Source of the DNA: a virus
Length of the DNA stretch: 44,620 nt
Strand: one strand, 5' to 3'
Virus record (IMG/VR): IMGVR_UViG_3300034073_004308
Coordinates: 1-44,620 of that record
Below are positions 1-44,620 of the stretch, piece after piece; within the stretch, counting starts at the first letter, position 1; each line of letters starts with the position of its first letter. The notes under the pieces were generated by a model that did no database searches, had not been told where the DNA came from, and worked only from the letters and a program-made list of their open reading frames with translations. Made by a program: the position numbers and the translations under genes.

Positions 1-148
1 TTCCGCAGTCGGAGCAAATCTCCAACGGTTCCTCACCGTTGCGGGTGTGTCGAGACAACGCACCGATGTATTCGCCCCACTGCTCAGCAGATGGGATGAG
101 ACCTGTGCAACGCGGACAGATGTAATCTAAAGGGTTTTTCGTTTTCAT
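1..148 (-). CDS. Zinc-ribbon microprotein, C-terminus cut by window edge
   Basis: The reading frame opens at an ATG whose bases overlap the stop of the upstream gene (ATGA), and runs off the left edge, so only about 49 residues are visible. Two cysteine pairs are seen, CPRC near residue 11 and CSDCG near the end, typical of a small zinc ribbon. It is the last visible member of a leftward operon. No function can be assigned. Similar CxxC microproteins are common elsewhere in this window. Confidence 0.6.
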   Translation of the reverse strand, partial: MKTKNPLDYICPRCTGLIPSAEQWGEYIGALSRHTRNGEEPLEICSDCG

Positions 149-471
149 TGTGTGTCCTCTTCTCGTCGCATCACTTCAGCCAACGCCTCTTGGATGATGA
201 ACGAAATGGGGAGGAACATTGCGTGCTTCTTCCCGTAGTCGTCAGCGTTCGCCTCAATGGACTTCTCAATCCTGTCGTCCAACATCTTTTGGTTGATGAC
301 GACGAACCATTGTCCTTTCGCGCCTTGCTGAACATTGAAAAGTTTTCCGTCCAATGCGTCTCCGTCGGTCGTCAAAAAGACGACTTCCTCTGACCCGTCG
401 TCAGATTTGATTCGCATCAGCACATCGGGGTCGTCGTTGACGAACTTGAAATCGCTGTCTCCGAAGTTCAT
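145..471 (-). CDS. Hypothetical phage protein, 108 aa
   Basis: Acidic N-terminal half, then a lysine-containing helical C-terminus; no motif I recognise. The ATG at 471 follows a strong ribosome site (GGTGGAGGAAAG). That site lies inside a 10-codon frame at 474-506, itself preceded by AGGAGC, which might couple translation. The stop overlaps the next start by ATGA, so the two are probably co-translated. Function unknown. Confidence 0.75.
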   Translation of the reverse strand: MNFGDSDFKFVNDDPDVLMRIKSDDGSEEVVFLTTDGDALDGKLFNVQQGAKGQWFVVINQKMLDDRIEKSIEANADDYGKKHAMFLPISFIIQEALAEVMRREEDTQ

Positions 472-542
472 GTTTACCGCTTTCCTCCACCGTCATTGTT
501 TTTCATTATCTGCTCCTGTACATCTTATTTAGTTTGTCGTAC

Positions 543-785
543 TTAGTCAATGGGTTGTTCCGTGACCTCGTGCTTGATTATTTCCTCTTCTGCGATGTCG
601 TACACGAACTTCTCGCCCGTGTTGCGGTTACGGATTACGAGTATTGTCGCACCGTAGTTCTTGTTCACCGCGTCCTGCAACTCTGCGACCGCCTGACCTA
701 ATACATCTTTCAGGTTTTCGCCGTCGTACAGGTTCGCCCACGACACTTCCCACTCAAACGGTTGCACTGTTTCCTCCACCGTCAT
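543..785 (-). CDS. Hypothetical protein, 80 aa
   Basis: Small acidic protein with a predicted beta stretch ATILVIRNRNTGEKFVYDIA near residues 46-65. Its ATG overlaps the stop of the upstream gene in an ATGA junction, so it is translationally coupled. The first codons, read as DNA (GACGGTGGAGGAAA), are a one-base variant of the window-wide GACGGTGGCGGAAAGC element. Family not recognised. Confidence 0.72.
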   Translation of the reverse strand: MTVEETVQPFEWEVSWANLYDGENLKDVLGQAVAELQDAVNKNYGATILVIRNRNTGEKFVYDIAEEEIIKHEVTEQPID

Positions 786-1036
786 CGGTTGTCTCCCTTG
801 AACGGAACGACCCTGCCACGCTTGTCGTATTGGTGGTTCGTGTAGATGACGATTTGACCGTCGTTATCCTCGTCGTGACCGAACATCTCGAGCATCTTTA
901 CAATCATCTCGTACTCCGAGACTTTCTGCTTCGTGATGCGACCGCGCGGTTCAACGGGTGCGCGTTTCTTGACAACCCGATACGCGGGTGTCTTGCGCTT
1001 CTTTTTTGTTGGTTTCTTGGTTTTCTTCGTTGTCAC
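782..1036 (-). CDS. Basic N-terminal small protein, 84 aa
   Basis: I place the start at the GTG at 1036 because it overlaps the upstream stop (GTGA), as at other junctions of this operon. The first 30 residues are very rich in lysine and arginine (TKKTKKPTKKKRK), which suggests nucleic-acid binding. The rest is mixed, with YEMIVKMLEMFG and a C-terminal strand. Inference only: a small DNA or RNA-associated protein. No family recognised. Confidence 0.72.
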   Translation of the reverse strand: MTTKKTKKPTKKKRKTPAYRVVKKRAPVEPRGRITKQKVSEYEMIVKMLEMFGHDEDNDGQIVIYTNHQYDKRGRVVPFKGDNR

Positions 1037-1485
1037 TTGAGTTCCTCCTTGAGAACTTCTTTGATGAATGGTCGTAGGTTGCTGTTGATTTCTTCGTTGT
1101 AGACATTCCACAGGTAGTCGCTGTCAAGAATGTATGAGCCGAACAACTCCAACTCTTCGTCGGTGAACCGTGATGCGCGTTGCACCGCAGGGTCGTCGTC
1201 CCACACTCCTGAGTCAATCTTCGCTTTGATTTCCTCGCGTAGCCCAACTACATCAAATGCGATGCAGTTGTTGTAGCCGAGCGAGCCGTAGCCAACCCTT
1301 CCGAGGATGCGTGCGAGGTCGTTGCCTTGCGTGGTGAGGTCGCGTGCGGTTTCATCCGAACCCGTCTCGTCCCACTCCGCGAGCAACGCCTTGCCTGTCT
1401 CGTCAAGTTTGTCGGTGTCAACGAGGTATGCGCCGTCCAACGGGATGACGCTTCCGTCTTTGTGAATGATGAGATAGTTACTCAC
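1033..1485 (-). CDS. Hypothetical protein, 150 aa
   Basis: The start is the GTG at 1485 that overlaps the upstream TGA; longer versions would run back through the neighbouring gene. The N-terminus NYLIIHKDGSVIPLDGAY looks like a beta-hairpin, and the C-terminus is helical. It sits in a four-gene leftward operon headed by the gene starting at 1763. Similar short proteins occur in many actinophages, but I cannot name the family. Confidence 0.74.
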   Translation of the reverse strand: MSNYLIIHKDGSVIPLDGAYLVDTDKLDETGKALLAEWDETGSDETARDLTTQGNDLARILGRVGYGSLGYNNCIAFDVVGLREEIKAKIDSGVWDDDPAVQRASRFTDEELELFGSYILDSDYLWNVYNEEINSNLRPFIKEVLKEELK

Positions 1486-1763
1486 TTGACCACCTTTCCG
1501 AAGAAGTCGTGCGCCTGAGCGACGAAATCGTTTTGCTGTTGCAGGAAACCTCTCTGCCAATCCCCTTCACCGCACTTCACGAGTGCTGAGACTCGTGCGA
1601 GTGCTTCCGAAAGTTCGTGGTATGTCTCCACCCATTCGTTCGCAATGAAGTCCGTCCAACGAACCTCATACTTTGCGAAGTAGTCCTCATCCAACTGCGA
1701 GACGGTGATGCCACTGTCGTTGTAGGTGAAGTTGAGGATTTCGTGTCTTGTTTCTGCTTCCAT
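1482..1763 (-). CDS. Hypothetical protein, 93 aa, operon head
   Basis: First gene of the leftward operon 1763 to 1. The ATG is preceded by GGAGGTAATAAAGA, a strong ribosome site, and by the repeated promoter cassette at 1805-1834. The protein is acidic and helical with several Trp/Tyr residues; no catalytic motif visible. Function unknown. Confidence 0.78.
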   Translation of the reverse strand: MEAETRHEILNFTYNDSGITVSQLDEDYFAKYEVRWTDFIANEWVETYHELSEALARVSALVKCGEGDWQRGFLQQQNDFVAQAHDFFGKVVK

Positions 1764-1834
1764 TTCTTTATTACCTCCGTGTGTTTAGTAGTTGTGTTGT
1801 ATTCGTATTACGCACATTCATTGTACGGGTGTGA
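1764..1834 (-). promoter_or_regulatory. Promoter cassette and leader for the 1763 operon
   Basis: Read on the minus strand: TCACAC (1829-1834), 18 bp ending in GTGCG, TAATAC (1805-1810), then AACTACTAAACACAC and GGAGG before ATG. It matches the window-wide cassette, but the leader has no stem-loop. Confidence 0.65.
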
Positions 1835-1865
1835 CATCGTTTTGTCAACCCCACCCCCGAACGCA

Positions 1866-2396
1866 TCAGTAGTGGTAGTCCCACACCACGAGGAACTGCC
1901 TGTTCGGTCTTTCCTCAATCCGCTTCAACAGATACTCGTCGCTCACGCTGTGCGACTCCGCGTCGTAGAAGTGTTGGTCGCAATCAAACTCCCCGTCTTG
2001 AAGTTGGAGAAGTTTCTTCGCTCTGAACAATGCGAGAGATTTGTCGAGGTACGCATCGCGCTCGCTTTGGGTCATCTCGTTGAGTTTCCCCTTCTTCTTG
2101 TGGAACGGGAGATACTCCTCACTCGTTACGAGTTCCTTGATAGTTACATCTCCGAGTTCGCTGAGGTAACGCTCTTTGGTGTCGTTCGTGAACTTTTGGA
2201 ACTCGCGCACCTTCTCCATGAACAGGGTCGGGTTGTCGGTGTATCGCAACACCGCGTTGGGTAAATCCTCTTCCCAACGACCGCCGTGCTCGTTCCAATC
2301 CGACCAACTTGCGTTGTGTTCGTTGAAGAACTCAATCTTTTGGACTGCCTCTTCGTTGTCGTCTGCTTCTATCGCTAGAACTATTCCCGTGTGCAT
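1866..2396 (-). CDS. Hypothetical phage protein, 176 aa
   Basis: Single-gene unit with its own promoter cassette. The N-terminal third contains ASWSDWNEHGGRW and a following segment reminiscent of conserved phage proteins of unknown function that share a SDWNExGGRW-type stretch. The rest is charged and helical, ending in FLVVWDYHY. ATG at 2396 follows GGAGGTAATAC. I cannot assign an activity. Confidence 0.75.
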   Translation of the reverse strand: MHTGIVLAIEADDNEEAVQKIEFFNEHNASWSDWNEHGGRWEEDLPNAVLRYTDNPTLFMEKVREFQKFTNDTKERYLSELGDVTIKELVTSEEYLPFHKKKGKLNEMTQSERDAYLDKSLALFRAKKLLQLQDGEFDCDQHFYDAESHSVSDEYLLKRIEERPNRQFLVVWDYHY

Positions 2397-2458
2397 TTCG
2401 TATTACCTCCGTTTTGTGTGTTGTTGTGTTTATTACGCACGAACTTTCGTAAGTGTGA
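2397..2458 (-). promoter_or_regulatory. Promoter cassette and leader for gene at 2396
   Basis: Minus strand: TCACAC (2453-2458), 17 bp ending in GTTCGTGCG, TAATAA (2430-2435), then an AC-rich leader and GGAGG. The spacer contains a GAAA-loop inverted repeat. Confidence 0.62.
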
Positions 2459-2470
2459 TGTTCTCCGTGC

Positions 2471-2496
2471 CCCCTCACCCGTTTCCGAGTGAGGGG
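2471..2496 (-). terminator. Stem-loop downstream of the DUF1281-like gene
   Basis: Perfect 8-bp inverted repeat CCCCTCAC/GTGAGGGG with a 10-base loop, between the stop at 2520 and the next promoter cassette. No clear U-tract, so termination is an inference. Confidence 0.45.
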
Positions 2497-2519
2497 TTCA
2501 CACGGGGTATTGCACTCGT

Positions 2520-3107
2520 TCAGTTTGTTACGCTGAACAGAGACCTTGTTTCGTCGGACAAACCCTCTACGACCATGCGTTTGCAACGGTCAACTTCCTC
2601 AACGACTTTCTCAAAGTGGTCGTCGTAGTCGTATCCGTCGCTTTCTACTTCCGAGTCGCTGAGTTCGGGGTACGAGCCTTCTACATCCGCGAGAATGTCG
2701 CCGTTCTGAACGCCGAACGCTCCGACGAAACACATTCCGCCTTCCTCGTACGCCGTGATGAACACAAGGTTCGGGAACTTTCGTGAGATGTTGAGTATCC
2801 CCTCAACTCCCGGTCCCCATGCGGTCGTGAACGCGAACTCCAAATGGGTGTCGGACTCGCCGTTCAGTGAGGTTTCGTAGTCGCCCCACTTGGTTCCCCA
2901 AGAGGAACTGCACCACTCATACCACTTGTCGCTTTCGTACAACTCCTTAGGACAGGGGTACGCGCGTTGGTAGATGCTGATGATTTCGCTCGCCTCTTCC
3001 AACGGTCTGCGGTCGTTTTCGTTTGGTGTGGTTACGAGTTTCTTGAACTCCGCGATACTGTCGCGGTCACCCAAGACATCCAACCAGTTTGAACAATGAT
3101 TTGGCAT
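2520..3107 (-). CDS. DUF1281 / Api92-like (YubB ferredoxin-like) protein, 195 aa
   Basis: The start MPNHCSNWLDVLGD, a middle segment with WCSSSWGTKWG, then FAFTTAWGPG and a conserved YEEGGMCFVGAFG block match the layout I know for DUF1281 (Api92-like, ferredoxin-fold) proteins of phages and plasmids. Length fits the family. The biochemical role of that family is unknown. It is a single-gene unit with a promoter at 3158-3186 carrying a consensus TTGACA. The C-terminal 40 residues are very acidic. Confidence 0.82.
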   Translation of the reverse strand: MPNHCSNWLDVLGDRDSIAEFKKLVTTPNENDRRPLEEASEIISIYQRAYPCPKELYESDKWYEWCSSSWGTKWGDYETSLNGESDTHLEFAFTTAWGPGVEGILNISRKFPNLVFITAYEEGGMCFVGAFGVQNGDILADVEGSYPELSDSEVESDGYDYDDHFEKVVEEVDRCKRMVVEGLSDETRSLFSVTN

Positions 3108-3186
3108 TTCTTTATTACCTCCGTGTGTTGTTTGTGTGTTGTGTATTTCTATTACCTAGCGTATTCGGTATTCGGGGATTTGTCAA
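3108..3186 (-). promoter_or_regulatory. Sigma70-like promoter and leader for the DUF1281-like gene
   Basis: Minus strand TTGACA (3181-3186), 17 bp, TACGCT (3158-3163), then TAATAG and an AC/GT-rich leader ending GGAGGTAATAAAGA. The -35 box overlaps the stop of the upstream gene at 3183. Confidence 0.6.
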
Positions 3187-3353
3187 CCCCCGACCGAACA
3201 ATCAGGTTCGTGCGCCCATTCCCAAGACACGGTGTAACCCGCGTTCTCGTAGTTCTTGATGCTCTCCCCAATGGGGAAAGTCAAGGGGAGTGTCACGAGG
3301 ACATCGCCCGTTTCTTGGTCAATGACTCTGAACCCGACAGTTTTCGTTCTCAT
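3183..3353 (-). CDS. Hypothetical microprotein, 56 aa
   Basis: The frame begins MRTKTVGFRVIDQETGDVLV and ends at TGA 3183. ATG at 3353 follows GGAGGTAATAAAGA and a full promoter cassette, which is the main support. Predicted mostly beta; ends with a Trp-containing segment. Its last codon overlaps the promoter of the next gene. Function unknown. Confidence 0.68.
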   Translation of the reverse strand: MRTKTVGFRVIDQETGDVLVTLPLTFPIGESIKNYENAGYTVSWEWAHEPDCSVGG

Positions 3354-3413
3354 TCTTTATTACCTCCGTGTGTTGTTGATACTTCTATTACGCACGAACC
3401 TTCGCCCGTGTGA
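3354..3413 (-). promoter_or_regulatory. Promoter cassette and leader for gene at 3353
   Basis: Minus strand TCACAC (3408-3413), 17 bp with GGTTCGTGCG, TAATAG (3385-3390), short leader, GGAGGTAATAAAGA. Confidence 0.63.
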
Positions 3414-3416
3414 TGT

Positions 3417-3436
3417 CCCCCACCTTACGGTGGGGG
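3417..3436 (-). terminator. Stem-loop after the DUF2958-like gene
   Basis: Perfect 8-bp repeat CCCCCACC/GGTGGGGG with a TTAC loop, between stop 3447 and the next promoter. The CCTTACGG core recurs in other gene gaps (near 4095 and 7744). No U-tract. Confidence 0.45.
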
Positions 3437-3446
3437 TGCAACACAG

Positions 3447-3782
3447 TTACGCGACGGTCAGTATTTCTCCGACCTTCTTCGGGGTGAAGAAACAATCGCG
3501 CTCAATCGCGGGGACTCCGCCGAACACGGTCGTTTCTGAGAGTTCCGAGAGCGAGAAAGTACCCCACTCGTTCTCCCAACCCTCGACATAACCCCAAAAG
3601 ATGTCCTCACCGTCAAACTCAACCGCGTACCAACGCCAACCGTTGTACGGTGAGAAGAACTTGACTTGCGCGACCTTCTCTTCCAACGGGATTTCTTCCG
3701 TTGTGTAGAGAGCGGGGAGACGCTTGCGGATTTCTTGCGTGAGCAACTTGTGACCACGCTTGCCTTCATGTGCTTCCTTCAT
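3447..3782 (-). CDS. DUF2958 family protein, 111 aa
   Basis: LLTQEIRKRLPALYTTEE at the N-terminus, then VKFFSPYNGWRWYAVEFDGE, then WGTFSLSELSE and a C-terminal IERDCFF reproduce the signature order of DUF2958, a short protein found on plasmids and phages, often near antirestriction and replication genes. Role unknown. The ATG overlaps the upstream stop (TAATG), so it is coupled to the 4051 gene and transcribed from the promoter at 4159-4187. Confidence 0.87.
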   Translation of the reverse strand: MKEAHEGKRGHKLLTQEIRKRLPALYTTEEIPLEEKVAQVKFFSPYNGWRWYAVEFDGEDIFWGYVEGWENEWGTFSLSELSETTVFGGVPAIERDCFFTPKKVGEILTVA

Positions 3783-4051
3783 TAGTTTGCCTCCGTTTCG
3801 TAGATGAATGCTTCAAGTCGCAACCCGTCAATGACGAACGCTGTCGTGCGAACGAGACCGTTTGCCATAGTGACCTCGGTGTCGTAGTCGCCGTTGTTCG
3901 CGTTGGTAATCGCTTCCAACGCCGTGTCAACGAACGCCGTGTGTACGGGTGGATAGAAGTTGTGTTGAAGGTGATGTCGTATCGCGGTGTTCAGGTCAAT
4001 GAGACCGTCGCGTTCCGCTTCCGCCATTCCTTCGGTGAAGTTTCTGCCCAT
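3782..4051 (-). CDS. Hypothetical protein, 89 aa
   Basis: Head of a two-gene operon with the DUF2958-like gene. Starts MGRNFTEGMAEAERDG, helical then beta. ATG at 4051 follows GGAGGTACTAAAGA. It has a leader of roughly 100 bases from a strong sigma70-like promoter. No family recognised. Confidence 0.75.
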   Translation of the reverse strand: MGRNFTEGMAEAERDGLIDLNTAIRHHLQHNFYPPVHTAFVDTALEAITNANNGDYDTEVTMANGLVRTTAFVIDGLRLEAFIYETEAN

Positions 4052-4187
4052 TTCTTTAGTACCTCCATGTGTGTTGTGTGTTGCTTTATGTTGACCACCT
4101 TACGGTAGGGGTGTAATACGGTTTCCCTGTCGTTCGGTTGTCGCTATTACTACGCACCATAATACGGACATTGTGACCTGAAGTCAA
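4052..4187 (-). promoter_or_regulatory. Strong promoter and long leader for the 4051 operon
   Basis: Minus strand TTGACT (4182-4187), 17 bp, TATTAT (4159-4164). The TCACAA-N18-TAGTAA form of the window cassette overlaps it, so one site carries both promoter types. The leader contains the CCTTACGG stem and ends in GGAGG. Confidence 0.75.
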
Positions 4188-4205
4188 CCCCCTTGACTCA
4201 ATAAA

Positions 4206-4228
4206 AGTTTGGACTCAATCCAAACTTG
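4206..4228. promoter_or_regulatory. Palindrome upstream of the divergent promoters, possible operator
   Basis: Perfect 9-bp inverted repeat AAGTTTGGA/TCCAAACTT with a 5-base loop, about 20 bp upstream of the -35 box at 4182. No U-tract follows, so an operator is likelier than a terminator. Confidence 0.4.
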
Positions 4229-4231
4229 GAC

Positions 4232-4488
4232 GCTTTCCGCCACCGTCAAGAACTCCGACGAACCCCCACACACAACCCAAACAAAAAACGACTTTCTCAC
4301 ACACAAACAGAGGACCCCCGTCGCCAACAGCCCGCTTTCCGCTACCGTCGAACAAATGAAAACCCGCCCCCGCACCACCACCCGAAAGTCCCGCCCCAAA
4401 ACAAGCAGACGCAGTCCCGCCAAACCGCTCGTCGGGCGCATGAAGCGGGACTATGAAGTCCGCCCACTCTTGAAGAAGTGGCGGGACT
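4232..4488 (+). repeat. Composite intergenic element, copy 1
   Basis: Two copies of GCTTTCCGCCACCGTC (4232-4247 and a one-base variant at 4334-4349), followed by four CGGGACT heptamers (AGTCCCG at 4387 and 4413; CGGGACT at 4446 and 4482) arranged as inverted pairs. Part of the stretch is open in the downstream gene's frame, but I read it as non-coding. Confidence 0.6.
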
Positions 4489-4529
4489 ATTGCGACCGAA
4501 CACCTGTTCGGTCAACTAATGTCTTGACT

Positions 4530-4910
4530 ATGACATTCAGCAGAACAGACCGTTGGAACATCCACCTTCAAGCATTGACGCAATACGCGAACAGGACGGG
4601 AACCGCGCTCGTTCCGACCACTCACATTGAGCAGGTCGGTGGCAGGAACATCGCTCTCGGCGCGTGGGTCGCCTACAACCGACAGCAGAAGCGACAGGGA
4701 AGGCTCGCGCGTGAGCGCGTTGAGCAACTCTCAGCGTTCGCAGGTTGGGAATGGGACAAGCAGAAACCTGGGAAACATGACAATCCTGAGCGTGATGCGC
4801 GTATCGCGAGCGAGTATCAGGAAGGCACATCAGCGCGCGACCTAGCGACCAAATACAAGTTGTCGCGTCAGCGTGTTCATCAGATTGTGAAGCGAACTAA
4901 GGTTCGTTGA
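4530..4910 (+). CDS. Helicase-associated (HA) domain protein with C-terminal HTH, 126 aa
   Basis: Residues 9-62 (WNIHLQALTQYANRTG ... LGAWVAYNRQQKRQG ... RLSAF-type ending, here QLSAFAGWEWD) match the helicase-associated domain, a three-helix nucleic-acid-binding module. Residues 85-124 form a helix-turn-helix (DLATKYKLSRQRVHQIVKR). It probably binds DNA; the target is unknown. No start has a ribosome site. I choose the ATG at 4530 because TAATGT lies 7 bases before it, the leaderless pattern seen elsewhere, and because the upstream part carries repeats. In-frame alternatives are 4209, 4356 and 4440. A 7-bp hairpin (4496-4513) lies just upstream. Confidence 0.78.
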   Translation: MTFSRTDRWNIHLQALTQYANRTGTALVPTTHIEQVGGRNIALGAWVAYNRQQKRQGRLARERVEQLSAFAGWEWDKQKPGKHDNPERDARIASEYQEGTSARDLATKYKLSRQRVHQIVKRTKVR

Positions 4911-5224
4911 TGCCTAACGAAAGTTGGAGAACATCAGCACATGGTCGCGGTGATGCCTCATCGCGTTTCAACACTCCGCAAGTGTACGACCAAGACGACA
5001 ATGTTCGTGAGCGTATGACCGTCACCAAAGTTGTTGGTGTGATTGTCACTTTCGTTCTCGGACTTGTCGCGGGTCTTTCGTTCTTTTCTTTTTTCGTCTA
5101 TCACGGATTGAACGCGCTCGGCGTGAATGTCTCGTGGATTGACTCGCTCGTTGCTTCGTTGTGCTTCATCGCAGTCAGATACTTTGACTTGGGTATCTCG
5201 ACGCGCTTACGGAAACGAGACTAG
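4910..5224 (+). CDS. Small membrane protein, two TM segments, 104 aa
   Basis: Two hydrophobic segments are visible, roughly residues 39-62 (VVGVIVTFVLGLVAGLSFF) and 72-94, with a charged N-terminal tail and a basic C-terminus (RLRKRD). The ATG at 4910 shares a base with the HA-gene stop (TGATG), so the two are coupled. A TTG at 4907 is a less likely start. A holin-like or host-membrane role is possible but unsupported. Confidence 0.72.
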   Translation: MPNESWRTSAHGRGDASSRFNTPQVYDQDDNVRERMTVTKVVGVIVTFVLGLVAGLSFFSFFVYHGLNALGVNVSWIDSLVASLCFIAVRYFDLGISTRLRKRD

Positions 5225-5234
5225 AAACAACGAG

Positions 5235-5273
5235 ACTCGGTGGACATCGCCTACTAGAACGATGCCACCGAGT
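5235..5273 (+). ncRNA. Long hairpin with CTACTAG in the loop
   Basis: ACTCGGTGG-A-CATCG pairs with CGATG-CCACCGAGT: a 14-bp stem with one bulged A and a 10-base loop containing CTACTAG, the heptamer found in most leaders here. It lies between the membrane protein gene and a short frame with a strong ribosome site. It could be a leader structure or part of a terminator. Confidence 0.5.
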
Positions 5274-5301
5274 TCGTCGGAACGACCGAGGGTGAAAGGA
5301 G

Positions 5302-5472
5302 ATGAAAAAGCCCCTCTCGCTCGTCTCTCAGAATAACACACTTGGTAGTGTGCGACTGAAAGGCAAGTTGGGGATTATCTCCCCAACCGCCGACCGTTTA
5401 GCCGTTCGTATGTCTGTTGCCAACAAGACGGATACCACTTGCGAGGTTTGCGTCCGTTCTTCAAGTCTTTGA
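5302..5472 (+). CDS. Possible 56-aa microprotein
   Basis: ATG at 5302 follows GTGAAAGGAG, an excellent ribosome site, and the CTACTAG hairpin. The frame starts MKKPLSLVSQNN and ends at 5472 with two cysteines (CEVC). Against it, the last ~98 bases overlap the end of the convergent VWA gene, so it may be spurious. Confidence 0.35.
   Translation: MKKPLSLVSQNNTLGSVRLKGKLGIISPTADRLAVRMSVANKTDTTCEVCVRSSSL
5368..5388 (-). terminator. Stem-loop at the VWA gene stop
   Basis: GTTGGGGA/TCCCCAAC, 8-bp stem with a 5-base loop, spanning the stop codon region of the leftward VWA gene, followed on that strand by a moderately T-rich stretch. Could serve both convergent transcripts. Confidence 0.4.
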
Positions 5473-6907
5473 GAACTTCCACGCCTCGCGCGACATCAGG
5501 TGCAACGAACACATTGCCCTTCAACGCTTGCGTCACGCAATCCATTGCGAGGATGTCGTGATAGCCACCCCATTGACCGCCGTTGCCGAGACCGTGAACT
5601 TGTCCGTCCGTAATCCAAACGACAGGAGTTGACGAGCGTTGCCGTTGCTTGATTGCCCAACGGATTGCTTCTCCGTCCACTCCGTTGCCACCGTTGCGGT
5701 CGGGAAGTTTGTCAACCATGCGACCCTTCTCCGCGAGGATTAGCAAGTTCGGTTTCACATTGTCCCTGTCTGCGGAATACACCGCGACCGTGCAACCTGG
5801 TGCGTTCTCAGTAATCGTGAGAATGTCTTTGTGCGAGAGCGACATCGAGCCACTTCCGTCAATCAACACGACACCGCCGTTGCCTTTGGTTTGTTTGTCA
5901 AAGACGCGACGCTCAGGGTCAACGAGCGCGTTGCCGATGCGACGCGGATTGCGACCGATGTTGTTCGCCGTTCGCTTGCGACCGAGACCGCCCTTAGCGC
6001 GACGAGTCAACGGAAGTTTGTGCGTGATGAGTTTGCCCCAAGTTGGGATTGCACCCCTCTCGCGACCCGCAGGATTTATTTGCTTCGGGTCAATCGGAGC
6101 AGGTTTGTCGCCTTGCTTCGCGTTGTTCGCACCGTTGCCTTTCTTGCGAGTCTCTTTGCCTTCGCCTTCCTGAGTACCGTCGCCGTCCTGAGCGTCGCCC
6201 TGAGCGTCGCCGTTCTCGTCGCCGTTCTCCTCGCCGTTCTCGTCCTCATCCTTTGGGGGATTAGCGAGACGGTCAACCCACTCCGCGATGCGTTCCGTGT
6301 GAGAGAAACCGCGCGGAGCAAGACCTGTGCGAGCGTCAACTTCTGTTGATGCCAAGTCACCACCCTTGTCTGCGTCTTTCATCTCTTTCTCAACACGCTT
6401 CACGATGTCGCGCAAGGTTGCGCCCCACGCACGATTGACGCGACGAACACCTGTCAAGAAGTCTTTGCCACCTCCGCAGATTGCGTAACCGACCGCCGTG
6501 TAGACACACGATGCCCAATCGTTGCGTTCTGCGAGCAGAACACCTGACGAAAGTTCGGAACCGTCTGCGAGGATTGAAACATCGAACCCTGCCTTCTTGA
6601 CAAGGTAGTTGACGCGCACTTCCTCAACGGTTCGCAACGCGGTCTCGGTAGCGATACCGCGCTCAATCCACTTCGGGAAGTCATCCGCAGGGGACACCTT
6701 CGCGTGAACCATCTCGTGAGCGCGAACCACGCGGTCAAGTGCCTCGTCGCCGTGCGGAACATTCATCACGCGGTCAACGACACTCGTCATCGGTGCGCCA
6801 CGAACAGGTTTGCACTCTTTGATTGCCCATGCTCCGAGGTCATCTGCCTTGTCCTTTCTCCCCAAGAGTTCGGGGAGAGGACGGTTGTGCAAGTTTGTCG
6901 CGGTCAT
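5375..6907 (-). CDS. VWA (MIDAS) protein with N-terminal HExxH, MoxR partner, 510 aa
   Basis: Residues 64-68 are HEMVH, a zinc-metallopeptidase-type motif in a helical N-terminal half. Residues ~219-260 form a very acidic, low-complexity linker. The C-terminal part is a von Willebrand A domain with MIDAS DGSGSMS at 350-356 and a later strand ITDGQ. This resembles VWA proteins whose N-terminal region is a putative metallopeptidase (DUF2201-like, CobT/CoxE-like). Such proteins work with MoxR AAA+ ATPases to remodel or insert metal into targets, and the gene upstream is exactly that. The ATG at 6907 has GGAGGTGA upstream and shares a base with the ATPase stop; GTG at 6910 is an alternative. Target unknown. 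Confidence 0.85.
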   Translation of the reverse strand: MTATNLHNRPLPELLGRKDKADDLGAWAIKECKPVRGAPMTSVVDRVMNVPHGDEALDRVVRAHEMVHAKVSPADDFPKWIERGIATETALRTVEEVRVNYLVKKAGFDVSILADGSELSSGVLLAERNDWASCVYTAVGYAICGGGKDFLTGVRRVNRAWGATLRDIVKRVEKEMKDADKGGDLASTEVDARTGLAPRGFSHTERIAEWVDRLANPPKDEDENGEENGDENGDAQGDAQDGDGTQEGEGKETRKKGNGANNAKQGDKPAPIDPKQINPAGRERGAIPTWGKLITHKLPLTRRAKGGLGRKRTANNIGRNPRRIGNALVDPERRVFDKQTKGNGGVVLIDGSGSMSLSHKDILTITENAPGCTVAVYSADRDNVKPNLLILAEKGRMVDKLPDRNGGNGVDGEAIRWAIKQRQRSSTPVVWITDGQVHGLGNGGQWGGYHDILAMDCVTQALKGNVFVAPDVARGVEVLKDLKNGRKPRKWYPSCWQQTYERLNGRRLGR

Positions 6908-7644
6908 CACTTCACCTCCAACTTGTCAATCGCGATTGCGTCCAACACCGACTTTGCGTTCTTGCCGAACACGAGTCGTGCGCCTTCCTCGTCGCCCAAC
7001 GACTTGCGGAGTTTGTCAAACGCATAGAAGGTTCGGAGCGAGATGCGCCGTTCCCCTGCGTCTGCCATACGCACCGCGTAGTTGCGTAGGTCGGGAGAGA
7101 GTTTTTCCAATGCGTCAGGATGCGGTTGGTTGATGCGGATTGCGACAGGGAACCTGTCCTTCAACGCCTCAGGTAGTTCATCCATTTGTTCGATGTTCGT
7201 GGTCATGATGACCGAGAAACCGTCGCGCGGTCGCACGATACGACCGTTCTCAGGATGTTCCCACTTCGCTGACTCAGGTGAGTCGGTCATCGCGAGCAAG
7301 GTTGCGAACACATCGCCACCTGCCTTGTCAATCTCGTCAACAACGAGACGACCACCGCGTTCACCGTCGCCCTGCCACGCCTTGATAGCGGAGCCTTCGT
7401 TCCAAGTCCACGCGCCTTGCGCGTTCGGGAAGAAGTGTCCTGTCACATCCGCGTTGGTCATGTCCTCGGTGCAGATGAGTCTCCACGCGCCTGCGTTGAC
7501 ATCTCCGTAGTTGAGACCTGCGTAGGTCTTGCCTGTCCCTGGGGGACCGAACAAGATGATGCGGTCAACACCTGCGTTGATTGCGTCCTCAACATCCTTC
7601 CAACATTGTGGAAGGTCTTGACGACCCTTTGCTTGATTAGCCAT
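6907..7644 (-). CDS. MoxR-family AAA+ ATPase, 245 aa
   Basis: Walker A GPPGTGKT at 33-40, Walker B VVDEID at 101-106, sensor-1 region MTTN at 148-150, and DALPEALKDRF-type motif (here ELPEALKDRF) with the arginine finger give a clear MoxR/dynein-related AAA+ protein. It lacks the long C-terminal lid of some members. It is first in a two-gene operon with the VWA protein and should act with it as a chaperone-like pair in the cytoplasm. Expressed from the cassette at 7699-7727. Confidence 0.92.
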   Translation of the reverse strand: MANQAKGRQDLPQCWKDVEDAINAGVDRIILFGPPGTGKTYAGLNYGDVNAGAWRLICTEDMTNADVTGHFFPNAQGAWTWNEGSAIKAWQGDGERGGRLVVDEIDKAGGDVFATLLAMTDSPESAKWEHPENGRIVRPRDGFSVIMTTNIEQMDELPEALKDRFPVAIRINQPHPDALEKLSPDLRNYAVRMADAGERRISLRTFYAFDKLRKSLGDEEGARLVFGKNAKSVLDAIAIDKLEVK

Positions 7645-7727
7645 TGTTATCTCTTTTTCTTTCTCCGACTTTTGTCGGGCTAGTAGTTTGTGTTGGTATT
7701 ACTACGCACGAACTTTCGTTCGTGTGT
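7645..7727 (-). promoter_or_regulatory. Promoter cassette and hairpin leader for moxR-VWA
   Basis: Minus strand ACACAC (7722-7727), 17 bp containing CACGAAC-GAAA-GTTCGTG, TAGTAA (7699-7704), then CTACTAG, stem CCCGAC/GTCGG and a purine-rich ribosome site. Confidence 0.65.
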
Positions 7728-7763
7728 CTTGCTTTCTGACCACCACCTTACGGCAGGGGTGTT

Positions 7764-7797
7764 ACACGGTTTCGTGGGGGGATTGACCCCCCACACC
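7764..7797 (-). terminator. Terminator-like hairpin after gene at 7807
   Basis: GTGGGGGG/CCCCCCAC 8-bp stem with a 5-base loop, extended outward by ACGGT/ACCGT. It lies just past the stop of the gene ending at 7807. No U-tract. Confidence 0.5.
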
Positions 7798-7806
7798 GTG
7801 CCTAGT

Positions 7807-8211
7807 TCACGCAACCTTTCGCGCCTTCTTGACTTCCGCGCCTTGCGCGTCCACTTCGTACACGCGGATTGCCTCGACCTCGGTCTCGGTCGTGACCGCG
7901 CCTGCGACATCGTGCTTGATGTCTCCGAGAGCGACCGCCGACTTGAACTTCGTTCCGTCAACCGTGACCTTCGTGACCTTCTTGAATAGTTTGTCGGACA
8001 CGAGACCCTTCAACGCTTCCACGCTGTAAGTGTTTCGGATTGACTTGATGAGCGACACTTTCTTGCCGTTCACGATGTTGAAGTCCACACCGTTCTGTGC
8101 GAACGATTGCTTCAAGAGAGCCTCCGCTTGCGCGAGAGCCTTCTCTGCGGTCTCCACCGCCTCGCGCTTTGCGAGATAGTCGCTCGTGAGAGCCGTGATG
8201 TTGTGCTTCAT
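7807..8211 (-). CDS. Hypothetical protein with N-terminal coiled coil, 134 aa
   Basis: Residues ~5-38 are a heptad-like helix (YLAKREAVETAEKALAQAEA). The C-terminal half is beta-rich with alternating charge, ending KKARKVA. Single-gene unit with its own promoter cassette and leader hairpin, and a further strong promoter at 8377-8405. Family not recognised; good codon use and ATG support a real gene. Confidence 0.76.
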   Translation of the reverse strand: MKHNITALTSDYLAKREAVETAEKALAQAEALLKQSFAQNGVDFNIVNGKKVSLIKSIRNTYSVEALKGLVSDKLFKKVTKVTVDGTKFKSAVALGDIKHDVAGAVTTETEVEAIRVYEVDAQGAEVKKARKVA

Positions 8212-8287
8212 TTTGTTTCTTGCCTTTCCCGACTTTCGTCGGCTAGTAGTTTGTATCTCTATTACGCACGAACTTTCGTTCGTGTGA
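8212..8287 (-). promoter_or_regulatory. Promoter cassette and hairpin leader for gene at 8211
   Basis: Minus strand TCACAC (8282-8287), 17 bp containing CACGAAC-GAAA-GTTCGTG, TAATAG (8259-8264), CTACTAG, stem CCGAC/GTCGG, then GGGAAAGG. Confidence 0.67.
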
Positions 8288-8364
8288 TGTCCTTCTTGCT
8301 ATCCACATTAGGGAAGGGGTGTTACACGGTTTCCCGTTTCTGTCCCCACCACTCGGTGGCACTA

Positions 8365-8405
8365 TTACTACGCACAATAATACGGCAAGTGTGATGAGAA
8401 GTCAA
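8365..8405 (-). promoter_or_regulatory. Strong sigma70-like promoter overlapping a cassette
   Basis: Minus strand TTGACT (8400-8405), 17 bp, TATTAT (8377-8382). TCACAC (8389-8394), 18 bp, TAGTAA (8365-8370) of the cassette sits inside it. It reads toward the gene at 8211 through a second cassette. Confidence 0.75.
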
Positions 8406-8485
8406 GAGACGCTCGTCACACCGAAGTTACCGAGCGGTAAGTTACCGAACGGTAACAAACGCACCAACAAACCCGACCTGCGCTC

Positions 8486-8642
8486 GCTTTCCGCCACCGT
8501 CACGAAACACGCACACACGCGCACGCGCAGGCGCGCCCGCCCGCGAGAAGTCCCGCACCACAAGCACACACACAACAGCCCCGCTACCGCGCGCGAAACG
8601 CGGGACTCACAAGTCAGAACAGGGTGATTTGGTCTCGGGACT
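8486..8642 (+). repeat. Composite intergenic element, copy 2
   Basis: GCTTTCCGCCACCGTC at 8486-8501, then AGTCCCG at 8549 and CGGGACT at 8601 and 8636. The gap 8406-8613 has no gene; short alternating purine-pyrimidine runs (GCGCGC, CACACA) fill it. Confidence 0.62.
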
Positions 8643-8811
8643 GTGGAGAGTCGACACACATCTTGTGTGCGTAGCCGACGGGGGCAGAAGGGTTCTTGAC
8701 TGAGCCGACAACGCGGTCGCCTTTCCACTCAACCCACCCGACGACCTTCACTACGGTCGCCATAGTCGCGGTGTCTAGTTCGTCCCCACACAGGGTACAG
8801 GTCACTTTCAC
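8614..8811 (-). CDS. Zinc-finger-like microprotein, 65 aa
   Basis: N-terminal CTLC at residues 5-8 and a later HKMC give a potential four-ligand zinc site around a small beta segment. GTG at 8811; upstream AGGGCGTG is a weak ribosome site. It is the last gene of a seven-gene leftward operon headed at 10415. Function unknown. Confidence 0.66.
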   Translation of the reverse strand: MKVTCTLCGDELDTATMATVVKVVGWVEWKGDRVVGSVKNPSAPVGYAHKMCVDSPQSRDQITLF

Positions 8812-8821
8812 GCCCTACACC

Positions 8822-8983
8822 TTACTCGGTTAGTGTCGTGCTTGCTTTCTCGCCCTCGCTCATCAGGTACAGCCTGATGTCCAACAGCAGGTCGGTCATC
8901 TCCTTAGCGGATACCAAGTCGCGCCCTGAGATTTCTCTCAAAGCGTTGTCCACAAGTTCTGTTGCCTTGCTTTGCTCGGTCAT
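8822..8983 (-). CDS. Helical microprotein, 53 aa
   Basis: Starts MTEQSKATELVDNALREI and is almost fully helical and amphipathic, without cysteines. The ATG overlaps the upstream stop (ATGA). Stop TAA at 8822 lies 10 bases before the next start. Unknown function; coupling and composition support it. Confidence 0.62.
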   Translation of the reverse strand: MTEQSKATELVDNALREISGRDLVSAKEMTDLLLDIRLYLMSEGEKASTTLTE

Positions 8984-9159
8984 ACAGGTTCCTCTATCGG
9001 TAAATAGTTTATCGCATACTCAACGGTGTGAGCGCGACACACAACATGGTCGTTGTATTTGGAGAGTCGTGTGACGCAACCTTCCATAGCGCACACACGG
9101 TTTCCTCGCGCGTCAAACACGGGGTCGAGTTCTTTGCGTGTTTCTTTCTTCTTGGTCAT
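8980..9159 (-). CDS. Cys/His microprotein, 59 aa
   Basis: Begins MTKKKETRKELDPVF. CAMEGC and VVCRAH provide three Cys and one His, a plausible zinc site (residues ~23-42). The ATG at 9159 follows AGAGGTGAAGGT and overlaps the upstream stop, so I reject the longer version. Function unknown. Confidence 0.66.
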   Translation of the reverse strand: MTKKKETRKELDPVFDARGNRVCAMEGCVTRLSKYNDHVVCRAHTVEYAINYLPIEEPV

Positions 9160-9395
9160 ACCTTCACCTCTTTGTCGAACTTGTCGTCGAGAGCCTTGAT
9201 AATCGCGTTGTCGCGTTCCAACAGCCACTCCTCGCTTGGTGTAGCGGAAATCCACTCGTCTCCCGTCCAAATACAACCTTCGGGGAAACGAGCCTGCGCC
9301 GTATCGCCGTCTATGCGAAACGAGATGTTGCCTTCCTCGTCTGCGATGCCGACCACCACGAAGTAGTGCTCGGTGTGCTGATGTTGATTACTCAT
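9156..9395 (-). CDS. Hypothetical protein, 79 aa
   Basis: The start MSNQHQHTEHYFVVVGIADE is chosen because its ATG overlaps the upstream TAA and follows GGAGAAC. Predicted beta N-terminus and helical C-terminus (EWLLERDNAIIKALDDK). Co-directional overlap on both sides supports a coupled operon. No family recognised. Confidence 0.68.
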   Translation of the reverse strand: MSNQHQHTEHYFVVVGIADEEGNISFRIDGDTAQARFPEGCIWTGDEWISATPSEEWLLERDNAIIKALDDKFDKEVKV

Positions 9396-9667
9396 TACTT
9401 GTTCTCCTCTGCTAGTTGTTCTGTTGCTTTCTCCGTGTAGTACTTGATGAAGTCGTACATCTTCTCCGAGATGTTGTCTGACCACGCCGACGAATCACGC
9501 GCCATGAGTTCCAACGCGCGAGTCCACTCCTTCTTTGTGAGCGGTATGTCGTCGTCCTTGTCGGGGTCATACTTGGGGAACAGGTCTCTGTCCCACCATG
9601 CGATGACGATTTCCTCGTTCGGTGAATACTTCTCTTGCAGGTGTTCTACGATGTCTGAAATCTTCAT
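9395..9667 (-). CDS. Hypothetical acidic protein, 90 aa
   Basis: Starts MKISDIVEHLQEKYSPNEEI, with an ATG overlapping the upstream stop. Contains the VIAWWDRDLFP segment; otherwise helical and acidic. The N-terminal EHLQEKY...EEIVIAWW pattern is common among small phage proteins of unknown role. Confidence 0.7.
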   Translation of the reverse strand: MKISDIVEHLQEKYSPNEEIVIAWWDRDLFPKYDPDKDDDIPLTKKEWTRALELMARDSSAWSDNISEKMYDFIKYYTEKATEQLAEENK

Positions 9668-10119
9668 TTGTTGAGTTCCTTCCATGTTTCTTCGTCGTTG
9701 ATAAGTGCCTGAGCCTGCTCTACTGCTTCCACGATGTCGTGGTGTACAGCGTTGAGCCAACCCTGCTCAGGGTCGTTTGGTGCGTCTGCGTACAGGTCGA
9801 ACCAAGTGTTGTTCACCCACTCCAAACGCTCCTCCTCGTTCGCTTTCGCGAGAAGTTCGTCGTTCGTGAGACCTGCTTCCAACAGCCTGTCCACATACCT
9901 GATGACTTCGGGGTCGTCACCTCGGTCGCGCGCCTCTTTCGTTTCCCACAAGTGGATACGCATCTCGCCGTCGCAGTAGACGGAGATAGTTCTGTCTTGC
10001 GTCTTGTCGGTCACGGTTGCCACGAGTTCGTGTCCGTAGTCGCCGACGAAGAACGCCGAGTCGCGCATCGGTTTCTTGTTGTCGTCCTCAATGGGAAGGT
10101 GGTATTGGGTGGTAATCAC
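9664..10119 (-). CDS. Hypothetical protein, 151 aa
   Basis: GTG at 10119 overlaps the upstream TGA. The N-terminal half is beta-rich (ISVYCDGEMRIHLWET), and the C-terminal half helical with WVNNTWFDLY and a long acidic helix. The first half resembles a compact sandwich, but I cannot name a family. Second gene of the 10415 operon. Confidence 0.72.
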   Translation of the reverse strand: MITTQYHLPIEDDNKKPMRDSAFFVGDYGHELVATVTDKTQDRTISVYCDGEMRIHLWETKEARDRGDDPEVIRYVDRLLEAGLTNDELLAKANEEERLEWVNNTWFDLYADAPNDPEQGWLNAVHHDIVEAVEQAQALINDEETWKELNK

Positions 10120-10415
10120 TTGCTACCCCCCATACCGAACACGATGCCTGCGCCTGAGCCATGCTCACGCATCTGCTTGCTGAACTCGGTGAACTCCAAC
10201 GACTCAATAATCGTGAGTCGTTCCAACTCCTCGGACTTGTCAAACTCGTCAAGGTCTGCTTGTGTCCAATGGGAGATGTCCACGAACGCATGGGTGTTCT
10301 CCTCCTCACCTGCGGTGAGCGAGTGGTTCGGGGGTAGCGTTTCGTACGCGACCCAAGTGTTGTCCTCCAAGTTGTAGAACAGGAACGCTTGTTCCCATTT
10401 GTCTATGCTGTTCAT
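10116..10415 (-). CDS. Hypothetical protein, 99 aa, operon head
   Basis: First of seven overlapping leftward genes (10415 to 8614). Starts MNSIDKWEQAFLFYNLED; acidic helices follow, with a glycine-rich C-terminus. ATG follows AGAAAGAGC and a leader hairpin. Unknown function. Confidence 0.74.
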   Translation of the reverse strand: MNSIDKWEQAFLFYNLEDNTWVAYETLPPNHSLTAGEEENTHAFVDISHWTQADLDEFDKSEELERLTIIESLEFTEFSKQMREHGSGAGIVFGMGGSK

Positions 10416-10491
10416 TATTTGCTCTTTCTCCGACCTCTCGGTCGGGCTAGTAGGTGTTGTTATTACTACGCACGATAACTCAGGGGTGTGA
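10416..10491 (-). promoter_or_regulatory. Promoter cassette and hairpin leader for the 10415 operon
   Basis: Minus strand TCACAC (10486-10491), 17 bp ending GTGCG, TAGTAA (10463-10468), CTAG, stem CCCGAC/GTCGG (with a GAGA-type loop), GGAGAAAGAG. The -35 box lies in the end of the gene stopping at 10480. Confidence 0.66.
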
Positions 10492-10650
10492 CGCGGTGTC
10501 TTCTTCCGATAGGAACACTTCGCGAGCGTCCTCTATGTATCGGTAGACGATGCCGTAGTCACCTATCGGTAGTGCTACCCCTTGCGCTTCTAACTCCTGA
10601 AATACGGAGTGGACATAATCCAACTCCCAAGCGTGTTTGGTGTTGCTCAT
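10480..10650 (-). CDS. Hypothetical microprotein, 56 aa
   Basis: Start MSNTKHAWELDYVHSVFQEL overlaps the upstream stop (ATGA) after GGAGAAG. Acidic and helical. Cotranscribed with the helix-turn-helix gene above it; the 3' end overlaps the next promoter. No family recognised. Confidence 0.68.
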   Translation of the reverse strand: MSNTKHAWELDYVHSVFQELEAQGVALPIGDYGIVYRYIEDAREVFLSEEDTASHP

Positions 10651-11066
10651 TTCTTCTCCGCCTTTCGGTCTGCCTGCGGGTCGCGGACTTCGTATGTCCA
10701 CCCGTCGCTCTCGCGGAAGATGTCAGGTCGGTCGCCAACGACCGTGCGTACGGTGTGTATCGGTACGCCTGTCGCTTCTGCGATGTCTTTCGTTGTGACT
10801 TGTTGGTAAAGGTTCTCTTTCGCCCATGCGAGAATAATGCTCTTGTTGTCGGGTCGACCTTTGTAGTAGCAACCGTCGTTGTCGCGTACCCAACCTTCGC
10901 TGAGTTTGGAGTTAGCGAGAAGTTCTTTGCGTACTGCCAACGGAACGAGATGCTGAATACGGGAAGGAACTTTGACGATGTAGACGGGTCTGCCGTACTC
11001 GCTAATCGCTTCCGCCAAGATGCGTGTCGCTTCTGCGACTTCGTTGTTTGTTTCGGTTGTATCCAT
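10647..11066 (-). CDS. Helix-turn-helix protein, 139 aa, possible regulator
   Basis: A winged-helix-type segment lies at roughly residues 75-130: AWAKENLYQQ, then VTTKDIAEATGVPIHTVRTV as helix-turn-helix, then a beta wing ending GWTYEVRDP. The C-terminus is basic. It faces the divergent region 11.1-11.6 kb, a usual place for a phage regulator, so autoregulation there is plausible. Two promoters lie upstream. Specific function is not visible. Confidence 0.74.
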   Translation of the reverse strand: MDTTETNNEVAEATRILAEAISEYGRPVYIVKVPSRIQHLVPLAVRKELLANSKLSEGWVRDNDGCYYKGRPDNKSIILAWAKENLYQQVTTKDIAEATGVPIHTVRTVVGDRPDIFRESDGWTYEVRDPQADRKAEKK

Positions 11067-11131
11067 TTGTTTCTCCTAGTAGTGGCTCGGTGGTTGATAC
11101 TTCTATTACGCACAATACGAGCGGGGTGTGA
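11067..11131 (-). promoter_or_regulatory. Promoter cassette for gene at 11066
   Basis: Minus strand TCACAC (11126-11131), 17 bp ending TTGTGCG, TAATAG (11103-11108), then a leader with CTACTAGGAG before ATG; CTACTAG here overlaps the ribosome site. Confidence 0.65.
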
Positions 11132-11156
11132 CATGGTTGTCTCACCTGCTACTTAC

Positions 11157-11185
11157 ATAATAGGGTAATAGACACGGCAAGTCAA
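11157..11185 (-). promoter_or_regulatory. Strong sigma70-like promoter
   Basis: Minus strand TTGACT (11180-11185), 17 bp, TATTAT (11157-11162), upstream of the cassette serving the helix-turn-helix gene. The surrounding CAAGTCAAGAGAC is shared with the promoter at 8400. Confidence 0.72.
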
Positions 11186-11276
11186 GAGACAGTCGTCACA
11201 TCTGAGTACACGCCGTGTGTACATCGGGGTCACACAGAAATCAAACTTTCCGAACATCACGCTGCGCCGGCTACCG

Positions 11277-11370
11277 GCTTTCCGCCACCGTCGGGAAACT
11301 TGTTCATCTCTCACATCTTTGGGTGCGCCCCACACGCACAGTCCCGCGCCCGCGAAACCATCGCGGGACT
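11277..11370 (+). repeat. Composite intergenic element, copy 3
   Basis: GCTTTCCGCCACCGTC (11277-11292), then the inverted pair AGTCCCGCG (11340) and CGCGGGACT (ending 11370), a 9-bp stem with a 13-base loop. Confidence 0.65.
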
Positions 11371-11396
11371 CCCCGCGCGTGCGCGCGCGTGCGTCT

Positions 11397-11467
11397 GCTC
11401 GCTCGGTCGGTCGCTCGGTCGGTCGCCCGCTCGGTCGCCCGCTCGGTCGGTCGGTCGCTCGGTCGAG
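11397..11467. repeat. Tandem CGCTCGGTCG repeat
   Basis: Five imperfect copies of CGCTCGGTCG spaced by CGGT or CGCC units, preceded by a GCGCGTGCG run. It lies in the 520-bp gene-free region between divergent transcription units (11067-11587). The G+C-rich, highly ordered sequence contrasts with its neighbours. Origin, operator or recombination hotspot are all possible. Confidence 0.6.
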
Positions 11468-11510
11468 CACCCGTGTACCCAATGTGACGCAGGTCGCATC
11501 ACACGCGATG

Positions 11511-11587
11511 TCACACTATGTAACACCCCGTGCGTACTATGTGTATCAACTACTAGAACCGACGACAGTCGGAGAAGGAGATAGGTA
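11511..11587 (+). promoter_or_regulatory. Promoter cassette and hairpin leader for gene at 11588
   Basis: TCACAC (11511-11516), 18 bp ending CCGTGCG, TACTAT (11535-11540), CAACTACTAG, stem CCGAC-GACA-GTCGG (11559-11572), GGAGAAGGAG. The best-formed plus-strand copy. Confidence 0.72.
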
Positions 11588-11905
11588 ATGAATCCGAAGT
11601 ATCCCGAAGTGAATGTGCAACTCGTTGGCGAAGACGGCAACGCGTTCTCGATTCTCGGTCGCGTCACCCGTGCGATGAGTCGCGCAGGAATCAGCGAATC
11701 CGAAGTCGATGCGTTCAGGGCAGAAGCGACAAGCGGAGATTACGACAACCTACTTCGCACCGTGCTCGCATGGGTGAATGTCGACGGACTCGGTGACGAA
11801 TCCGACGAAGATTCGGACGACGAACGCGGAGCGCAAGCGTGCTACGAGTGCGACAACCCGTACGCGGTCGGCGGTTGTCCTGAGTGCGGAGCGTGGCACG
11901 AATGA
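11588..11905 (+). CDS. Conserved phage protein with C-terminal zinc ribbon, 105 aa
   Basis: The first ~65 residues (NVQLVGEDGNAFSILGRV ... DAFRAEATSGDYDNLLRTV) match a widely distributed phage and bacterial protein of unknown role that I know from that N-terminal signature. An acidic linker leads to a C-terminal zinc ribbon with CYEC and CPEC. The zinc tail is an addition to the usual short form. Single-gene unit with promoter and hairpin leader. Confidence 0.82.
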   Translation: MNPKYPEVNVQLVGEDGNAFSILGRVTRAMSRAGISESEVDAFRAEATSGDYDNLLRTVLAWVNVDGLGDESDEDSDDERGAQACYECDNPYAVGGCPECGAWHE

Positions 11906-11916
11906 ACCGAAGGTGG

Positions 11917-11940
11917 GCAGGGTGCGATGTCACACCCTGC
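11917..11940 (+). terminator. Stem-loop between genes, overlapping the next promoter
   Basis: GCAGGGTG/CACCCTGC, 8-bp stem with an 8-base loop. The right arm includes part of the TCACAC box of the following cassette, so termination and promoter recognition may compete. Confidence 0.45.
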
Positions 11941-12005
11941 TACACCCCGTGCGTAATGTAATAACCAACTACTAGCCCGACACAAGTCGGAGAAGGGAAT
12001 AAGAA
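11930..12005 (+). promoter_or_regulatory. Promoter cassette and hairpin leader for gene at 12006
   Basis: TCACAC (11930-11935), 18 bp ending CCGTGCG, TAATGT (11954-11959), CAACTACTAG, stem CCGAC-ACAA-GTCGG, GGAGAAGGGAAT. Confidence 0.7.
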
Positions 12006-12386
12006 ATGACTATCATCATCGGCTCGGAGCGAAGGGAGCGACTTGGCAAGCGCGAAGTCGTCTACCGTTGGCGCAACCCCGAAGCGCAACCCGACGCGGA
12101 CGGCAACCGCAAGCAGGTGACGCTCGACATTCACCACGACGCAGACCGCAAGCGATTCATGGCGGTTCTTCGTGAGTCCGTCTATCGCGACGGCGGTGGC
12201 TACGAAGTCACCGAGTTCGCGCTATTCGGCGAAGAAGCGGTGTACGAGTATCTCCCGACCCGTCAGGTCGCGCGATACTCCCCGAAGGCGTTGCTCGCAT
12301 ACGAAGCGGAGACGCTCGCGCTACTCAACTCAGACGAGCGGTACGCAAGGTGGCACGCGCTCACCGAGCAACACGCAAGCAAGTGA
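12006..12386 (+). CDS. Hypothetical protein, 126 aa
   Basis: Starts MTIIIGSERRERLGKREVVY. Basic beta-rich N-terminal half with VTLDIHHDADRKRFMAVL, then a helical C-terminus. One of four consecutive rightward single-gene units (11588, 12006, 12475, 12894), each with its own cassette. Not recognised. Confidence 0.76.
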   Translation: MTIIIGSERRERLGKREVVYRWRNPEAQPDADGNRKQVTLDIHHDADRKRFMAVLRESVYRDGGGYEVTEFALFGEEAVYEYLPTRQVARYSPKALLAYEAETLALLNSDERYARWHALTEQHASK

Positions 12387-12392
12387 ACCACG

Positions 12393-12427
12393 CGCACGGA
12401 GCATCACACTTGATGGTGTTCCGTGCG
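12393..12427 (+). terminator. Stem-loop ending in GTGCG
   Basis: CGCACGGA/TCCGTGCG 8-bp stem enclosing a smaller CATCA-CACT-TGATG stem. The right arm forms the GTGCG part of the next promoter spacer. Confidence 0.45.
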
Positions 12428-12474
12428 TATCACTATCAACAACAACACCCCGAACGGGGAGAAGGAGACAACAC
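12404..12474 (+). promoter_or_regulatory. Promoter cassette and hairpin leader for gene at 12475
   Basis: TCACAC (12404-12409), 18 bp ending CCGTGCG, TATCAC (12428-12433), CAACAACAAC in place of CTACTAG, stem CCCCG-AA-CGGGG, AGAAGGAG. Confidence 0.68.
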
Positions 12475-12777
12475 ATGAGAGACTTCTCACTAGATGAAGT
12501 CATCGCAGACAACTACATCGGCATCGGAGAACTTTACGGGCGTGACATCATCGTCAACGCGTGGAGTGACTACCTGAGCGGTAGCGTCGAGTTCGAAGAC
12601 CTAGATGTCACCGAAGCGGAGTATGTCAACGGACTAATCCGACTCACGAGTGGCATCGTGGACGGCGGATACCTGAACGCGTACCGAACGGCAGGCGAGT
12701 GGTTGCTCAACACACCGAGCACCCCGAAGGTGCGCGAAGTGCGCGGTGCTATCGGCAGACGACCGAACAACAAGTGA
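12475..12777 (+). CDS. Hypothetical protein, 100 aa
   Basis: Starts MRDFSLDEVIADNYIGIGEL, mostly helical and acidic, with YRTAGEWLLN and a basic C-terminus. I choose ATG 12475 because it follows the leader hairpin and GGAGAAGGAG. Not recognised. Confidence 0.76.
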   Translation: MRDFSLDEVIADNYIGIGELYGRDIIVNAWSDYLSGSVEFEDLDVTEAEYVNGLIRLTSGIVDGGYLNAYRTAGEWLLNTPSTPKVREVRGAIGRRPNNK

Positions 12778-12783
12778 ACTAAC

Positions 12784-12818
12784 GACGGGTGCGCGTCAAG
12801 GTGGGGCGCGCACCCGTC
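12784..12818 (+). terminator. 12-bp stem terminator-like hairpin
   Basis: GACGGGTGCGCG/CGCGCACCCGTC with an 11-base loop, right after the stop at 12777. It lacks a U-tract but is the strongest hairpin in this part. Confidence 0.6.
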
Positions 12819-12821
12819 ACA

Positions 12822-12893
12822 TCACACCACCGAACACATCGTGCGTAACTAACAACAACAACAACCCCCACACGGGGAGAAGGGAATACCGAA
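12822..12893 (+). promoter_or_regulatory. Promoter cassette and leader for gene at 12894
   Basis: TCACAC (12822-12827), 18 bp ending TCGTGCG, TAACTA (12846-12851), CAACAACAACAAC, stem CCCC-ACAC-GGGG, AGAAGGGAAT. Confidence 0.68.
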
Positions 12894-13217
12894 ATGACAG
12901 TCACAAGCATCAAGGAAATGGAGTGCGGTAAGACCGTAGTCCGCGCAGTCATCGACGAAGGCGCGGTGCGCGAAGGCGCGATGGTCGTCATCGCTATCGC
13001 GAAGAAGGACGCAGACGGCAACCGCGTACACGACGAAGTAATCGTCGTAGACCTTCGCGAAGAGACCTACCACACGGTAGACAGCGACGGCAACGAAGGC
13101 GAAGGTGTCAAGGACGGCACTCTTTACCTGAACGCGTACGAAGTCGCTAACCCCGATAGCGACGGGCAGGTCGAGAACCATTACCCCGAATACTTCGTGG
13201 ATAAGTCAGCGAACTGA
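12894..13217 (+). CDS. Hypothetical beta-rich protein, 107 aa
   Basis: Starts MTVTSIKEMECGKTVVRAVI. Alternating hydrophobic strands (MVVIAIAKKDADG, EVIVVDLREETYHTV) suggest a beta barrel or sandwich with acidic loops. Last of the four single-gene rightward units. Family not recognised. Confidence 0.75.
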   Translation: MTVTSIKEMECGKTVVRAVIDEGAVREGAMVVIAIAKKDADGNRVHDEVIVVDLREETYHTVDSDGNEGEGVKDGTLYLNAYEVANPDSDGQVENHYPEYFVDKSAN

Positions 13218-13230
13218 CACCGCGACACTT

Positions 13231-13259
13231 GCGGGCGTATCCCTAACGGGTGCGCCCGC
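13231..13259 (+). terminator. Stem-loop after gene at 12894
   Basis: GCGGGCG/CGCCCGC 7-bp stem with a 15-base loop that itself can pair (CCC/GGG). It lies 14 bases after the stop at 13217. Confidence 0.5.
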
Positions 13260-13274
13260 ATCGCGCTGCGCACG

Positions 13275-13410
13275 GCTATCCGCCACCGTCAATGGGTCGC
13301 CCGCACTCGCGCGCGGTCGGCAAAAGCAAACAAACGCGCGCCACACAAACAGTCCCGTTGTTTCATCGCGGGGGTGGCAGTCCCGCATTCGCGCGTCTTC
13401 GCGCGGGACT
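13275..13410 (+). repeat. Composite intergenic element, copy 4
   Basis: GCTATCCGCCACCGTC (13275-13290, one mismatch), then AGTCCCG at 13351 and 13379 and CGGGACT at 13404; the last two form an inverted pair AGTCCCGC/GCGGGACT. No gene is seen in 13260-13424. Confidence 0.62.
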
Positions 13411-13424
13411 AGACGCGAATAGAA

Positions 13425-13440
13425 CGAACCTTTCGGTTCG
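13425..13440 (-). terminator. GAAA-loop terminator for the 13567 gene
   Basis: Minus strand CGAACC-GAAA-GGTTCG followed by TTCTATT, 20 bases past the stop at 13460. Confidence 0.5.
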
Positions 13441-13459
13441 CTCCATTCTGTCTATTTCG

Positions 13460-13567
13460 TCAGGACGCTTCGCAATCGTGTCCGTACCAATACTCGTTCG
13501 CTTCGTCCTCGTCGAGAAGATGAAACTCGCGGTCACATTCTTGACACTTGCCGATTGGTTCGTTCAT
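13460..13567 (-). CDS. CxxC microprotein, 35 aa
   Basis: MNEPIGKCQECDREFHLLDE then an acidic stretch and GHDCEAS. CQEC plus later His and Cys form a minimal zinc-finger-like set. ATG at 13567 follows AAAGGTAAATGA and a promoter cassette, and a terminator hairpin follows the stop. Short but well framed. Confidence 0.6.
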   Translation of the reverse strand: MNEPIGKCQECDREFHLLDEDEANEYWYGHDCEAS

Positions 13568-13632
13568 TTCATTTACCTTTCTGTCGTGGTTGATGTCGTG
13601 CTATGGATACGCACGATGTAGGCGTGATGTGA
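13568..13632 (-). promoter_or_regulatory. Promoter cassette for gene at 13567
   Basis: Minus strand TCACAT (13627-13632), 17 bp ending ATCGTGCG, TATCCA (13604-13609). No stem-loop in the leader. Confidence 0.55.
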
Positions 13633-13634
13633 CA

Positions 13635-13817
13635 TCACGCTTCTTCTACTGTCACCTCGTTGTAGCCGATGTCGCTCCCGAACTCGTCTGCGAACATCTG
13701 CTCCGCTTGCGCTATCGCGGTGTCGTCGTCGCTCGCTTCCACCGTGAACACGGTGACGAAATAGTCGCCTACGAAGATGACATTCTTTCTCGGTGCTTTC
13801 GTTTCGGTCTTGCTCAT
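13635..13817 (-). CDS. Small protein, paralogue of the gene at 14403, 60 aa
   Basis: Shares FVG-YFV, an A-A/N-A pattern and the ending EVTVEE with the product of 14188-14403, so the two look like diverged duplicates. Basic N-terminal tail (KTETKAPRKN), then a beta-alpha unit. ATG follows a leader stem CCGAC/GTCGG and GGAGAAAGAG, but no clear promoter, so it is probably transcribed with the DUF4314 gene upstream. Function unknown. Confidence 0.72.
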   Translation of the reverse strand: MSKTETKAPRKNVIFVGDYFVTVFTVEASDDDTAIAQAEQMFADEFGSDIGYNEVTVEEA

Positions 13818-13868
13818 TTCGTTTCTCTTTCTCCGACGCTTGTCGGTGTTGGTAGTGGCATCGGGATT

Positions 13869-14108
13869 TCACCCGATGATTGTGAACGAGTCGCCCGCGT
13901 CCTCGATGAGTCCGAGTGTGCTTCCGTTGTCCCACGCGATGTGTACCGTGCCGAATACATCTATGCTTCGCACGATGCCTTCGTCACCGCGCACGAGTTT
14001 CGTGTATGGGTCGCTCGTGTAATCCAAACGGACGCGCTTGCCGACGAGTCGCGCACGACGCTCCATTACTTCTAGGTGGAAATCCTCGGTGTTGGGTATG
14101 GTGAACAT
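13869..14108 (-). CDS. DUF4314 family protein, 79 aa
   Basis: VGKRVRLDYTSDPYTKLVRG, then DEGIVRSIDVFGTVHIAWDN and GSTLGLIEDAGDSF follow the conserved order of DUF4314, a small SH3-like beta-barrel protein of phages and plasmids, role unknown. The ATG at 14108 follows the leader hairpin and AGAAAGAG. It lies between the two paralogues at 13635 and 14188. Confidence 0.87.
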   Translation of the reverse strand: MFTIPNTEDFHLEVMERRARLVGKRVRLDYTSDPYTKLVRGDEGIVRSIDVFGTVHIAWDNGSTLGLIEDAGDSFTIIG

Positions 14109-14184
14109 TTCTTTATCTCTTTCTCCGACTCTCGTCGGTGTTGGTGTTGTGCTTGTATTACGCACGATGTAGGCGTGAGCGTGA
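14109..14184 (-). promoter_or_regulatory. Promoter cassette and hairpin leader for DUF4314 gene
   Basis: Minus strand TCACGC (14179-14184), 18 bp ending ATCGTGCG, TAATAC (14155-14160), stem CCGAC/GTCGG, GGAGAAAGAG. The -35 region is tandemly repeated (TCACGC twice). Confidence 0.62.
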
Positions 14185-14187
14185 CGC

Positions 14188-14403
14188 TCACGGTGTTGTT
14201 CGTGAATCTCCCTCGTCCTCTACGGTGATTTCCTGCGAAACATCTTTCACATTCCACCCGTAGTAGTCGCCCAATAGCGCGTCTGCGTTATCCACCGCTT
14301 GTTCTTCGTTCTCTGCGAAGATGTGAATGGATAGCACGAAATACGCTCCGACGAATGTGACGGTGTAGCGATGCTCGATGCGCGTTTCGGTGATTTCGCT
14401 CAT
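14188..14403 (-). CDS. Small protein, paralogue of the gene at 13817, 71 aa
   Basis: Contains FVGAYFVLSIHIFAENEEQA and ends with EITVEDEG, aligned to the shorter paralogue. ATG overlaps the upstream stop (ATGA). Probably a beta-alpha-beta fold. Function unknown. Confidence 0.72.
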   Translation of the reverse strand: MSEITETRIEHRYTVTFVGAYFVLSIHIFAENEEQAVDNADALLGDYYGWNVKDVSQEITVEDEGDSRTTP

Positions 14404-14687
14404 TTCGCTACCACCGCATCTGCGACGAATAGCCAACCCGCTCCGTTGCCTTCGGGGTCTTGCGACGGGATTAGAACGCTTCCGTCGGTGAACACGATTG
14501 CGAACGCATCTTCGCTCTCGTAATCCCACCCGAACGCTTCCGATTCGGATTTACGCATCGGTCGGATTTCCTTGATTGTCTTGCCGACGAACTCGCCATA
14601 CTCGCGCGTCACCCATTTCGTGCGCGCGTCGTACCGCTTGTCCAACACGATTGTTGGACGCTCTCGGTCATTCGGATAGTTGCTCAT
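14400..14687 (-). CDS. Hypothetical protein, 95 aa
   Basis: Start MSNYPNDRERPTIVLDKRYD placed by the leader hairpin and GGAGAAAGAG upstream of 14687. A beta-rich C-terminal half (DAFAIVFTDGSVLIPSQD, GAGWLFVADAVVAK) resembles small phage proteins of unknown role. Coupled to the paralogue gene downstream. Confidence 0.72.
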   Translation of the reverse strand: MSNYPNDRERPTIVLDKRYDARTKWVTREYGEFVGKTIKEIRPMRKSESEAFGWDYESEDAFAIVFTDGSVLIPSQDPEGNGAGWLFVADAVVAK

Positions 14688-14752
14688 TACTTCATCTCTT
14701 TCTCCGACTCGCGTCGGGCTAGTTGTGTAATCCACACTTTACGGTGTGGGTG
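14688..14752 (-). promoter_or_regulatory. Hairpin leader with degenerate promoter
   Basis: Stem CCGAC-GCGA-GTCGG preceded by CTAG and followed by GGAGAAAGAG. Upstream there is a CACAC-TTTAC-GTGTG hairpin instead of a clear cassette. Confidence 0.45.
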
Positions 14753-14769
14753 TTATGGCGTTTCGCGGA

Positions 14770-14910
14770 TTACTCCGCTCCGCGCCAACGGTATTCCCGA
14801 CACTCACGCTTGTTGCGCGCGCGCTTCTTGTTCGCGTGGGTCTGCGCTCGTGTACGCGCTCCGTCTGCGAACGCTTGCCTATCAGCGTCGTTCCATTCTC
14901 TCCGTTTCAT
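14770..14910 (-). CDS. Arginine-rich microprotein, 46 aa
   Basis: MKRREWNDADRQAFADGART then HANKKRARNKRECREYRW: strongly basic and helical, suggesting nucleic-acid binding. The ATG shares a base with the upstream stop (TGATG). No family recognised. Confidence 0.6.
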   Translation of the reverse strand: MKRREWNDADRQAFADGARTRAQTHANKKRARNKRECREYRWRGAE

Positions 14911-15383
14911 CACTTCACCACCTTTCTCGTCTTACAATCTTGCCGACACGCTTCGCGTACTTGCTCAATCGTCTTGTGACTCAGGTTTATCTCGACTCCG
15001 CAACACGGTGTGTAGTATCGCGTGATTCCTTTCGCTACTTGGTCAGGACGGATAGGTGTGTTGCCGTGCTTGCGCTCGTTCAGATAGATAGTGATGAACT
15101 TGTAGCAGAACACGCACCCGATAATCTTGTAGTCGTCGTGGTCGCTCGGTGTTTCGCGCTCGGTGATGTACCGCTTGGGTGCTCCGCAATCTTCGCATTT
15201 CCAATCACGAATGTTCGGTGGAATCGGCGAGACGGTGATAGCGACTCGCTCGTTGATGATGTCGTTGATGATGTCCCAACGAAACTTCTTGCCGTTCACT
15301 TGGATAGGGAAATGGTCTTTCTGCGTCCATTCGCGTAGTGGCTTCTTCTCGCGCTTCTTGCCCTTGCCCTTCTTCTTGCTCAT
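14910..15383 (-). CDS. Multi-zinc-binding protein, 157 aa
   Basis: A lysine-rich N-terminal tail (KKKGKGKKREKK) is followed by CEDCG (residues ~63-67), CVFC (~89-92), CCG (~124-126) and a C-terminal CRQDC. Enough ligands for two zinc sites. Possibly a DNA- or RNA-binding regulator, inferred only. ATG preceded by hairpin leader and cassette. Confidence 0.76.
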   Translation of the reverse strand: MSKKKGKGKKREKKPLREWTQKDHFPIQVNGKKFRWDIINDIINERVAITVSPIPPNIRDWKCEDCGAPKRYITERETPSDHDDYKIIGCVFCYKFITIYLNERKHGNTPIRPDQVAKGITRYYTPCCGVEINLSHKTIEQVREACRQDCKTRKVVK

Positions 15384-15464
15384 TTCGGTATCTCGTTTCT
15401 CCGACTCTCGTCGGGCTAGTAGTTGATGACATACATACTACGCACGGGTGTAGTACGGTAGTGA
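15384..15464 (-). promoter_or_regulatory. Promoter cassette and hairpin leader for gene at 15383
   Basis: Minus strand TCACTA (15459-15464), 18 bp ending CCGTGCG, TAGTAT (15435-15440), CTACTAG, stem CCCGAC/GTCGG, GGAGAAACGAG. Confidence 0.66.
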
Positions 15465-15579
15465 CATTCTGCGATGTGACTCGTGACACTAAGGGTACGA
15501 GTACGAGCAAGTAGCCGAACGAACACTCTCAGCGTTCACCCGCCACACGAAACCCGACAGCACGAGTCAAGATTCCCCC

Positions 15580-15739
15580 GCTTTCCGCCACCGTCGGGAA
15601 ACGCAACAAACGCAACAAACGCAACGCGACCCAACAAGCGCGCCACCGCCCAACAGTCCCGTCCGCTCTCGACAGTCGCTAGTCCCGCGACAATGAATAC
15701 GCGCGCGGGACTCCAATCTTCTGTCTTTCGGGCGGGACT
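15580..15739 (+). repeat. Composite intergenic element, copy 5
   Basis: GCTTTCCGCCACCGTC (15580-15595), then AGTCCCG at 15655 and 15681, CGGGACT at 15706 and 15733: two inverted pairs. Also three tandem ACGCAACAA units at ~15600. The gap 15465-15834 holds no convincing gene. Confidence 0.63.
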
Positions 15740-15837
15740 CGCCCGTGTCCTGCGTGCGGTTTCGGTTCGCGTGTCTCTTGCGGGCGGGTGAAGGCGTTGC
15801 GAAAAAGTGGGAATCCGAAATCGCGTGGTCGTGAAAC

Positions 15838-15960
15838 CGTGTTACACCCCCTGTCGCGTGATACCCGTTCTGACCCGATACGCTGATAACCGTATTACAC
15901 CCCCTTGTTATTGTGGGGGGTAGGAATCAACTACTAGCCCTTCGGGGGAAAGGAATCAGA
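15838..15960 (+). promoter_or_regulatory. Atypical promoter region and UUCG leader for gene at 15961
   Basis: Two CCGTRTTACACCCC blocks (about 15838 and 15890) replace the usual TCACAC box, and no GTGCG is present. The leader is normal: CAACTACTAG, CCC-TTCG-GGG tetraloop, GGAAAGGAAT. Confidence 0.55.
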
Positions 15961-16362
15961 ATGAGTCTCTTAGGAATCACTTGGGAAAAGAAATCGCAGG
16001 CACTCTCACTCGGATACGAAGTGAGCGTATGGCGCGCACCCGTGAACCCGTACCTAATCCGAATCCGCATCGCGGTATCGGGCGGTGAAAATAACGGTTG
16101 GGCAACCGAGCGCGTATTCAGCGGAGAAACATCGGCGCGTGACGCGGACAAGTGGGTCGGCAACATCGTCGGCTACCCGAACCCGTTCTACGGCGAAATG
16201 GAATACGGCGCGAGCGGTGAAGGTCTCAAAATGTGGCTAGATGACCTTCGCGCGGACGACGAGCGACGCAAGATAGAAAACGAGCACCGAGCGTTTCTCT
16301 CATCTCAGTACGACGACAACGGGTTCTACTTGGGGCAGATTCCGTTCTACCCGTCGCGGTGA
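15961..16362 (+). CDS. Hypothetical protein, 133 aa
   Basis: Starts MSLLGITWEKKSQALSLGYE. N-terminal half beta-rich (VSVWRAPVNPYLIRIRIAV), C-terminal half acidic and helical, ending LGQIPFYPSR. Start chosen by the leader hairpin and GGAAAGG. Not recognised. Confidence 0.75.
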   Translation: MSLLGITWEKKSQALSLGYEVSVWRAPVNPYLIRIRIAVSGGENNGWATERVFSGETSARDADKWVGNIVGYPNPFYGEMEYGASGEGLKMWLDDLRADDERRKIENEHRAFLSSQYDDNGFYLGQIPFYPSR

Positions 16363-16363
16363 A

Positions 16364-16440
16364 TCACACTTCACGACGATTCGTGCGTAATGTAATCAGC
16401 AACTACTAGACCGCCGAAGGGCGGGGAAAGGAATACCGAA
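16364..16440 (+). promoter_or_regulatory. Promoter cassette and hairpin leader for gene at 16441
   Basis: TCACAC (16364-16369), 18 bp containing CACGA-CGAT-TCGTG, TAATGT (16388-16393), CAACTACTAG, stem CCGCC-GAAG-GGCGG, GGAAAGGAAT. Confidence 0.7.
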
Positions 16441-16770
16441 ATGAGCAAGTATGAAACCCAATCGGGTATGCCGAACCTTCTCAAAGAAGGCACGGAAACC
16501 GACAAAATTATGTGGGCTATCTACAACGAAATGGTGAGCGGATACCGCGTACCCGTAGAGGACACAAAAACCGTCATGGCGTTGCGTGACGCGAAGGCGC
16601 GAGGATACTCGGAGATGTTCCGCGCTATCTACCGTGCCAAGCGTGAGCACCGTCTCGCGTATCTCACGATGACTCAGCGTCAATGGCAGAGAAAGACACA
16701 CCGACCGTCGCGTGCGCGTCACCACGACAGTATCGCTATCCGCGAGAAGTATGTGAGGTGCGCGCGATGA
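16441..16770 (+). CDS. Hypothetical basic protein, 109 aa
   Basis: Helical, with a basic C-terminal half (RQWQRKTHRPSRARHH). The middle (LRDAKARGYSEMFRAIYRAK) could form a DNA-binding helical pair, but no family is evident. Heads a short operon with three microproteins; its stop overlaps the next start (ATGA). Confidence 0.72.
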   Translation: MSKYETQSGMPNLLKEGTETDKIMWAIYNEMVSGYRVPVEDTKTVMALRDAKARGYSEMFRAIYRAKREHRLAYLTMTQRQWQRKTHRPSRARHHDSIAIREKYVRCAR

Positions 16771-16949
16771 ACGATGAACGAACCTGCGAGTACTGCGAAA
16801 CCGTCACGGACAAGTGGTGGCTAGCACCTATCGGGATACTCCCCGACGGAAGCGACTACGAGTACGACGGCACTGTCGTATGCGAAGCGTGCTACGACGG
16901 ACACTGCACGAAATGGGACATACAACCACTACCCGAGCGCGGTGAATGA
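16767..16949 (+). CDS. Zinc microprotein, 60 aa
   Basis: MNDERTCEYCETVTDKWW with CEYC, then VVCEACYDGHC: five cysteines and a histidine around a beta segment, typical of a zinc ribbon. ATG overlaps the upstream stop. Function unknown. Confidence 0.7.
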   Translation: MNDERTCEYCETVTDKWWLAPIGILPDGSDYEYDGTVVCEACYDGHCTKWDIQPLPERGE

Positions 16950-16952
16950 CCC

Positions 16953-17036
16953 GTGAACTATGTAGCGACATTCTTAGTCACCTACGGCGTGGTCATAGTG
17001 GTAGCGAACTACTTCATGATGAAAGGGGGGAAATAA
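16953..17036 (+). CDS. Single-pass membrane peptide, 27 aa
   Basis: GTG start; MNYVATFLVTYGVVIVVANY is one hydrophobic span followed by FMMKGGK. It sits 3 bases after the upstream stop and 3 bases before the next start, which fits the operon. Very short, so moderate confidence. Confidence 0.45.
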   Translation: MNYVATFLVTYGVVIVVANYFMMKGGK

Positions 17037-17039
17037 CCT

Positions 17040-17180
17040 ATGAGCAACGAGCACGAAGGACGCGAGTGTCCTATCTGTGATGATGTAATGACGGAGAGGC
17101 ATGACAACTATCTGCCTACTTGGAGTGACCGCCACGACGACATAGTGTGTTGGTGGTGCGCGCACCACGCGACACCCTGA
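17040..17180 (+). CDS. Zinc microprotein, 46 aa
   Basis: MSNEHEGRECPICDDVMTER, later VCWWCAHH: CPIC and CWWC with flanking histidines form a four-ligand zinc site. ATG follows AAAGGGGGG. Followed directly by a rho-independent terminator, so it ends the operon. Confidence 0.62.
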   Translation: MSNEHEGRECPICDDVMTERHDNYLPTWSDRHDDIVCWWCAHHATP

Positions 17181-17198
17181 ACCCGTAGCCGACCGAAC

Positions 17199-17229
17199 CC
17201 CCGCCCGAACCGACACGGGCGGGGTTATT
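17199..17229 (+). terminator. Rho-independent terminator
   Basis: CCCCGCCCG/CGGGCGGGG 9-bp stem, 8-base loop, then TTATT. Ends the 16441-17180 operon. Confidence 0.72.
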
Positions 17230-17342
17230 CGCACCTGAAACCTGATGTGAACCGCGTCACACCAAAAAACCGAAGTGTTCTTCTCCCCAACCACCACCCG
17301 ACCCGATAACAACCCGACCCAACCCCCACCCCACCACACCAC

Positions 17343-17385
17343 AGTCCCGCCCACCAAACCCAACAACCAAGCCATTTGCGGGACT
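17343..17385 (+). repeat. CGGGACT inverted pair without the GCTTTCC element
   Basis: AGTCCCG (17343) and CGGGACT (17379) in the gene-free stretch 17230-17489. That stretch also holds a duplicated CAGGACCTCCC (about 17413 and 17424) and poly-A runs. Confidence 0.5.
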
Positions 17386-17489
17386 AGACAGCAGGCGACG
17401 CGGGCAGCCCAACAGGACCTCCCGCAGGACCTCCCAAAAAGCGAAAAAAAATCAAAAATCTGGCTGCTGCGCTGCACGTGCGCTGCTTA

Positions 17490-17519
17490 TTGACCCCGAA
17501 AACCCCCAACAGGTATACT
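17490..17519 (+). promoter_or_regulatory. Sigma70-like promoter for the lysozyme-like gene
   Basis: TTGACC (17490-17495), 18 bp, TATACT (17514-17519). About 70 bases of leader follow, ending with AAAGGAAA. No cassette features, so this gene is regulated separately. Confidence 0.68.
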
Positions 17520-17595
17520 TGTTATCAGATTATTAGACGGAGAACGGACTCCGGAAACGAATACACATCACATCAACCGAACAAAGGAAACAATT

Positions 17596-18222
17596 TTGTT
17601 ACTCAAAGTAGGAACAGCGATAACTATTTTCTATGGCGCAGTATTCGGGGTGGTCTCCCGGATTGACCCGGCACCAGAAAACGTCGCAAAACCAGAAACA
17701 CAAGTAATTATCTCGGAAACTAGACCCGATTTCGTAGTCCCGCCAGCACCCGACAGGGTGGCGACGGAGACGGGACTCCCCGCCGCCCCCGCCCCCATTG
17801 TGTTTAGGCATGGGCAGGTGGACTGGCTCGACGACCTGGCGCTCGAAGCGGGGTGGCTACCTGAGCATCTCCCGACCTTGCGGGCGATAATCCTGCGGGA
17901 GTCGGGCGGGTGTCCGAACCTGCGTGGTGGCGATGTCCCTAGCGAAACCTGCGAAATCCTGCGGGTACGCGAGTGGAATCACCGCTCGGATACGGGTCTA
18001 CTCCAAATCAACGGGGTGAACTACGACCTGAAACGCAACAAGTGGGCGCGTATCTGTCTAGACATGGGTATCTGCGAACAGGAACCGTTACTTGACCCGC
18101 TCACGAACCTGCGGGCAGGGAAACTGCTTTACGATTATTCGGGTTGGAACCCGTGGAACCCGTGTACCTACGGGGAGAAGTGGGCGCACCTATGCAAGCG
18201 CACCAAGAAGGTGACCCCGTAG
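17596..18222 (+). CDS. Membrane-anchored lysozyme / lytic transglycosylase-like protein, 208 aa
   Basis: TTG start with AAAGGAAA six bases upstream. Residues ~1-21 (MLLKVGTAITIFYGAVFGVV) are a signal anchor. A proline-rich spacer follows, to residue ~75. The C-terminal domain has IILRESGG with the likely catalytic Glu (residue ~103), DTGLLQING and DPLTNLRAGKLLYDYSGWNPWN, the order seen in SLT/lysozyme-fold muramidases. Four cysteines may form disulfides outside the membrane. It should cleave peptidoglycan during lysis or entry. A rho-independent-like hairpin follows. Confidence 0.82.
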   Translation: MLLKVGTAITIFYGAVFGVVSRIDPAPENVAKPETQVIISETRPDFVVPPAPDRVATETGLPAAPAPIVFRHGQVDWLDDLALEAGWLPEHLPTLRAIILRESGGCPNLRGGDVPSETCEILRVREWNHRSDTGLLQINGVNYDLKRNKWARICLDMGICEQEPLLDPLTNLRAGKLLYDYSGWNPWNPCTYGEKWAHLCKRTKKVTP

Positions 18223-18264
18223 AACCCTGCTAGACGCGCGGAGAAGCCCCTAGAAACGACGAAA

Positions 18265-18300
18265 CCCCCGCCCCCGCACCCGAAGGTACGGAGACGGGGG
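18265..18300. terminator. Bidirectional terminator-like hairpin
   Basis: CCCCCG/CGGGGG stem with AAA flanks on both sides, between convergent genes ending at 18222 and 18317. Similar in layout to the one at 23580. Confidence 0.5.
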
Positions 18301-18316
18301 AAACCCGCCTAGCGCG

Positions 18317-18805
18317 TCAGACGCGCTTAGCGCACACCGGTCCGATGCCGTTAGCGACGGACTCGCTCGCGGTGAGTTCCGCGCCACAGACACAGCAGAT
18401 GCCGAACTGAACGCCAAGTGCCTGCGCCTGCGCGACGCTCATGCGGTTATCCGCGCGAAGTGCGCGAACCGCACCACCCGCGTAGACGAAACGCTCGGAC
18501 TTGACCTGCGCTTCGGGAACGAAACGCATCGCGTACAGCCTGCCCTGCTTGGACAACTTCACGCGAAACACGACACCCGCGTCATCGCGGTACATGCCGA
18601 CTTCGGTGACGGGGTTCGGGTTCGCAACGCGCGCGGGTCGGTTCATGTTGCGCTCAACCGCGTCAAGTTGCTTGTCGGACAGACGACCCCAACGGTCGTA
18701 ATTCGCAAGAACGGAACGCAGGAAGTTGTTGTCGCCCGCGTTATCGCGGAGCCACGCAACAACGCGCTCGGTGCGCGTGAGCGGTGGAAGGGTGGCGGTG
18801 GACAT
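18317..18805 (-). CDS. DUF6011-type C-terminal zinc protein, 162 aa
   Basis: The C-terminus CCVCGAELT ... SVANGIGPVCAKRV is the DUF6011 signature, a short zinc-binding motif common in actinophage and actinobacterial proteins. The N-terminal ~110 residues contain a helical part and a beta part (VGMYRDDAGVVFRVKLSKQG) usual for such proteins. ATG 18805 is chosen over 18826 because it follows the hairpin leader. Function unknown. Confidence 0.82.
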   Translation of the reverse strand: MSTATLPPLTRTERVVAWLRDNAGDNNFLRSVLANYDRWGRLSDKQLDAVERNMNRPARVANPNPVTEVGMYRDDAGVVFRVKLSKQGRLYAMRFVPEAQVKSERFVYAGGAVRALRADNRMSVAQAQALGVQFGICCVCGAELTASESVANGIGPVCAKRV

Positions 18806-18883
18806 TGGGTATCTCGCTTTCTCCACCCGAAGGTGGGCTAGTAGGTGATACCGAGATTACGCACGGGGTGTTACGAAGTGTGC
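18806..18883 (-). promoter_or_regulatory. Promoter cassette and hairpin leader for the DUF6011 gene
   Basis: Minus strand GCACAC (18878-18883), 18 bp ending CCGTGCG, TAATCT (18854-18859), CTACTAG, stem CCCACC/GGTGG, GAGAAAGCGAG. Confidence 0.65.
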
Positions 18884-18964
18884 GATGGGTAGCGAACCGC
18901 CATCACATCACGAAACCCGTGATTCAGGCACAGCCCGACCCGCACAAGGGCGGCTCCCCGCCCG

Positions 18965-19104
18965 GCTTTCCGCCACCGTCAGGAAACCGCGGCTTACTTC
19001 GGGTCGGTTATTCCATACTTCGCTTCCATGCGGGCAGCGAAGTTATCAGTCCCGTAGTTGTCAATCGCGTCCGTTAGGCGAACATATGTTCGGGTCGCGG
19101 GACT
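18965..19104 (+). repeat. Composite intergenic element, copy 6
   Basis: GCTTTCCGCCACCGTC (18965-18980), then AGTCCCG at 19048 and CGGGACT at 19098. Unlike other copies, the heptamer pair lies inside the 3' part of a gene. A 14-bp palindrome CGAACATATGTTCG (19079-19092) sits between them. Confidence 0.58.
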
Positions 19105-19323
19105 GTTCCCGATTGACTCGACTTCGAACCAGTTGTCCGGGTGTTCCGGGTCGGCGACAAGGTCTCGCATCGTGTTTCGGGCGGTAAGGACAGCCCAACT
19201 TTCGTCAAGTTCTTGGTCGCTTGTCGGGTTCAGGGTTACGACGGTTTTCCATGTGACTACATAAGTTTTTTCGTCGGCGAGTGGTTCGTTTTCCATGCGG
19301 GTCAGGCTAACAGTCCCGTTCAT
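18994..19323 (-). CDS. Hypothetical protein, 109 aa
   Basis: I prefer the ATG at 19323 (MNGTVSLTRMENEPLADEKT), which has a strong GGGGGGTGG upstream. A longer version to 19425 would use codons unlike the rest of the window and would run through a good rightward promoter. Beta-rich N-terminus, then a helical part with NTMRDLVADPEHPDNW. Not recognised. Confidence 0.68.
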   Translation of the reverse strand: MNGTVSLTRMENEPLADEKTYVVTWKTVVTLNPTSDQELDESWAVLTARNTMRDLVADPEHPDNWFEVESIGNSPATRTYVRLTDAIDNYGTDNFAARMEAKYGITDPK

Positions 19324-19338
19324 TGTTTGCCACCCCCC

Positions 19339-19367
19339 TTGACAAGCAGACATCAAATCAGTAACCT
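19339..19367 (+). promoter_or_regulatory. Promoter for the 19376-20183 pair
   Basis: TTGACA (19339-19344), 17 bp, TAACCT (19362-19367); the ATG at 19376 is 8 bases beyond, so the transcript would be nearly leaderless. Confidence 0.55.
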
Positions 19368-19375
19368 TTTTTATT

Positions 19376-19495
19376 ATGTATGAAGCAGTTATGGGACTAG
19401 CGATTTTGGTTTTGATGTCGCTCATGTTCAGCCTTGCCGTAAAAAACCTTTCCGACAAATGGAGTAACGAAAATGAAAACGATAAAACCAAATAA
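19376..19495 (+). CDS. Single-pass membrane microprotein, 39 aa
   Basis: MYEAVMGLAILVLMSLMFSL gives one transmembrane span, followed by a charged tail ending ENENDKTK. It begins 8 bases after a -10 box and overlaps the start of the next gene by 23 bases. Supported by promoter geometry and composition, not by homology. Confidence 0.48.
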   Translation: MYEAVMGLAILVLMSLMFSLAVKNLSDKWSNENENDKTK

Positions 19496-20183
19496 ACAAA
19501 TAACCATCGACGAAGAGAAGTTCATTCTCGACGCAATCGTTGACGGTTGGCGAGACATCGAGGCGGGACGCATCGGGACTCTCGGGAACGGGGGTAACTC
19601 TTGTGTTCTTGCGGGCAACTTCGCACGCAGAATCCTTGAAAACCAAAAAGTTCCGCACCGACTTCGACCCGTCGGCGCAATTTCTTTCAACACCAAAGGG
19701 TTCGAAATGTTCGGAACGAACGCGAACGACCTTCCCGATGATGCTTGGAATGTGGCGGTTACCCGTTTCTCCCAAGACTTCGGCGGTTGGAGCGGACACC
19801 TTCTTGTGGAGACCGACAACTTCATCTTGGACTTGACTTCCGAGCAGTTCGCACGACCCGCAAAAAACATACATGTTCCGTCAAATCTGATAGTCCCGAT
19901 GTCGGACTTGAAATTGTTCCCTTTGTCGGATTTCGGTATGTCTCAGGAGCGGGACTCTTTGCGGAGTCGGGCGTTGTCGTATTACACACAAGGTCACGAA
20001 CTGCGTGTCTTGGAGTTCGATTGGGGTTTGCTTACATACTTCTCCGACCCGACGAATCTGAGTTACAAAACGAAACGGGGTTGGTTTCGCTCGTGGCGAG
20101 AACTCGGTTGCGGGGTGGTTATTCAGAATCTCAATCATCGGAGAAAAGAACGGAAGCAGGTTGTTTCCGTGTTACACCCCTGA
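19473..20183 (+). CDS. Possible papain/transglutaminase-fold protein, 236 aa
   Basis: Order of GNSCVLAGNFARRIL (Cys44 at the head of a helix), WSGHLLVETDNFILDLTSEQF (His109, Asp120) recalls the Cys-His-Asp layout of papain-like and transglutaminase-like enzymes. The C-terminal 60 residues are basic. The start has GGAG nine bases upstream. It overlaps a small membrane-protein gene and ends inside the next promoter. An effector, peptidase or amidase role is inference only; no close family was recognised. Confidence 0.68.
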   Translation: MKTIKPNKQITIDEEKFILDAIVDGWRDIEAGRIGTLGNGGNSCVLAGNFARRILENQKVPHRLRPVGAISFNTKGFEMFGTNANDLPDDAWNVAVTRFSQDFGGWSGHLLVETDNFILDLTSEQFARPAKNIHVPSNLIVPMSDLKLFPLSDFGMSQERDSLRSRALSYYTQGHELRVLEFDWGLLTYFSDPTNLSYKTKRGWFRSWRELGCGVVIQNLNHRRKERKQVVSVLHP

Positions 20184-20228
20184 GTAGTATGTATTGTGTA
20201 ATAACCAACTACTAGGAAAGGGAACCTA
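20172..20228 (+). promoter_or_regulatory. Variant cassette and leader for the 20229 operon
   Basis: CCGTGTTACACCCC, then TAATAA with a long spacer (no GTGCG), CAACTACTAG directly followed by GGAAAGGG. No hairpin. Confidence 0.5.
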
Positions 20229-20453
20229 ATGAGTACACCAACAGAATCAGACGACACCAAGAAGGACTACCTAGACAACATCGTCTACTCGGCGACCGAC
20301 GCACTCGTGCTCGGCATACCGATGAACCTTCTCGGAAAGATTACCTACGAGCAGGCAATCACGGGCGACTACGAGAACCCTCGGTTCGATGCTTGGAAAA
20401 ACCTTATCGACGAAGTGTTCGACACGACGAAGGGCAAGGTTCAGGAGAAATGA
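20229..20453 (+). CDS. Hypothetical helical protein, 74 aa
   Basis: MSTPTESDDTKKDYLDNIVY; acidic helices with ALVLGIPMNLLGKIT in the middle. First of five tightly overlapping genes (20229-21646). Unknown function. Confidence 0.72.
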   Translation: MSTPTESDDTKKDYLDNIVYSATDALVLGIPMNLLGKITYEQAITGDYENPRFDAWKNLIDEVFDTTKGKVQEK

Positions 20454-20638
20454 GTTTGTTCGACCAAGACCAAGACACGATTGACGAGTATTGGGAACGA
20501 GCGACCAACAACCTTGTTGAGTCAGCGTGGCTACCACTCAGCGACGATGTGTGGGCTACCGACAAGTACGACGACACAATCGCAGAGAAAGCGGAAGCAC
20601 TTTGGGAAAAAGACCAAGAAGCGAAGGTCGCTAAATGA
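20450..20638 (+). CDS. Hypothetical acidic protein, 62 aa
   Basis: Start MSLFDQDQDTIDEYWERATN overlaps the upstream stop (ATGA) after AGGAGAA. Very acidic, helical. May be an interaction partner or DNA mimic, but nothing specific supports that. Confidence 0.7.
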   Translation: MSLFDQDQDTIDEYWERATNNLVESAWLPLSDDVWATDKYDDTIAEKAEALWEKDQEAKVAK

Positions 20639-20961
20639 ACACGCACAAGTATCGTTCACGCAACCTACGCAACACGCTCATGTTGTTGGGATTAGCGGTA
20701 GCGTCAATGGTGGCGTTGGCAATCGGCGGTAGAAACGCTGAACGGTTCACCTGCGACACGACACCGCACAAGGTTTTCGCATACGACACGCTATGGAGCA
20801 TCGCAGAAAAGAAATGCGACGGCAACATTCAGGTGGTCACCGACAAACTTGTCGCAGTCTACGGAACGGTAATCCAATCAGGCGACAACATCTACCTACC
20901 AACAAACCAAGATTGCTCACTAAAAATAGCAAATAACGGAAACATCTACGAGGAGTGCTGA
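20635..20961 (+). CDS. LysM-like membrane-anchored protein, 108 aa
   Basis: A basic N-terminus and one membrane span (residues ~13-32, TLMLLGLAVASMVALAIGG) precede a domain HKVFAYDTLWSIAEKKCDGN ... QSGDNIYLP that fits LysM, which binds peptidoglycan. Probably faces the cell wall. ATGA overlap with the gene above. A role in lysis control or cell-surface change is inference. Confidence 0.76.
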   Translation: MNTHKYRSRNLRNTLMLLGLAVASMVALAIGGRNAERFTCDTTPHKVFAYDTLWSIAEKKCDGNIQVVTDKLVAVYGTVIQSGDNIYLPTNQDCSLKIANNGNIYEEC

Positions 20962-21116
20962 TGAACACAAAAGAAGTATGTACTTGTCCAACTACACGGT
21001 TTTACTACCACAACGAAATCTGTGACTACTGTCGAAATGTGGCGTTTCACGACGACCCCGACTACGCAGAGCACATGGGATTCGTTCTCGTCGAAGGGAA
21101 ATGGATTCGCAAATGA
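20961..21116 (+). CDS. Zinc microprotein, 51 aa
   Basis: MNTKEVCTCPTTRFYYHNEI with CTC, then CDYC: a four-cysteine zinc site followed by an acidic segment and EGKWIRK. ATG shares a base with the upstream stop, and its own stop overlaps the next ATG. Confidence 0.66.
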   Translation: MNTKEVCTCPTTRFYYHNEICDYCRNVAFHDDPDYAEHMGFVLVEGKWIRK

Positions 21117-21646
21117 TTGACTTCATAATCGACGACGGCTACTACGACGACGGAGACAGACGGCGAACACGATTAGGCGAACTGAGAACATCTATCGCCA
21201 TGAAGGAATGGCACCTAGACACTTGGAGACGGGTAGACAACGCACCAATGGGAACTTGGTGTAGGCGACCAAACGACCTAGTGGAAGTAGCGGAGTACTA
21301 CCAACTCATGTACCTAGAACAATCAGAAATCGTTTACGAACAAAACGGCTTAGCAGAAAACCACAACAGCGGAGCAGACAGCAAAATCATCTCCATGCTT
21401 GACGAACTAGCAGAAGAACGAACGATTCGAGACCTCATAAATGTTCTCGGTTGGGCAAAAGAAAACAACCAAAAAGCACGCACCGCAGTCACCGACACCG
21501 TACACGCAGGAAGGCTCGTCTCGATTGTTACCGAATGGGCAAGAATGTCCGAAAGCGAACGCAACCACCTAACCCAAACAACAATCCTTTTGGGTCAAAT
21601 GTTCACCGACGAAATCAAGAAACGAATCTCAGACGACGAACTCTAA
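21113..21646 (+). CDS. Hypothetical protein, 177 aa
   Basis: Start MIDFIIDDGYYDDGDRRRTR overlaps the upstream stop. All-helical beyond residue 25, with a C-terminal DEIKKRISDDEL. Strongly A/C-rich coding strand. It immediately precedes the SNF2 helicase gene. Family not recognised. Confidence 0.74.
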   Translation: MIDFIIDDGYYDDGDRRRTRLGELRTSIAMKEWHLDTWRRVDNAPMGTWCRRPNDLVEVAEYYQLMYLEQSEIVYEQNGLAENHNSGADSKIISMLDELAEERTIRDLINVLGWAKENNQKARTAVTDTVHAGRLVSIVTEWARMSESERNHLTQTTILLGQMFTDEIKKRISDDEL

Positions 21647-21655
21647 ACTAGATTC

Positions 21656-23581
21656 GTGGACAAACAACTACTACTCAACGACGACCACATCGTCGCCTAC
21701 TTCCCGTACGACGCAGACCAAGTCGCAGAAATCAAACAAATCAGCGGAGCGAAATGGGACAAACTTGCCAAAGCATGGCGCATACCCGCCACCTCGCTCG
21801 CCGAGATACGGGACTTCGGGAACAAACACGGGTTCACCGTAGACCCGCAGATACTCACATTTGATTTGCCGACCCCGCTGAACCAAGTGTTCGGAGTGCG
21901 GTTGGAAGGCGACTACATCTATCTCTCGTTCACCTACGACCCTGTGAAGGTGAAAGCAGTAAAGCAGATACCGAGCGTTACTTGGCACACCAAAACGAAA
22001 GCGTGGAGAGCACCCGTTTCGTCGATAACAGAAGCAATCGAGTGGGCAGACAACTTCCGAGAGAAAGTTCCCGACGACCTCAGGTTGTTGGCGCAGGAAA
22101 TCAGAAGCAAACACGACGAGTCCGTACAGATGTCCCGCTCAACAGAAGCAGAGGTTGATGTCGCGGGACTCCCACTTCTCCCGTATCAGCGGGCAGGTGT
22201 CGCCTATGCGTCGCACGCACGCAGGTCGTTCATCGCCGACGACATGGGTCTTGGGAAGACGATTCAGGCGATTGCGACCGTCGAGTATGTGATGGATTCG
22301 TACCCCGTTTTGGTGGTTTGCCCACCGAACTTGGTTCTGAATTGGAAGAAAGAGTACGCAAAGTGGTTGCCTGACCGCACCGTGTCCACGATTACCGACC
22401 GCAAAACATTTCCCGAAACACCGACCGATGTGGTTGTTGTCGGATACAGCAACATTCATCATTGGGAGAAGCGACTCACAGGTTTCCAAGCCGTCGTGTT
22501 CGATGAGAGCCACTATGTCAAGAGTCCCGATGCTCAACGCACCAAAGCAGCCGTGAAGATTGCGAAACGCGTTCAACCCGAAGGCATCGTGTTGTGTCTA
22601 ACCGGCACGCCGGTGACCAGCCGCCCGGCGGAGTACGCCAGCCAGTTGGAAGTTCTTGGGAAACTTGATTTGTTCGGCGGAAGGTGGGGTTTCTACCGAC
22701 GGTATTGCGGTGCGTTCCGAGACAGGTTCGGTCAATGGAACATCTCAGGTCACAGCAATCTTGATGAACTAAACGAGAAGTTGAGAGGAAACTGCTACAT
22801 TCGGCGCACGAAAGGTCAGGTCCTCTCCGAGTTGCCGCCAGTCCGGCACGCACCCGTGTACGTCACGGGGAGTCCCGCACAGATGTTGGAGTACAGGAAA
22901 GCGGAGCGGGACATCGTCGAGTATTTGGTGGAACGAGCGAAACAAATCGCCGAGGAACTCGGTTTGTCACCCAGGTCCGCAGCCGTTTTAGCCCGGATGA
23001 AGGCGGAAGCGAACGAACATTTGGTGAAATTGTCGGTTTTGCGCCGGCTGGCAGCCAAAGCGAAGATGGATTCGGTCGTTGAGTTCATTGAGTCTCATGC
23101 GGAAGCCGGTCTGAAAGTGGTTGTGGCTGCTCACCACAGGGACATTGTTGATGAAATCGCGAACCGGTTCGGCGGTCTGAAGATTCAGGGCGGTATGCCG
23201 GTGGAGGAGGTGGAGGCTCACAAGTCCCGTTTCCAAGACGGGTCGTGCGCCGACGCACCCGTGATTGTGTTGAGTATTCAGGCTGCCAAGACCGGGCACA
23301 CGTTGACTGCGTCGCAAGATGTGTTGTTCGTGGAGTTGCCGTGGACACCCGCAGATGTAGACCAAACCTATGGTCGTTGCCACCGAATCGGGCAGAAGGG
23401 TTCGGTGACGGCTACCTATCTGCTATGCGAAGGCACGATTGATGAGGAGATTTACGACCTGATTGAGCGTAAGCGTGGCGTTGTTGATGTGGCTACCGAA
23501 GGCGGTACGGTGGCGCGCGATGTGTCTACGAGTGACCTTGTTGGGTTGTTCGCGTCTCGCGGGTTGGGCATAAACGGCTAA
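21656..23581 (+). CDS. SNF2-family helicase with HARP-like N-terminal repeats, 641 aa
   Basis: Two similar N-terminal units (IVAYFPYDADQVAEIKQISG, ~12-54, and IYLSFTYDPVKVKAVKQIPS, ~88-134), each with a Trp-Lys-Ala-Trp-Arg-type core, resemble the HARP repeats of SMARCAL1 annealing helicases. The SNF2 core has DMGLGKT (196-202), DESH (283-286), LTGTP and the motif VI region CHRIGQKG. Such enzymes reanneal or remodel DNA at forks. GTG start without a ribosome site; TAAACT lies 6 bases upstream (leaderless pattern). The coding strand shifts from A/C-rich to G/T-rich near 22.17 kb, exactly at the domain border. Confidence 0.92.
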   Translation: MDKQLLLNDDHIVAYFPYDADQVAEIKQISGAKWDKLAKAWRIPATSLAEIRDFGNKHGFTVDPQILTFDLPTPLNQVFGVRLEGDYIYLSFTYDPVKVKAVKQIPSVTWHTKTKAWRAPVSSITEAIEWADNFREKVPDDLRLLAQEIRSKHDESVQMSRSTEAEVDVAGLPLLPYQRAGVAYASHARRSFIADDMGLGKTIQAIATVEYVMDSYPVLVVCPPNLVLNWKKEYAKWLPDRTVSTITDRKTFPETPTDVVVVGYSNIHHWEKRLTGFQAVVFDESHYVKSPDAQRTKAAVKIAKRVQPEGIVLCLTGTPVTSRPAEYASQLEVLGKLDLFGGRWGFYRRYCGAFRDRFGQWNISGHSNLDELNEKLRGNCYIRRTKGQVLSELPPVRHAPVYVTGSPAQMLEYRKAERDIVEYLVERAKQIAEELGLSPRSAAVLARMKAEANEHLVKLSVLRRLAAKAKMDSVVEFIESHAEAGLKVVVAAHHRDIVDEIANRFGGLKIQGGMPVEEVEAHKSRFQDGSCADAPVIVLSIQAAKTGHTLTASQDVLFVELPWTPADVDQTYGRCHRIGQKGSVTATYLLCEGTIDEEIYDLIERKRGVVDVATEGGTVARDVSTSDLVGLFASRGLGING

Positions 23582-23622
23582 ACCCCCGCCATACGCGCCA
23601 AGAGGCACGCAGACGGGGGTTT
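23580..23622. terminator. Bidirectional terminator
   Basis: AAACCCCCG/CGGGGGTTT, 9-bp stem, T-run on each strand, between the convergent helicase gene and the leftward gene at 23635. Confidence 0.72.
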
Positions 23623-23634
23623 AGGGTCAGGCGG

Positions 23635-23832
23635 TCACCACATCAGGTTGATGGTGCCACGCTCGTTCCGCTCGATGCGCGCGATGGAGTTCATCGCGTC
23701 GTCGTGCGACCAGCCGTCGAGACGCACGCGACGGAAGTAGTACGCGCGAGCGTCATACCTCAGCGCATGGATTTCCGCCCATTGCTCGCGCGACAGGACG
23801 AGCCTGCCACGGTCTACGGTGCCGTTAGCCAC
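23635..23832 (-). CDS. Hypothetical basic protein, 65 aa
   Basis: MANGTVDRGRLVLSREQWAE; helical, arginine-rich, with YYFRRVRLDGWSHDDAMNSI that could be a helix-turn-helix-like pair. GTG start with GGAG eight bases upstream and a leader stem CCCC-GAAG-GGGG. Unknown. Confidence 0.68.
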   Translation of the reverse strand: MANGTVDRGRLVLSREQWAEIHALRYDARAYYFRRVRLDGWSHDDAMNSIARIERNERGTINLMW

Positions 23833-23906
23833 GGTTTTTCTCCTTTCTCCCCGAAGGGGCTAGTAGGTACTACCCATACTACGCACGGTTGTAGTACGGT
23901 TGTCAA
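23833..23906 (-). promoter_or_regulatory. Promoter and hairpin leader for gene at 23832
   Basis: Minus strand TTGACA (23901-23906), 19 bp ending CCGTGCG, TAGTAT (23876-23881), CTACTAG, stem CCCC-TTCG-GGGG, AGAAAGGAG. A hybrid of consensus -35 and cassette. Confidence 0.66.
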
Positions 23907-23973
23907 GCGCGGAAACCTGCCACCTAGACCCGCCCAAGACCTGCGGTTTATTTACGGGGGCATTATTTCGGGG

Positions 23974-24001
23974 GTTGCTATTTAGTGAGAACCGACTATT
24001 A
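23974..24001 (+). promoter_or_regulatory. Promoter giving a near-leaderless transcript for DUF932 gene
   Basis: TTGCTA (23974-23979), 16 bp, TATTAT (23996-24001); ATG at 24009 is 7 bases beyond. Confidence 0.6.
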
Positions 24002-24008
24002 TGGGGTT

Positions 24009-25034
24009 ATGGCACACAACATAGAAATCAGCAACGACGGAACCGCAAAGTTCGCTTTCGCAGGGGAAACCCCGTGGCACAAACTCGGCAAACGTATGAC
24101 GGGACTCTCGACCATTGACGAGATGCTCGAAGCAGCCCAAGCCGACTATCAGGTCATTTTGACGAAAGTTATCGTCGCAGATGACGACGGCAACCCAATC
24201 CTCAACGCCGACGGCACACCCGTCATCGTGGACGATAGCCGAGCAACCGTACGAGTGAACGAAAACGGCACATTTGACGCACTCTCAACCGTCGGAACTC
24301 GTTACGATGTCCGACAAAACCGCGAAGTATTGGAACGCGCACTCGCGGTCGTCGGCGCGTCATCAGGCGACGCCATCATCGACACCTGCGGAGTTCTGAA
24401 AAGGGGCGCACGATTCTTCTCCACGATTGACCTCGGGACTCTCATCATCGACCCGACGGGCGTGAACGACAAGATTGCCCGCTACTTGGTCGTCTCCCAC
24501 GGACACGACGGACTCTGGCCGATTCGGTACGCAAACACCGATGTTCGCGCGGTCTGCCAAAACACCGTGATGCTCGGACTCAAGCAAGCGGAACGAGTTT
24601 TCACCGCACGCCACACACGCAATGTGGACGAGTACCTGAAAACCGCACAAGAAGCACTCCACATCTCCACCGAATGGGCAACCCATTTCCGCAAAGAAGC
24701 AGAAACAATGCTCGGAATCGCAGTACCCCAATCGAGCAACAAGGTCGACAAAGTTATCGAGGCTGTGTTCACACCACCAAGCGTCGACGACGGCGACCGC
24801 GTTCGAAGGAATTGGGAAGAAATCAACGGGACTATCCGCGCTTTGTACGCAAACCAGCGCAACGCAGGAGGCTACGGGTTCAACGGTTGGTCTATCTACA
24901 ACACGATTGTCGAATACCTCGACCATCATCGAAGCGCAACATCAACCGAACGAGCATTGGCATCCATCGACGAAAACTCGTGGGTGACCAAGCGAAAGAT
25001 TACCGCTCAAAAGGCTGTCCTTTCGTTGGTGTAA
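24009..25034 (+). CDS. DUF932 family protein, 341 aa
   Basis: TPWHKLGKRM near the N-terminus, RYDVRQNREVLERAL, VVSHGHDGLWPIRYANTDVR and VCQNTVMLGL are hallmarks of DUF932 (phage/plasmid-like protein). The protein is widespread on plasmids and phages; its role is not established, though it often sits beside replication and repair genes as here. ATG 24009 is chosen over 23985 because of the -10 box spacing. Confidence 0.88.
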   Translation: MAHNIEISNDGTAKFAFAGETPWHKLGKRMTGLSTIDEMLEAAQADYQVILTKVIVADDDGNPILNADGTPVIVDDSRATVRVNENGTFDALSTVGTRYDVRQNREVLERALAVVGASSGDAIIDTCGVLKRGARFFSTIDLGTLIIDPTGVNDKIARYLVVSHGHDGLWPIRYANTDVRAVCQNTVMLGLKQAERVFTARHTRNVDEYLKTAQEALHISTEWATHFRKEAETMLGIAVPQSSNKVDKVIEAVFTPPSVDDGDRVRRNWEEINGTIRALYANQRNAGGYGFNGWSIYNTIVEYLDHHRSATSTERALASIDENSWVTKRKITAQKAVLSLV

Positions 25035-25057
25035 TCACCAAGTGGTACCATTTTCTT

Positions 25058-25528
25058 GTGGAAAACGGTGAAGAACAAGATTTCGGGTTGGACGAAGAAG
25101 AACCAATCGTCGTACCTCTCCCCGAGTTGGAAGTGCCACGCAACATCATCGAAGAACTCTCGAAGTTCATCGCACAACACATAGAGAAAGAAGACGACAT
25201 GAACCGCAGAGTGCGGGACTATTTGGATGAACTGTACGAGCAGTTCGACGACGACGAAGAAGTCAGCGATTTCATCATGAACTATGTACAGCGACGCCAC
25301 GGATGGGATTTGGAAATCGTTCTCTCCGAGTCGGATGTGGAAGAAATGTTCTTCAAGGTCTTTGACGGCTACGACCCCGAAATGTGGGGGAAGGTCAGGA
25401 ACACCGACGCAGTACGGGAACTCCACTACGAGGTGTACAAACTCTCACAGTTCTACGCCAAGAAAGCCGTGAACGAAGTGCTACAAGACAAGCACCCAAC
25501 CCGCAAGAAGCGACGCAAGTTTTGGTGA
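25058..25528 (+). CDS. Hypothetical acidic protein, 156 aa
   Basis: GTG start (MENGEEQDFGLDEEEPIVVP); very acidic first half, helical core (DYLDELYEQFDDDEEVSDFI), basic tail KHPTRKKRRKFW. No ribosome site is clear. The basic tail and acidic body suggest an interaction protein. Lies between DUF932 and SSB genes. Not recognised. Confidence 0.7.
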   Translation: MENGEEQDFGLDEEEPIVVPLPELEVPRNIIEELSKFIAQHIEKEDDMNRRVRDYLDELYEQFDDDEEVSDFIMNYVQRRHGWDLEIVLSESDVEEMFFKVFDGYDPEMWGKVRNTDAVRELHYEVYKLSQFYAKKAVNEVLQDKHPTRKKRRKFW

Positions 25529-25531
25529 AAC

Positions 25532-25804
25532 TCAACCGAGTTCGCTGAGTTCTTCCTCGCTAATCGGGTCGCCATCCTCATAGGACAGCGAGGCAACCAA
25601 GTTCGTAGTCCCGTTGTCATCTACCTCGACCGAAGTGACCGAGAAGTTCAGCGAGTCGAGAACAAGCGAAGCGATGTTTCCCATTTCTTCCTCGAACACC
25701 GCAACCTCTTCGTCTGTGGTTTCGTCATCAACCGCCAAGGTGACCAAGATTTCGGTGATTATTTCGTGGATTTCCAAGCGAGTTTCTTCGTTCGTCTTTG
25801 CCAT
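25532..25804 (-). CDS. Hypothetical acidic protein, 90 aa
   Basis: Starts MAKTNEETRLEIHEIITEIL; the ATG at 25804 has AGGA at good spacing, whereas the ATG at 25813 does not. Very acidic, with two beta strands at the C-terminus. Convergent with the gene at 25058 (3-base gap) and divergent from ssb. Function unknown. Confidence 0.68.
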   Translation of the reverse strand: MAKTNEETRLEIHEIITEILVTLAVDDETTDEEVAVFEEEMGNIASLVLDSLNFSVTSVEVDDNGTTNLVASLSYEDGDPISEEELSELG

Positions 25805-25898
25805 GTGCGCCATCCTAGTTGCGTGTGTGCTGGTTCCCTGCTAGTGTTGCCTCGTTAGTTCCGATAGGCGGGACTACATCACACTAGGAGGAACCGAA

Positions 25899-26357
25899 GT
25901 GTCAGCATCACCCGTAACCCTCGTCGGCAATCTCACCGCCGACCCAAAGTTGGAATACCTTTCCAGCGGAGCAGCGAAACTCAGTTTCAGCATCGCCTGT
26001 AACCATTATTGGACAGACCAAGCAGGTGAGAAGCAGGAGAAGACTTCGTTCTTCAACATTGTTGCGTGGCGCACTCTCGCCGAAGACGGCGGGAATGTCC
26101 TCTCGAAGGGAAGCAAAGTCGTCATCACGGGTCGTTTGGAACAGCGTTCATGGGAAGACAAGGAAGGCAACAAGCGTTCGACCGTCGAGGTTCTCGCCGA
26201 CAACATCGGTCTTTCCGTGTACGGAGTCGATTCGTACAACAAGAAAGAGAAGTCGGCTAACGGTTCAGTCCCGCCTGCTCGTACGGCGACGCGTTCATCT
26301 GCGCCTGCGAAGAAGGCTCAGCCTGCTCTCGTTGAGGAGACCGAAGAACCTTTCTGA
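25899..26357 (+). CDS. ssb: Single-stranded DNA-binding protein, 152 aa
   Basis: OB-fold order VTLVGNLTADPKLEYLSSGA, FSIACNHYW, FFNIVAWR, SKVVITGRLEQRSW, VEVLADNIG matches bacterial-type SSB. A disordered Ala/Ser-rich linker leads to the acidic tip EETEEPF, which normally recruits partner proteins. GTG start after AGGAGGAA. It coats ssDNA in replication and recombination. A CGGGACT heptamer lies 24 bases upstream. Confidence 0.95.
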   Translation: MSASPVTLVGNLTADPKLEYLSSGAAKLSFSIACNHYWTDQAGEKQEKTSFFNIVAWRTLAEDGGNVLSKGSKVVITGRLEQRSWEDKEGNKRSTVEVLADNIGLSVYGVDSYNKKEKSANGSVPPARTATRSSAPAKKAQPALVEETEEPF

Positions 26358-26756
26358 TTAGAGGGTTCTGATTTCGAACGGTTGCTTCGCGATTTTGTCG
26401 CGGAGGTCGGAAAGGTTTATCCGTAGGGGGAGATTTCCGTTCATTTCGCGTGCTTGTTCCGCGAAATCTTCCGTGAAGAAACTGTCTGGTGGTGCGGTGT
26501 CGTAGCCTTCTTCGTCGTTGGATACGATGACCGCATCACCACACAGGATGATGCCGAAGAGCATTGAGACGATTGCGTTTGGTTCTAGTTTGTCGATGAT
26601 GCCCGTGTCGTTTACATACGCACGGAGGTTGTACCCGTTGCTTTCGCGTGCGACATCAAACCACCCGCCGACCTCGCGACGGATTGCTTCGCTGTCGTTG
26701 AGCGGAATGAAGTTGATGCTTCCGTCGGTTCGTACTACTACTGCTTGATTGTTCAT
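26358..26756 (-). CDS. DUF3846 family protein, 132 aa
   Basis: VVVRTDGSINFIPLNDSEAI, EVGGWFDVARE, YVNDTGIIDKLEPNAIVSML, ILCGDAVIVSNDEEG give the DUF3846 order. Role unknown; common in actinophages and actinobacterial plasmids. The ATG overlaps the upstream stop (TAATG). Convergent with ssb with no gap. Confidence 0.86.
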   Translation of the reverse strand: MNNQAVVVRTDGSINFIPLNDSEAIRREVGGWFDVARESNGYNLRAYVNDTGIIDKLEPNAIVSMLFGIILCGDAVIVSNDEEGYDTAPPDSFFTEDFAEQAREMNGNLPLRINLSDLRDKIAKQPFEIRTL

Positions 26757-27064
26757 TATTTTCCTCCGTATCGTTTGCTTTGTTTTGGGTCGTAGAAATC
26801 GTTGTATGTGCGGTTCACCGATGGGTCTTCCAACGGTACGAACTCCACCCGTACGCGAGACGCGACTTGTCGCATCCAACGCATCGCTTCTTTGCCGTCT
26901 GCGAATGGTCCGTAGATTGCGAACCCTCCGTGGTTTGGTGCGTATCTGACGATGCCGACTAGTGGTGTGTTTGCGTACGATGCTTCGATTTGTTCGCTGA
27001 ACTCGTCAAACGATTGTACGAAGTCGCGTTCGTCAATGAAGTCGTCGTGGATGATGTCAGACAT
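26756..27064 (-). CDS. Hypothetical protein, 102 aa
   Basis: MSDIIHDDFIDERDFVQSFD; acidic N-terminus, then GFAIYGPFADGKEAMRWMRQ, resembling a ferredoxin-like beta-alpha unit. Overlaps the phosphoesterase gene by 8 bases. Not recognised. Confidence 0.72.
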   Translation of the reverse strand: MSDIIHDDFIDERDFVQSFDEFSEQIEASYANTPLVGIVRYAPNHGGFAIYGPFADGKEAMRWMRQVASRVRVEFVPLEDPSVNRTYNDFYDPKQSKRYGGK

Positions 27065-27806
27065 CTAGCACCAAGACGCTTTCTTTGCCCATTCCGTCGC
27101 GACCCAAGACATCTACGGTTGTGATGCCGTTTTCGTCTTTCCAAGTTTCGCGCGTGTGGTGGTGACCGCAGATGACTCGCTTCGGTGAGAACCGTTGTAC
27201 GAGTTCTGATACAAGCGCGCGTTGCGCGACGCTTACGGGGATGTCATCTTTGTAGGAGATTGCCTGACCGAACGGTGCTTCGTGCGTGATGAGGATGTCC
27301 ACTTTGCCGTCGGGGAGTTGGTCGATGTGGTACGGGTTGATGAGTTCGCCTCTCCACCATGAAACGCCTTCCACGCGGTGTAGCCAATCGACGCTGTACG
27401 CGCCTCCGTAGCCCATGAACTCGGTGTCTCCGATGACGAAACGACATCCGCGAGGTATCCATTGACACCATTCGTTTGGTGTGTCAATCGGTTCTGAGTC
27501 TCCGTAGATGTCTACGAGGTCGTTGAGCAGGTCGTGGTTTTCGTGGTTGCCGTCTACCCACAGGAACTTGATTTGGTTTTTTTCTGCGAGTTCAGCAACT
27601 TGATTTACGAACTTTTCGCCTTTGGGCATGTGTACCCAATAGCCGAAGTCGCCACATGCGATGATGTGGGTAGCGTTCTGACGCTTTGCTTCCGCGAACA
27701 CGAACTTTGCGTGTCCGATTTCGCCGTGTATGTCGCCTGCGAATAGCACGCGCTGTGTATCGGTTTTCGTGTTATCTAGGTTTGGTATGTAGGTTAGTGT
27801 GTTCAT
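27057..27806 (-). CDS. Calcineurin-like metallophosphoesterase, 249 aa
   Basis: All five metal motifs are present: GDIHGE (24-29), CGDFGYW (Asp53), DGNHENH (Asn87, His88), ITHEAP and GHHH. It should hydrolyse phosphoesters with two metal ions; the substrate (protein, nucleotide or nucleic acid) is not visible. First of a three-gene leftward operon. The ATG lies 9 bases after a perfect TATGAT, so the mRNA is nearly leaderless. Confidence 0.92.
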   Translation of the reverse strand: MNTLTYIPNLDNTKTDTQRVLFAGDIHGEIGHAKFVFAEAKRQNATHIIACGDFGYWVHMPKGEKFVNQVAELAEKNQIKFLWVDGNHENHDLLNDLVDIYGDSEPIDTPNEWCQWIPRGCRFVIGDTEFMGYGGAYSVDWLHRVEGVSWWRGELINPYHIDQLPDGKVDILITHEAPFGQAISYKDDIPVSVAQRALVSELVQRFSPKRVICGHHHTRETWKDENGITTVDVLGRDGMGKESVLVLDV

Positions 27807-27815
27807 CTAACTACC

Positions 27816-27844
27816 ATCATAATAGGTGACAAGGGGTTTGTCAA
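27816..27844 (-). promoter_or_regulatory. Consensus promoter for the phosphoesterase operon
   Basis: Minus strand TTGACA (27839-27844), 17 bp, TATGAT (27816-27821). Start codon 9 bases beyond; no ribosome site. Confidence 0.75.
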
Positions 27845-27924
27845 GGGGACAAAAGTCACCATGTAAGGCTCACCTAACACAACCTGTCGCATCGCGATAG
27901 CAAACTCTCAACTAATCTAGTGTC

Positions 27925-28350
27925 GTGAAAATCACCGCACAAATAGTCGCCAACCAACTCCCCCAAGAAATCAGGGAATTGGTGATAGCCACCACAAGCG
28001 ACGCAACACTCGACTTCGAAGACCCCGAACTCAAAGACTTCCTGCCACCCGACAACATCATCCAATCCATCCTCGCATCGGCGGGACTAGACGACTCCCC
28101 AACAGAAGCAGAACTAGACCAAGCAAACGCGTGGGTCAAAGAACAGCAAGAATGGATTACTCGCGCCATCCAAGCAAGCGAAGAACTCAACAAACGCGAC
28201 CCACTCTCATCGGACCTGGCTGCCGCAGGGAAGTTCCCGCAATGGTTCCACACCCCGTGGGCAAGCAAACTCAACCATCAATGGTCGGAAAACCTGAAAG
28301 ATTCAGTCCAAAAAGCAGAAGAGTATTTGGCGAAAGGCGACAAACAATGA
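27925..28350 (+). CDS. Hypothetical protein, 141 aa
   Basis: MKITAQIVANQLPQEIRELV; helical and acidic. GTG start with TAATCT six bases upstream (leaderless pattern; weak -35). Overlaps the ribbon-helix-helix gene by ATGA. Not recognised. Confidence 0.74.
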   Translation: MKITAQIVANQLPQEIRELVIATTSDATLDFEDPELKDFLPPDNIIQSILASAGLDDSPTEAELDQANAWVKEQQEWITRAIQASEELNKRDPLSSDLAAAGKFPQWFHTPWASKLNHQWSENLKDSVQKAEEYLAKGDKQ

Positions 28351-28673
28351 ATGACGAGAACAAAGAACCAAGCAACCTCGAACAAGCGATGAGCAAAGTC
28401 GCCGAAACGCTCACCCCGTCTCGCAAGAAAGTCCCGCGAACACAAGAAGGCGAACCCGCGCAAAGCCAAATCTTGATTCGAGCAAGCAAAGAAGACCACG
28501 AACTCATCAAGAAGGCTGCCGAACACGAAGGGAAATCGATGTCGGAGTTCGTTCGTGAAGTCGCAGTCGGGAAAGCAAACGAGTTGGTGAACTGCCAACA
28601 TCCGCTCTCCCACAGGAAATCGTACCCGTGGTCAGAGTTTTGTCTGAAATGCGGGCAAAGGCTCAGAGGGTGA
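28347..28673 (+). CDS. Ribbon-helix-helix protein with C-terminal zinc motif, 108 aa
   Basis: ILIRASKEDHELIKKAAEHE followed by SMSEFVREVAVG is a ribbon-helix-helix DNA-binding fold (DUF1778/Arc-like). The C-terminus CQHPLSHRK ... FCLKCGQRLRG carries a zinc-finger-like motif, an unusual addition. No toxin gene sits next to it, so a transcription factor is more likely than an antitoxin. ATG overlaps upstream stop. Confidence 0.8.
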   Translation: MNDENKEPSNLEQAMSKVAETLTPSRKKVPRTQEGEPAQSQILIRASKEDHELIKKAAEHEGKSMSEFVREVAVGKANELVNCQHPLSHRKSYPWSEFCLKCGQRLRG

Positions 28674-29008
28674 AACGCGGGAAACCGCTCAAACGCACCC
28701 CGCTCAACAAACGGTCAAAGAAACGGCAGAAGGTGTATGACGAAGAAAGGAAACCGCTCGTCGCCCGCCTCCTCAAAGAACGCCCGTGGTGCGAAGCGTG
28801 CCAAATCTTCGCGGGCTACGACGGGAAAGCAGTCTTCGTCAAACGACCTTCGCGGGACATCCACGAGTTGGTACGACGCTCACAAGGCGGAAGCATCACA
28901 GATGAGACGAATTGTATTGCGGTCTGTCGCCCGTGCCATCGGCGAATCGGGGAAAACCCGCAGTTAGCGTTCGAGTTGGGTCTCGCAAAAAGAAGTTGGG
29001 AACGCTGA
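28670..29008 (+). CDS. HNH endonuclease, 112 aa
   Basis: WCEAC, then RDIHELVRRSQGGSITDETN and CRPCHRRIGENP: the HNH motif with two zinc-binding CxxC pairs. The basic N-terminus KRGKPLKRTPLNKRSKKR is typical of phage HNH proteins. GTG at 28670 overlaps the upstream stop, so I reject the longer start at 28628. It likely cleaves DNA, perhaps in packaging or as a homing nuclease. Confidence 0.88.
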   Translation: MKRGKPLKRTPLNKRSKKRQKVYDEERKPLVARLLKERPWCEACQIFAGYDGKAVFVKRPSRDIHELVRRSQGGSITDETNCIAVCRPCHRRIGENPQLAFELGLAKRSWER

Positions 29009-29075
29009 TTGTGGTATTCTGTTAGGTAACATAAACCATTAGTTCGTGCGCTGAGGCGTGCGGGGGAGAAAAGCA

Positions 29076-29456
29076 ATGAGCACATGGAGAAACGGAAAGC
29101 AGTTGGCGGGAATCGTCACACTGTCAAGCGAAGAAGTCCTGTCCACAGGCACAGGTAAGGCGCGGGTTCGCATGCCCGTCGCAGGTCACATCGTCGGTGT
29201 AACCGTGTCGGTGCTCAGCGCACCCGCAGGGTCGTCAGCGATTTTCGATGTCAACAAGAACGGGACTACCATTTTCACAACGCAGGCGAACCGCCCCACC
29301 GTTGCCGCGGCTGCTGTCTCGGCAACCGCCGGCGCAGCGGCAGTCAAGTCGTTCGCTGCTGGTGATGTCATCACCGTTGACGTAGACCAGGTTGGCTCAG
29401 GCACGGCAGGCACGGGTTTCACTGTCGCCATTGCTTACAGAGGCAAGAACCTCTAA
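29076..29456 (+). CDS. Beta-rich protein, possible virion decoration or fibre component, 126 aa
   Basis: An alanine/glycine/valine-rich protein with repeating strands: GHIVGVTVSVLSAPAGSSAI, DVNKNGTTIFTT, VITVDVDQVGSGTAGTGF. The pattern resembles a jelly-roll-like domain common in phage tail or decoration proteins. ATG follows CGGGGGAG. A strong terminator follows. It stands alone among replication genes, so the assignment is tentative. Confidence 0.7.
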   Translation: MSTWRNGKQLAGIVTLSSEEVLSTGTGKARVRMPVAGHIVGVTVSVLSAPAGSSAIFDVNKNGTTIFTTQANRPTVAAAAVSATAGAAAVKSFAAGDVITVDVDQVGSGTAGTGFTVAIAYRGKNL

Positions 29457-29478
29457 ATCTGCTGTCACGCACAATAAG

Positions 29479-29517
29479 GCGCGTGTCCACTCGGTTTCGG
29501 GTGGCACGCGCTTTTTT
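29479..29517 (+). terminator. Rho-independent terminator
   Basis: GCGCGTG/CACGCGC with an inner CCAC/GTGG stem, followed by TTTTTT. The clearest terminator in the window; ends the 27925-29456 unit. Confidence 0.9.
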
Positions 29518-29534
29518 GTTGTATTGTTTGCCTC

Positions 29535-30044
29535 GTGAACACGCTCGGACTCGACTTGTCGCTCACTTCGACGGGCGTTTCCTACAACGGGAACACGGAA
29601 AGTATCCGCCCAACCACCCGTGGTGCTGAGCGTCTCGTCGAAATCAGAGACAGGGTGATGAACATCTGTGAAGGGCAACGCATACAGGTCGTCGGAGTGG
29701 AGGGCTACTCTTACATGTCCCGCAACTCTCAGGCGCACTCGATTGGCGAACTCGGCGGAGTTGTCAGGGTCGCCTTGTTCGAGAGGGGAATCCCGTACAT
29801 CGAAATCCCCCCGACTTGCCGTGCGAAGTTCGCAACAGGGAAAGGAAATGCGGGAAAGTCCGAAGTTGTGTCGGCTATCTCGGCGATGACGGGCATTGTG
29901 TGGGGTGGCGGAGATGGCGATGACCGTTGTGACGCTTGGATTCTCGAACAGATGCTTATTGCGAAACTCGGTTCGAGTGAATACGCTTGGTCTGCCCAAC
30001 AGTTATCGGCGTTGGAGAAAGTTGATTGGACGGGACTGTCGTGA
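29535..30044 (+). CDS. RuvC-like Holliday junction resolvase, 169 aa
   Basis: LGLDLSLTSTGV (Asp7), VVGVEGY (Glu56) and a C-terminal DDRCDAWIL (Asp130, Asp133) form the RNase H-like catalytic set of RuvC-type resolvases found in actinophages. It resolves branched DNA before packaging. GTG start with TATTGT seven bases upstream, so leaderless. Overlaps the next gene by GTGA. Confidence 0.86.
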   Translation: MNTLGLDLSLTSTGVSYNGNTESIRPTTRGAERLVEIRDRVMNICEGQRIQVVGVEGYSYMSRNSQAHSIGELGGVVRVALFERGIPYIEIPPTCRAKFATGKGNAGKSEVVSAISAMTGIVWGGGDGDDRCDAWILEQMLIAKLGSSEYAWSAQQLSALEKVDWTGLS

Positions 30045-30385
30045 CGAGAACACAACCGATTTCACAGGTGGACATCGAGCGTGAAATGATGCGTTTGATG
30101 GCGCAAATGGAGGAGGAAACCGAAGCGTTCGAAACGCTGAGTGTGGACTGCGCCAAGAAAGAAGCGTTGATGAAAGCAAATTGGGCGAAAGAGTATCTGT
30201 CTGCGAAGGGGTCTATAAAAGAGCGGGAAGCGTGGGCTGACTACAAACTGTCCGACGAGGTGTACGGATACAAGATTGCTGAGGCGTTGGTGAAAGCGAA
30301 ACGGGAGAAGTTGCTGTCCGTGAGGTCGGCGTTGGATTCGTTGCGAACACTAAACGCAAATGTGAGAGTTCAGGTGAACCAATGA
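30041..30385 (+). CDS. Hypothetical coiled-coil protein, 114 aa
   Basis: MTRTQPISQVDIEREMMRLM; almost entirely helical with long charged heptads (EALVKAKREKLLSVRSALDS). Small helical proteins at this place between RuvC-like and ParB-like genes occur in actinophages; a recombination accessory role is plausible but unproven. GTG overlaps the RuvC-like stop. Confidence 0.75.
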   Translation: MTRTQPISQVDIEREMMRLMAQMEEETEAFETLSVDCAKKEALMKANWAKEYLSAKGSIKEREAWADYKLSDEVYGYKIAEALVKAKREKLLSVRSALDSLRTLNANVRVQVNQ

Positions 30386-31155
30386 GCAACATCCACGAGT
30401 CGATAAAGAACTTGGCGATGCCGATTGAGAAGTTGATTCCTCTCGACGGCAACCCCCGTAAAGGAAATGTCGATGCGATTATGGCGTCGTACAAGGAGTT
30501 CGGTCAAGTGAAACCCGTCGTGGTGCGTGGCAACGGTGACGGGACTTACACGGTGCTTGCGGGTAATCATCAGGTCGAGGCGTGCCGTCGGCTTGGTTGG
30601 TCGGAAGTTGCGTGCGTCGAGTTCGATGGCGACGATTCCCGTGCTGTCGCTTTCGCTCTTGCTGATAACCGTACTACTGAACTTGGCACGGTGGATAGCA
30701 ACCTTCTGTTCGAGATGATTACGACTGCTGATGATTATGCGGATTTGTTCGAGTCGCTCGGATGGGATGAGTTCGAGTTCGCTTCGATGGAAGATGATTA
30801 TGTGTCGGATGATGACACGACCTACACTCCGCCCGTGATTGTGAATCCGAATCCCGTTGTCGAGTCCGCTAGTCCCGTTGCGCCTCTGACTGTGGTTGAG
30901 ACTGCTGAGGGGTCGGGGGTGGTTGCGCCTGCTTCGACTGATACTGCGAGGGCGGTGGTTCAGGGGAGTGGCACGGTGGTTGGTGGTGCGAACTCCAAGG
31001 CGGTGGTTCAGTACACGCTTGTCTTTGAGTCTGCTGAGCAACAACGCAAGTGGTACGACTTCATCAGGTGGTTGCGTTCTGCGCCTGCGTATGACGGTGA
31101 CACGACGGCTGAGCGGTTGCTTTCGTTCTTGGATTCTCACGCTGACTACGAGTAA
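30382..31155 (+). CDS. ParB-like nuclease domain protein, 257 aa
   Basis: Residues ~14-100: IEKLIPLDGNPRKGNVDAI, FGQVKPVVVRGNGDGTYTVL, AGNHQVEACRRLGW, ALADNRTTEL, the ParB/Srx-fold nuclease domain. A Pro/Val/Thr-rich linker leads to a C-terminal domain (VVQYTLVFESAEQQRKWYDF) seen in such phage proteins. No centromere-binding HTH is visible, so this is a nuclease/ATPase-type phage ParB-like protein, not a partition protein. G/T-rich coding strand, unlike upstream genes. Confidence 0.88.
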   Translation: MSNIHESIKNLAMPIEKLIPLDGNPRKGNVDAIMASYKEFGQVKPVVVRGNGDGTYTVLAGNHQVEACRRLGWSEVACVEFDGDDSRAVAFALADNRTTELGTVDSNLLFEMITTADDYADLFESLGWDEFEFASMEDDYVSDDDTTYTPPVIVNPNPVVESASPVAPLTVVETAEGSGVVAPASTDTARAVVQGSGTVVGGANSKAVVQYTLVFESAEQQRKWYDFIRWLRSAPAYDGDTTAERLLSFLDSHADYE

Positions 31156-31228
31156 CCCCGTAACACCCTTTCCCTAAGGTAGTCGGCAACTACTAGACAC
31201 CCGTAACGGGTGGGAGAGGTGATACGAA
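31156..31228 (+). promoter_or_regulatory. Hairpin leader with degenerate promoter for gene at 31229
   Basis: GTAACACCC near 31158, no GTGCG, then CAACTACTAG, stem CACCCG-TAA-CGGGTG, GGGAGAGG. Confidence 0.55.
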
Positions 31229-31396
31229 ATGCTTACTTGTAACTCTTGCGGGCGTGAGGTTTCTCACGACGACTGCGAAATCTTCTGCGACATCGCCGAA
31301 TCTTGGTTGGGGGTGAACTTCGACCCCAACACGATTCCTGAGGGTGCGTCGGTTGAGTGCCACGAGTGCTGTCCGCCTGACGGCGACTACTGCTGA
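31229..31396 (+). CDS. Cysteine-rich zinc microprotein, 55 aa
   Basis: MLTCNSCGREVSHDDCEIFC ... VECHECCPPDGDYC: nine cysteines, with CNSC and CHEC as the main pairs. Likely binds one or two zinc ions. Framed by a leader hairpin and, downstream, another cassette. Function unknown. Confidence 0.7.
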   Translation: MLTCNSCGREVSHDDCEIFCDIAESWLGVNFDPNTIPEGASVECHECCPPDGDYC

Positions 31397-31399
31397 GCG

Positions 31400-31476
31400 T
31401 CACACTTCATGACTTCGGTGCGTAATACTGATACACAACTACTAGCCACCCGTGAGGGTGAGAGAGGAAATACGAA
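31400..31476 (+). promoter_or_regulatory. Promoter cassette and hairpin leader for gene at 31477
   Basis: TCACAC (31400-31405), 17 bp ending CGGTGCG, TAATAC (31423-31428), CAACTACTAG, stem CACCC-GTGA-GGGTG, GAGAGGAAAT. The rightmost full copy. Confidence 0.7.
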
Positions 31477-31644
31477 ATGACGATTCTCTACGAGTGCTAT
31501 GTCACCTTCCTAGTCGAGGTTGAGGATACGACTGAGACCATGACTGAAGCAGACATCATCAACACGGCGAGACAGAAAGCCGTTGAGGTAGTCAAGTATC
31601 TCCACGACGACCAACTCCACATCGAGTATGAGGCGTATGTCTGA
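31477..31644 (+). CDS. Hypothetical microprotein, 55 aa
   Basis: MTILYECYVTFLVEVEDTTE then a helix and a closing strand: beta-alpha-beta layout similar in plan to the 13817/14403 paralogues, though similarity is weak. Own promoter and leader; terminator follows. Unknown function. Confidence 0.66.
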   Translation: MTILYECYVTFLVEVEDTTETMTEADIINTARQKAVEVVKYLHDDQLHIEYEAYV

Positions 31645-31656
31645 TTAGAGGTGAGT

Positions 31657-31686
31657 CTCACGGGTAGTAGGGGTGCTACCCGTGAG
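31657..31686. terminator. 11-bp stem bidirectional terminator
   Basis: CTCACGGGTAG/CTACCCGTGAG with an 8-base loop between convergent genes ending at 31644 and 31697. Confidence 0.65.
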
Positions 31687-31696
31687 CAACCCGTCG

Positions 31697-32368
31697 CTAG
31701 TTCTTCCCTGTGTCTAGGTTCGCTATGTATGCGACAGCCTTCGCTAACGACCCTTGCTCTGTGACGAGTTCATCAAACGCTTCGAGATACTCTTTGCCTT
31801 CATCGGTTGAGAGTTCCCTACGACAGTAGTCACGATAGTCGTTCAGTATGCGAGTCACGAACCCTGACATGTTTCGTTGAGGGGTAGCAACTTCACTACC
31901 CGTATCCCCGTACACGGGTTGCCCCCTGTCGTCGTAGTTCACTTTCACGAAACGGTATGCGGTATCACCTTCCCAAGTAGTGACGACAGTAAACAAACCT
32001 TCCATCACATCGGTTAGCGGATTCGTTTGGTATTCCTTCTCAAGGTCGCCACGCTTGTATCGTTTCGCTTCCTCTTCTGTCATACCTTCTGCGGGTTTCA
32101 TGAACACTTCTGCGGTGAACGCAAGCACATCAAACTTCATGAGACCTGTCTTTATGACAGCATCCAATGTTCGAGGTAGCGTCTCAACAAGTGTTTCACC
32201 ACCCGTAGCGTCAATGGTCATCATCTCATCTCTGTACGAAACAGACACGAACGAACTTGTATCTGTCACACCACGATTCATAAGACATGCTTCACTCTTC
32301 CTATGTTGAGCAAGTTCAGTGATGAAATCACAATACTTAGTCGCTAACGAACTCATACACTCACACAT
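31697..32368 (-). CDS. Hypothetical protein, 223 aa
   Basis: Mixed alpha/beta protein; segments SSFVSVSYRDEMMTIDATGG and LFTVVTTWEGDTAYRFVKVN are the most beta-like. ATG at 32368 follows GAAAGG almost directly; ATG at 32356 (MSSLATKYC) has better spacing and may be the real start. A TATGAT at about 32398 could be its -10. Not recognised. Confidence 0.72.
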   Translation of the reverse strand: MCECMSSLATKYCDFITELAQHRKSEACLMNRGVTDTSSFVSVSYRDEMMTIDATGGETLVETLPRTLDAVIKTGLMKFDVLAFTAEVFMKPAEGMTEEEAKRYKRGDLEKEYQTNPLTDVMEGLFTVVTTWEGDTAYRFVKVNYDDRGQPVYGDTGSEVATPQRNMSGFVTRILNDYRDYCRRELSTDEGKEYLEAFDELVTEQGSLAKAVAYIANLDTGKN

Positions 32369-32452
32369 CCTTTCATGTGTCTCTCACCTAGTTTCATCAT
32401 ACGAATACACATCACAAATCACCCGTAAATCACCCGTGAGCCTTGCGAAACT

Positions 32453-32620
32453 TCACGCCAACACACGGTCAAGACGATACGACTCACGCAACGCCTCAGC
32501 ACGAGACCCACACAACTTCACCTTCGCATAACGACTCTCAGTATCAACAACCCACCACTTACCACGCTCTTCATAACACGGTGCGATGTCATAACGATTC
32601 CGATACCTGTACTTAGCCAC
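32453..32620 (-). CDS. Hypothetical basic microprotein, 55 aa
   Basis: MAKYRYRNRYDIAPCYEERG, then WWVVDTESRYAK and a helix with REALRESYR-like residues. GTG start after GAGAGTGTGAGT. Good promoter 50 bases upstream. This pattern of a KYRYR start and WWVVDT strand suggests a small beta-hairpin-helix protein; function unknown. Confidence 0.58.
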   Translation of the reverse strand: MAKYRYRNRYDIAPCYEERGKWWVVDTESRYAKVKLCGSRAEALRESYRLDRVLA

Positions 32621-32670
32621 ACTCACACTCTCACTTTCATCAAAATAAACAAAACGGATAATCGCACAAC

Positions 32671-32699
32671 ACTTTACAACACGACGAAACGAAAGTCAA
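32671..32699 (-). promoter_or_regulatory. Sigma70-like promoter for the 32620 gene
   Basis: Minus strand TTGACT (32694-32699), 17 bp, TAAAGT (32671-32676). It abuts the iteron array, which starts 20 bp upstream of the -35 box. Confidence 0.68.
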
Positions 32700-32718
32700 A
32701 CCACAAACCACAAACAAA

Positions 32719-32828
32719 CACATGTTCGCAAACACGAACACATGTTCACACACAAAAACACATGTTCGCCCCCACAAACACATGTTCGCCCCCAATCACA
32801 CACAACAAACACACACGAACACATGTTC
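32719..32828. repeat. Iteron array, ACACATGTTC at 20-bp spacing
   Basis: Five copies of CACATGTTC with the ACATGT palindrome starting at 32720, 32740, 32760, 32780 and 32820, exactly 20 bp apart with one position (32800) empty. Two copies show GAAC-ACAT-GTTC dyad symmetry. The region 32621-32926 has no gene. Likely binding sites for a protein dimer: replication origin, operator or partition site. Confidence 0.78.
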
Positions 32829-32926
32829 ACACACAAAAAAGCCAAATAAGCGGGACTACAACCTAGGGGCGCCTCGACAGCACCGGGGGCGGGTGTGCGC
32901 CAATTTTTTGGTCGGGTGTGTTCTGT

Positions 32927-33661
32927 TTATTTTGTGAGAGCGGGGACTGTGATGGCTTGTTGTGCGATTTGTGTGTAGTGGGGGTCTATGTCGTAGCCGA
33001 TGTATTGGCGTTGGAGTTTGTGTGCGGTGGTGGTGGTTGTTCCGATTCCGTTGAATGGGTCGAGGATGATGTCTCCGGGTTGTGTGGTGAGGAGGATGCA
33101 GTTTTCGACGAGTTGTGGTGGGAATGGTGCGGGGTGTTGGTTTTGTTTTTGTGGGGGGATGTCCCAGATTTCGGTGATGTATTTGGGGTGTAGTTGGTTG
33201 CGGTATGTGCGTGGTTTGTTTTTGGTGAGCCAGTAGATGTGTTCGGTGTTGGGGAGGAGGTGGTCGTTTCGGATGTTGGGGGAGTTGTGGCGGTTCCAGA
33301 TGATGAGTTGGTAGATGTTGGCGTTGGTTTTGTGGATTATTTCGGTTGGGAGGTGGGCTTGGTTGTTGTGGCGTCGGGGTTTGTGGTTGAGGAAGATTGA
33401 GCCGTCTGGTGTGATGATGCGGTGGAGTTGGTTGATTATTTCTATTAGCCATTGTTGGTATTGGTGTTCTGGCATGTTGTCGTGGTATTGGTTGTAGTTG
33501 ATGTTGTGTTTTTGCCAGATTTGGTTGCTGTTTTGTGTTTTGCCGCCGTTTATGCCTTTTTTGTTGTAGGGGGGTGAGGTGATGACGGTGTGGATGCTGT
33601 TGTCGGGGAGTTGTTGGAGTGTTTGGGTGGCGTCGTTGACCGTGATTGTGTTGGTTTGCAC
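32927..33661 (-). CDS. DNA methyltransferase (N4-C or N6-A, beta class), 244 aa
   Basis: Motif IV TSPPYN at residues 28-33 precedes the SAM-binding motif DPFNGIGTT at 201-209 and the following IGYDID, the beta-class order. The TSPPY form is frequent in N4-cytosine enzymes but also in some N6-adenine ones. Target sequence unknown. GTG start without a ribosome site, 23 bases after the nuclease-like gene. Coding strand very A/C-rich. With its neighbours it could form a restriction-modification or self-protection unit. Confidence 0.9.
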   Translation of the reverse strand: MQTNTITVNDATQTLQQLPDNSIHTVITSPPYNKKGINGGKTQNSNQIWQKHNINYNQYHDNMPEHQYQQWLIEIINQLHRIITPDGSIFLNHKPRRHNNQAHLPTEIIHKTNANIYQLIIWNRHNSPNIRNDHLLPNTEHIYWLTKNKPRTYRNQLHPKYITEIWDIPPQKQNQHPAPFPPQLVENCILLTTQPGDIILDPFNGIGTTTTTAHKLQRQYIGYDIDPHYTQIAQQAITVPALTK

Positions 33662-33684
33662 GGTTTGATGTTAGTTGTTTTGGG

Positions 33685-34227
33685 TTATTTGATTTGGAAG
33701 ATTTCGTTGCCGTGGAGTTGTTGTTCTGTGGCTACTAGGCGGGGTCCGTAGCCGTAGTTGCGTTTTTGGGCGATTTGGAAGAATTCGTGGCGGTTGATTG
33801 CGCCGATTATTTGGAATTGTGTGGTGGTGCTGATGGTTATGGCGGTTTTGGGGGGTCGGTTGCAGTGGACGAGGATGCAGATTTCGGTGTCGGGTTTCCA
33901 GATGCCGTATTTGTTGTGGGCGGGGTCGTTGATGATGAGGTTGCGTTGGGTTGAGGTTTTGATTTCGGTTTTTTTGTTGTGGATGTGGAGGTCGTTGCCG
34001 TTGTCTGCGCCGATGTAGATGTTCCAGTCGGGTTGGACGCCGTAGTAGCGGGCGGCGATGACTTCTCCGCATTTGCCCATGAGTGCGATGCCTTCTGAGC
34101 CGAGGGTTTTTGCGTAGATTTGGTCGTTTACTTTGTGGTTGCGTTTGTTGGCTTGTGCTTGTTTGACCCAGGTGACGACGTGGATGAGTTCTTTGGCGGT
34201 GAGTGTCATTATTTCTGAGATGGGCAT
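33685..34227 (-). CDS. Putative PD-(D/E)XK nuclease, 180 aa
   Basis: GKCGEVIAARYYGV, then NDLHIHNKKTEIKTSTQ, gives the E...D-(x)-EIK arrangement of PD-(D/E)XK nucleases (Glu59-region, Asp ~98, Glu-Ile-Lys ~106). The C-terminal half is beta-rich. Placed directly upstream of a DNA methyltransferase, it is a good candidate restriction partner, but no experiment or search supports that here. ATG 34227; ATG at 34207 is an alternative. No ribosome site. Confidence 0.7.
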   Translation of the reverse strand: MPISEIMTLTAKELIHVVTWVKQAQANKRNHKVNDQIYAKTLGSEGIALMGKCGEVIAARYYGVQPDWNIYIGADNGNDLHIHNKKTEIKTSTQRNLIINDPAHNKYGIWKPDTEICILVHCNRPPKTAITISTTTQFQIIGAINRHEFFQIAQKRNYGYGPRLVATEQQLHGNEIFQIK

Positions 34228-34234
34228 GTTTGTT

Positions 34235-34594
34235 TTATTTAATGACGGCTGGGGCTTTGGGTTTTTGTTGTTTGGGGACGGGTCGGTAGATGTCTTTGTT
34301 GATTTCTTGTGATGGGTATCTGCGTTCTACGTCGTAGATTGCGCCGATTCCTTTTTCGGTTATGTGGTAGCGGGGTGTTTTGGGGTTGGTGTTGTCTTTG
34401 GTGAGGAAGTTTTGTTGGACGAGCCGTTTGAGGGTTTCTCGGATTCGTTTGGTTTGTATGCGTCCTGCTTGGAAGGTGTGATAGTCCTTGTCTGTAAACC
34501 ATTCCCGCCCTTTCCAGTGTGCCATCATGCGGGCGTAGCAGAGGATGACGTAGGCGTTGCTTCGGCGGGTGTATTGGGTGCGTATGTTGTTCAC
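34235..34594 (-). CDS. Winged-helix-like protein, 119 aa
   Basis: YVILCYARMMAHWKG, RIRETLKRLVQQNFLTKDNT, then PRYHITEKGIGAIYDV: helix-recognition helix-wing with a YHITEKG strand as in winged-helix regulators (MarR/PadR-like ends). It heads the methyltransferase operon and could control it. GTG start; TAGACT lies 7 bases upstream, so leaderless. Confidence 0.74.
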   Translation of the reverse strand: MNNIRTQYTRRSNAYVILCYARMMAHWKGREWFTDKDYHTFQAGRIQTKRIRETLKRLVQQNFLTKDNTNPKTPRYHITEKGIGAIYDVERRYPSQEINKDIYRPVPKQQKPKAPAVIK

Positions 34595-34601
34595 TGTTTT
34601 G

Positions 34602-34611
34602 AGTCTATTGT
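34602..34611. promoter_or_regulatory. Overlapping divergent -10 boxes
   Basis: AGTCTATTGT contains TATTGT (plus, 34606-34611) six bases before ATG 34618 and TAGACT (minus, 34602-34607) seven bases before GTG 34594. The two starts are only 23 bp apart. Confidence 0.5.
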
Positions 34612-34617
34612 GTGGGT

Positions 34618-35145
34618 ATGGAAAATCACATTTTTTGGGGTTCTGGTCGGGTTGGGGTTTCGTGGAATGATGCGGCTGTGGTTGCGGTTGACCGTATTTT
34701 TGGTGGTTTGAGCAGTGACAAATTGATGGTGCGGTCGGTTGGGGATTTGCGCGCGTTTTTGGATGCTGCTATCGGTCTCGATTTTGAGGAGCAGTCGCGT
34801 AGCGGGGAGGCTCGGTTGGCTTCGTGGCGTGATATCGGTCGTGCTGGTGTGATGTTGGCGTCGGTTCTTGGGTATGAGTTGGATGCTGATGTGGTGACGA
34901 AGACGCTGGTTCGTAAGCAGACGGATTACGGGCATGAGAATATTCGTAGGTTTGGTGAGCGCGGGTTGTTTGTTCGTTTGCATGACAAGGTGGCGCGTTT
35001 GGAGAATTTGTTGGCGCGGGATGCGTCTCCGCAGAATGAGTCGTTGGCTGACAATCTTTTGGATGTGGTTGGTTATTGTGCTATCGGCTGTATGTGGGTT
35101 GGTGGAGTGTTTTTGCTACCTTTGGCGTATGCCGAAGCATCATAA
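34618..35145 (+). CDS. Nucleotide modification associated domain 1 (DUF1599) protein, 175 aa
   Basis: KQTDYGHENIRRFGERGLFV, RLHDKVARLENLL and ESLADNLLDVVGYCAIGCMW match DUF1599/Nmad1, an all-alpha domain linked by genomic context to modified-nucleotide pathways in phages. The N-terminal ~90 residues are an extra helical region. ATG 34618 (GTG 34612 possible). It is divergent from the methyltransferase operon, which fits a DNA modification theme. Confidence 0.86.
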   Translation: MENHIFWGSGRVGVSWNDAAVVAVDRIFGGLSSDKLMVRSVGDLRAFLDAAIGLDFEEQSRSGEARLASWRDIGRAGVMLASVLGYELDADVVTKTLVRKQTDYGHENIRRFGERGLFVRLHDKVARLENLLARDASPQNESLADNLLDVVGYCAIGCMWVGGVFLLPLAYAEAS

Positions 35146-35398
35146 GCGTCGTTCTGTGCAACGCGGGTCTCGCGATGTCGCGTCTAGGGAAATCAGGTTG
35201 TCTGGTTCGGGGTTGGTGCCGAAGGGTTTTACGCCGTGGGTGGTGAGGGATGCTCGGACGGAGCAGGATGTGTTGGATTTTTTGGGGGAGGCTGCTGAGG
35301 CTGGTGACCCTGATGCCGAGTTTTTGTTGGGGTTGTTGGAGAGGGTTTCGGTGAATGATTTAATTGTGGAGGGTGCTATTCGTTTAGAGCGTGGTTGA
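35129..35398 (+). CDS. Hypothetical basic protein, 89 aa
   Basis: MPKHHKRRSVQRGSRDVASR; basic N-terminus, then FLGEAAEAGDPDAEFLLGLL, a helical pair reminiscent of a single Sel1-type repeat. Overlaps the Nmad1 gene by 17 bases. Unknown function. Confidence 0.66.
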   Translation: MPKHHKRRSVQRGSRDVASREIRLSGSGLVPKGFTPWVVRDARTEQDVLDFLGEAAEAGDPDAEFLLGLLERVSVNDLIVEGAIRLERG

Positions 35399-35414
35399 TG
35401 GTTCGTAGTAAAAT

Positions 35415-37886
35415 ATGGGGGTGTCTGGTCTTTATGTAAAAGTTCTTGGAACCCCTATTGGTGGGATGTCCGAGGTCGATGGTGATGGGGACGGGTTTGT
35501 TAGCGGTCCGGGCGGTGACAAGTACCCCGCGCCGATAAAAAAGGCTGTTGATGGGCTTAACGAAATCCTTGTTCCTGCCAGCAATTTTGCTGAAGCAAAC
35601 AAAAAGAACCGACCTTGGGCGCCTTTACTGAGGGACGGGTGGACTCCCGAATTGCGCAAACAAATGGACGATGCGATTGATTTTGAGAAACGGTTAGCAC
35701 CGATAGCCGTCGCGTGGCTGAATAAATACGGAGACAATCCCAACGCACACAGTGTCATTGTGGCACTGTTCGACGGTGCACACAGCGTAATTGGGAACAG
35801 AGACGACCCGGATGGCAAAAAGTATTTTGAAGAATTACTGAAAAACCTTGGTGACGATGCAAACTCTAAAGAATCTCAAGATTTGTTGAAGTTCGTCAGG
35901 GATAACGGCGTTCCGGTAATGGCGCGCCACGCGAAAGTGAAAAAATGGAGCGATGATTACGTTAATCATGTAATTGAAGCGCTTAAACAAAACGGCGTGA
36001 AAGAAACACATCCGTTTTACAAAACGATGTTGGAGTACAAAAAATACGAAAATTCTCCCGCGCATTATCCAAACCCGATTGGCAGATGGTTGGGTCACAG
36101 CCTTATGGGGCTGGAGAAGAGCGGGAAAATTATTCAGTTCATGGCTGATGTGAAACGCGATGGCGCAGTCCCCGACGCAGATGAAGTTGCCAAAAAACTT
36201 GTAGAGAACAAAAATCGCCGAATTGGTATTGCCATATCTGAGGGTGGTCTGGAAAAGGTTTTGTCTGATGGGAAATACAAAAATTTGTTTGAAAATAATG
36301 GGCGGAATGCGTTCATTGATGCGTGGAAACTAGAGCGTAGGGATTCGCAAGAACGAAACAAATTAAGGAAGCAGATGGAGTTTCGTGCAGTTGCCGAACA
36401 GATGCTTTTTGGAATCCCTGTTGCTGGAAGCAAAAAATCTGCTCGTCCGGTGTACGGATTTTTTTTCGAGGATGGTGTTGAACAGATTGGCGTTAATGGT
36501 GGAACATATGGTCGTTTGACAATGGTTATGAAACGCGGTGTGGAAGAGCGTTCAACGATGACTGCCGGTGATTCGATTGCAGGACAATTTATGGGTGTTT
36601 CGCCACTAAATGACCCCAAGGGGATAGGTGTGCAGGGTGGCTGGGCGGGGACAGTGAATGACCAAAAGCCAGACTATTCGTCTTACAATAATCGATACTT
36701 CGAGGCTCAGATATTTGGCGGTGTAAAGATTGAAGATATCGCCTATATCGCTGTTCCTTTTAATTATAAGTTCGCGAATAAAGATGTTCAGAAACGGTTG
36801 GCTGAGTTGGGTGTTCCTATTCAGATTTTGCCAAGAGAAGGTAAATTTGTTGAACCGGGCGACCTTCAAGGCAAATCCGATAAGCGAGAGTCTGGTGTAC
36901 TGATTGCCGTTTCTGGTGAAGCAAGATTGTTTGAGGTTGACAAAGATGTCGGCTATCTGCTCGTGAATGGAGAAAGAATAGATGTTCCGAGTGTTTCAGC
37001 CGTGTTGAAATTCGGGTACTGGGATTTGGTTGATTCGGGAGAAAATGATAAAAAGAATTTGGCGGTGAAGGTTCTCGGTACGCCTATTGGCGGTATGTCT
37101 GAGATTGACGGCGACGGGGACGGGTTTGTTAGCGGTCCTGGTGGCGACAAATATCCTGCGCCACTAAAGCGGCAAATACGAGACTTAACTAAAGATTTGG
37201 CATCGCTATTTGGTAAAAGCAAAGATGAATTCGAAAAGTCTGAAGCAGGCAGAGAGTACAAACAAAGGCTCGAGAAAGTGCCAAAAGGTGTTGGTCGGGA
37301 TGTTCAGTTGGAAATGATTGCCGAAAAACAGGGATTCGATAAACCACCAAAGGTTGTCTCTGCGGATGAGATAGAGCGTCTCCGTAAAGAAGGTTGGATT
37401 ATTGCATATAGAGGATTAAGTACAGCCATGGTTGAGGGTGAAGATGGGAAAGGAACTGTCATAAAAGCGAAACAAATGGCTGACGATTTCAGAAGCGGTC
37501 AATATTTTGCGGGCATGGGGGTGCACGGCAACGGCATTAACTTTGCGCTAGATAGAGAAACTGCCGATATTTATGCTCAAGGGTTTTACGAAGACGGTGG
37601 CGAAGTGCTCGTTGTGGCAATTCCGCCAGACGCATTGATGTCTATCGAGGAAATGAAAAAAACAGTCGCCGAACATCGCGCGCGTATAGGGCGTGGGGAA
37701 ACAAATTTTTATGGTGATGACGATATAAGCCGTTCTTTGGCGGCGAGAGGTGTCAAGGGCACTAGGTTGAATGTTCTTGTTTCCAATGGTTGGGTCAGTG
37801 AAGTTGCTGAAGATAGTGATGCCGAACCAAATGTGGTTGTTGTTTACGATAGGTCAATGCTGGCAGTGCAGGAGAGGTCCAAATGA
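35415..37886 (+). CDS. Giant modular protein with two KVLGTPIGG modules and ADP-ribosyltransferase-like regions, 823 aa
   Basis: Two near-identical modules (residues ~8-44 and ~551-587) begin VKVLGTPIGGMSE and continue DGDGDGF and SGPGGDKYPAP, a calcium-loop-like D-x-D-G-D-G pattern. Between them, residues ~320-500 contain VEERSTMTAGDSI and NNRYFEAQIFGGVKIEDIAY, like the S-T and E-x-Q motifs of DUF3626/phage-type ADP-ribosyltransferase folds. After module 2, residues ~655-790 have IIAYRGLS, a FAGMGVHGNGINFALDRETA block and ARGVKGTRLNVLVSNG, again ART-like. Possibly a virion-borne effector. GTG at 35421 has TAAAAT six bases upstream and may be the true start. Confidence 0.76.
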   Translation: MGVSGLYVKVLGTPIGGMSEVDGDGDGFVSGPGGDKYPAPIKKAVDGLNEILVPASNFAEANKKNRPWAPLLRDGWTPELRKQMDDAIDFEKRLAPIAVAWLNKYGDNPNAHSVIVALFDGAHSVIGNRDDPDGKKYFEELLKNLGDDANSKESQDLLKFVRDNGVPVMARHAKVKKWSDDYVNHVIEALKQNGVKETHPFYKTMLEYKKYENSPAHYPNPIGRWLGHSLMGLEKSGKIIQFMADVKRDGAVPDADEVAKKLVENKNRRIGIAISEGGLEKVLSDGKYKNLFENNGRNAFIDAWKLERRDSQERNKLRKQMEFRAVAEQMLFGIPVAGSKKSARPVYGFFFEDGVEQIGVNGGTYGRLTMVMKRGVEERSTMTAGDSIAGQFMGVSPLNDPKGIGVQGGWAGTVNDQKPDYSSYNNRYFEAQIFGGVKIEDIAYIAVPFNYKFANKDVQKRLAELGVPIQILPREGKFVEPGDLQGKSDKRESGVLIAVSGEARLFEVDKDVGYLLVNGERIDVPSVSAVLKFGYWDLVDSGENDKKNLAVKVLGTPIGGMSEIDGDGDGFVSGPGGDKYPAPLKRQIRDLTKDLASLFGKSKDEFEKSEAGREYKQRLEKVPKGVGRDVQLEMIAEKQGFDKPPKVVSADEIERLRKEGWIIAYRGLSTAMVEGEDGKGTVIKAKQMADDFRSGQYFAGMGVHGNGINFALDRETADIYAQGFYEDGGEVLVVAIPPDALMSIEEMKKTVAEHRARIGRGETNFYGDDDISRSLAARGVKGTRLNVLVSNGWVSEVAEDSDAEPNVVVVYDRSMLAVQERSK

Positions 37887-40258
37887 TTTCAGTTATGTCA
37901 ATACAGGAATCTAGGGACTTGGCTAAAGCCGTACAGGTTTTGACTCCGAAACAGAAGGCTGATTTTTACTACTACACATTGGTGGAAAACGAAGAACCGA
38001 AAAAAGTAATGAAAAGAATCAAAAATGGTGCTGAACAATCAACAGAAGTCAAACATCACGGAGAGTTTATTGTAAAAGTTCTCGGTACCCCTATCGGTGG
38101 TGTCGCAGATTTCGATGGTGACGGCGACGGGTTCAGGACTGGTCCCGGCGGAGAGGACAATATCCCCTACACGCCACCTGTTGACGAATTGGTTTCCTTG
38201 TTTAAAAAAGTTTTCAACAAGGTCAGAAACCTCCGCTCTGACGAATCGGCAACAGTGAATAAACTCGAATCCCGCACACCAAGCAATGAGCAACAGCGTT
38301 CGCTAAAAGCAGCACAGAACATACTCAAGGCACACGCCGAAATCTATGAGCGGTACACCAACAAGTTTGGCGATTTGACCAAAAACGAGAACGCCGTAAA
38401 AGCACTCAAATCTGTTTATCCAAATTTGGGTGATTCTGAACGCGCATTGGAAGATGGGGAAATCGCGAGAGCATTCGATAATGAGCCTCCCACACCAGCG
38501 GATATGGGCTTATTTTTGACCCTGCTCCGAAGGGGCGAGGAGCGCCCAGATGTTGCCTCGTTGCTTCGCGGTATCTCTCGCCGAGGAGACAGAAATGCGG
38601 CGGTCAAATACGACGGTGTGGCGGGAATAATTTCCGACGGCATAAAAAGCATCAAGGATGACCAACAGCGCCCAATGATGTATTCGTATTTGGATTTCCC
38701 GCCAGACCTTTCAGTTGACGGAGCGGACATTTCCAACATGAATAAACGGTTGTGGGGAATTGAAAGGGAATTCCTGCTTCCATTGGAGCAGTTAGGGATG
38801 TCGGACGACCAACTTGACTATCTCTATGGTGCGTATGTTGCCGACCACGAGTTTGTGCACGCAGAACATTACTACACTTGGCTCACATCCCAAAAATTTG
38901 TTATCGAACCCAAAACCAAGTCCGATGTCGCACGAAATCTTTTGATTTTGCAGAATCTGCAAAAGGAAGCAACCGTTGGTGCAAAAAATCCTAATTTCAA
39001 CATAACCGACGCGGACATCAAAGAGATGGAGGAATTCATTGCTCAGGGCATAGGTGTCGTCAAGGAAGCCATGAAAAAATTGCCCGATGAGGCGATGCCG
39101 GCATTTAATGTTCCGAGCATCAGGGATGTTTTGAACGGCGATTTGCTTGACAAATATGGACGCGAAAATATACCTGATGACATTTTGTGGATTATGGCGG
39201 CGAACAGGTTGGTTACACACTTTATTTCCAACGATGCTTATGGAAATGCTTTTGTTAACAAAAACGGTGACCGCGACAGTATCTTGGGGGTTATTAGAGA
39301 CCCGAATAGTTATCAGTGGTCGTTGTGGTTTGACAATATTAATAGAAATATGATGTCTTTGATTTTTGGTGACAGAGGTAGGCGCATGGTGCGCACGTCC
39401 CCGTATGCCGGAGTCAATTTTTCTGAATGGGTTGCCGAACAGCGAGCGGCAGATAAAATCGGTTTGACGCCACCTCATGAAGAACTTGTTGATGCTTGGA
39501 GAAAAATGTCGTCGTGGATTGAAAAGAAGGAAGCCAAACGAGACAATGTTCATGAGCACTCTGGTTTGTCTTTCAGTAAAACTGGTGCAATTGAAATTTC
39601 GTTGTGTTCTGGTTTGGCTAGTGCGACACCGAGGAAAGAAAACAAAAATCAGCAATATTCTGTGGATGAAACCAAAGAATCGAAAGTTTTGCTTGACGCG
39701 ATAGCAAGTTTGGTTAGGCGTGTCTATAGAAGAGGAAAGAGAATCGCAAAGAAATTGAAGCGAAAGACGGGAGATGATATGTCTGTTTACAACCAAAGGG
39801 TTGCCGAGTTCTATCTTGTCCAATCGAATGCTGTCGATATTAAGGGTGAGTCCCCTTACACGAACAATGCTTTGCGTGAAAGAATCAAGGCACGGGTGAT
39901 GGCTGGAAGCGAAGGTGGCAGACCTGGGCAGTGGTCTGCTCGTAAAGCACAGTTGGTAGCCGTCAGATACCGTAAGGCTGGCGGTGGGTACAAGAAGGGT
40001 AAGTCGCCGAACAAGAAGCAACGCTCGTTGAAGAAGTGGACGCGTGAGAAGTGGCGTACTTCTGACGGCAAACCAGCGTTGCGTGGAGGCAAAATGCGCA
40101 GGTATCTGCCCGATAAGGTGTGGGGTCGTTTGACGCCTGCGCAGAGAGCGGCGACTAACCGCAAAAAGATTGAGGGCGACAAGAGGGGGCGACAGTTTGT
40201 GGCGAACACTACGATTGCTGAGCGGAGGGCTGCGAGTTACCGCAACAGGAAAAAGTGA
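37883..40258 (+). CDS. Giant protein with KVLGTPIGG module, HExxH motif and DUF5872-like C-terminus, 791 aa
   Basis: The third module copy lies at residues ~64-95 (VKVLGTPIGGVADFDGDGDG). A helical central region includes DHEFVHAEHYY near residue 325, an HExxH zinc-peptidase-type motif. The C-terminal ~100 residues (GQWSARKAQLVAVRYRKAGG, RSLKKWTREKWRTSDGKPAL, KVWGRLTPAQRAATNRKK) are lysine/arginine-rich and fit DUF5872, found in phages and giant viruses and probably nucleic-acid binding. The ATG overlaps the previous stop (ATGA). Likely a virion or DNA-associated protein. Confidence 0.78.
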   Translation: MISVMSIQESRDLAKAVQVLTPKQKADFYYYTLVENEEPKKVMKRIKNGAEQSTEVKHHGEFIVKVLGTPIGGVADFDGDGDGFRTGPGGEDNIPYTPPVDELVSLFKKVFNKVRNLRSDESATVNKLESRTPSNEQQRSLKAAQNILKAHAEIYERYTNKFGDLTKNENAVKALKSVYPNLGDSERALEDGEIARAFDNEPPTPADMGLFLTLLRRGEERPDVASLLRGISRRGDRNAAVKYDGVAGIISDGIKSIKDDQQRPMMYSYLDFPPDLSVDGADISNMNKRLWGIEREFLLPLEQLGMSDDQLDYLYGAYVADHEFVHAEHYYTWLTSQKFVIEPKTKSDVARNLLILQNLQKEATVGAKNPNFNITDADIKEMEEFIAQGIGVVKEAMKKLPDEAMPAFNVPSIRDVLNGDLLDKYGRENIPDDILWIMAANRLVTHFISNDAYGNAFVNKNGDRDSILGVIRDPNSYQWSLWFDNINRNMMSLIFGDRGRRMVRTSPYAGVNFSEWVAEQRAADKIGLTPPHEELVDAWRKMSSWIEKKEAKRDNVHEHSGLSFSKTGAIEISLCSGLASATPRKENKNQQYSVDETKESKVLLDAIASLVRRVYRRGKRIAKKLKRKTGDDMSVYNQRVAEFYLVQSNAVDIKGESPYTNNALRERIKARVMAGSEGGRPGQWSARKAQLVAVRYRKAGGGYKKGKSPNKKQRSLKKWTREKWRTSDGKPALRGGKMRRYLPDKVWGRLTPAQRAATNRKKIEGDKRGRQFVANTTIAERRAASYRNRKK

Positions 40259-40698
40259 TTAATAAAAAATCCGCTCCACAAAAAACAGTTAAAAATATTG
40301 AGCGTGTCGGAAGTTGGGGTGGGGTGGAGTATCACCATACACTCGAATGTGGACATGTGGAGATACGAAAACGCCCTGCGAGAACGGAGCAGATTGCGTG
40401 CACTTGGTGTGTCGTCGCTTCCGAAACGGGGAGGCAGTTGCGGACGCTAACCGTTGTTCCGCCCCCTGTCACTGAAGAATTATGGGATTTCTATGACCAA
40501 GATATTGTTGATGAGGTCGGTATCGCCCGTATGCAGTCGGCGCTTGCCAGTGCTTTCGGATGCCCTAATGAAAGCGTTGAAATTGTGTCATCTGTTGACG
40601 ACGATGGTCGGTTGGTTGTCAACTATGCGACGGTGTTGCTGGGTTACGACCAAATAAAACAAATTGTGGCTGGTCGTCAGAATACTGTTGACATTTGA
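40255..40698 (+). CDS. Hypothetical protein with zinc motif, 147 aa
   Basis: LECGHVEIRKRPARTEQIAC followed by CTWC: Cys/His ligands for a zinc ribbon at residues ~30-52. The rest has an acidic helical part and a beta C-terminus (SVDDDGRLVVNYATVLLGYD). GTG start overlapping the upstream TGA. Its end contains the -35 of the whiB promoter. Not recognised. Confidence 0.72.
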   Translation: MINKKSAPQKTVKNIERVGSWGGVEYHHTLECGHVEIRKRPARTEQIACTWCVVASETGRQLRTLTVVPPPVTEELWDFYDQDIVDEVGIARMQSALASAFGCPNESVEIVSSVDDDGRLVVNYATVLLGYDQIKQIVAGRQNTVDI

Positions 40699-40717
40699 GC
40701 GCTGTAGGCAATACGAT
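40688..40717 (+). promoter_or_regulatory. Promoter for whiB and primase
   Basis: TTGACA (40688-40693), 18 bp, TACGAT (40712-40717); ATG at 40726 is 8 bases beyond. Confidence 0.7.
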
Positions 40718-40725
40718 ATTGCCCC

Positions 40726-41118
40726 ATGACGACAGAACTCACCAACAGTTACTATTTGCCGTTCGACACCTCACTCGCTGCCTGTCGAGGTAGTGCGGAA
40801 ATCAGTCTGTTCTATCCAAAAGGTGAGTCATCTGCTCATGTCCGTTCAAGGGAACAGAAGAAAGCGATTTCTATTTGCATGGGTTGTGAAGTTCGTGAAC
40901 CTTGTGCGGAGTATGCAATCAAAAACGAGTCATTCGGCATTTGGGGTGGCATGACGGAATCGGAACGCGAGTATCACCGCATCGAGCGAAACATCGCGCT
41001 GCCTCAGGGAACCGTTTCGGATGTTGCGAAACGAACACGGAGACTTTACAACGACAAGGAGAGCAAACGACGCAAACGGCAGGCGCTCGCTCTTCAGAAC
41101 AAAGAGGAAACCAAGTAG
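40726..41118 (+). CDS. WhiB-family iron-sulfur transcription regulator, 130 aa
   Basis: Four conserved cysteines (Cys20, Cys51, Cys54, Cys60 in CMGCEVREPC) for a [4Fe-4S] cluster, then GIWGGMTESER and a basic C-terminus (KESKRRKRQ) for DNA contact: the full WhiB architecture. WhiB-like proteins bind region 4 of the housekeeping sigma factor in Actinobacteria. Phage copies (for example WhiBTM4) can repress host whiB and affect superinfection. Transcribed with the primase, 3 bases downstream. Confidence 0.95.
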   Translation: MTTELTNSYYLPFDTSLAACRGSAEISLFYPKGESSAHVRSREQKKAISICMGCEVREPCAEYAIKNESFGIWGGMTESEREYHRIERNIALPQGTVSDVAKRTRRLYNDKESKRRKRQALALQNKEETK

Positions 41119-41121
41119 CCG

Positions 41122-42876
41122 ATGCCAAATGTTTCATCTCCAACAGTTCAGTCATTTTTGGACAAACTCAATGGTGTCCGAGCGACTGGTTCTGGTTGGC
41201 AGGCTCGATGCCCATGCAGGAACGACGATGACAATCCATCTCTTTCCATTGGGCAAGGCAATGACGGGCGCGTATTAGTCACCTGCCATCGCGGTGGCGG
41301 GTGCGATGTGGTGGATATTTGCAAATCGCTGAACATGAAAGTGACTGAGTTGTATCCGCCACGACAGGAAGAGCGGAAACTTTCCCTTATCGCGACATAC
41401 GATTACAGGAACGAAAAGGGTGAGTTGCTTTATCAAAAACAGCGGTTCGTTGACCAATGGAACAAGAAGACATTCATGCAACGGCGCCCCGACCCAGACA
41501 ATCCCAAAAAATGGGTGTACTCACTTAACGGTGTCACGAAAGTTTTATATCGACTGCCACAGGTTTTGAAAGCAAAATCAGACGGCGAGACCATATGGTT
41601 GGTCGAAGGAGAGAAAGACGCAGACAATCTCGTAAAACTTGGTTGGTGTGCGACGACACCACCGAATGGTGCAGGGAAGTGGCAGGACAATTTCACTGAG
41701 ACTTTGGCTAACGCAAATGTCTACATCGTTGCTGACAACGATGCCCCCGGACGCGAGCATTCCGACCATGTGGCGAGCGTATTGCGTGATGCGGGGTGCT
41801 CCGTTATTCAGTGGGTTCCGCCAGCGAAATACAAAGATGTTTCCGACTTGCTAGCCGATGGTGGCTCACTTAATGACCTCTTGGAGTCAAAAGATGCAGA
41901 GCCTCTAACTGAGTCTGAGGCAAAAGAAGAAGAATCCGAGGAGCAAGACGAAATAGCGGTGGAAGAAGCGACCAGTTCGCTTGCGTCTGTCGCTCAGCAG
42001 GTGACAAAAGTTCTTTTGCGTGATGACCTCTCTGAAGATACCCGTATCGCGCGAGCGTCAATGCTTCTTAATCAAATAAACACCGAAAACGATTACGACA
42101 AGGGTCGTTTGGTCAATTGGCAAGAATTTTTGGGTGAGTCTGCTGATGAAAGTTATGATTGGGTAATTCCGCAACTTGTTGAGCGAGGCGAACGAATAAT
42201 GGTCGTCGCAGCCGAAGGTGTCGGAAAAACGATGCTCGCCAGACAGGTCGCCATTTGTGCTTCCGCTGGTTTGCATCCCTTCAATTTTTCTCGAATCAAA
42301 CCAATCAGGACTTTGACGATAGACCTAGAAAACCCTGAGAGAATCATCCGTAGAACATCGGCGAATATTATGGGTGCGGCTGTCAGGTTCGGTCATGTCA
42401 AATCAGTCGACGCTCATATTCTCATCAAGCCTGCTGGACTGAATCTATTGACGGCGAAAGACCGTCTTGTCGTTGAAGAAGCGGTTGAGACCATTAAGCC
42501 CGACATGCTGTTCATCGGACCTATCTACAAGTCGTTCATCGACCCAGGTGGACGAACATCTGAGGCTGTTGCGGTTGAGGTCGCTCGGTATTTTGACATG
42601 ATTCGCGACTACTACAACTGCACGCTTTGGCTTGAGCACCACGCCCCCCTCGGTACTTCTATGAGTACAAGGGATTTGCGTCCGTTTGGGTCTGCGGTTT
42701 GGTCGCGGTGGCCAGAGTTCGGTTTGGCTTTACACCCTGATGCGACTGCTGTTGGTGAATATGTTTACGATGTCCGCCATTTCCGTGGTGCCCGTGATGA
42801 GCGACCATTCCCGACTAAACTTAAGAGAGGGAAAGTTTTCCCGTTTGAACTGCTTGATTTGAGAGAACCAATATGA
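41122..42876 (+). CDS. Primase-helicase: CHC2-like zinc finger, TOPRIM, RecA-like ATPase, 584 aa
   Basis: N-terminal zinc module CPCRNDDDNPSLSI ... CHRGGGCD (Cys30, Cys32, Cys55, Cys61). TOPRIM domain with VEGEKDADNL (Glu162, ~158-170) and VADNDAPG (Asp205, Asp207). An acidic linker (~255-285) precedes a RecA/RepA-like ATPase with AEGVGKT (364-370) and a Walker B-like DMLFIGPIYK segment. It should synthesise primers and unwind or load at the phage fork. No ribosome site is seen. Downstream candidate terminase overlaps by ATGA. Confidence 0.92.
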   Translation: MPNVSSPTVQSFLDKLNGVRATGSGWQARCPCRNDDDNPSLSIGQGNDGRVLVTCHRGGGCDVVDICKSLNMKVTELYPPRQEERKLSLIATYDYRNEKGELLYQKQRFVDQWNKKTFMQRRPDPDNPKKWVYSLNGVTKVLYRLPQVLKAKSDGETIWLVEGEKDADNLVKLGWCATTPPNGAGKWQDNFTETLANANVYIVADNDAPGREHSDHVASVLRDAGCSVIQWVPPAKYKDVSDLLADGGSLNDLLESKDAEPLTESEAKEEESEEQDEIAVEEATSSLASVAQQVTKVLLRDDLSEDTRIARASMLLNQINTENDYDKGRLVNWQEFLGESADESYDWVIPQLVERGERIMVVAAEGVGKTMLARQVAICASAGLHPFNFSRIKPIRTLTIDLENPERIIRRTSANIMGAAVRFGHVKSVDAHILIKPAGLNLLTAKDRLVVEEAVETIKPDMLFIGPIYKSFIDPGGRTSEAVAVEVARYFDMIRDYYNCTLWLEHHAPLGTSMSTRDLRPFGSAVWSRWPEFGLALHPDATAVGEYVYDVRHFRGARDERPFPTKLKRGKVFPFELLDLREPI

Positions 42877-43505
42877 CAGAAAAAGGTTTGACTCGGGAGT
42901 TTCTCGCCGAGCGTGATGTGCGTATTTTCAAGATGCGTCAGGCGGGTGTGCCTATTGCGGAGATTTCGCGTCGTTTTGGCATGACCAACAATGCTGTACA
43001 CGGCTCTATTAGGCGTCAGTTGGGTAAGTTGAGTCAGGAAGCCCTCCTCGCCTATCCAGAGGTCTTACAGATGGAACTGGAGCGTCTGGACGCCCTTCAG
43101 AGCGCAATCTGGCCGCTCACGCAACACCGAAAAGTGAAAATGGATGACGGCACCGAGGTTGCGATGGAACCAGACATTAAGGCGGTGTCAACGGTTCTCG
43201 CAATTATTGACCGTCGTGCTCGTCTGTTGGGTATGGAGCAGTCCAATGTCAATGTAAATATGCAAACTTTCGGCAATCCGTCAGAGCAGAATCTTCGGGC
43301 TGTTTTGGCTGGCGCTCCCGGCGTCAAGGAATCGTCGAAGTTTGACCCCGAGACTGAGGCTAAGAAGTTGTTGTCGATTATGCGTGATGCTGGTGTTATT
43401 TCTGATAGTGCGCTTACTGGCTTGTTGGGAAATATGCCTGCGTTGACGGAGGGCGACGGAGACGAAGAGGAAAAACCTGAGGGTGAGGCAAGTCACACGA
43501 CTTAG
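42873..43505 (+). CDS. Candidate small terminase-like HTH protein, 210 aa
   Basis: N-terminal helix-turn-helix IAEISRRFGMTNNAVHGSIR, a coiled middle (ERLDALQSAIWPLTQ), VLAIIDRRARLLGME typical of phage small terminase or terminase-associated proteins, then an acidic tail. Small terminase subunits recognise the packaging site. No large subunit is visible within the window, so this remains a candidate. ATG overlaps the primase stop. Confidence 0.76.
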   Translation: MTEKGLTREFLAERDVRIFKMRQAGVPIAEISRRFGMTNNAVHGSIRRQLGKLSQEALLAYPEVLQMELERLDALQSAIWPLTQHRKVKMDDGTEVAMEPDIKAVSTVLAIIDRRARLLGMEQSNVNVNMQTFGNPSEQNLRAVLAGAPGVKESSKFDPETEAKKLLSIMRDAGVISDSALTGLLGNMPALTEGDGDEEEKPEGEASHTT

Positions 43506-43705
43506 TGCGTCTGCGCACAAGCATATTGTTTACAATATTCGGCATGCTCTTATCGCTTATAACAATAATTTTTGCTGGTTTGCTTTTCCACTTTGCGGTT
43601 CTGAACAGGTCTGTTGAAGATTACGAAGGATATGGCTTGCGTGAAAACAAAGCAAGCAAACCTGTTTTGGAAGAGAAATATTTTTCAGGACCTAACTGGT
43701 TCTAA
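43505..43705 (+). CDS. Single-pass membrane protein, 66 aa
   Basis: MRLRTSILFTIFGMLLSLIT followed by IIFAGLLFHFAVL: one long or two short transmembrane helices, then a soluble tail with EKYFSGPNW. GTG start overlapping the upstream TAG. Could be a small holin-like or lipoprotein-free envelope protein; no proof. Confidence 0.66.
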   Translation: MRLRTSILFTIFGMLLSLITIIFAGLLFHFAVLNRSVEDYEGYGLRENKASKPVLEEKYFSGPNWF

Positions 43706-43706
43706 A

Positions 43707-44525
43707 TTACACCCCAAAATCTGTGTTGATTACGGGGTGTGGTTGGTTCATCATTTCCGATTTCGGCGGCAGTTTTTCAACCAGCAACAATCTGAGCATC
43801 CACCTGTCTGTTCCGTCGTATCGCGGCTGGAAAGGTTTGCGACCATGAACCAACTTTCTGTTGTTGATGATGAAAACATCACCAGATTCGAGCGCAATTT
43901 CCCTCGTTTTTGATTCCACCACATACCTCAAAGCACGAAGAGCACGCTCCGCGACAGCGTTTTCGCCCGTCATCAAATCATCGTCGTAACACAACTCCAA
44001 TCCGTTCGAACCGTCTTCCAAAATAGGCAGACGAATCATTCTGTGTTTCTCTCCGTTGCGCCTAAAACTTTCGTCTGTGGTCGTAAAAAACTGTGGTTTG
44101 CGCAATTCCAGAATCGTCTCATTATCCAAATCACGCAAAATGTCACTGCAAAGCGCATAAGTGGTGAACGCGTTTTCATCTCCACGCAAACACATCAGGA
44201 TAATCCAGTCAGGCTTATAAGGGTGAAACGCTGTCTCTGTGTGGAGTTTGAGAATCGTCTTTGACGACGAAGACATTTGCGAATACTCGGTTTTGGGATT
44301 AGGGAGAACATGTTGTATGAGACGACCGTTTTGTTCCTGTGCATACCCGACTGGAATTCCGTAGTGTGCACCAAATTTCAAAAGCAACTTGCGTGCCTGT
44401 TCCACAACATCATCACTTGGTGGAACCGTTGGGGTGGGTGGTATGTGCCCTATCTCTGCATCTTTCACCAACACAAATGATGGCTGTGCATCATGATGGT
44501 CAAGAATCGCTATTCGGCGTTCCAT
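43707..44525 (-). CDS. Fe(II)/2-oxoglutarate oxygenase, VioC/clavaminate-synthase-like, 272 aa
   Basis: LKLHTETAFHPYKPDWIILM holds the iron ligands His95 and Glu97; the distal His is in KLVHGRKPF (His227); WMLRLLL carries the 2-oxoglutarate-binding Arg (~241/245). The HTETAFHPYKPD wording is close to the arginine or asparagine hydroxylase and clavaminate synthase family. These hydroxylate free amino acids or small peptides in natural-product pathways. An auxiliary gene in a phage is unusual. The ATG at 44525 has GAGAAGAGAG upstream; GTG at 44549 is possible. The stop is 1 base from the convergent membrane gene. Confidence 0.88.
   Translation of the reverse strand: MERRIAILDHHDAQPSFVLVKDAEIGHIPPTPTVPPSDDVVEQARKLLLKFGAHYGIPVGYAQEQNGRLIQHVLPNPKTEYSQMSSSSKTILKLHTETAFHPYKPDWIILMCLRGDENAFTTYALCSDILRDLDNETILELRKPQFFTTTDESFRRNGEKHRMIRLPILEDGSNGLELCYDDDLMTGENAVAERALRALRYVVESKTREIALESGDVFIINNRKLVHGRKPFQPRYDGTDRWMLRLLLVEKLPPKSEMMNQPHPVINTDFGV
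43709..43740. terminator. Inverted repeat over convergent gene ends
   Basis: ACACCCC/GGGGTGT, 7-bp stem with an 18-base loop, at the end of the oxygenase gene and 4 bases after the membrane-protein stop. Weak terminator candidate. Confidence 0.3.
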
Positions 44526-44620
44526 CTCTCTTCTCTTTTTTGTTTGCACGCGTTCTCGGCATGTCGTGGGTTCTGAGGGGGTGACCGTACGGCAAGCGAG
44601 TGCGTTTCTTGCCAGCCTTG
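44500..44620 (-). CDS. C-terminal end of a basic protein, cut by window edge
   Basis: An open frame enters from the right edge and ends at TGA 44500. The visible end KAGKKRTRLPYGHPLRTHDM then RTRANKKEKRDG is strongly basic, like the tail of a DNA-binding or capsid-associated protein. It overlaps the oxygenase start by 26 bases. Only 39 residues are visible, so it may be spurious. Confidence 0.32.
   Translation of the reverse strand, partial: KAGKKRTRLPYGHPLRTHDMPRTRANKKEKRDGTPNSDS

Follow-up and report, generated by a model that had tools for sequence, protein, structure and literature searches.

To our knowledge, few phage systems are known to be controlled by the LexA repressor of the host, and most of these phages are small and temperate. 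In GIL01, a small temperate tectivirus of Bacillus, the promoter P1 is held by host LexA at the sites dinBox1 and dinBox1b together with the phage protein gp7 (PMC4551915); these comprise a strong site plus a half-site, located immediately past the P1 start. The sites of LexA follow the motif CGAAC-N4-GTTCG in Bacillus (PMC4551915), and measurements in Streptomyces venezuelae, an actinobacterium, gave tCGAAC-N4-GNNCGa (PMC9380542). The tectiviruses of actinobacteria have been scanned for LexA sites, and none were found (PMC6950372). A partial literature search gave no description of LexA-box arrays in tailed phages of actinobacteria, which is weak evidence of novelty. A cluster of host-LexA sites in a phage is a known kind of element, and the multi-box layout described below appears, on this weak evidence, unmatched by the examples found.

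The window analysed here (the whole stretch of 44,620 nucleotides of the virus record IMGVR_UViG_3300034073_004308) contains five LexA-type boxes in a row in an intergenic position. On balance, they probably form a docking cluster for the LexA of the host, which would make the intergenic hub SOS-responsive. The window aligns over its full length, at 99.9% identity, within a contig of 133,214 bp (G001). A second contig, of 100,569 bp (G002), likewise carries the array, and the two therefore represent the same virus; the searched three-box core was found once in each. The host is likely an actinobacterium, because two WhiB-like proteins are encoded (at 40726-41118 of the window and at about 29490-29770 of the reverse strand of G001, recognized by inspection of the translated open reading frames), the terminase is closest to those of Gordonia phages, and the primase-helicase is closest to those of Arthrobacter and Gordonia phages. 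Neither an S24 repressor nor a tyrosine integrase was found in G001 and G002, and no LexA domain is encoded in these two contigs or in G004 and G006-G009, all of which are possibly incomplete; the ligand of the boxes would therefore be the LexA of the host. The phages of the family with box arrays are apparently large and lytic. Like GIL01, the window phage is without a classical CI repressor and carries host-LexA sites of the CGAAC-N4-GTTCG type. Unlike GIL01, it is a large tailed phage, and its array is longer and placed upstream of a promoter; with no tyrosine integrase, LexA or S24 repressor detected in G001 and G002, the gene content does not point to a lysis-lysogeny switch of the GIL01 kind.

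The decamer ACACATGTTC occurs on the plus strand in exactly five exact copies, starting at 32718, 32738, 32758, 32778 and 32819. The sequence-only reading had counted the five copies correctly and had placed them at 32720, 32740, 32760, 32780 and 32820, which is 1-2 bp too high. It had also described an exact 20-bp period with one empty slot at 32800. The period holds for the first four copies, separated by steps of exactly 20 bp, and the last step, from copy 4 to copy 5, is 41 bp instead of 40. The slot is indeed vacant: it is occupied by a degenerate unit (32797-32808, plus strand), in which the A/C-rich spacer is kept and the box is lost, and the phase of the array slips there by one base. 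Tandem Repeats Finder delimits a period-20 array at 32709-32839, and the autocorrelation of the region peaks at lags 20 and 40. In the A/C-rich stretch 32400-32860, the five observed copies of the decamer compare with no more than three copies of any 10-mer in 2000 dinucleotide-preserving shuffles, which rules out chance and establishes the repeat array as real.

The full repeat unit is the dyad RAAC-ACAT-GTTC and not a one-sided decamer. This dyad (RAAC-N4-GTTC) matches a LexA box, which had been overlooked. Boxes 2 and 5 (32736-32747 and 32817-32828) are perfect copies of GAACACATGTTC with the core GAAC-N4-GTTC; boxes 1, 3 and 4 (32716-32727, 32756-32767 and 32776-32787) have the sequence AAACACATGTTC, with A for the first G (AAAC versus GAAC), i.e. 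one mismatch in the left half-site. All five are read on the plus strand. The array thus counts two perfect boxes and three with one mismatch, and the outer C and G of the consensus are incomplete in all five. With respect to actinobacterial and other Gram-positive LexA boxes (GAAC-N4-GTTC), the core, the dyad and the RYRY centre are alike, and identical tandem sites are found at bacterial SOS genes; the difference is the A in the outer position of three window boxes. Host LexA as the ligand is the simplest reading. A lone perfect LexA-type box, GAACATATGTTC, is located at 19080-19091 of the plus strand (context CGAACATATGTTCG), with no sign of joint action with the array.

A phage-encoded repressor or activator with a LexA-like site could use the same dyads as its operator, and the small winged-helix-like protein encoded 1.4 kb away (34235-34594, minus strand) had been named as a possible binder. 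We regard such a regulator as quite improbable. The distribution of the winged-helix protein does not track the boxes, as box-less G009 encodes it, and no copy was found in G006, G007 or G008, which have boxes. In addition, the site fits LexA at every defined consensus position in phages of very different gene sets.

The use of the same site by bacteria in the SOS response is established. Searched for independently of the published motifs, the tandem pattern AACACATGTTC proved rare: the genomes of 85,000 species of bacteria and archaea gave only 30 stretches, and about 14 of these lie beside SOS-type genes, i.e. lexA and genes for Y-family polymerases, a DnaQ/UvrC-type nuclease and YneA-like LysM proteins. 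Eight such neighbors were confirmed with Pfam: LexA (L206, L212), Y-family polymerase (L192, L203, L204, L208), an exonuclease/UvrC-type protein (L205) and a YneA-like LysM protein (L197). One tested neighbor of a tandem site is a TetR regulator (L188), so regulators other than LexA, of the TetR type, can also be served by a box-like sequence. The single box CGAACACATGTTCG is present in 164 of the 299 genomes of one actinobacterial class, compared with about one for the reversed control. A scan of 2.9 million viral contigs gave 12 stretches with the tandem pattern AACACATGTTC, seven of them in the phage family of the window.

On the left side, the array is followed by two genes on the minus strand, the first encoding a protein of 57 amino acids (p57; 32453-32626) and the second a protein of 223 amino acids with function unassigned (31697-32368). 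The promoter-like sequence TTGACT-17-TAAAGT (32671-32699, minus strand) precedes the p57 gene, and chance alone would yield about one site of this kind; box 1 is found 16 bp upstream of the -35 element of this weak leftward site, which agrees with the earlier description of a promoter adjoining the array. On the right side, 22 bp after box 5, the last of the 50 CGGGACT copies of the 133-kb genome (32851-32857, plus strand) begins a conserved element of ~60 nt, CGGGACT-N30-GGCG-N6-CGCC-TTTTTT (32851-32909). Its right-hand part (32888-32909) is a rightward intrinsic-terminator-like hairpin, GGCG-N6-CGCC followed by TTTTTT, which is kept in L112, L113, L115 and L116 (the element starts there at 10477, 9772, 2053 and 9785, respectively). 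The conservation of a rightward terminator-like hairpin implies that transcription runs rightward from a start within or close to the array, and the element may be a terminator or a short RNA read in this direction. A structured RNA at 32851-32909 was considered and rejected: the terminator hairpin is kept among the relatives, but covariation supports such a structure only weakly. The DNA methyltransferase gene (N6_N4_Mtase; 32927-33661, minus strand) faces the array with its 3' end, and a BLAST search of the array locus against phage records returned methyltransferase matches only.

In the case of host LexA binding, each RAAC-ACAT-GTTC unit would represent one LexA box, and up to five LexA dimers could be accommodated side by side. 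The hub would separate the leftward unit (p57 and the 223-residue protein) from a short rightward transcript or terminator element starting from near CGGGACT. In an undamaged host, LexA on the cluster would damp the transcription leaving the hub, with box 5 located at the would-be -35 region of the rightward transcript, at a distance that is kept in L112. Infection or DNA damage would activate RecA, the self-cleavage of LexA would follow, and the hub would open; a phage with no repressor of its own would in this way take the alarm of the host as a timing signal. The binding of host LexA, the effect on transcription and the direction of this effect are what we infer from the sequences.

With the primase-helicase and the ParB-like protein as queries, ~140 stretches related to the window phage were gathered. 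Clusters of two to eight near-perfect CGAACRYRYGTTCG boxes are present at comparable intergenic positions in independent relatives, where the boxes are perfect over CGAAC-N4-GTTCG. The independent array-bearing lineages are few: the window, L112 and the G006-G008 group, with variants in L041, L077/L080 and L071. In the diverged relative L112/L127, three perfect CGAACACATGTTCG boxes, spaced by 17 and 22 bp, are found at the same place upstream of the p57 gene (the identity between L112 and the window is 68% for the 57-residue protein, 34% for the 223-residue protein and 70% for the ParB-like protein). In the window as in L112, 22 bp separate the last box from CGGGACT, though these bases differ, and at the place of the leftward promoter of the window L112 has TTGACA-17-TATGCT. 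The more distant family member G006 has seven boxes in 210 bp (spacing 16-42 bp), G007 has three and five boxes (spacing 15, 32, 36 and 46 bp), and G008 has two. All these boxes are CGAACRNRYGTTCG, and the reversed-pattern control gave no matches in the three contigs and one in G004. The genes beside the boxes differ, with p57 and the methyltransferase in the window and L112, and an SNF2-type helicase in G006-G008.

Since the spacing varies among the relatives (15-46 bp overall), the conserved feature is the box cluster at the intergenic hub and not the 20-bp period. The sequence-only reading had attached weight to the 20-bp phase, with dimers bound on the same side of the helix, and had looked to relatives for a conserved period; the spacings in L112, G006 and G007 are different, and neither idea is borne out. 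Its expectation that close relatives share the array is borne out in part: the fairly close L113, L115 and L116 keep CGGGACT and the terminator and lack at this place both the boxes and the 57-residue gene, and box clusters are present in L112 and in the independent relatives. These three box-less loci, the three imperfect boxes out of five, and the homologues of p57 that occur elsewhere with no boxes are points against a LexA operator. The possibility that p57 is a dedicated partner of the boxes, like gp7 of GIL01, was rejected, as its homologues elsewhere have strong promoters and no boxes. In this respect, a strong, near-identical promoter TTGACATATACTCACTACTGTTATATAGT is found directly upstream of the 57-residue homologues in the box-less L120, L124, L128, L137 and L149.

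Bacterial SOS promoters contain one or two boxes, often between the -35 and -10 elements, whereas in the window five boxes stand in a row, essentially outside the promoter. Even weak -35/-10 hexamers flank only 2 of the 25 phage array boxes, compared with 23 of the 70 bacterial boxes, thus the construction of the phage arrays is not that of an ordinary SOS promoter. As the boxes are nearly all outside promoters, titration of LexA is a strong rival of the docking cluster: the boxes would have no local target, and hundreds of high-affinity sites on replicating phage DNA would soak up the LexA of the host. We consider this unlikely, yet a real possibility, and give the same modest weight to its outcome, in which the recombination, repair and nucleotide genes of the host would be turned on with no DNA damage. 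The clusters of two to eight near-consensus boxes with irregular spacing, the lack of a promoter around all boxes save the two borderline cases of 25, the different adjoining genes in different phages, and the failure to find a phage LexA or tyrosine integrase are all consistent with titration. It is less easily reconciled with only five sites per genome of the window phage, three of them imperfect, with the fixed 22-bp gap in two phages, or with boxes that are always found beside the same CGGGACT/promoter landmark. Taken either way, the boxes suggest a virus that either responds to the SOS alarm of its host or absorbs it. If this is true, arrays of up to eight LexA boxes in large tailed phages of actinobacteria would amount either to SOS-coupled phage control in a new layout or to a DNA decoy that draws off the SOS repressor; as a decoy, they would define a family of large actinobacterial phages that switch on host recombination and repair in the absence of DNA damage.

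Besides a strong operator, a replication origin and a partition centromere had been proposed for the array. The operator fits best of the three, because the unit is a LexA/SOS operator and the clusters recur in independent relatives. A centromere bound by the ParB-like protein, encoded at 30382, 1.6 kb from the array, has hardly any probability: relatives of this protein (43-68% identity) occur in phages without any such repeat, no ParA was found among the genes examined, and the ParB-like gene has no visible partner.

In the case of an origin, the repeats would be iterons or accessory sites, and their likeness to LexA boxes would come from LexA control of origin transcription or from an unrelated initiator. 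The array resembles the iterons of plasmid and phage origins in its tandem dyads at about two helical turns and its A/C-rich spacer, and DnaA boxes lie beside similar boxes in the lineages of two relatives. In L041, DnaA boxes in four exact copies (TTATCCACA and its reverse) lie within ~100 bp of two CGAAC-N4-GTTCG boxes, and in the L071 group the CGTACATGTGTTCG repeats are directly beside the DnaA boxes TTATCCACA, TGTGGACAA and TGTGGATAA. Moreover, G007 contains nine 26/27-bp repeats between its boxes, and a primase-helicase is encoded 8 kb from the array of the window. The strand composition also flips at the array: the A/C-rich, strand-biased stretch noticed earlier is real and changes abruptly to G/T-rich at ~32860, but A/C bias here also tracks the coding strand of the adjoining genes. 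The iterons of origins differ from the array in that its spacing is not kept in the relatives (17 and 22 bp in L112, 16-42 bp in G006, irregular in G007), and no initiator was identified for it. A DnaA-box cluster is absent from the entire 133-kb phage, with a single one-mismatch DnaA box within 600 bp of the array, and the locus has no repeat in the three close relatives L113, L115 and L116. The GC skew, suggested earlier as a check for an origin, has no clear minimum at the array over the whole genome. Taken together, an origin at this locus is rather unlikely. Replication-initiator genes of Gordonia and Arthrobacter phages that matched the arrays by BLAST (E up to 10) were rejected, since the alignments cover the low-complexity, G-rich spacer and not the boxes.

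Intergenic clusters of DnaA boxes (TTATCCACA/TGTGGATAA) are present in related phages at 15578-15657 of L041, 19584-19637 of L066, 16925-16978 of L071 and 2304-2336 of L051, and also in L063, L072 and L108; judged by sequence, they are candidate DnaA-dependent phage origins. Those of L041 and the L071 group are directly beside GAAC/GTAC-N4-GTTC boxes. The box variant CGTACATGTGTTCG forms four copies, 15-16 bp apart, at 16857-16914 of L071 and 21592-21649 of L106. It presumably resembles the cyanobacterial LexA motif RGTACNNNDGTWCB and could point to a host whose LexA has another specificity. The nine copies of the 26/27-bp repeat AAACCCGACCAAACTAGTCGGGAATC of G007, found between its two groups of LexA-type boxes (16338-16576 of L217), are iteron- or centromere-like.

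A 20-bp tandem GCGGCTCGGAACGGACGTTC in G003, a viral contig of 19 kb (L006; ~3672-3723 of L030), is a three-copy match to the pattern with a different centre, and was set aside as it shows no link to the phage family of the window. Two GAAC-N4-GTTC sites of the window, at 7710-7721 and 8270-8281 (GAACGAAAGTTC, minus strand), were rejected as LexA boxes because they resemble GAAA-loop hairpins; the hairpin-forming sequence CACGAACGAAAGTTCGTG (minus strand, GAAA loop) is identical at the two positions, 560 bp apart. Scans of the window with Rfam and for tRNA genes gave no matches. CGGGACT occurs in the window in 45 copies, compared with 6 expected, in both orientations between 4387 and 32857, and the copies are often ~350 bp apart inside the genes at 21.8-26.3 kb. 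All 50 copies of the 133-kb genome lie within one zone of 34 kb (31201-65085 of the reverse strand of G001). In the window, the limit of this zone is the element adjoining the array, and the same element is its limit in L112, L113, L115 and L116. Finally, two gene modules, at 32927-34594 of the window and at 27.2-29.8 kb of the reverse strand of G001, have a strongly A/C-rich coding strand, unlike the rest of the genome.

What the first reader, a model, noticed from the sequence alone, without database searches (positions are those of the whole stretch)
43707..44525. Amino-acid oxygenase of the VioC/clavaminate-synthase type in a phage
HTETAFHPYKPD is close in wording to free-amino-acid hydroxylases used in antibiotic pathways. 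It lies next to packaging-type genes on the opposite strand, so it is probably a transferred auxiliary gene. It might modify a host metabolite, a virion residue or a modified nucleotide.
Basis: partly seen in the sequence, partly recalled or inferred. Interest (0 to 1): 0.66.

Follow-up and report, generated by a model that had tools for sequence, protein, structure and literature searches.

The report
Phage-borne free amino-acid hydroxylase
This lake-type phage carries a compact, selected-for copy of the iron enzymes that actinobacteria use to put an oxygen on a free, positively charged amino acid (lysine or arginine type), and hundreds of other uncultured viral contigs carry relatives of it, so a gene usually labelled 'taurine dioxygenase' in phages probably acts on amino acids instead.

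Summary
[quoted passage not shown] The model (pLDDT 93) matches only CSL enzymes at Z 25-31; the next fold scores 19.6. All three iron ligands, both 2OG arginines and every residue by which KDO1 grips L-lysine are present. These residues are invariant in 35 distinct viral homologs, most only about 42-55% identical to it. dN/dS is about 0.05. IMG/VR holds at least 347 viral relatives. They form their own clade with a short chromosomal form from Acidimicrobiia, outside all characterised enzymes. Best reading: beta (C3) hydroxylation of a free basic L-amino acid, L-lysine most likely. In chromosomal sister genes a threonine aldolase lies downstream in 14 of 24 loci, so beta-hydroxylation followed by cleavage to glycine plus an aminoaldehyde is the likeliest pathway; the phage would supply the first step, the host the aldolase. 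Not supported: packaging neighbours (terminase ~32 kb away; neighbours are replication genes), nucleotide modification, collagen-like virion hydroxylation. Substrate and physiological role are inferred, not shown.

The parts
43707..44525 (-). CSL-family Fe(II)/2OG amino-acid oxygenase, 272 aa. Ligands H95, E97, H227; 2OG arginines R241, R245; T121; substrate contacts E64, S85, D151, S153, D181
44500..44620 (-). 3' part of a conserved 70-aa basic ORF (family C15), overlapping the oxygenase start by 26 bases; its 5' end lies beyond the right edge; homolog also near the oxygenase gene of phage DSL-LC01
43505..43705 (+). 66-aa ORF with a hydrophobic stretch, convergent with the oxygenase
   Evidence: shared with L005 and L006 at 42% identity
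42873..43505 (+). 210-aa HTH protein (family C11), unassigned; PHROG 645 match
41122..42876 (+). DNA primase/helicase
   Evidence: phrog_239, E 3.5e-31
40726..41118 (+). WhiB-like gene, pointing to an actinobacterial host
   Evidence: identified by sequence pattern only; conserved family in 17 of 35 viral loci

Best explanation
[quoted passage not shown] Fe(II), held by H95, E97 and H227, and 2-oxoglutarate, held by R241, R245 and T121, activate O2 to hydroxylate, most likely at C3 (beta), a free L-amino acid with a positively charged side chain: L-lysine first choice, L-arginine or L-ornithine next. The alpha-amine is held by E64 and E97, the carboxylate by R245 and S85, the side chain by D151 and D181. 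In the cell the beta-hydroxy amino acid is probably cleaved by a host threonine aldolase to glycine plus an aminoaldehyde, which would turn basic amino acids into glycine and one-carbon units for phage nucleotide synthesis. Shown: reading frame, fold family, ligands, invariance of the substrate-contact set, selection, spread in phages, clade. Inferred: exact substrate, C3 position, aldolase step in the phage-infected cell, benefit to the phage. The confidence given is for the enzyme activity (hydroxylation of a free basic amino acid); for the full glycine shunt it is about 0.25.
For: AlphaFold2 model pLDDT 92.9. Foldseek best is KDO1 with lysine, TM 0.87-0.89. VIA-align Z: KDO1 31.2, VioC 31.1, CmnC 30.4, AsnO 30.1, OrfP 29.7, clavaminate synthase 28.6, KDO5 26.3, next fold 19.6. 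KDO1 contact residues as given in PMC6224419 mapped on the alignment: all 11 positions invariant in 35 distinct viral proteins, and the D..S..D basic side-chain sub-pocket distinguishes them from AsnO. Tree: 35 viral + 6 short chromosomal proteins one clade, 100/99 support; long Acidimicrobiia forms and all characterised enzymes outside (quick tree). Chromosomal context: AsnC/Lrp-type regulator divergent in 6 of 6 short forms; L-threonine aldolase (PF01212; PDB 5vye 6e-77) same strand downstream in 14 of 24 distinct long-form loci, 10 of them within 75 bp or overlapping. A PF01212 gene is also present in 8 of 8 genomes with the short form. NCBIfam's best partial match is GntD, whose pathway partner GntG is the best partial NCBIfam match of these aldolases.
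Against: No assay. No NCBIfam equivalog cut-off is reached (GntD 171 of 345 bits, VioC 144 of 419). KDO1 places outside the phage clade on a long branch. At P16 (D183) most viral proteins have F, S, Y or T, so not all need share one substrate. The aldolase link is in the chromosomal sister clade, not in the phages: 0 of 21 phage records hold PF01212, and the short chromosomal forms are not linked to it. Threonine aldolase is nearly universal in that bacterial family (106 of 121), so only the adjacency, not co-occurrence, is informative.
Confidence: 0.72

Rival explanations
1. Building-block reading: the same free-amino-acid hydroxylation, but the product is not broken down. It is used to decorate a phage or host surface polymer (glycan, teichoic or peptidoglycan precursor), altering adsorption or superinfection.
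For: In the AT-rich phage lineages (L078, L105, L107, L099, L074) the gene is followed by glycosyltransferase and methyltransferase genes, some with a second TauD-type gene close by. In DSL-LC01 it lies next to a methyltransferase, a mannosyltransferase and VanY.
Against: These neighbours are absent in the window lineage and in the ferredoxin-bearing lineage; no partner is conserved across lineages. No enzyme that would activate or transfer an amino acid was identified.
Confidence: 0.15
2. Protein hydroxylase: it hydroxylates lysine or arginine residues in small basic phage proteins or in collagen-like tail fibres.
For: A 70-aa basic protein overlaps the gene start, and K-rich small ORFs lie close by in several lineages. 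The virus has a collagen-like tail fibre with 42 Gly-X-Y units.
Against: The residues that bind the free alpha-amine and alpha-carboxylate are invariant. Enrichment of K-rich ORFs near the gene is seen in only two of five large contigs, of one lineage type. The most frequent residues at X and Y of the collagen-like repeat are Ala, Pro, Thr and Val, with no lysine among those listed.
Confidence: 0.06
3. True taurine/sulfonate dioxygenase (TauD) serving sulfur supply, as phage tauD genes are read in the literature.
For: Pfam name TauD. Published reading of viral tauD in a freshwater layer as a sulfur-starvation gene (PMC9469726).
Against: PF02668 is a broad superfamily. Solved-structure matches by sequence are all amino-acid oxygenases of the CSL family down to 1e-20, and the only structures at Z above 20 are CSL enzymes. 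A basic side-chain pocket with two Asp does not suit a sulfonate.
Confidence: 0.03
4. Modified-nucleotide enzyme acting on phage DNA.
For: Neighbouring DNA methylase and replication genes.
Against: No Tet/JBP or other nucleic-acid dioxygenase family is hit, and the amino-acid site is invariant. The gene sits away from the replication block in G010, while that block stays together.
Confidence: 0.02

Closest known systems
KDO1, L-lysine 3-hydroxylase (PDB 6f2a)
   Same: Best fold and sequence match among solved structures; identical residues at every published lysine, 2OG and iron contact (E, S, H, E, T, D, S, D, H, R, R)
   Different: About 29% identity; KDO1 is longer (358 aa against 272); separate clade in the tree; phage location
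VioC / OrfP, L-arginine beta-hydroxylases
   Same: Same family, ligands, basic side-chain pocket; VIA Z 31.1 and 29.7
   Different: P2 residue Gln in VioC/OrfP, Glu in all phage proteins; below the VioC equivalog cut-off; separate clade; no antibiotic cluster nearby
GntD, L-enduracididine beta-hydroxylase
   Same: Best NCBIfam score (171 bits); chromosomal sister genes sit beside a GntG-like threonine aldolase, as in a hydroxylase-then-aldolase pathway
   Different: Half of the curated cut-off (345); no other pathway genes in the phage
AsnO and clavaminate synthase
   Same: Same fold and chemistry (Z 30.1 and 28.6)
   Different: AsnO lacks the side-chain Asp (Pro at D151 position); clavaminate synthase has Leu at P2 (PMC6224419)
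TauD/TfdA dioxygenase of Actinomycetia phage DSL-LC01 (WJZ48424.1)
   Same: 47% identical, same compact form and same active site; also close to a homolog of the 70-aa basic gene
   Different: Annotated but not discussed: the words dioxygenase and TauD do not occur in the genome paper PMC10611076

Membership tests
Clavaminate-synthase-like (CSL) free amino-acid oxygenases | CSL jelly-roll fold | tested here: met
   Z 24.7-31.2 to CSL entries against at most 19.6 to others; TM 0.74-0.89 normalised by the query
Clavaminate-synthase-like (CSL) free amino-acid oxygenases | His-X-Glu...His iron triad | tested here: met
   H95, E97, H227; 35 of 35 viral proteins
Clavaminate-synthase-like (CSL) free amino-acid oxygenases | P18 and P19 arginines for 2OG and substrate carboxylate | tested here: met
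   R241 and R245, 35 of 35; definition from PMC6224419
Clavaminate-synthase-like (CSL) free amino-acid oxygenases | P2 Gln/Glu binding the alpha-amine | tested here: met
   E64, 35 of 35
Clavaminate-synthase-like (CSL) free amino-acid oxygenases | DXXD sub-pocket for positively charged side chains | tested here: met
   D151 and D181, 35 of 35
Clavaminate-synthase-like (CSL) free amino-acid oxygenases | Hydroxylates a free amino acid | not testable with these tools
   needs an enzyme assay
Clavaminate-synthase-like (CSL) free amino-acid oxygenases | Dimer through helices alpha2, alpha3 and alpha8 | not tested
   Only the monomer was modelled; the phage form lacks an N-terminal stretch present in long forms
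VioC arginine beta-hydroxylase (TIGR03946) | Curated equivalog cut-off 418.6 bits | tested here: not met
   143.7 bits
GntD (NF041363) | Curated equivalog cut-off 345 bits | tested here: not met
   171.5 bits
KDO1 lysine 3-hydroxylase | All lysine-contact residues of the crystal structure | tested here: met
   E97, R245, D151, D181, S85, S153
KDO1 lysine 3-hydroxylase | Clusters with KDO1 in a tree | tested here: not met
   KDO1 outside the phage clade, on a long branch
Phage DNA-modifying (Tet/JBP) dioxygenases | Match to a nucleic-acid dioxygenase family | tested here: not met
   Only TauD, CsiD and a weak CBS match in Pfam at E up to 1

The most novel reading that the evidence does not exclude
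Phages of freshwater actinobacteria carry the first enzyme of an amino-acid-to-glycine shunt: a viral beta-hydroxylase makes 3-hydroxylysine (or the arginine or ornithine equivalent), the host threonine aldolase splits it into glycine and an aminoaldehyde, and the glycine feeds purine and one-carbon synthesis during infection. A large share of viral 'tauD sulfur genes' in lakes would then be amino-acid metabolism genes.
Probability: 0.25. Interest if true: 0.78.

Novelty: new variant of a known kind. Interest (0 to 1): 0.6.

Why it matters
CSL hydroxylases are known from antibiotic and natural-product pathways of bacteria. Here is a compact clade spread over several unrelated phage lineages, with the whole amino-acid binding site under strict conservation, which implies that phages gain from hydroxylating a host amino acid. 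It gives a testable alternative to the habit of reading viral TauD-domain genes as sulfur-scavenging genes, points to a hydroxylase-plus-aldolase pathway in Acidimicrobiia, and offers small oxygenases for biocatalysis.

Tried and rejected
Single-sequence scan of genome contigs found no relative; the alignment scan did. Threonine aldolase in the phages themselves: none in 21 records. Lysine-rich small proteins as substrates: enrichment near the gene only in two of five contigs, not used. Collagen-like tail fibre as substrate: no lysine among the listed X/Y residues. Suspicion that the short chromosomal homologs (L108-L113) are misbinned phage contigs: rejected, they sit with GroEL, kdsA/kdsD/kdsB-type genes and an AsnC-type regulator. 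A fixed partner gene across all phage lineages: none found. In the quick tree VioC carries the wrong label 'oC_vir' through a naming slip in my script; the tree is labelled correctly. Two annotation calls failed on frame errors and were not needed. Literature searches found no report of a phage CSL enzyme, in an open-access library only.

Full report
WHAT IS THERE. The minus-strand frame 43707-44525 opens with ATG at 44525 and encodes 272 aa. The frame is open further upstream, but in three related phages that stretch belongs to a conserved 70-aa gene in another frame that overlaps the start by 26 bases, so the short product is real. The window is a fragment of an IMG/VR virus; the same gene lies, 100% identical, in contigs of 100 and 133 kb. 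Against the 88% relative dN is 0.067 and dS 1.22.

WHICH FAMILY. Pfam gives TauD (5e-16) and CsiD. By sequence the solved relatives are KDO1, OrfP, AsnO, VioC, clavaminate synthase and CmnC. The AlphaFold2 model (pLDDT 92.9, pTM 0.90) has KDO1 as best Foldseek match. In VIA-align every entry with Z above 20 is a clavaminate-synthase-like (CSL) enzyme (24.7 to 31.2); carbapenem synthase follows at 19.6. Equivalog cut-offs of VioC, clavaminate synthase and GntD are not reached, so it is a CSL member but of none of these named subfamilies.

ACTIVE SITE. The KDO1/KDO5 structure paper (PMC6224419) lists the contacts. Mapped on the alignment: iron H95, E97, H227 (KDO1 178, 180, 314); 2OG R241 and T121 (328, 204); substrate carboxylate R245 and S85 (332, 168); alpha-amine E64 at position P2 and E97; lid S153 (236); side-chain ammonium D151 and D181 (234, 268). 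All of these are identical in 35 of 35 viral proteins that differ by more than 10% from each other and are mostly 42-55% identical to the window protein. VioC and OrfP have Gln at P2, AsnO has Pro at the D151 position. The paper ties the DXXD pocket to positively charged side chains. Position P16 (D183) is Asp in the window and KDO1, but F, S, Y or T in most phages, so the exact substrate may vary.

SPREAD AND ORIGIN. A profile scan of IMG/VR found 347 encoding contigs, of which 80 were read (the viral loci fall into 35 clusters at 90%). A named-genome hit is Actinomycetia phage DSL-LC01, whose paper never mentions the gene. In a careful tree the 35 viral proteins are one side of a branch (91/76), and with six short chromosomal proteins from Acidimicrobiia-type genomes form a clade at 100/99; 22 long Acidimicrobiia proteins form another (99/90); VioC, OrfP, AsnO and KDO1 lie outside. 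The viral and short chromosomal forms share the compact N-terminus. The gene moves: phage G010 shares the primase/C11/C17 block with the window lineage, yet its oxygenase lies 40 kb from that block. Direction of transfer between phage and host is not resolved.

NEIGHBOURS. Window lineage: an unassigned 213-aa gene, MazG, the 70-aa basic gene and the oxygenase run in one direction; on the other side, convergent, lie an HTH gene, the primase/helicase and a WhiB-like gene (WhiB by sequence pattern only). The large terminase and portal genes are at 22.8-26.6 kb of the 133-kb contig, about 30-32 kb from the oxygenase at 56.4 kb, so the 'packaging' remark fails. AT-rich lineages: followed by glycosyltransferases and methyltransferases. 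No partner is constant, which fits a small-molecule substrate provided by the host.

CHROMOSOMAL RELATIVES. All six short forms have an AsnC/Lrp-type regulator divergently adjacent. In one bacterial family sampled evenly, about 30 of 121 genomes hold a homolog. Of 24 distinct long-form loci, 20 have an RpiR-type regulator gene just upstream (19 divergent) and 14 a threonine aldolase downstream on the same strand; 10 of these are within 75 bp or overlapping, with oxygenases 50-93% identical. The RpiR type was confirmed by Pfam in one member (L116). The aldolase identity is supported by PF01212 and by PDB L-threonine aldolase 5vye at 6e-77. Control: the aldolase is present in 106 of 121 genomes, so co-occurrence proves nothing; adjacency and overlap do the work. 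Threonine aldolases cleave beta-hydroxy amino acids (general knowledge), which argues for C3 hydroxylation in the sister clade.

MECHANISM. Shown: fold (by prediction), complete site, conservation, selection, clade. Inferred: L-lysine (or arginine, ornithine) plus O2 plus 2OG gives the 3-hydroxy amino acid, succinate and CO2; a host threonine aldolase, with PF01212 present in 8 of 8 genomes with the short form but in 0 of 21 phage records, could yield glycine and an aminoaldehyde. The benefit for the phage (glycine and one-carbon supply beside MazG and a ribonucleotide reductase) is a hypothesis at about 25%.

NOVELTY. Chemistry and fold are known; a phage-wide compact CSL clade with a KDO1-type site was not found in the open literature searched. 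Freshwater viral tauD genes have been read as sulfur-starvation genes (PMC9469726); whether those particular genes belong to this clade was not tested.

Noticed in passing
window 35415-37886 and 37883-40258: Two large adjacent proteins carry the repeated motif LGTPIGGxxxxDGDGDGFxxGPGG (twice in the first, once in the second), an EF-hand-like acidic loop; the second ends in a DUF5872-like, Lys/Arg-rich tail. Their function is unclear.
   Followed up: no
window 44500-44620 and L004:7814-8026: Conserved 70-aa basic protein (family C15) next to the oxygenase in seven loci and 2-3 kb away in two more; no Pfam or PHROG match. In DSL-LC01 that reading frame is not the one annotated.
   Followed up: partly
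L105:6970-7761: Second TauD-family oxygenase (PF02668 1e-28) about 1 kb upstream of the CSL gene in AT-rich phages; a similar ORF in L106.
   Followed up: no
L048, L060, L072, L073 and other viral loci: Small ferredoxin-like gene (family C13, ten loci, about 1.8 kb from the oxygenase), identified by sequence pattern only.
   Followed up: no
L239, L243, L246 and 10 more chromosomal loci: A WhiB-like gene follows the threonine aldolase in 13 of the 14 oxygenase-aldolase loci.
   Followed up: no
L109-L112 chromosomal contigs: Genes resembling KDO-sugar synthesis (kdsA, kdsD, kdsB types) beside the short oxygenase in Acidimicrobiia-type actinobacteria, unusual for this phylum.
   Followed up: no
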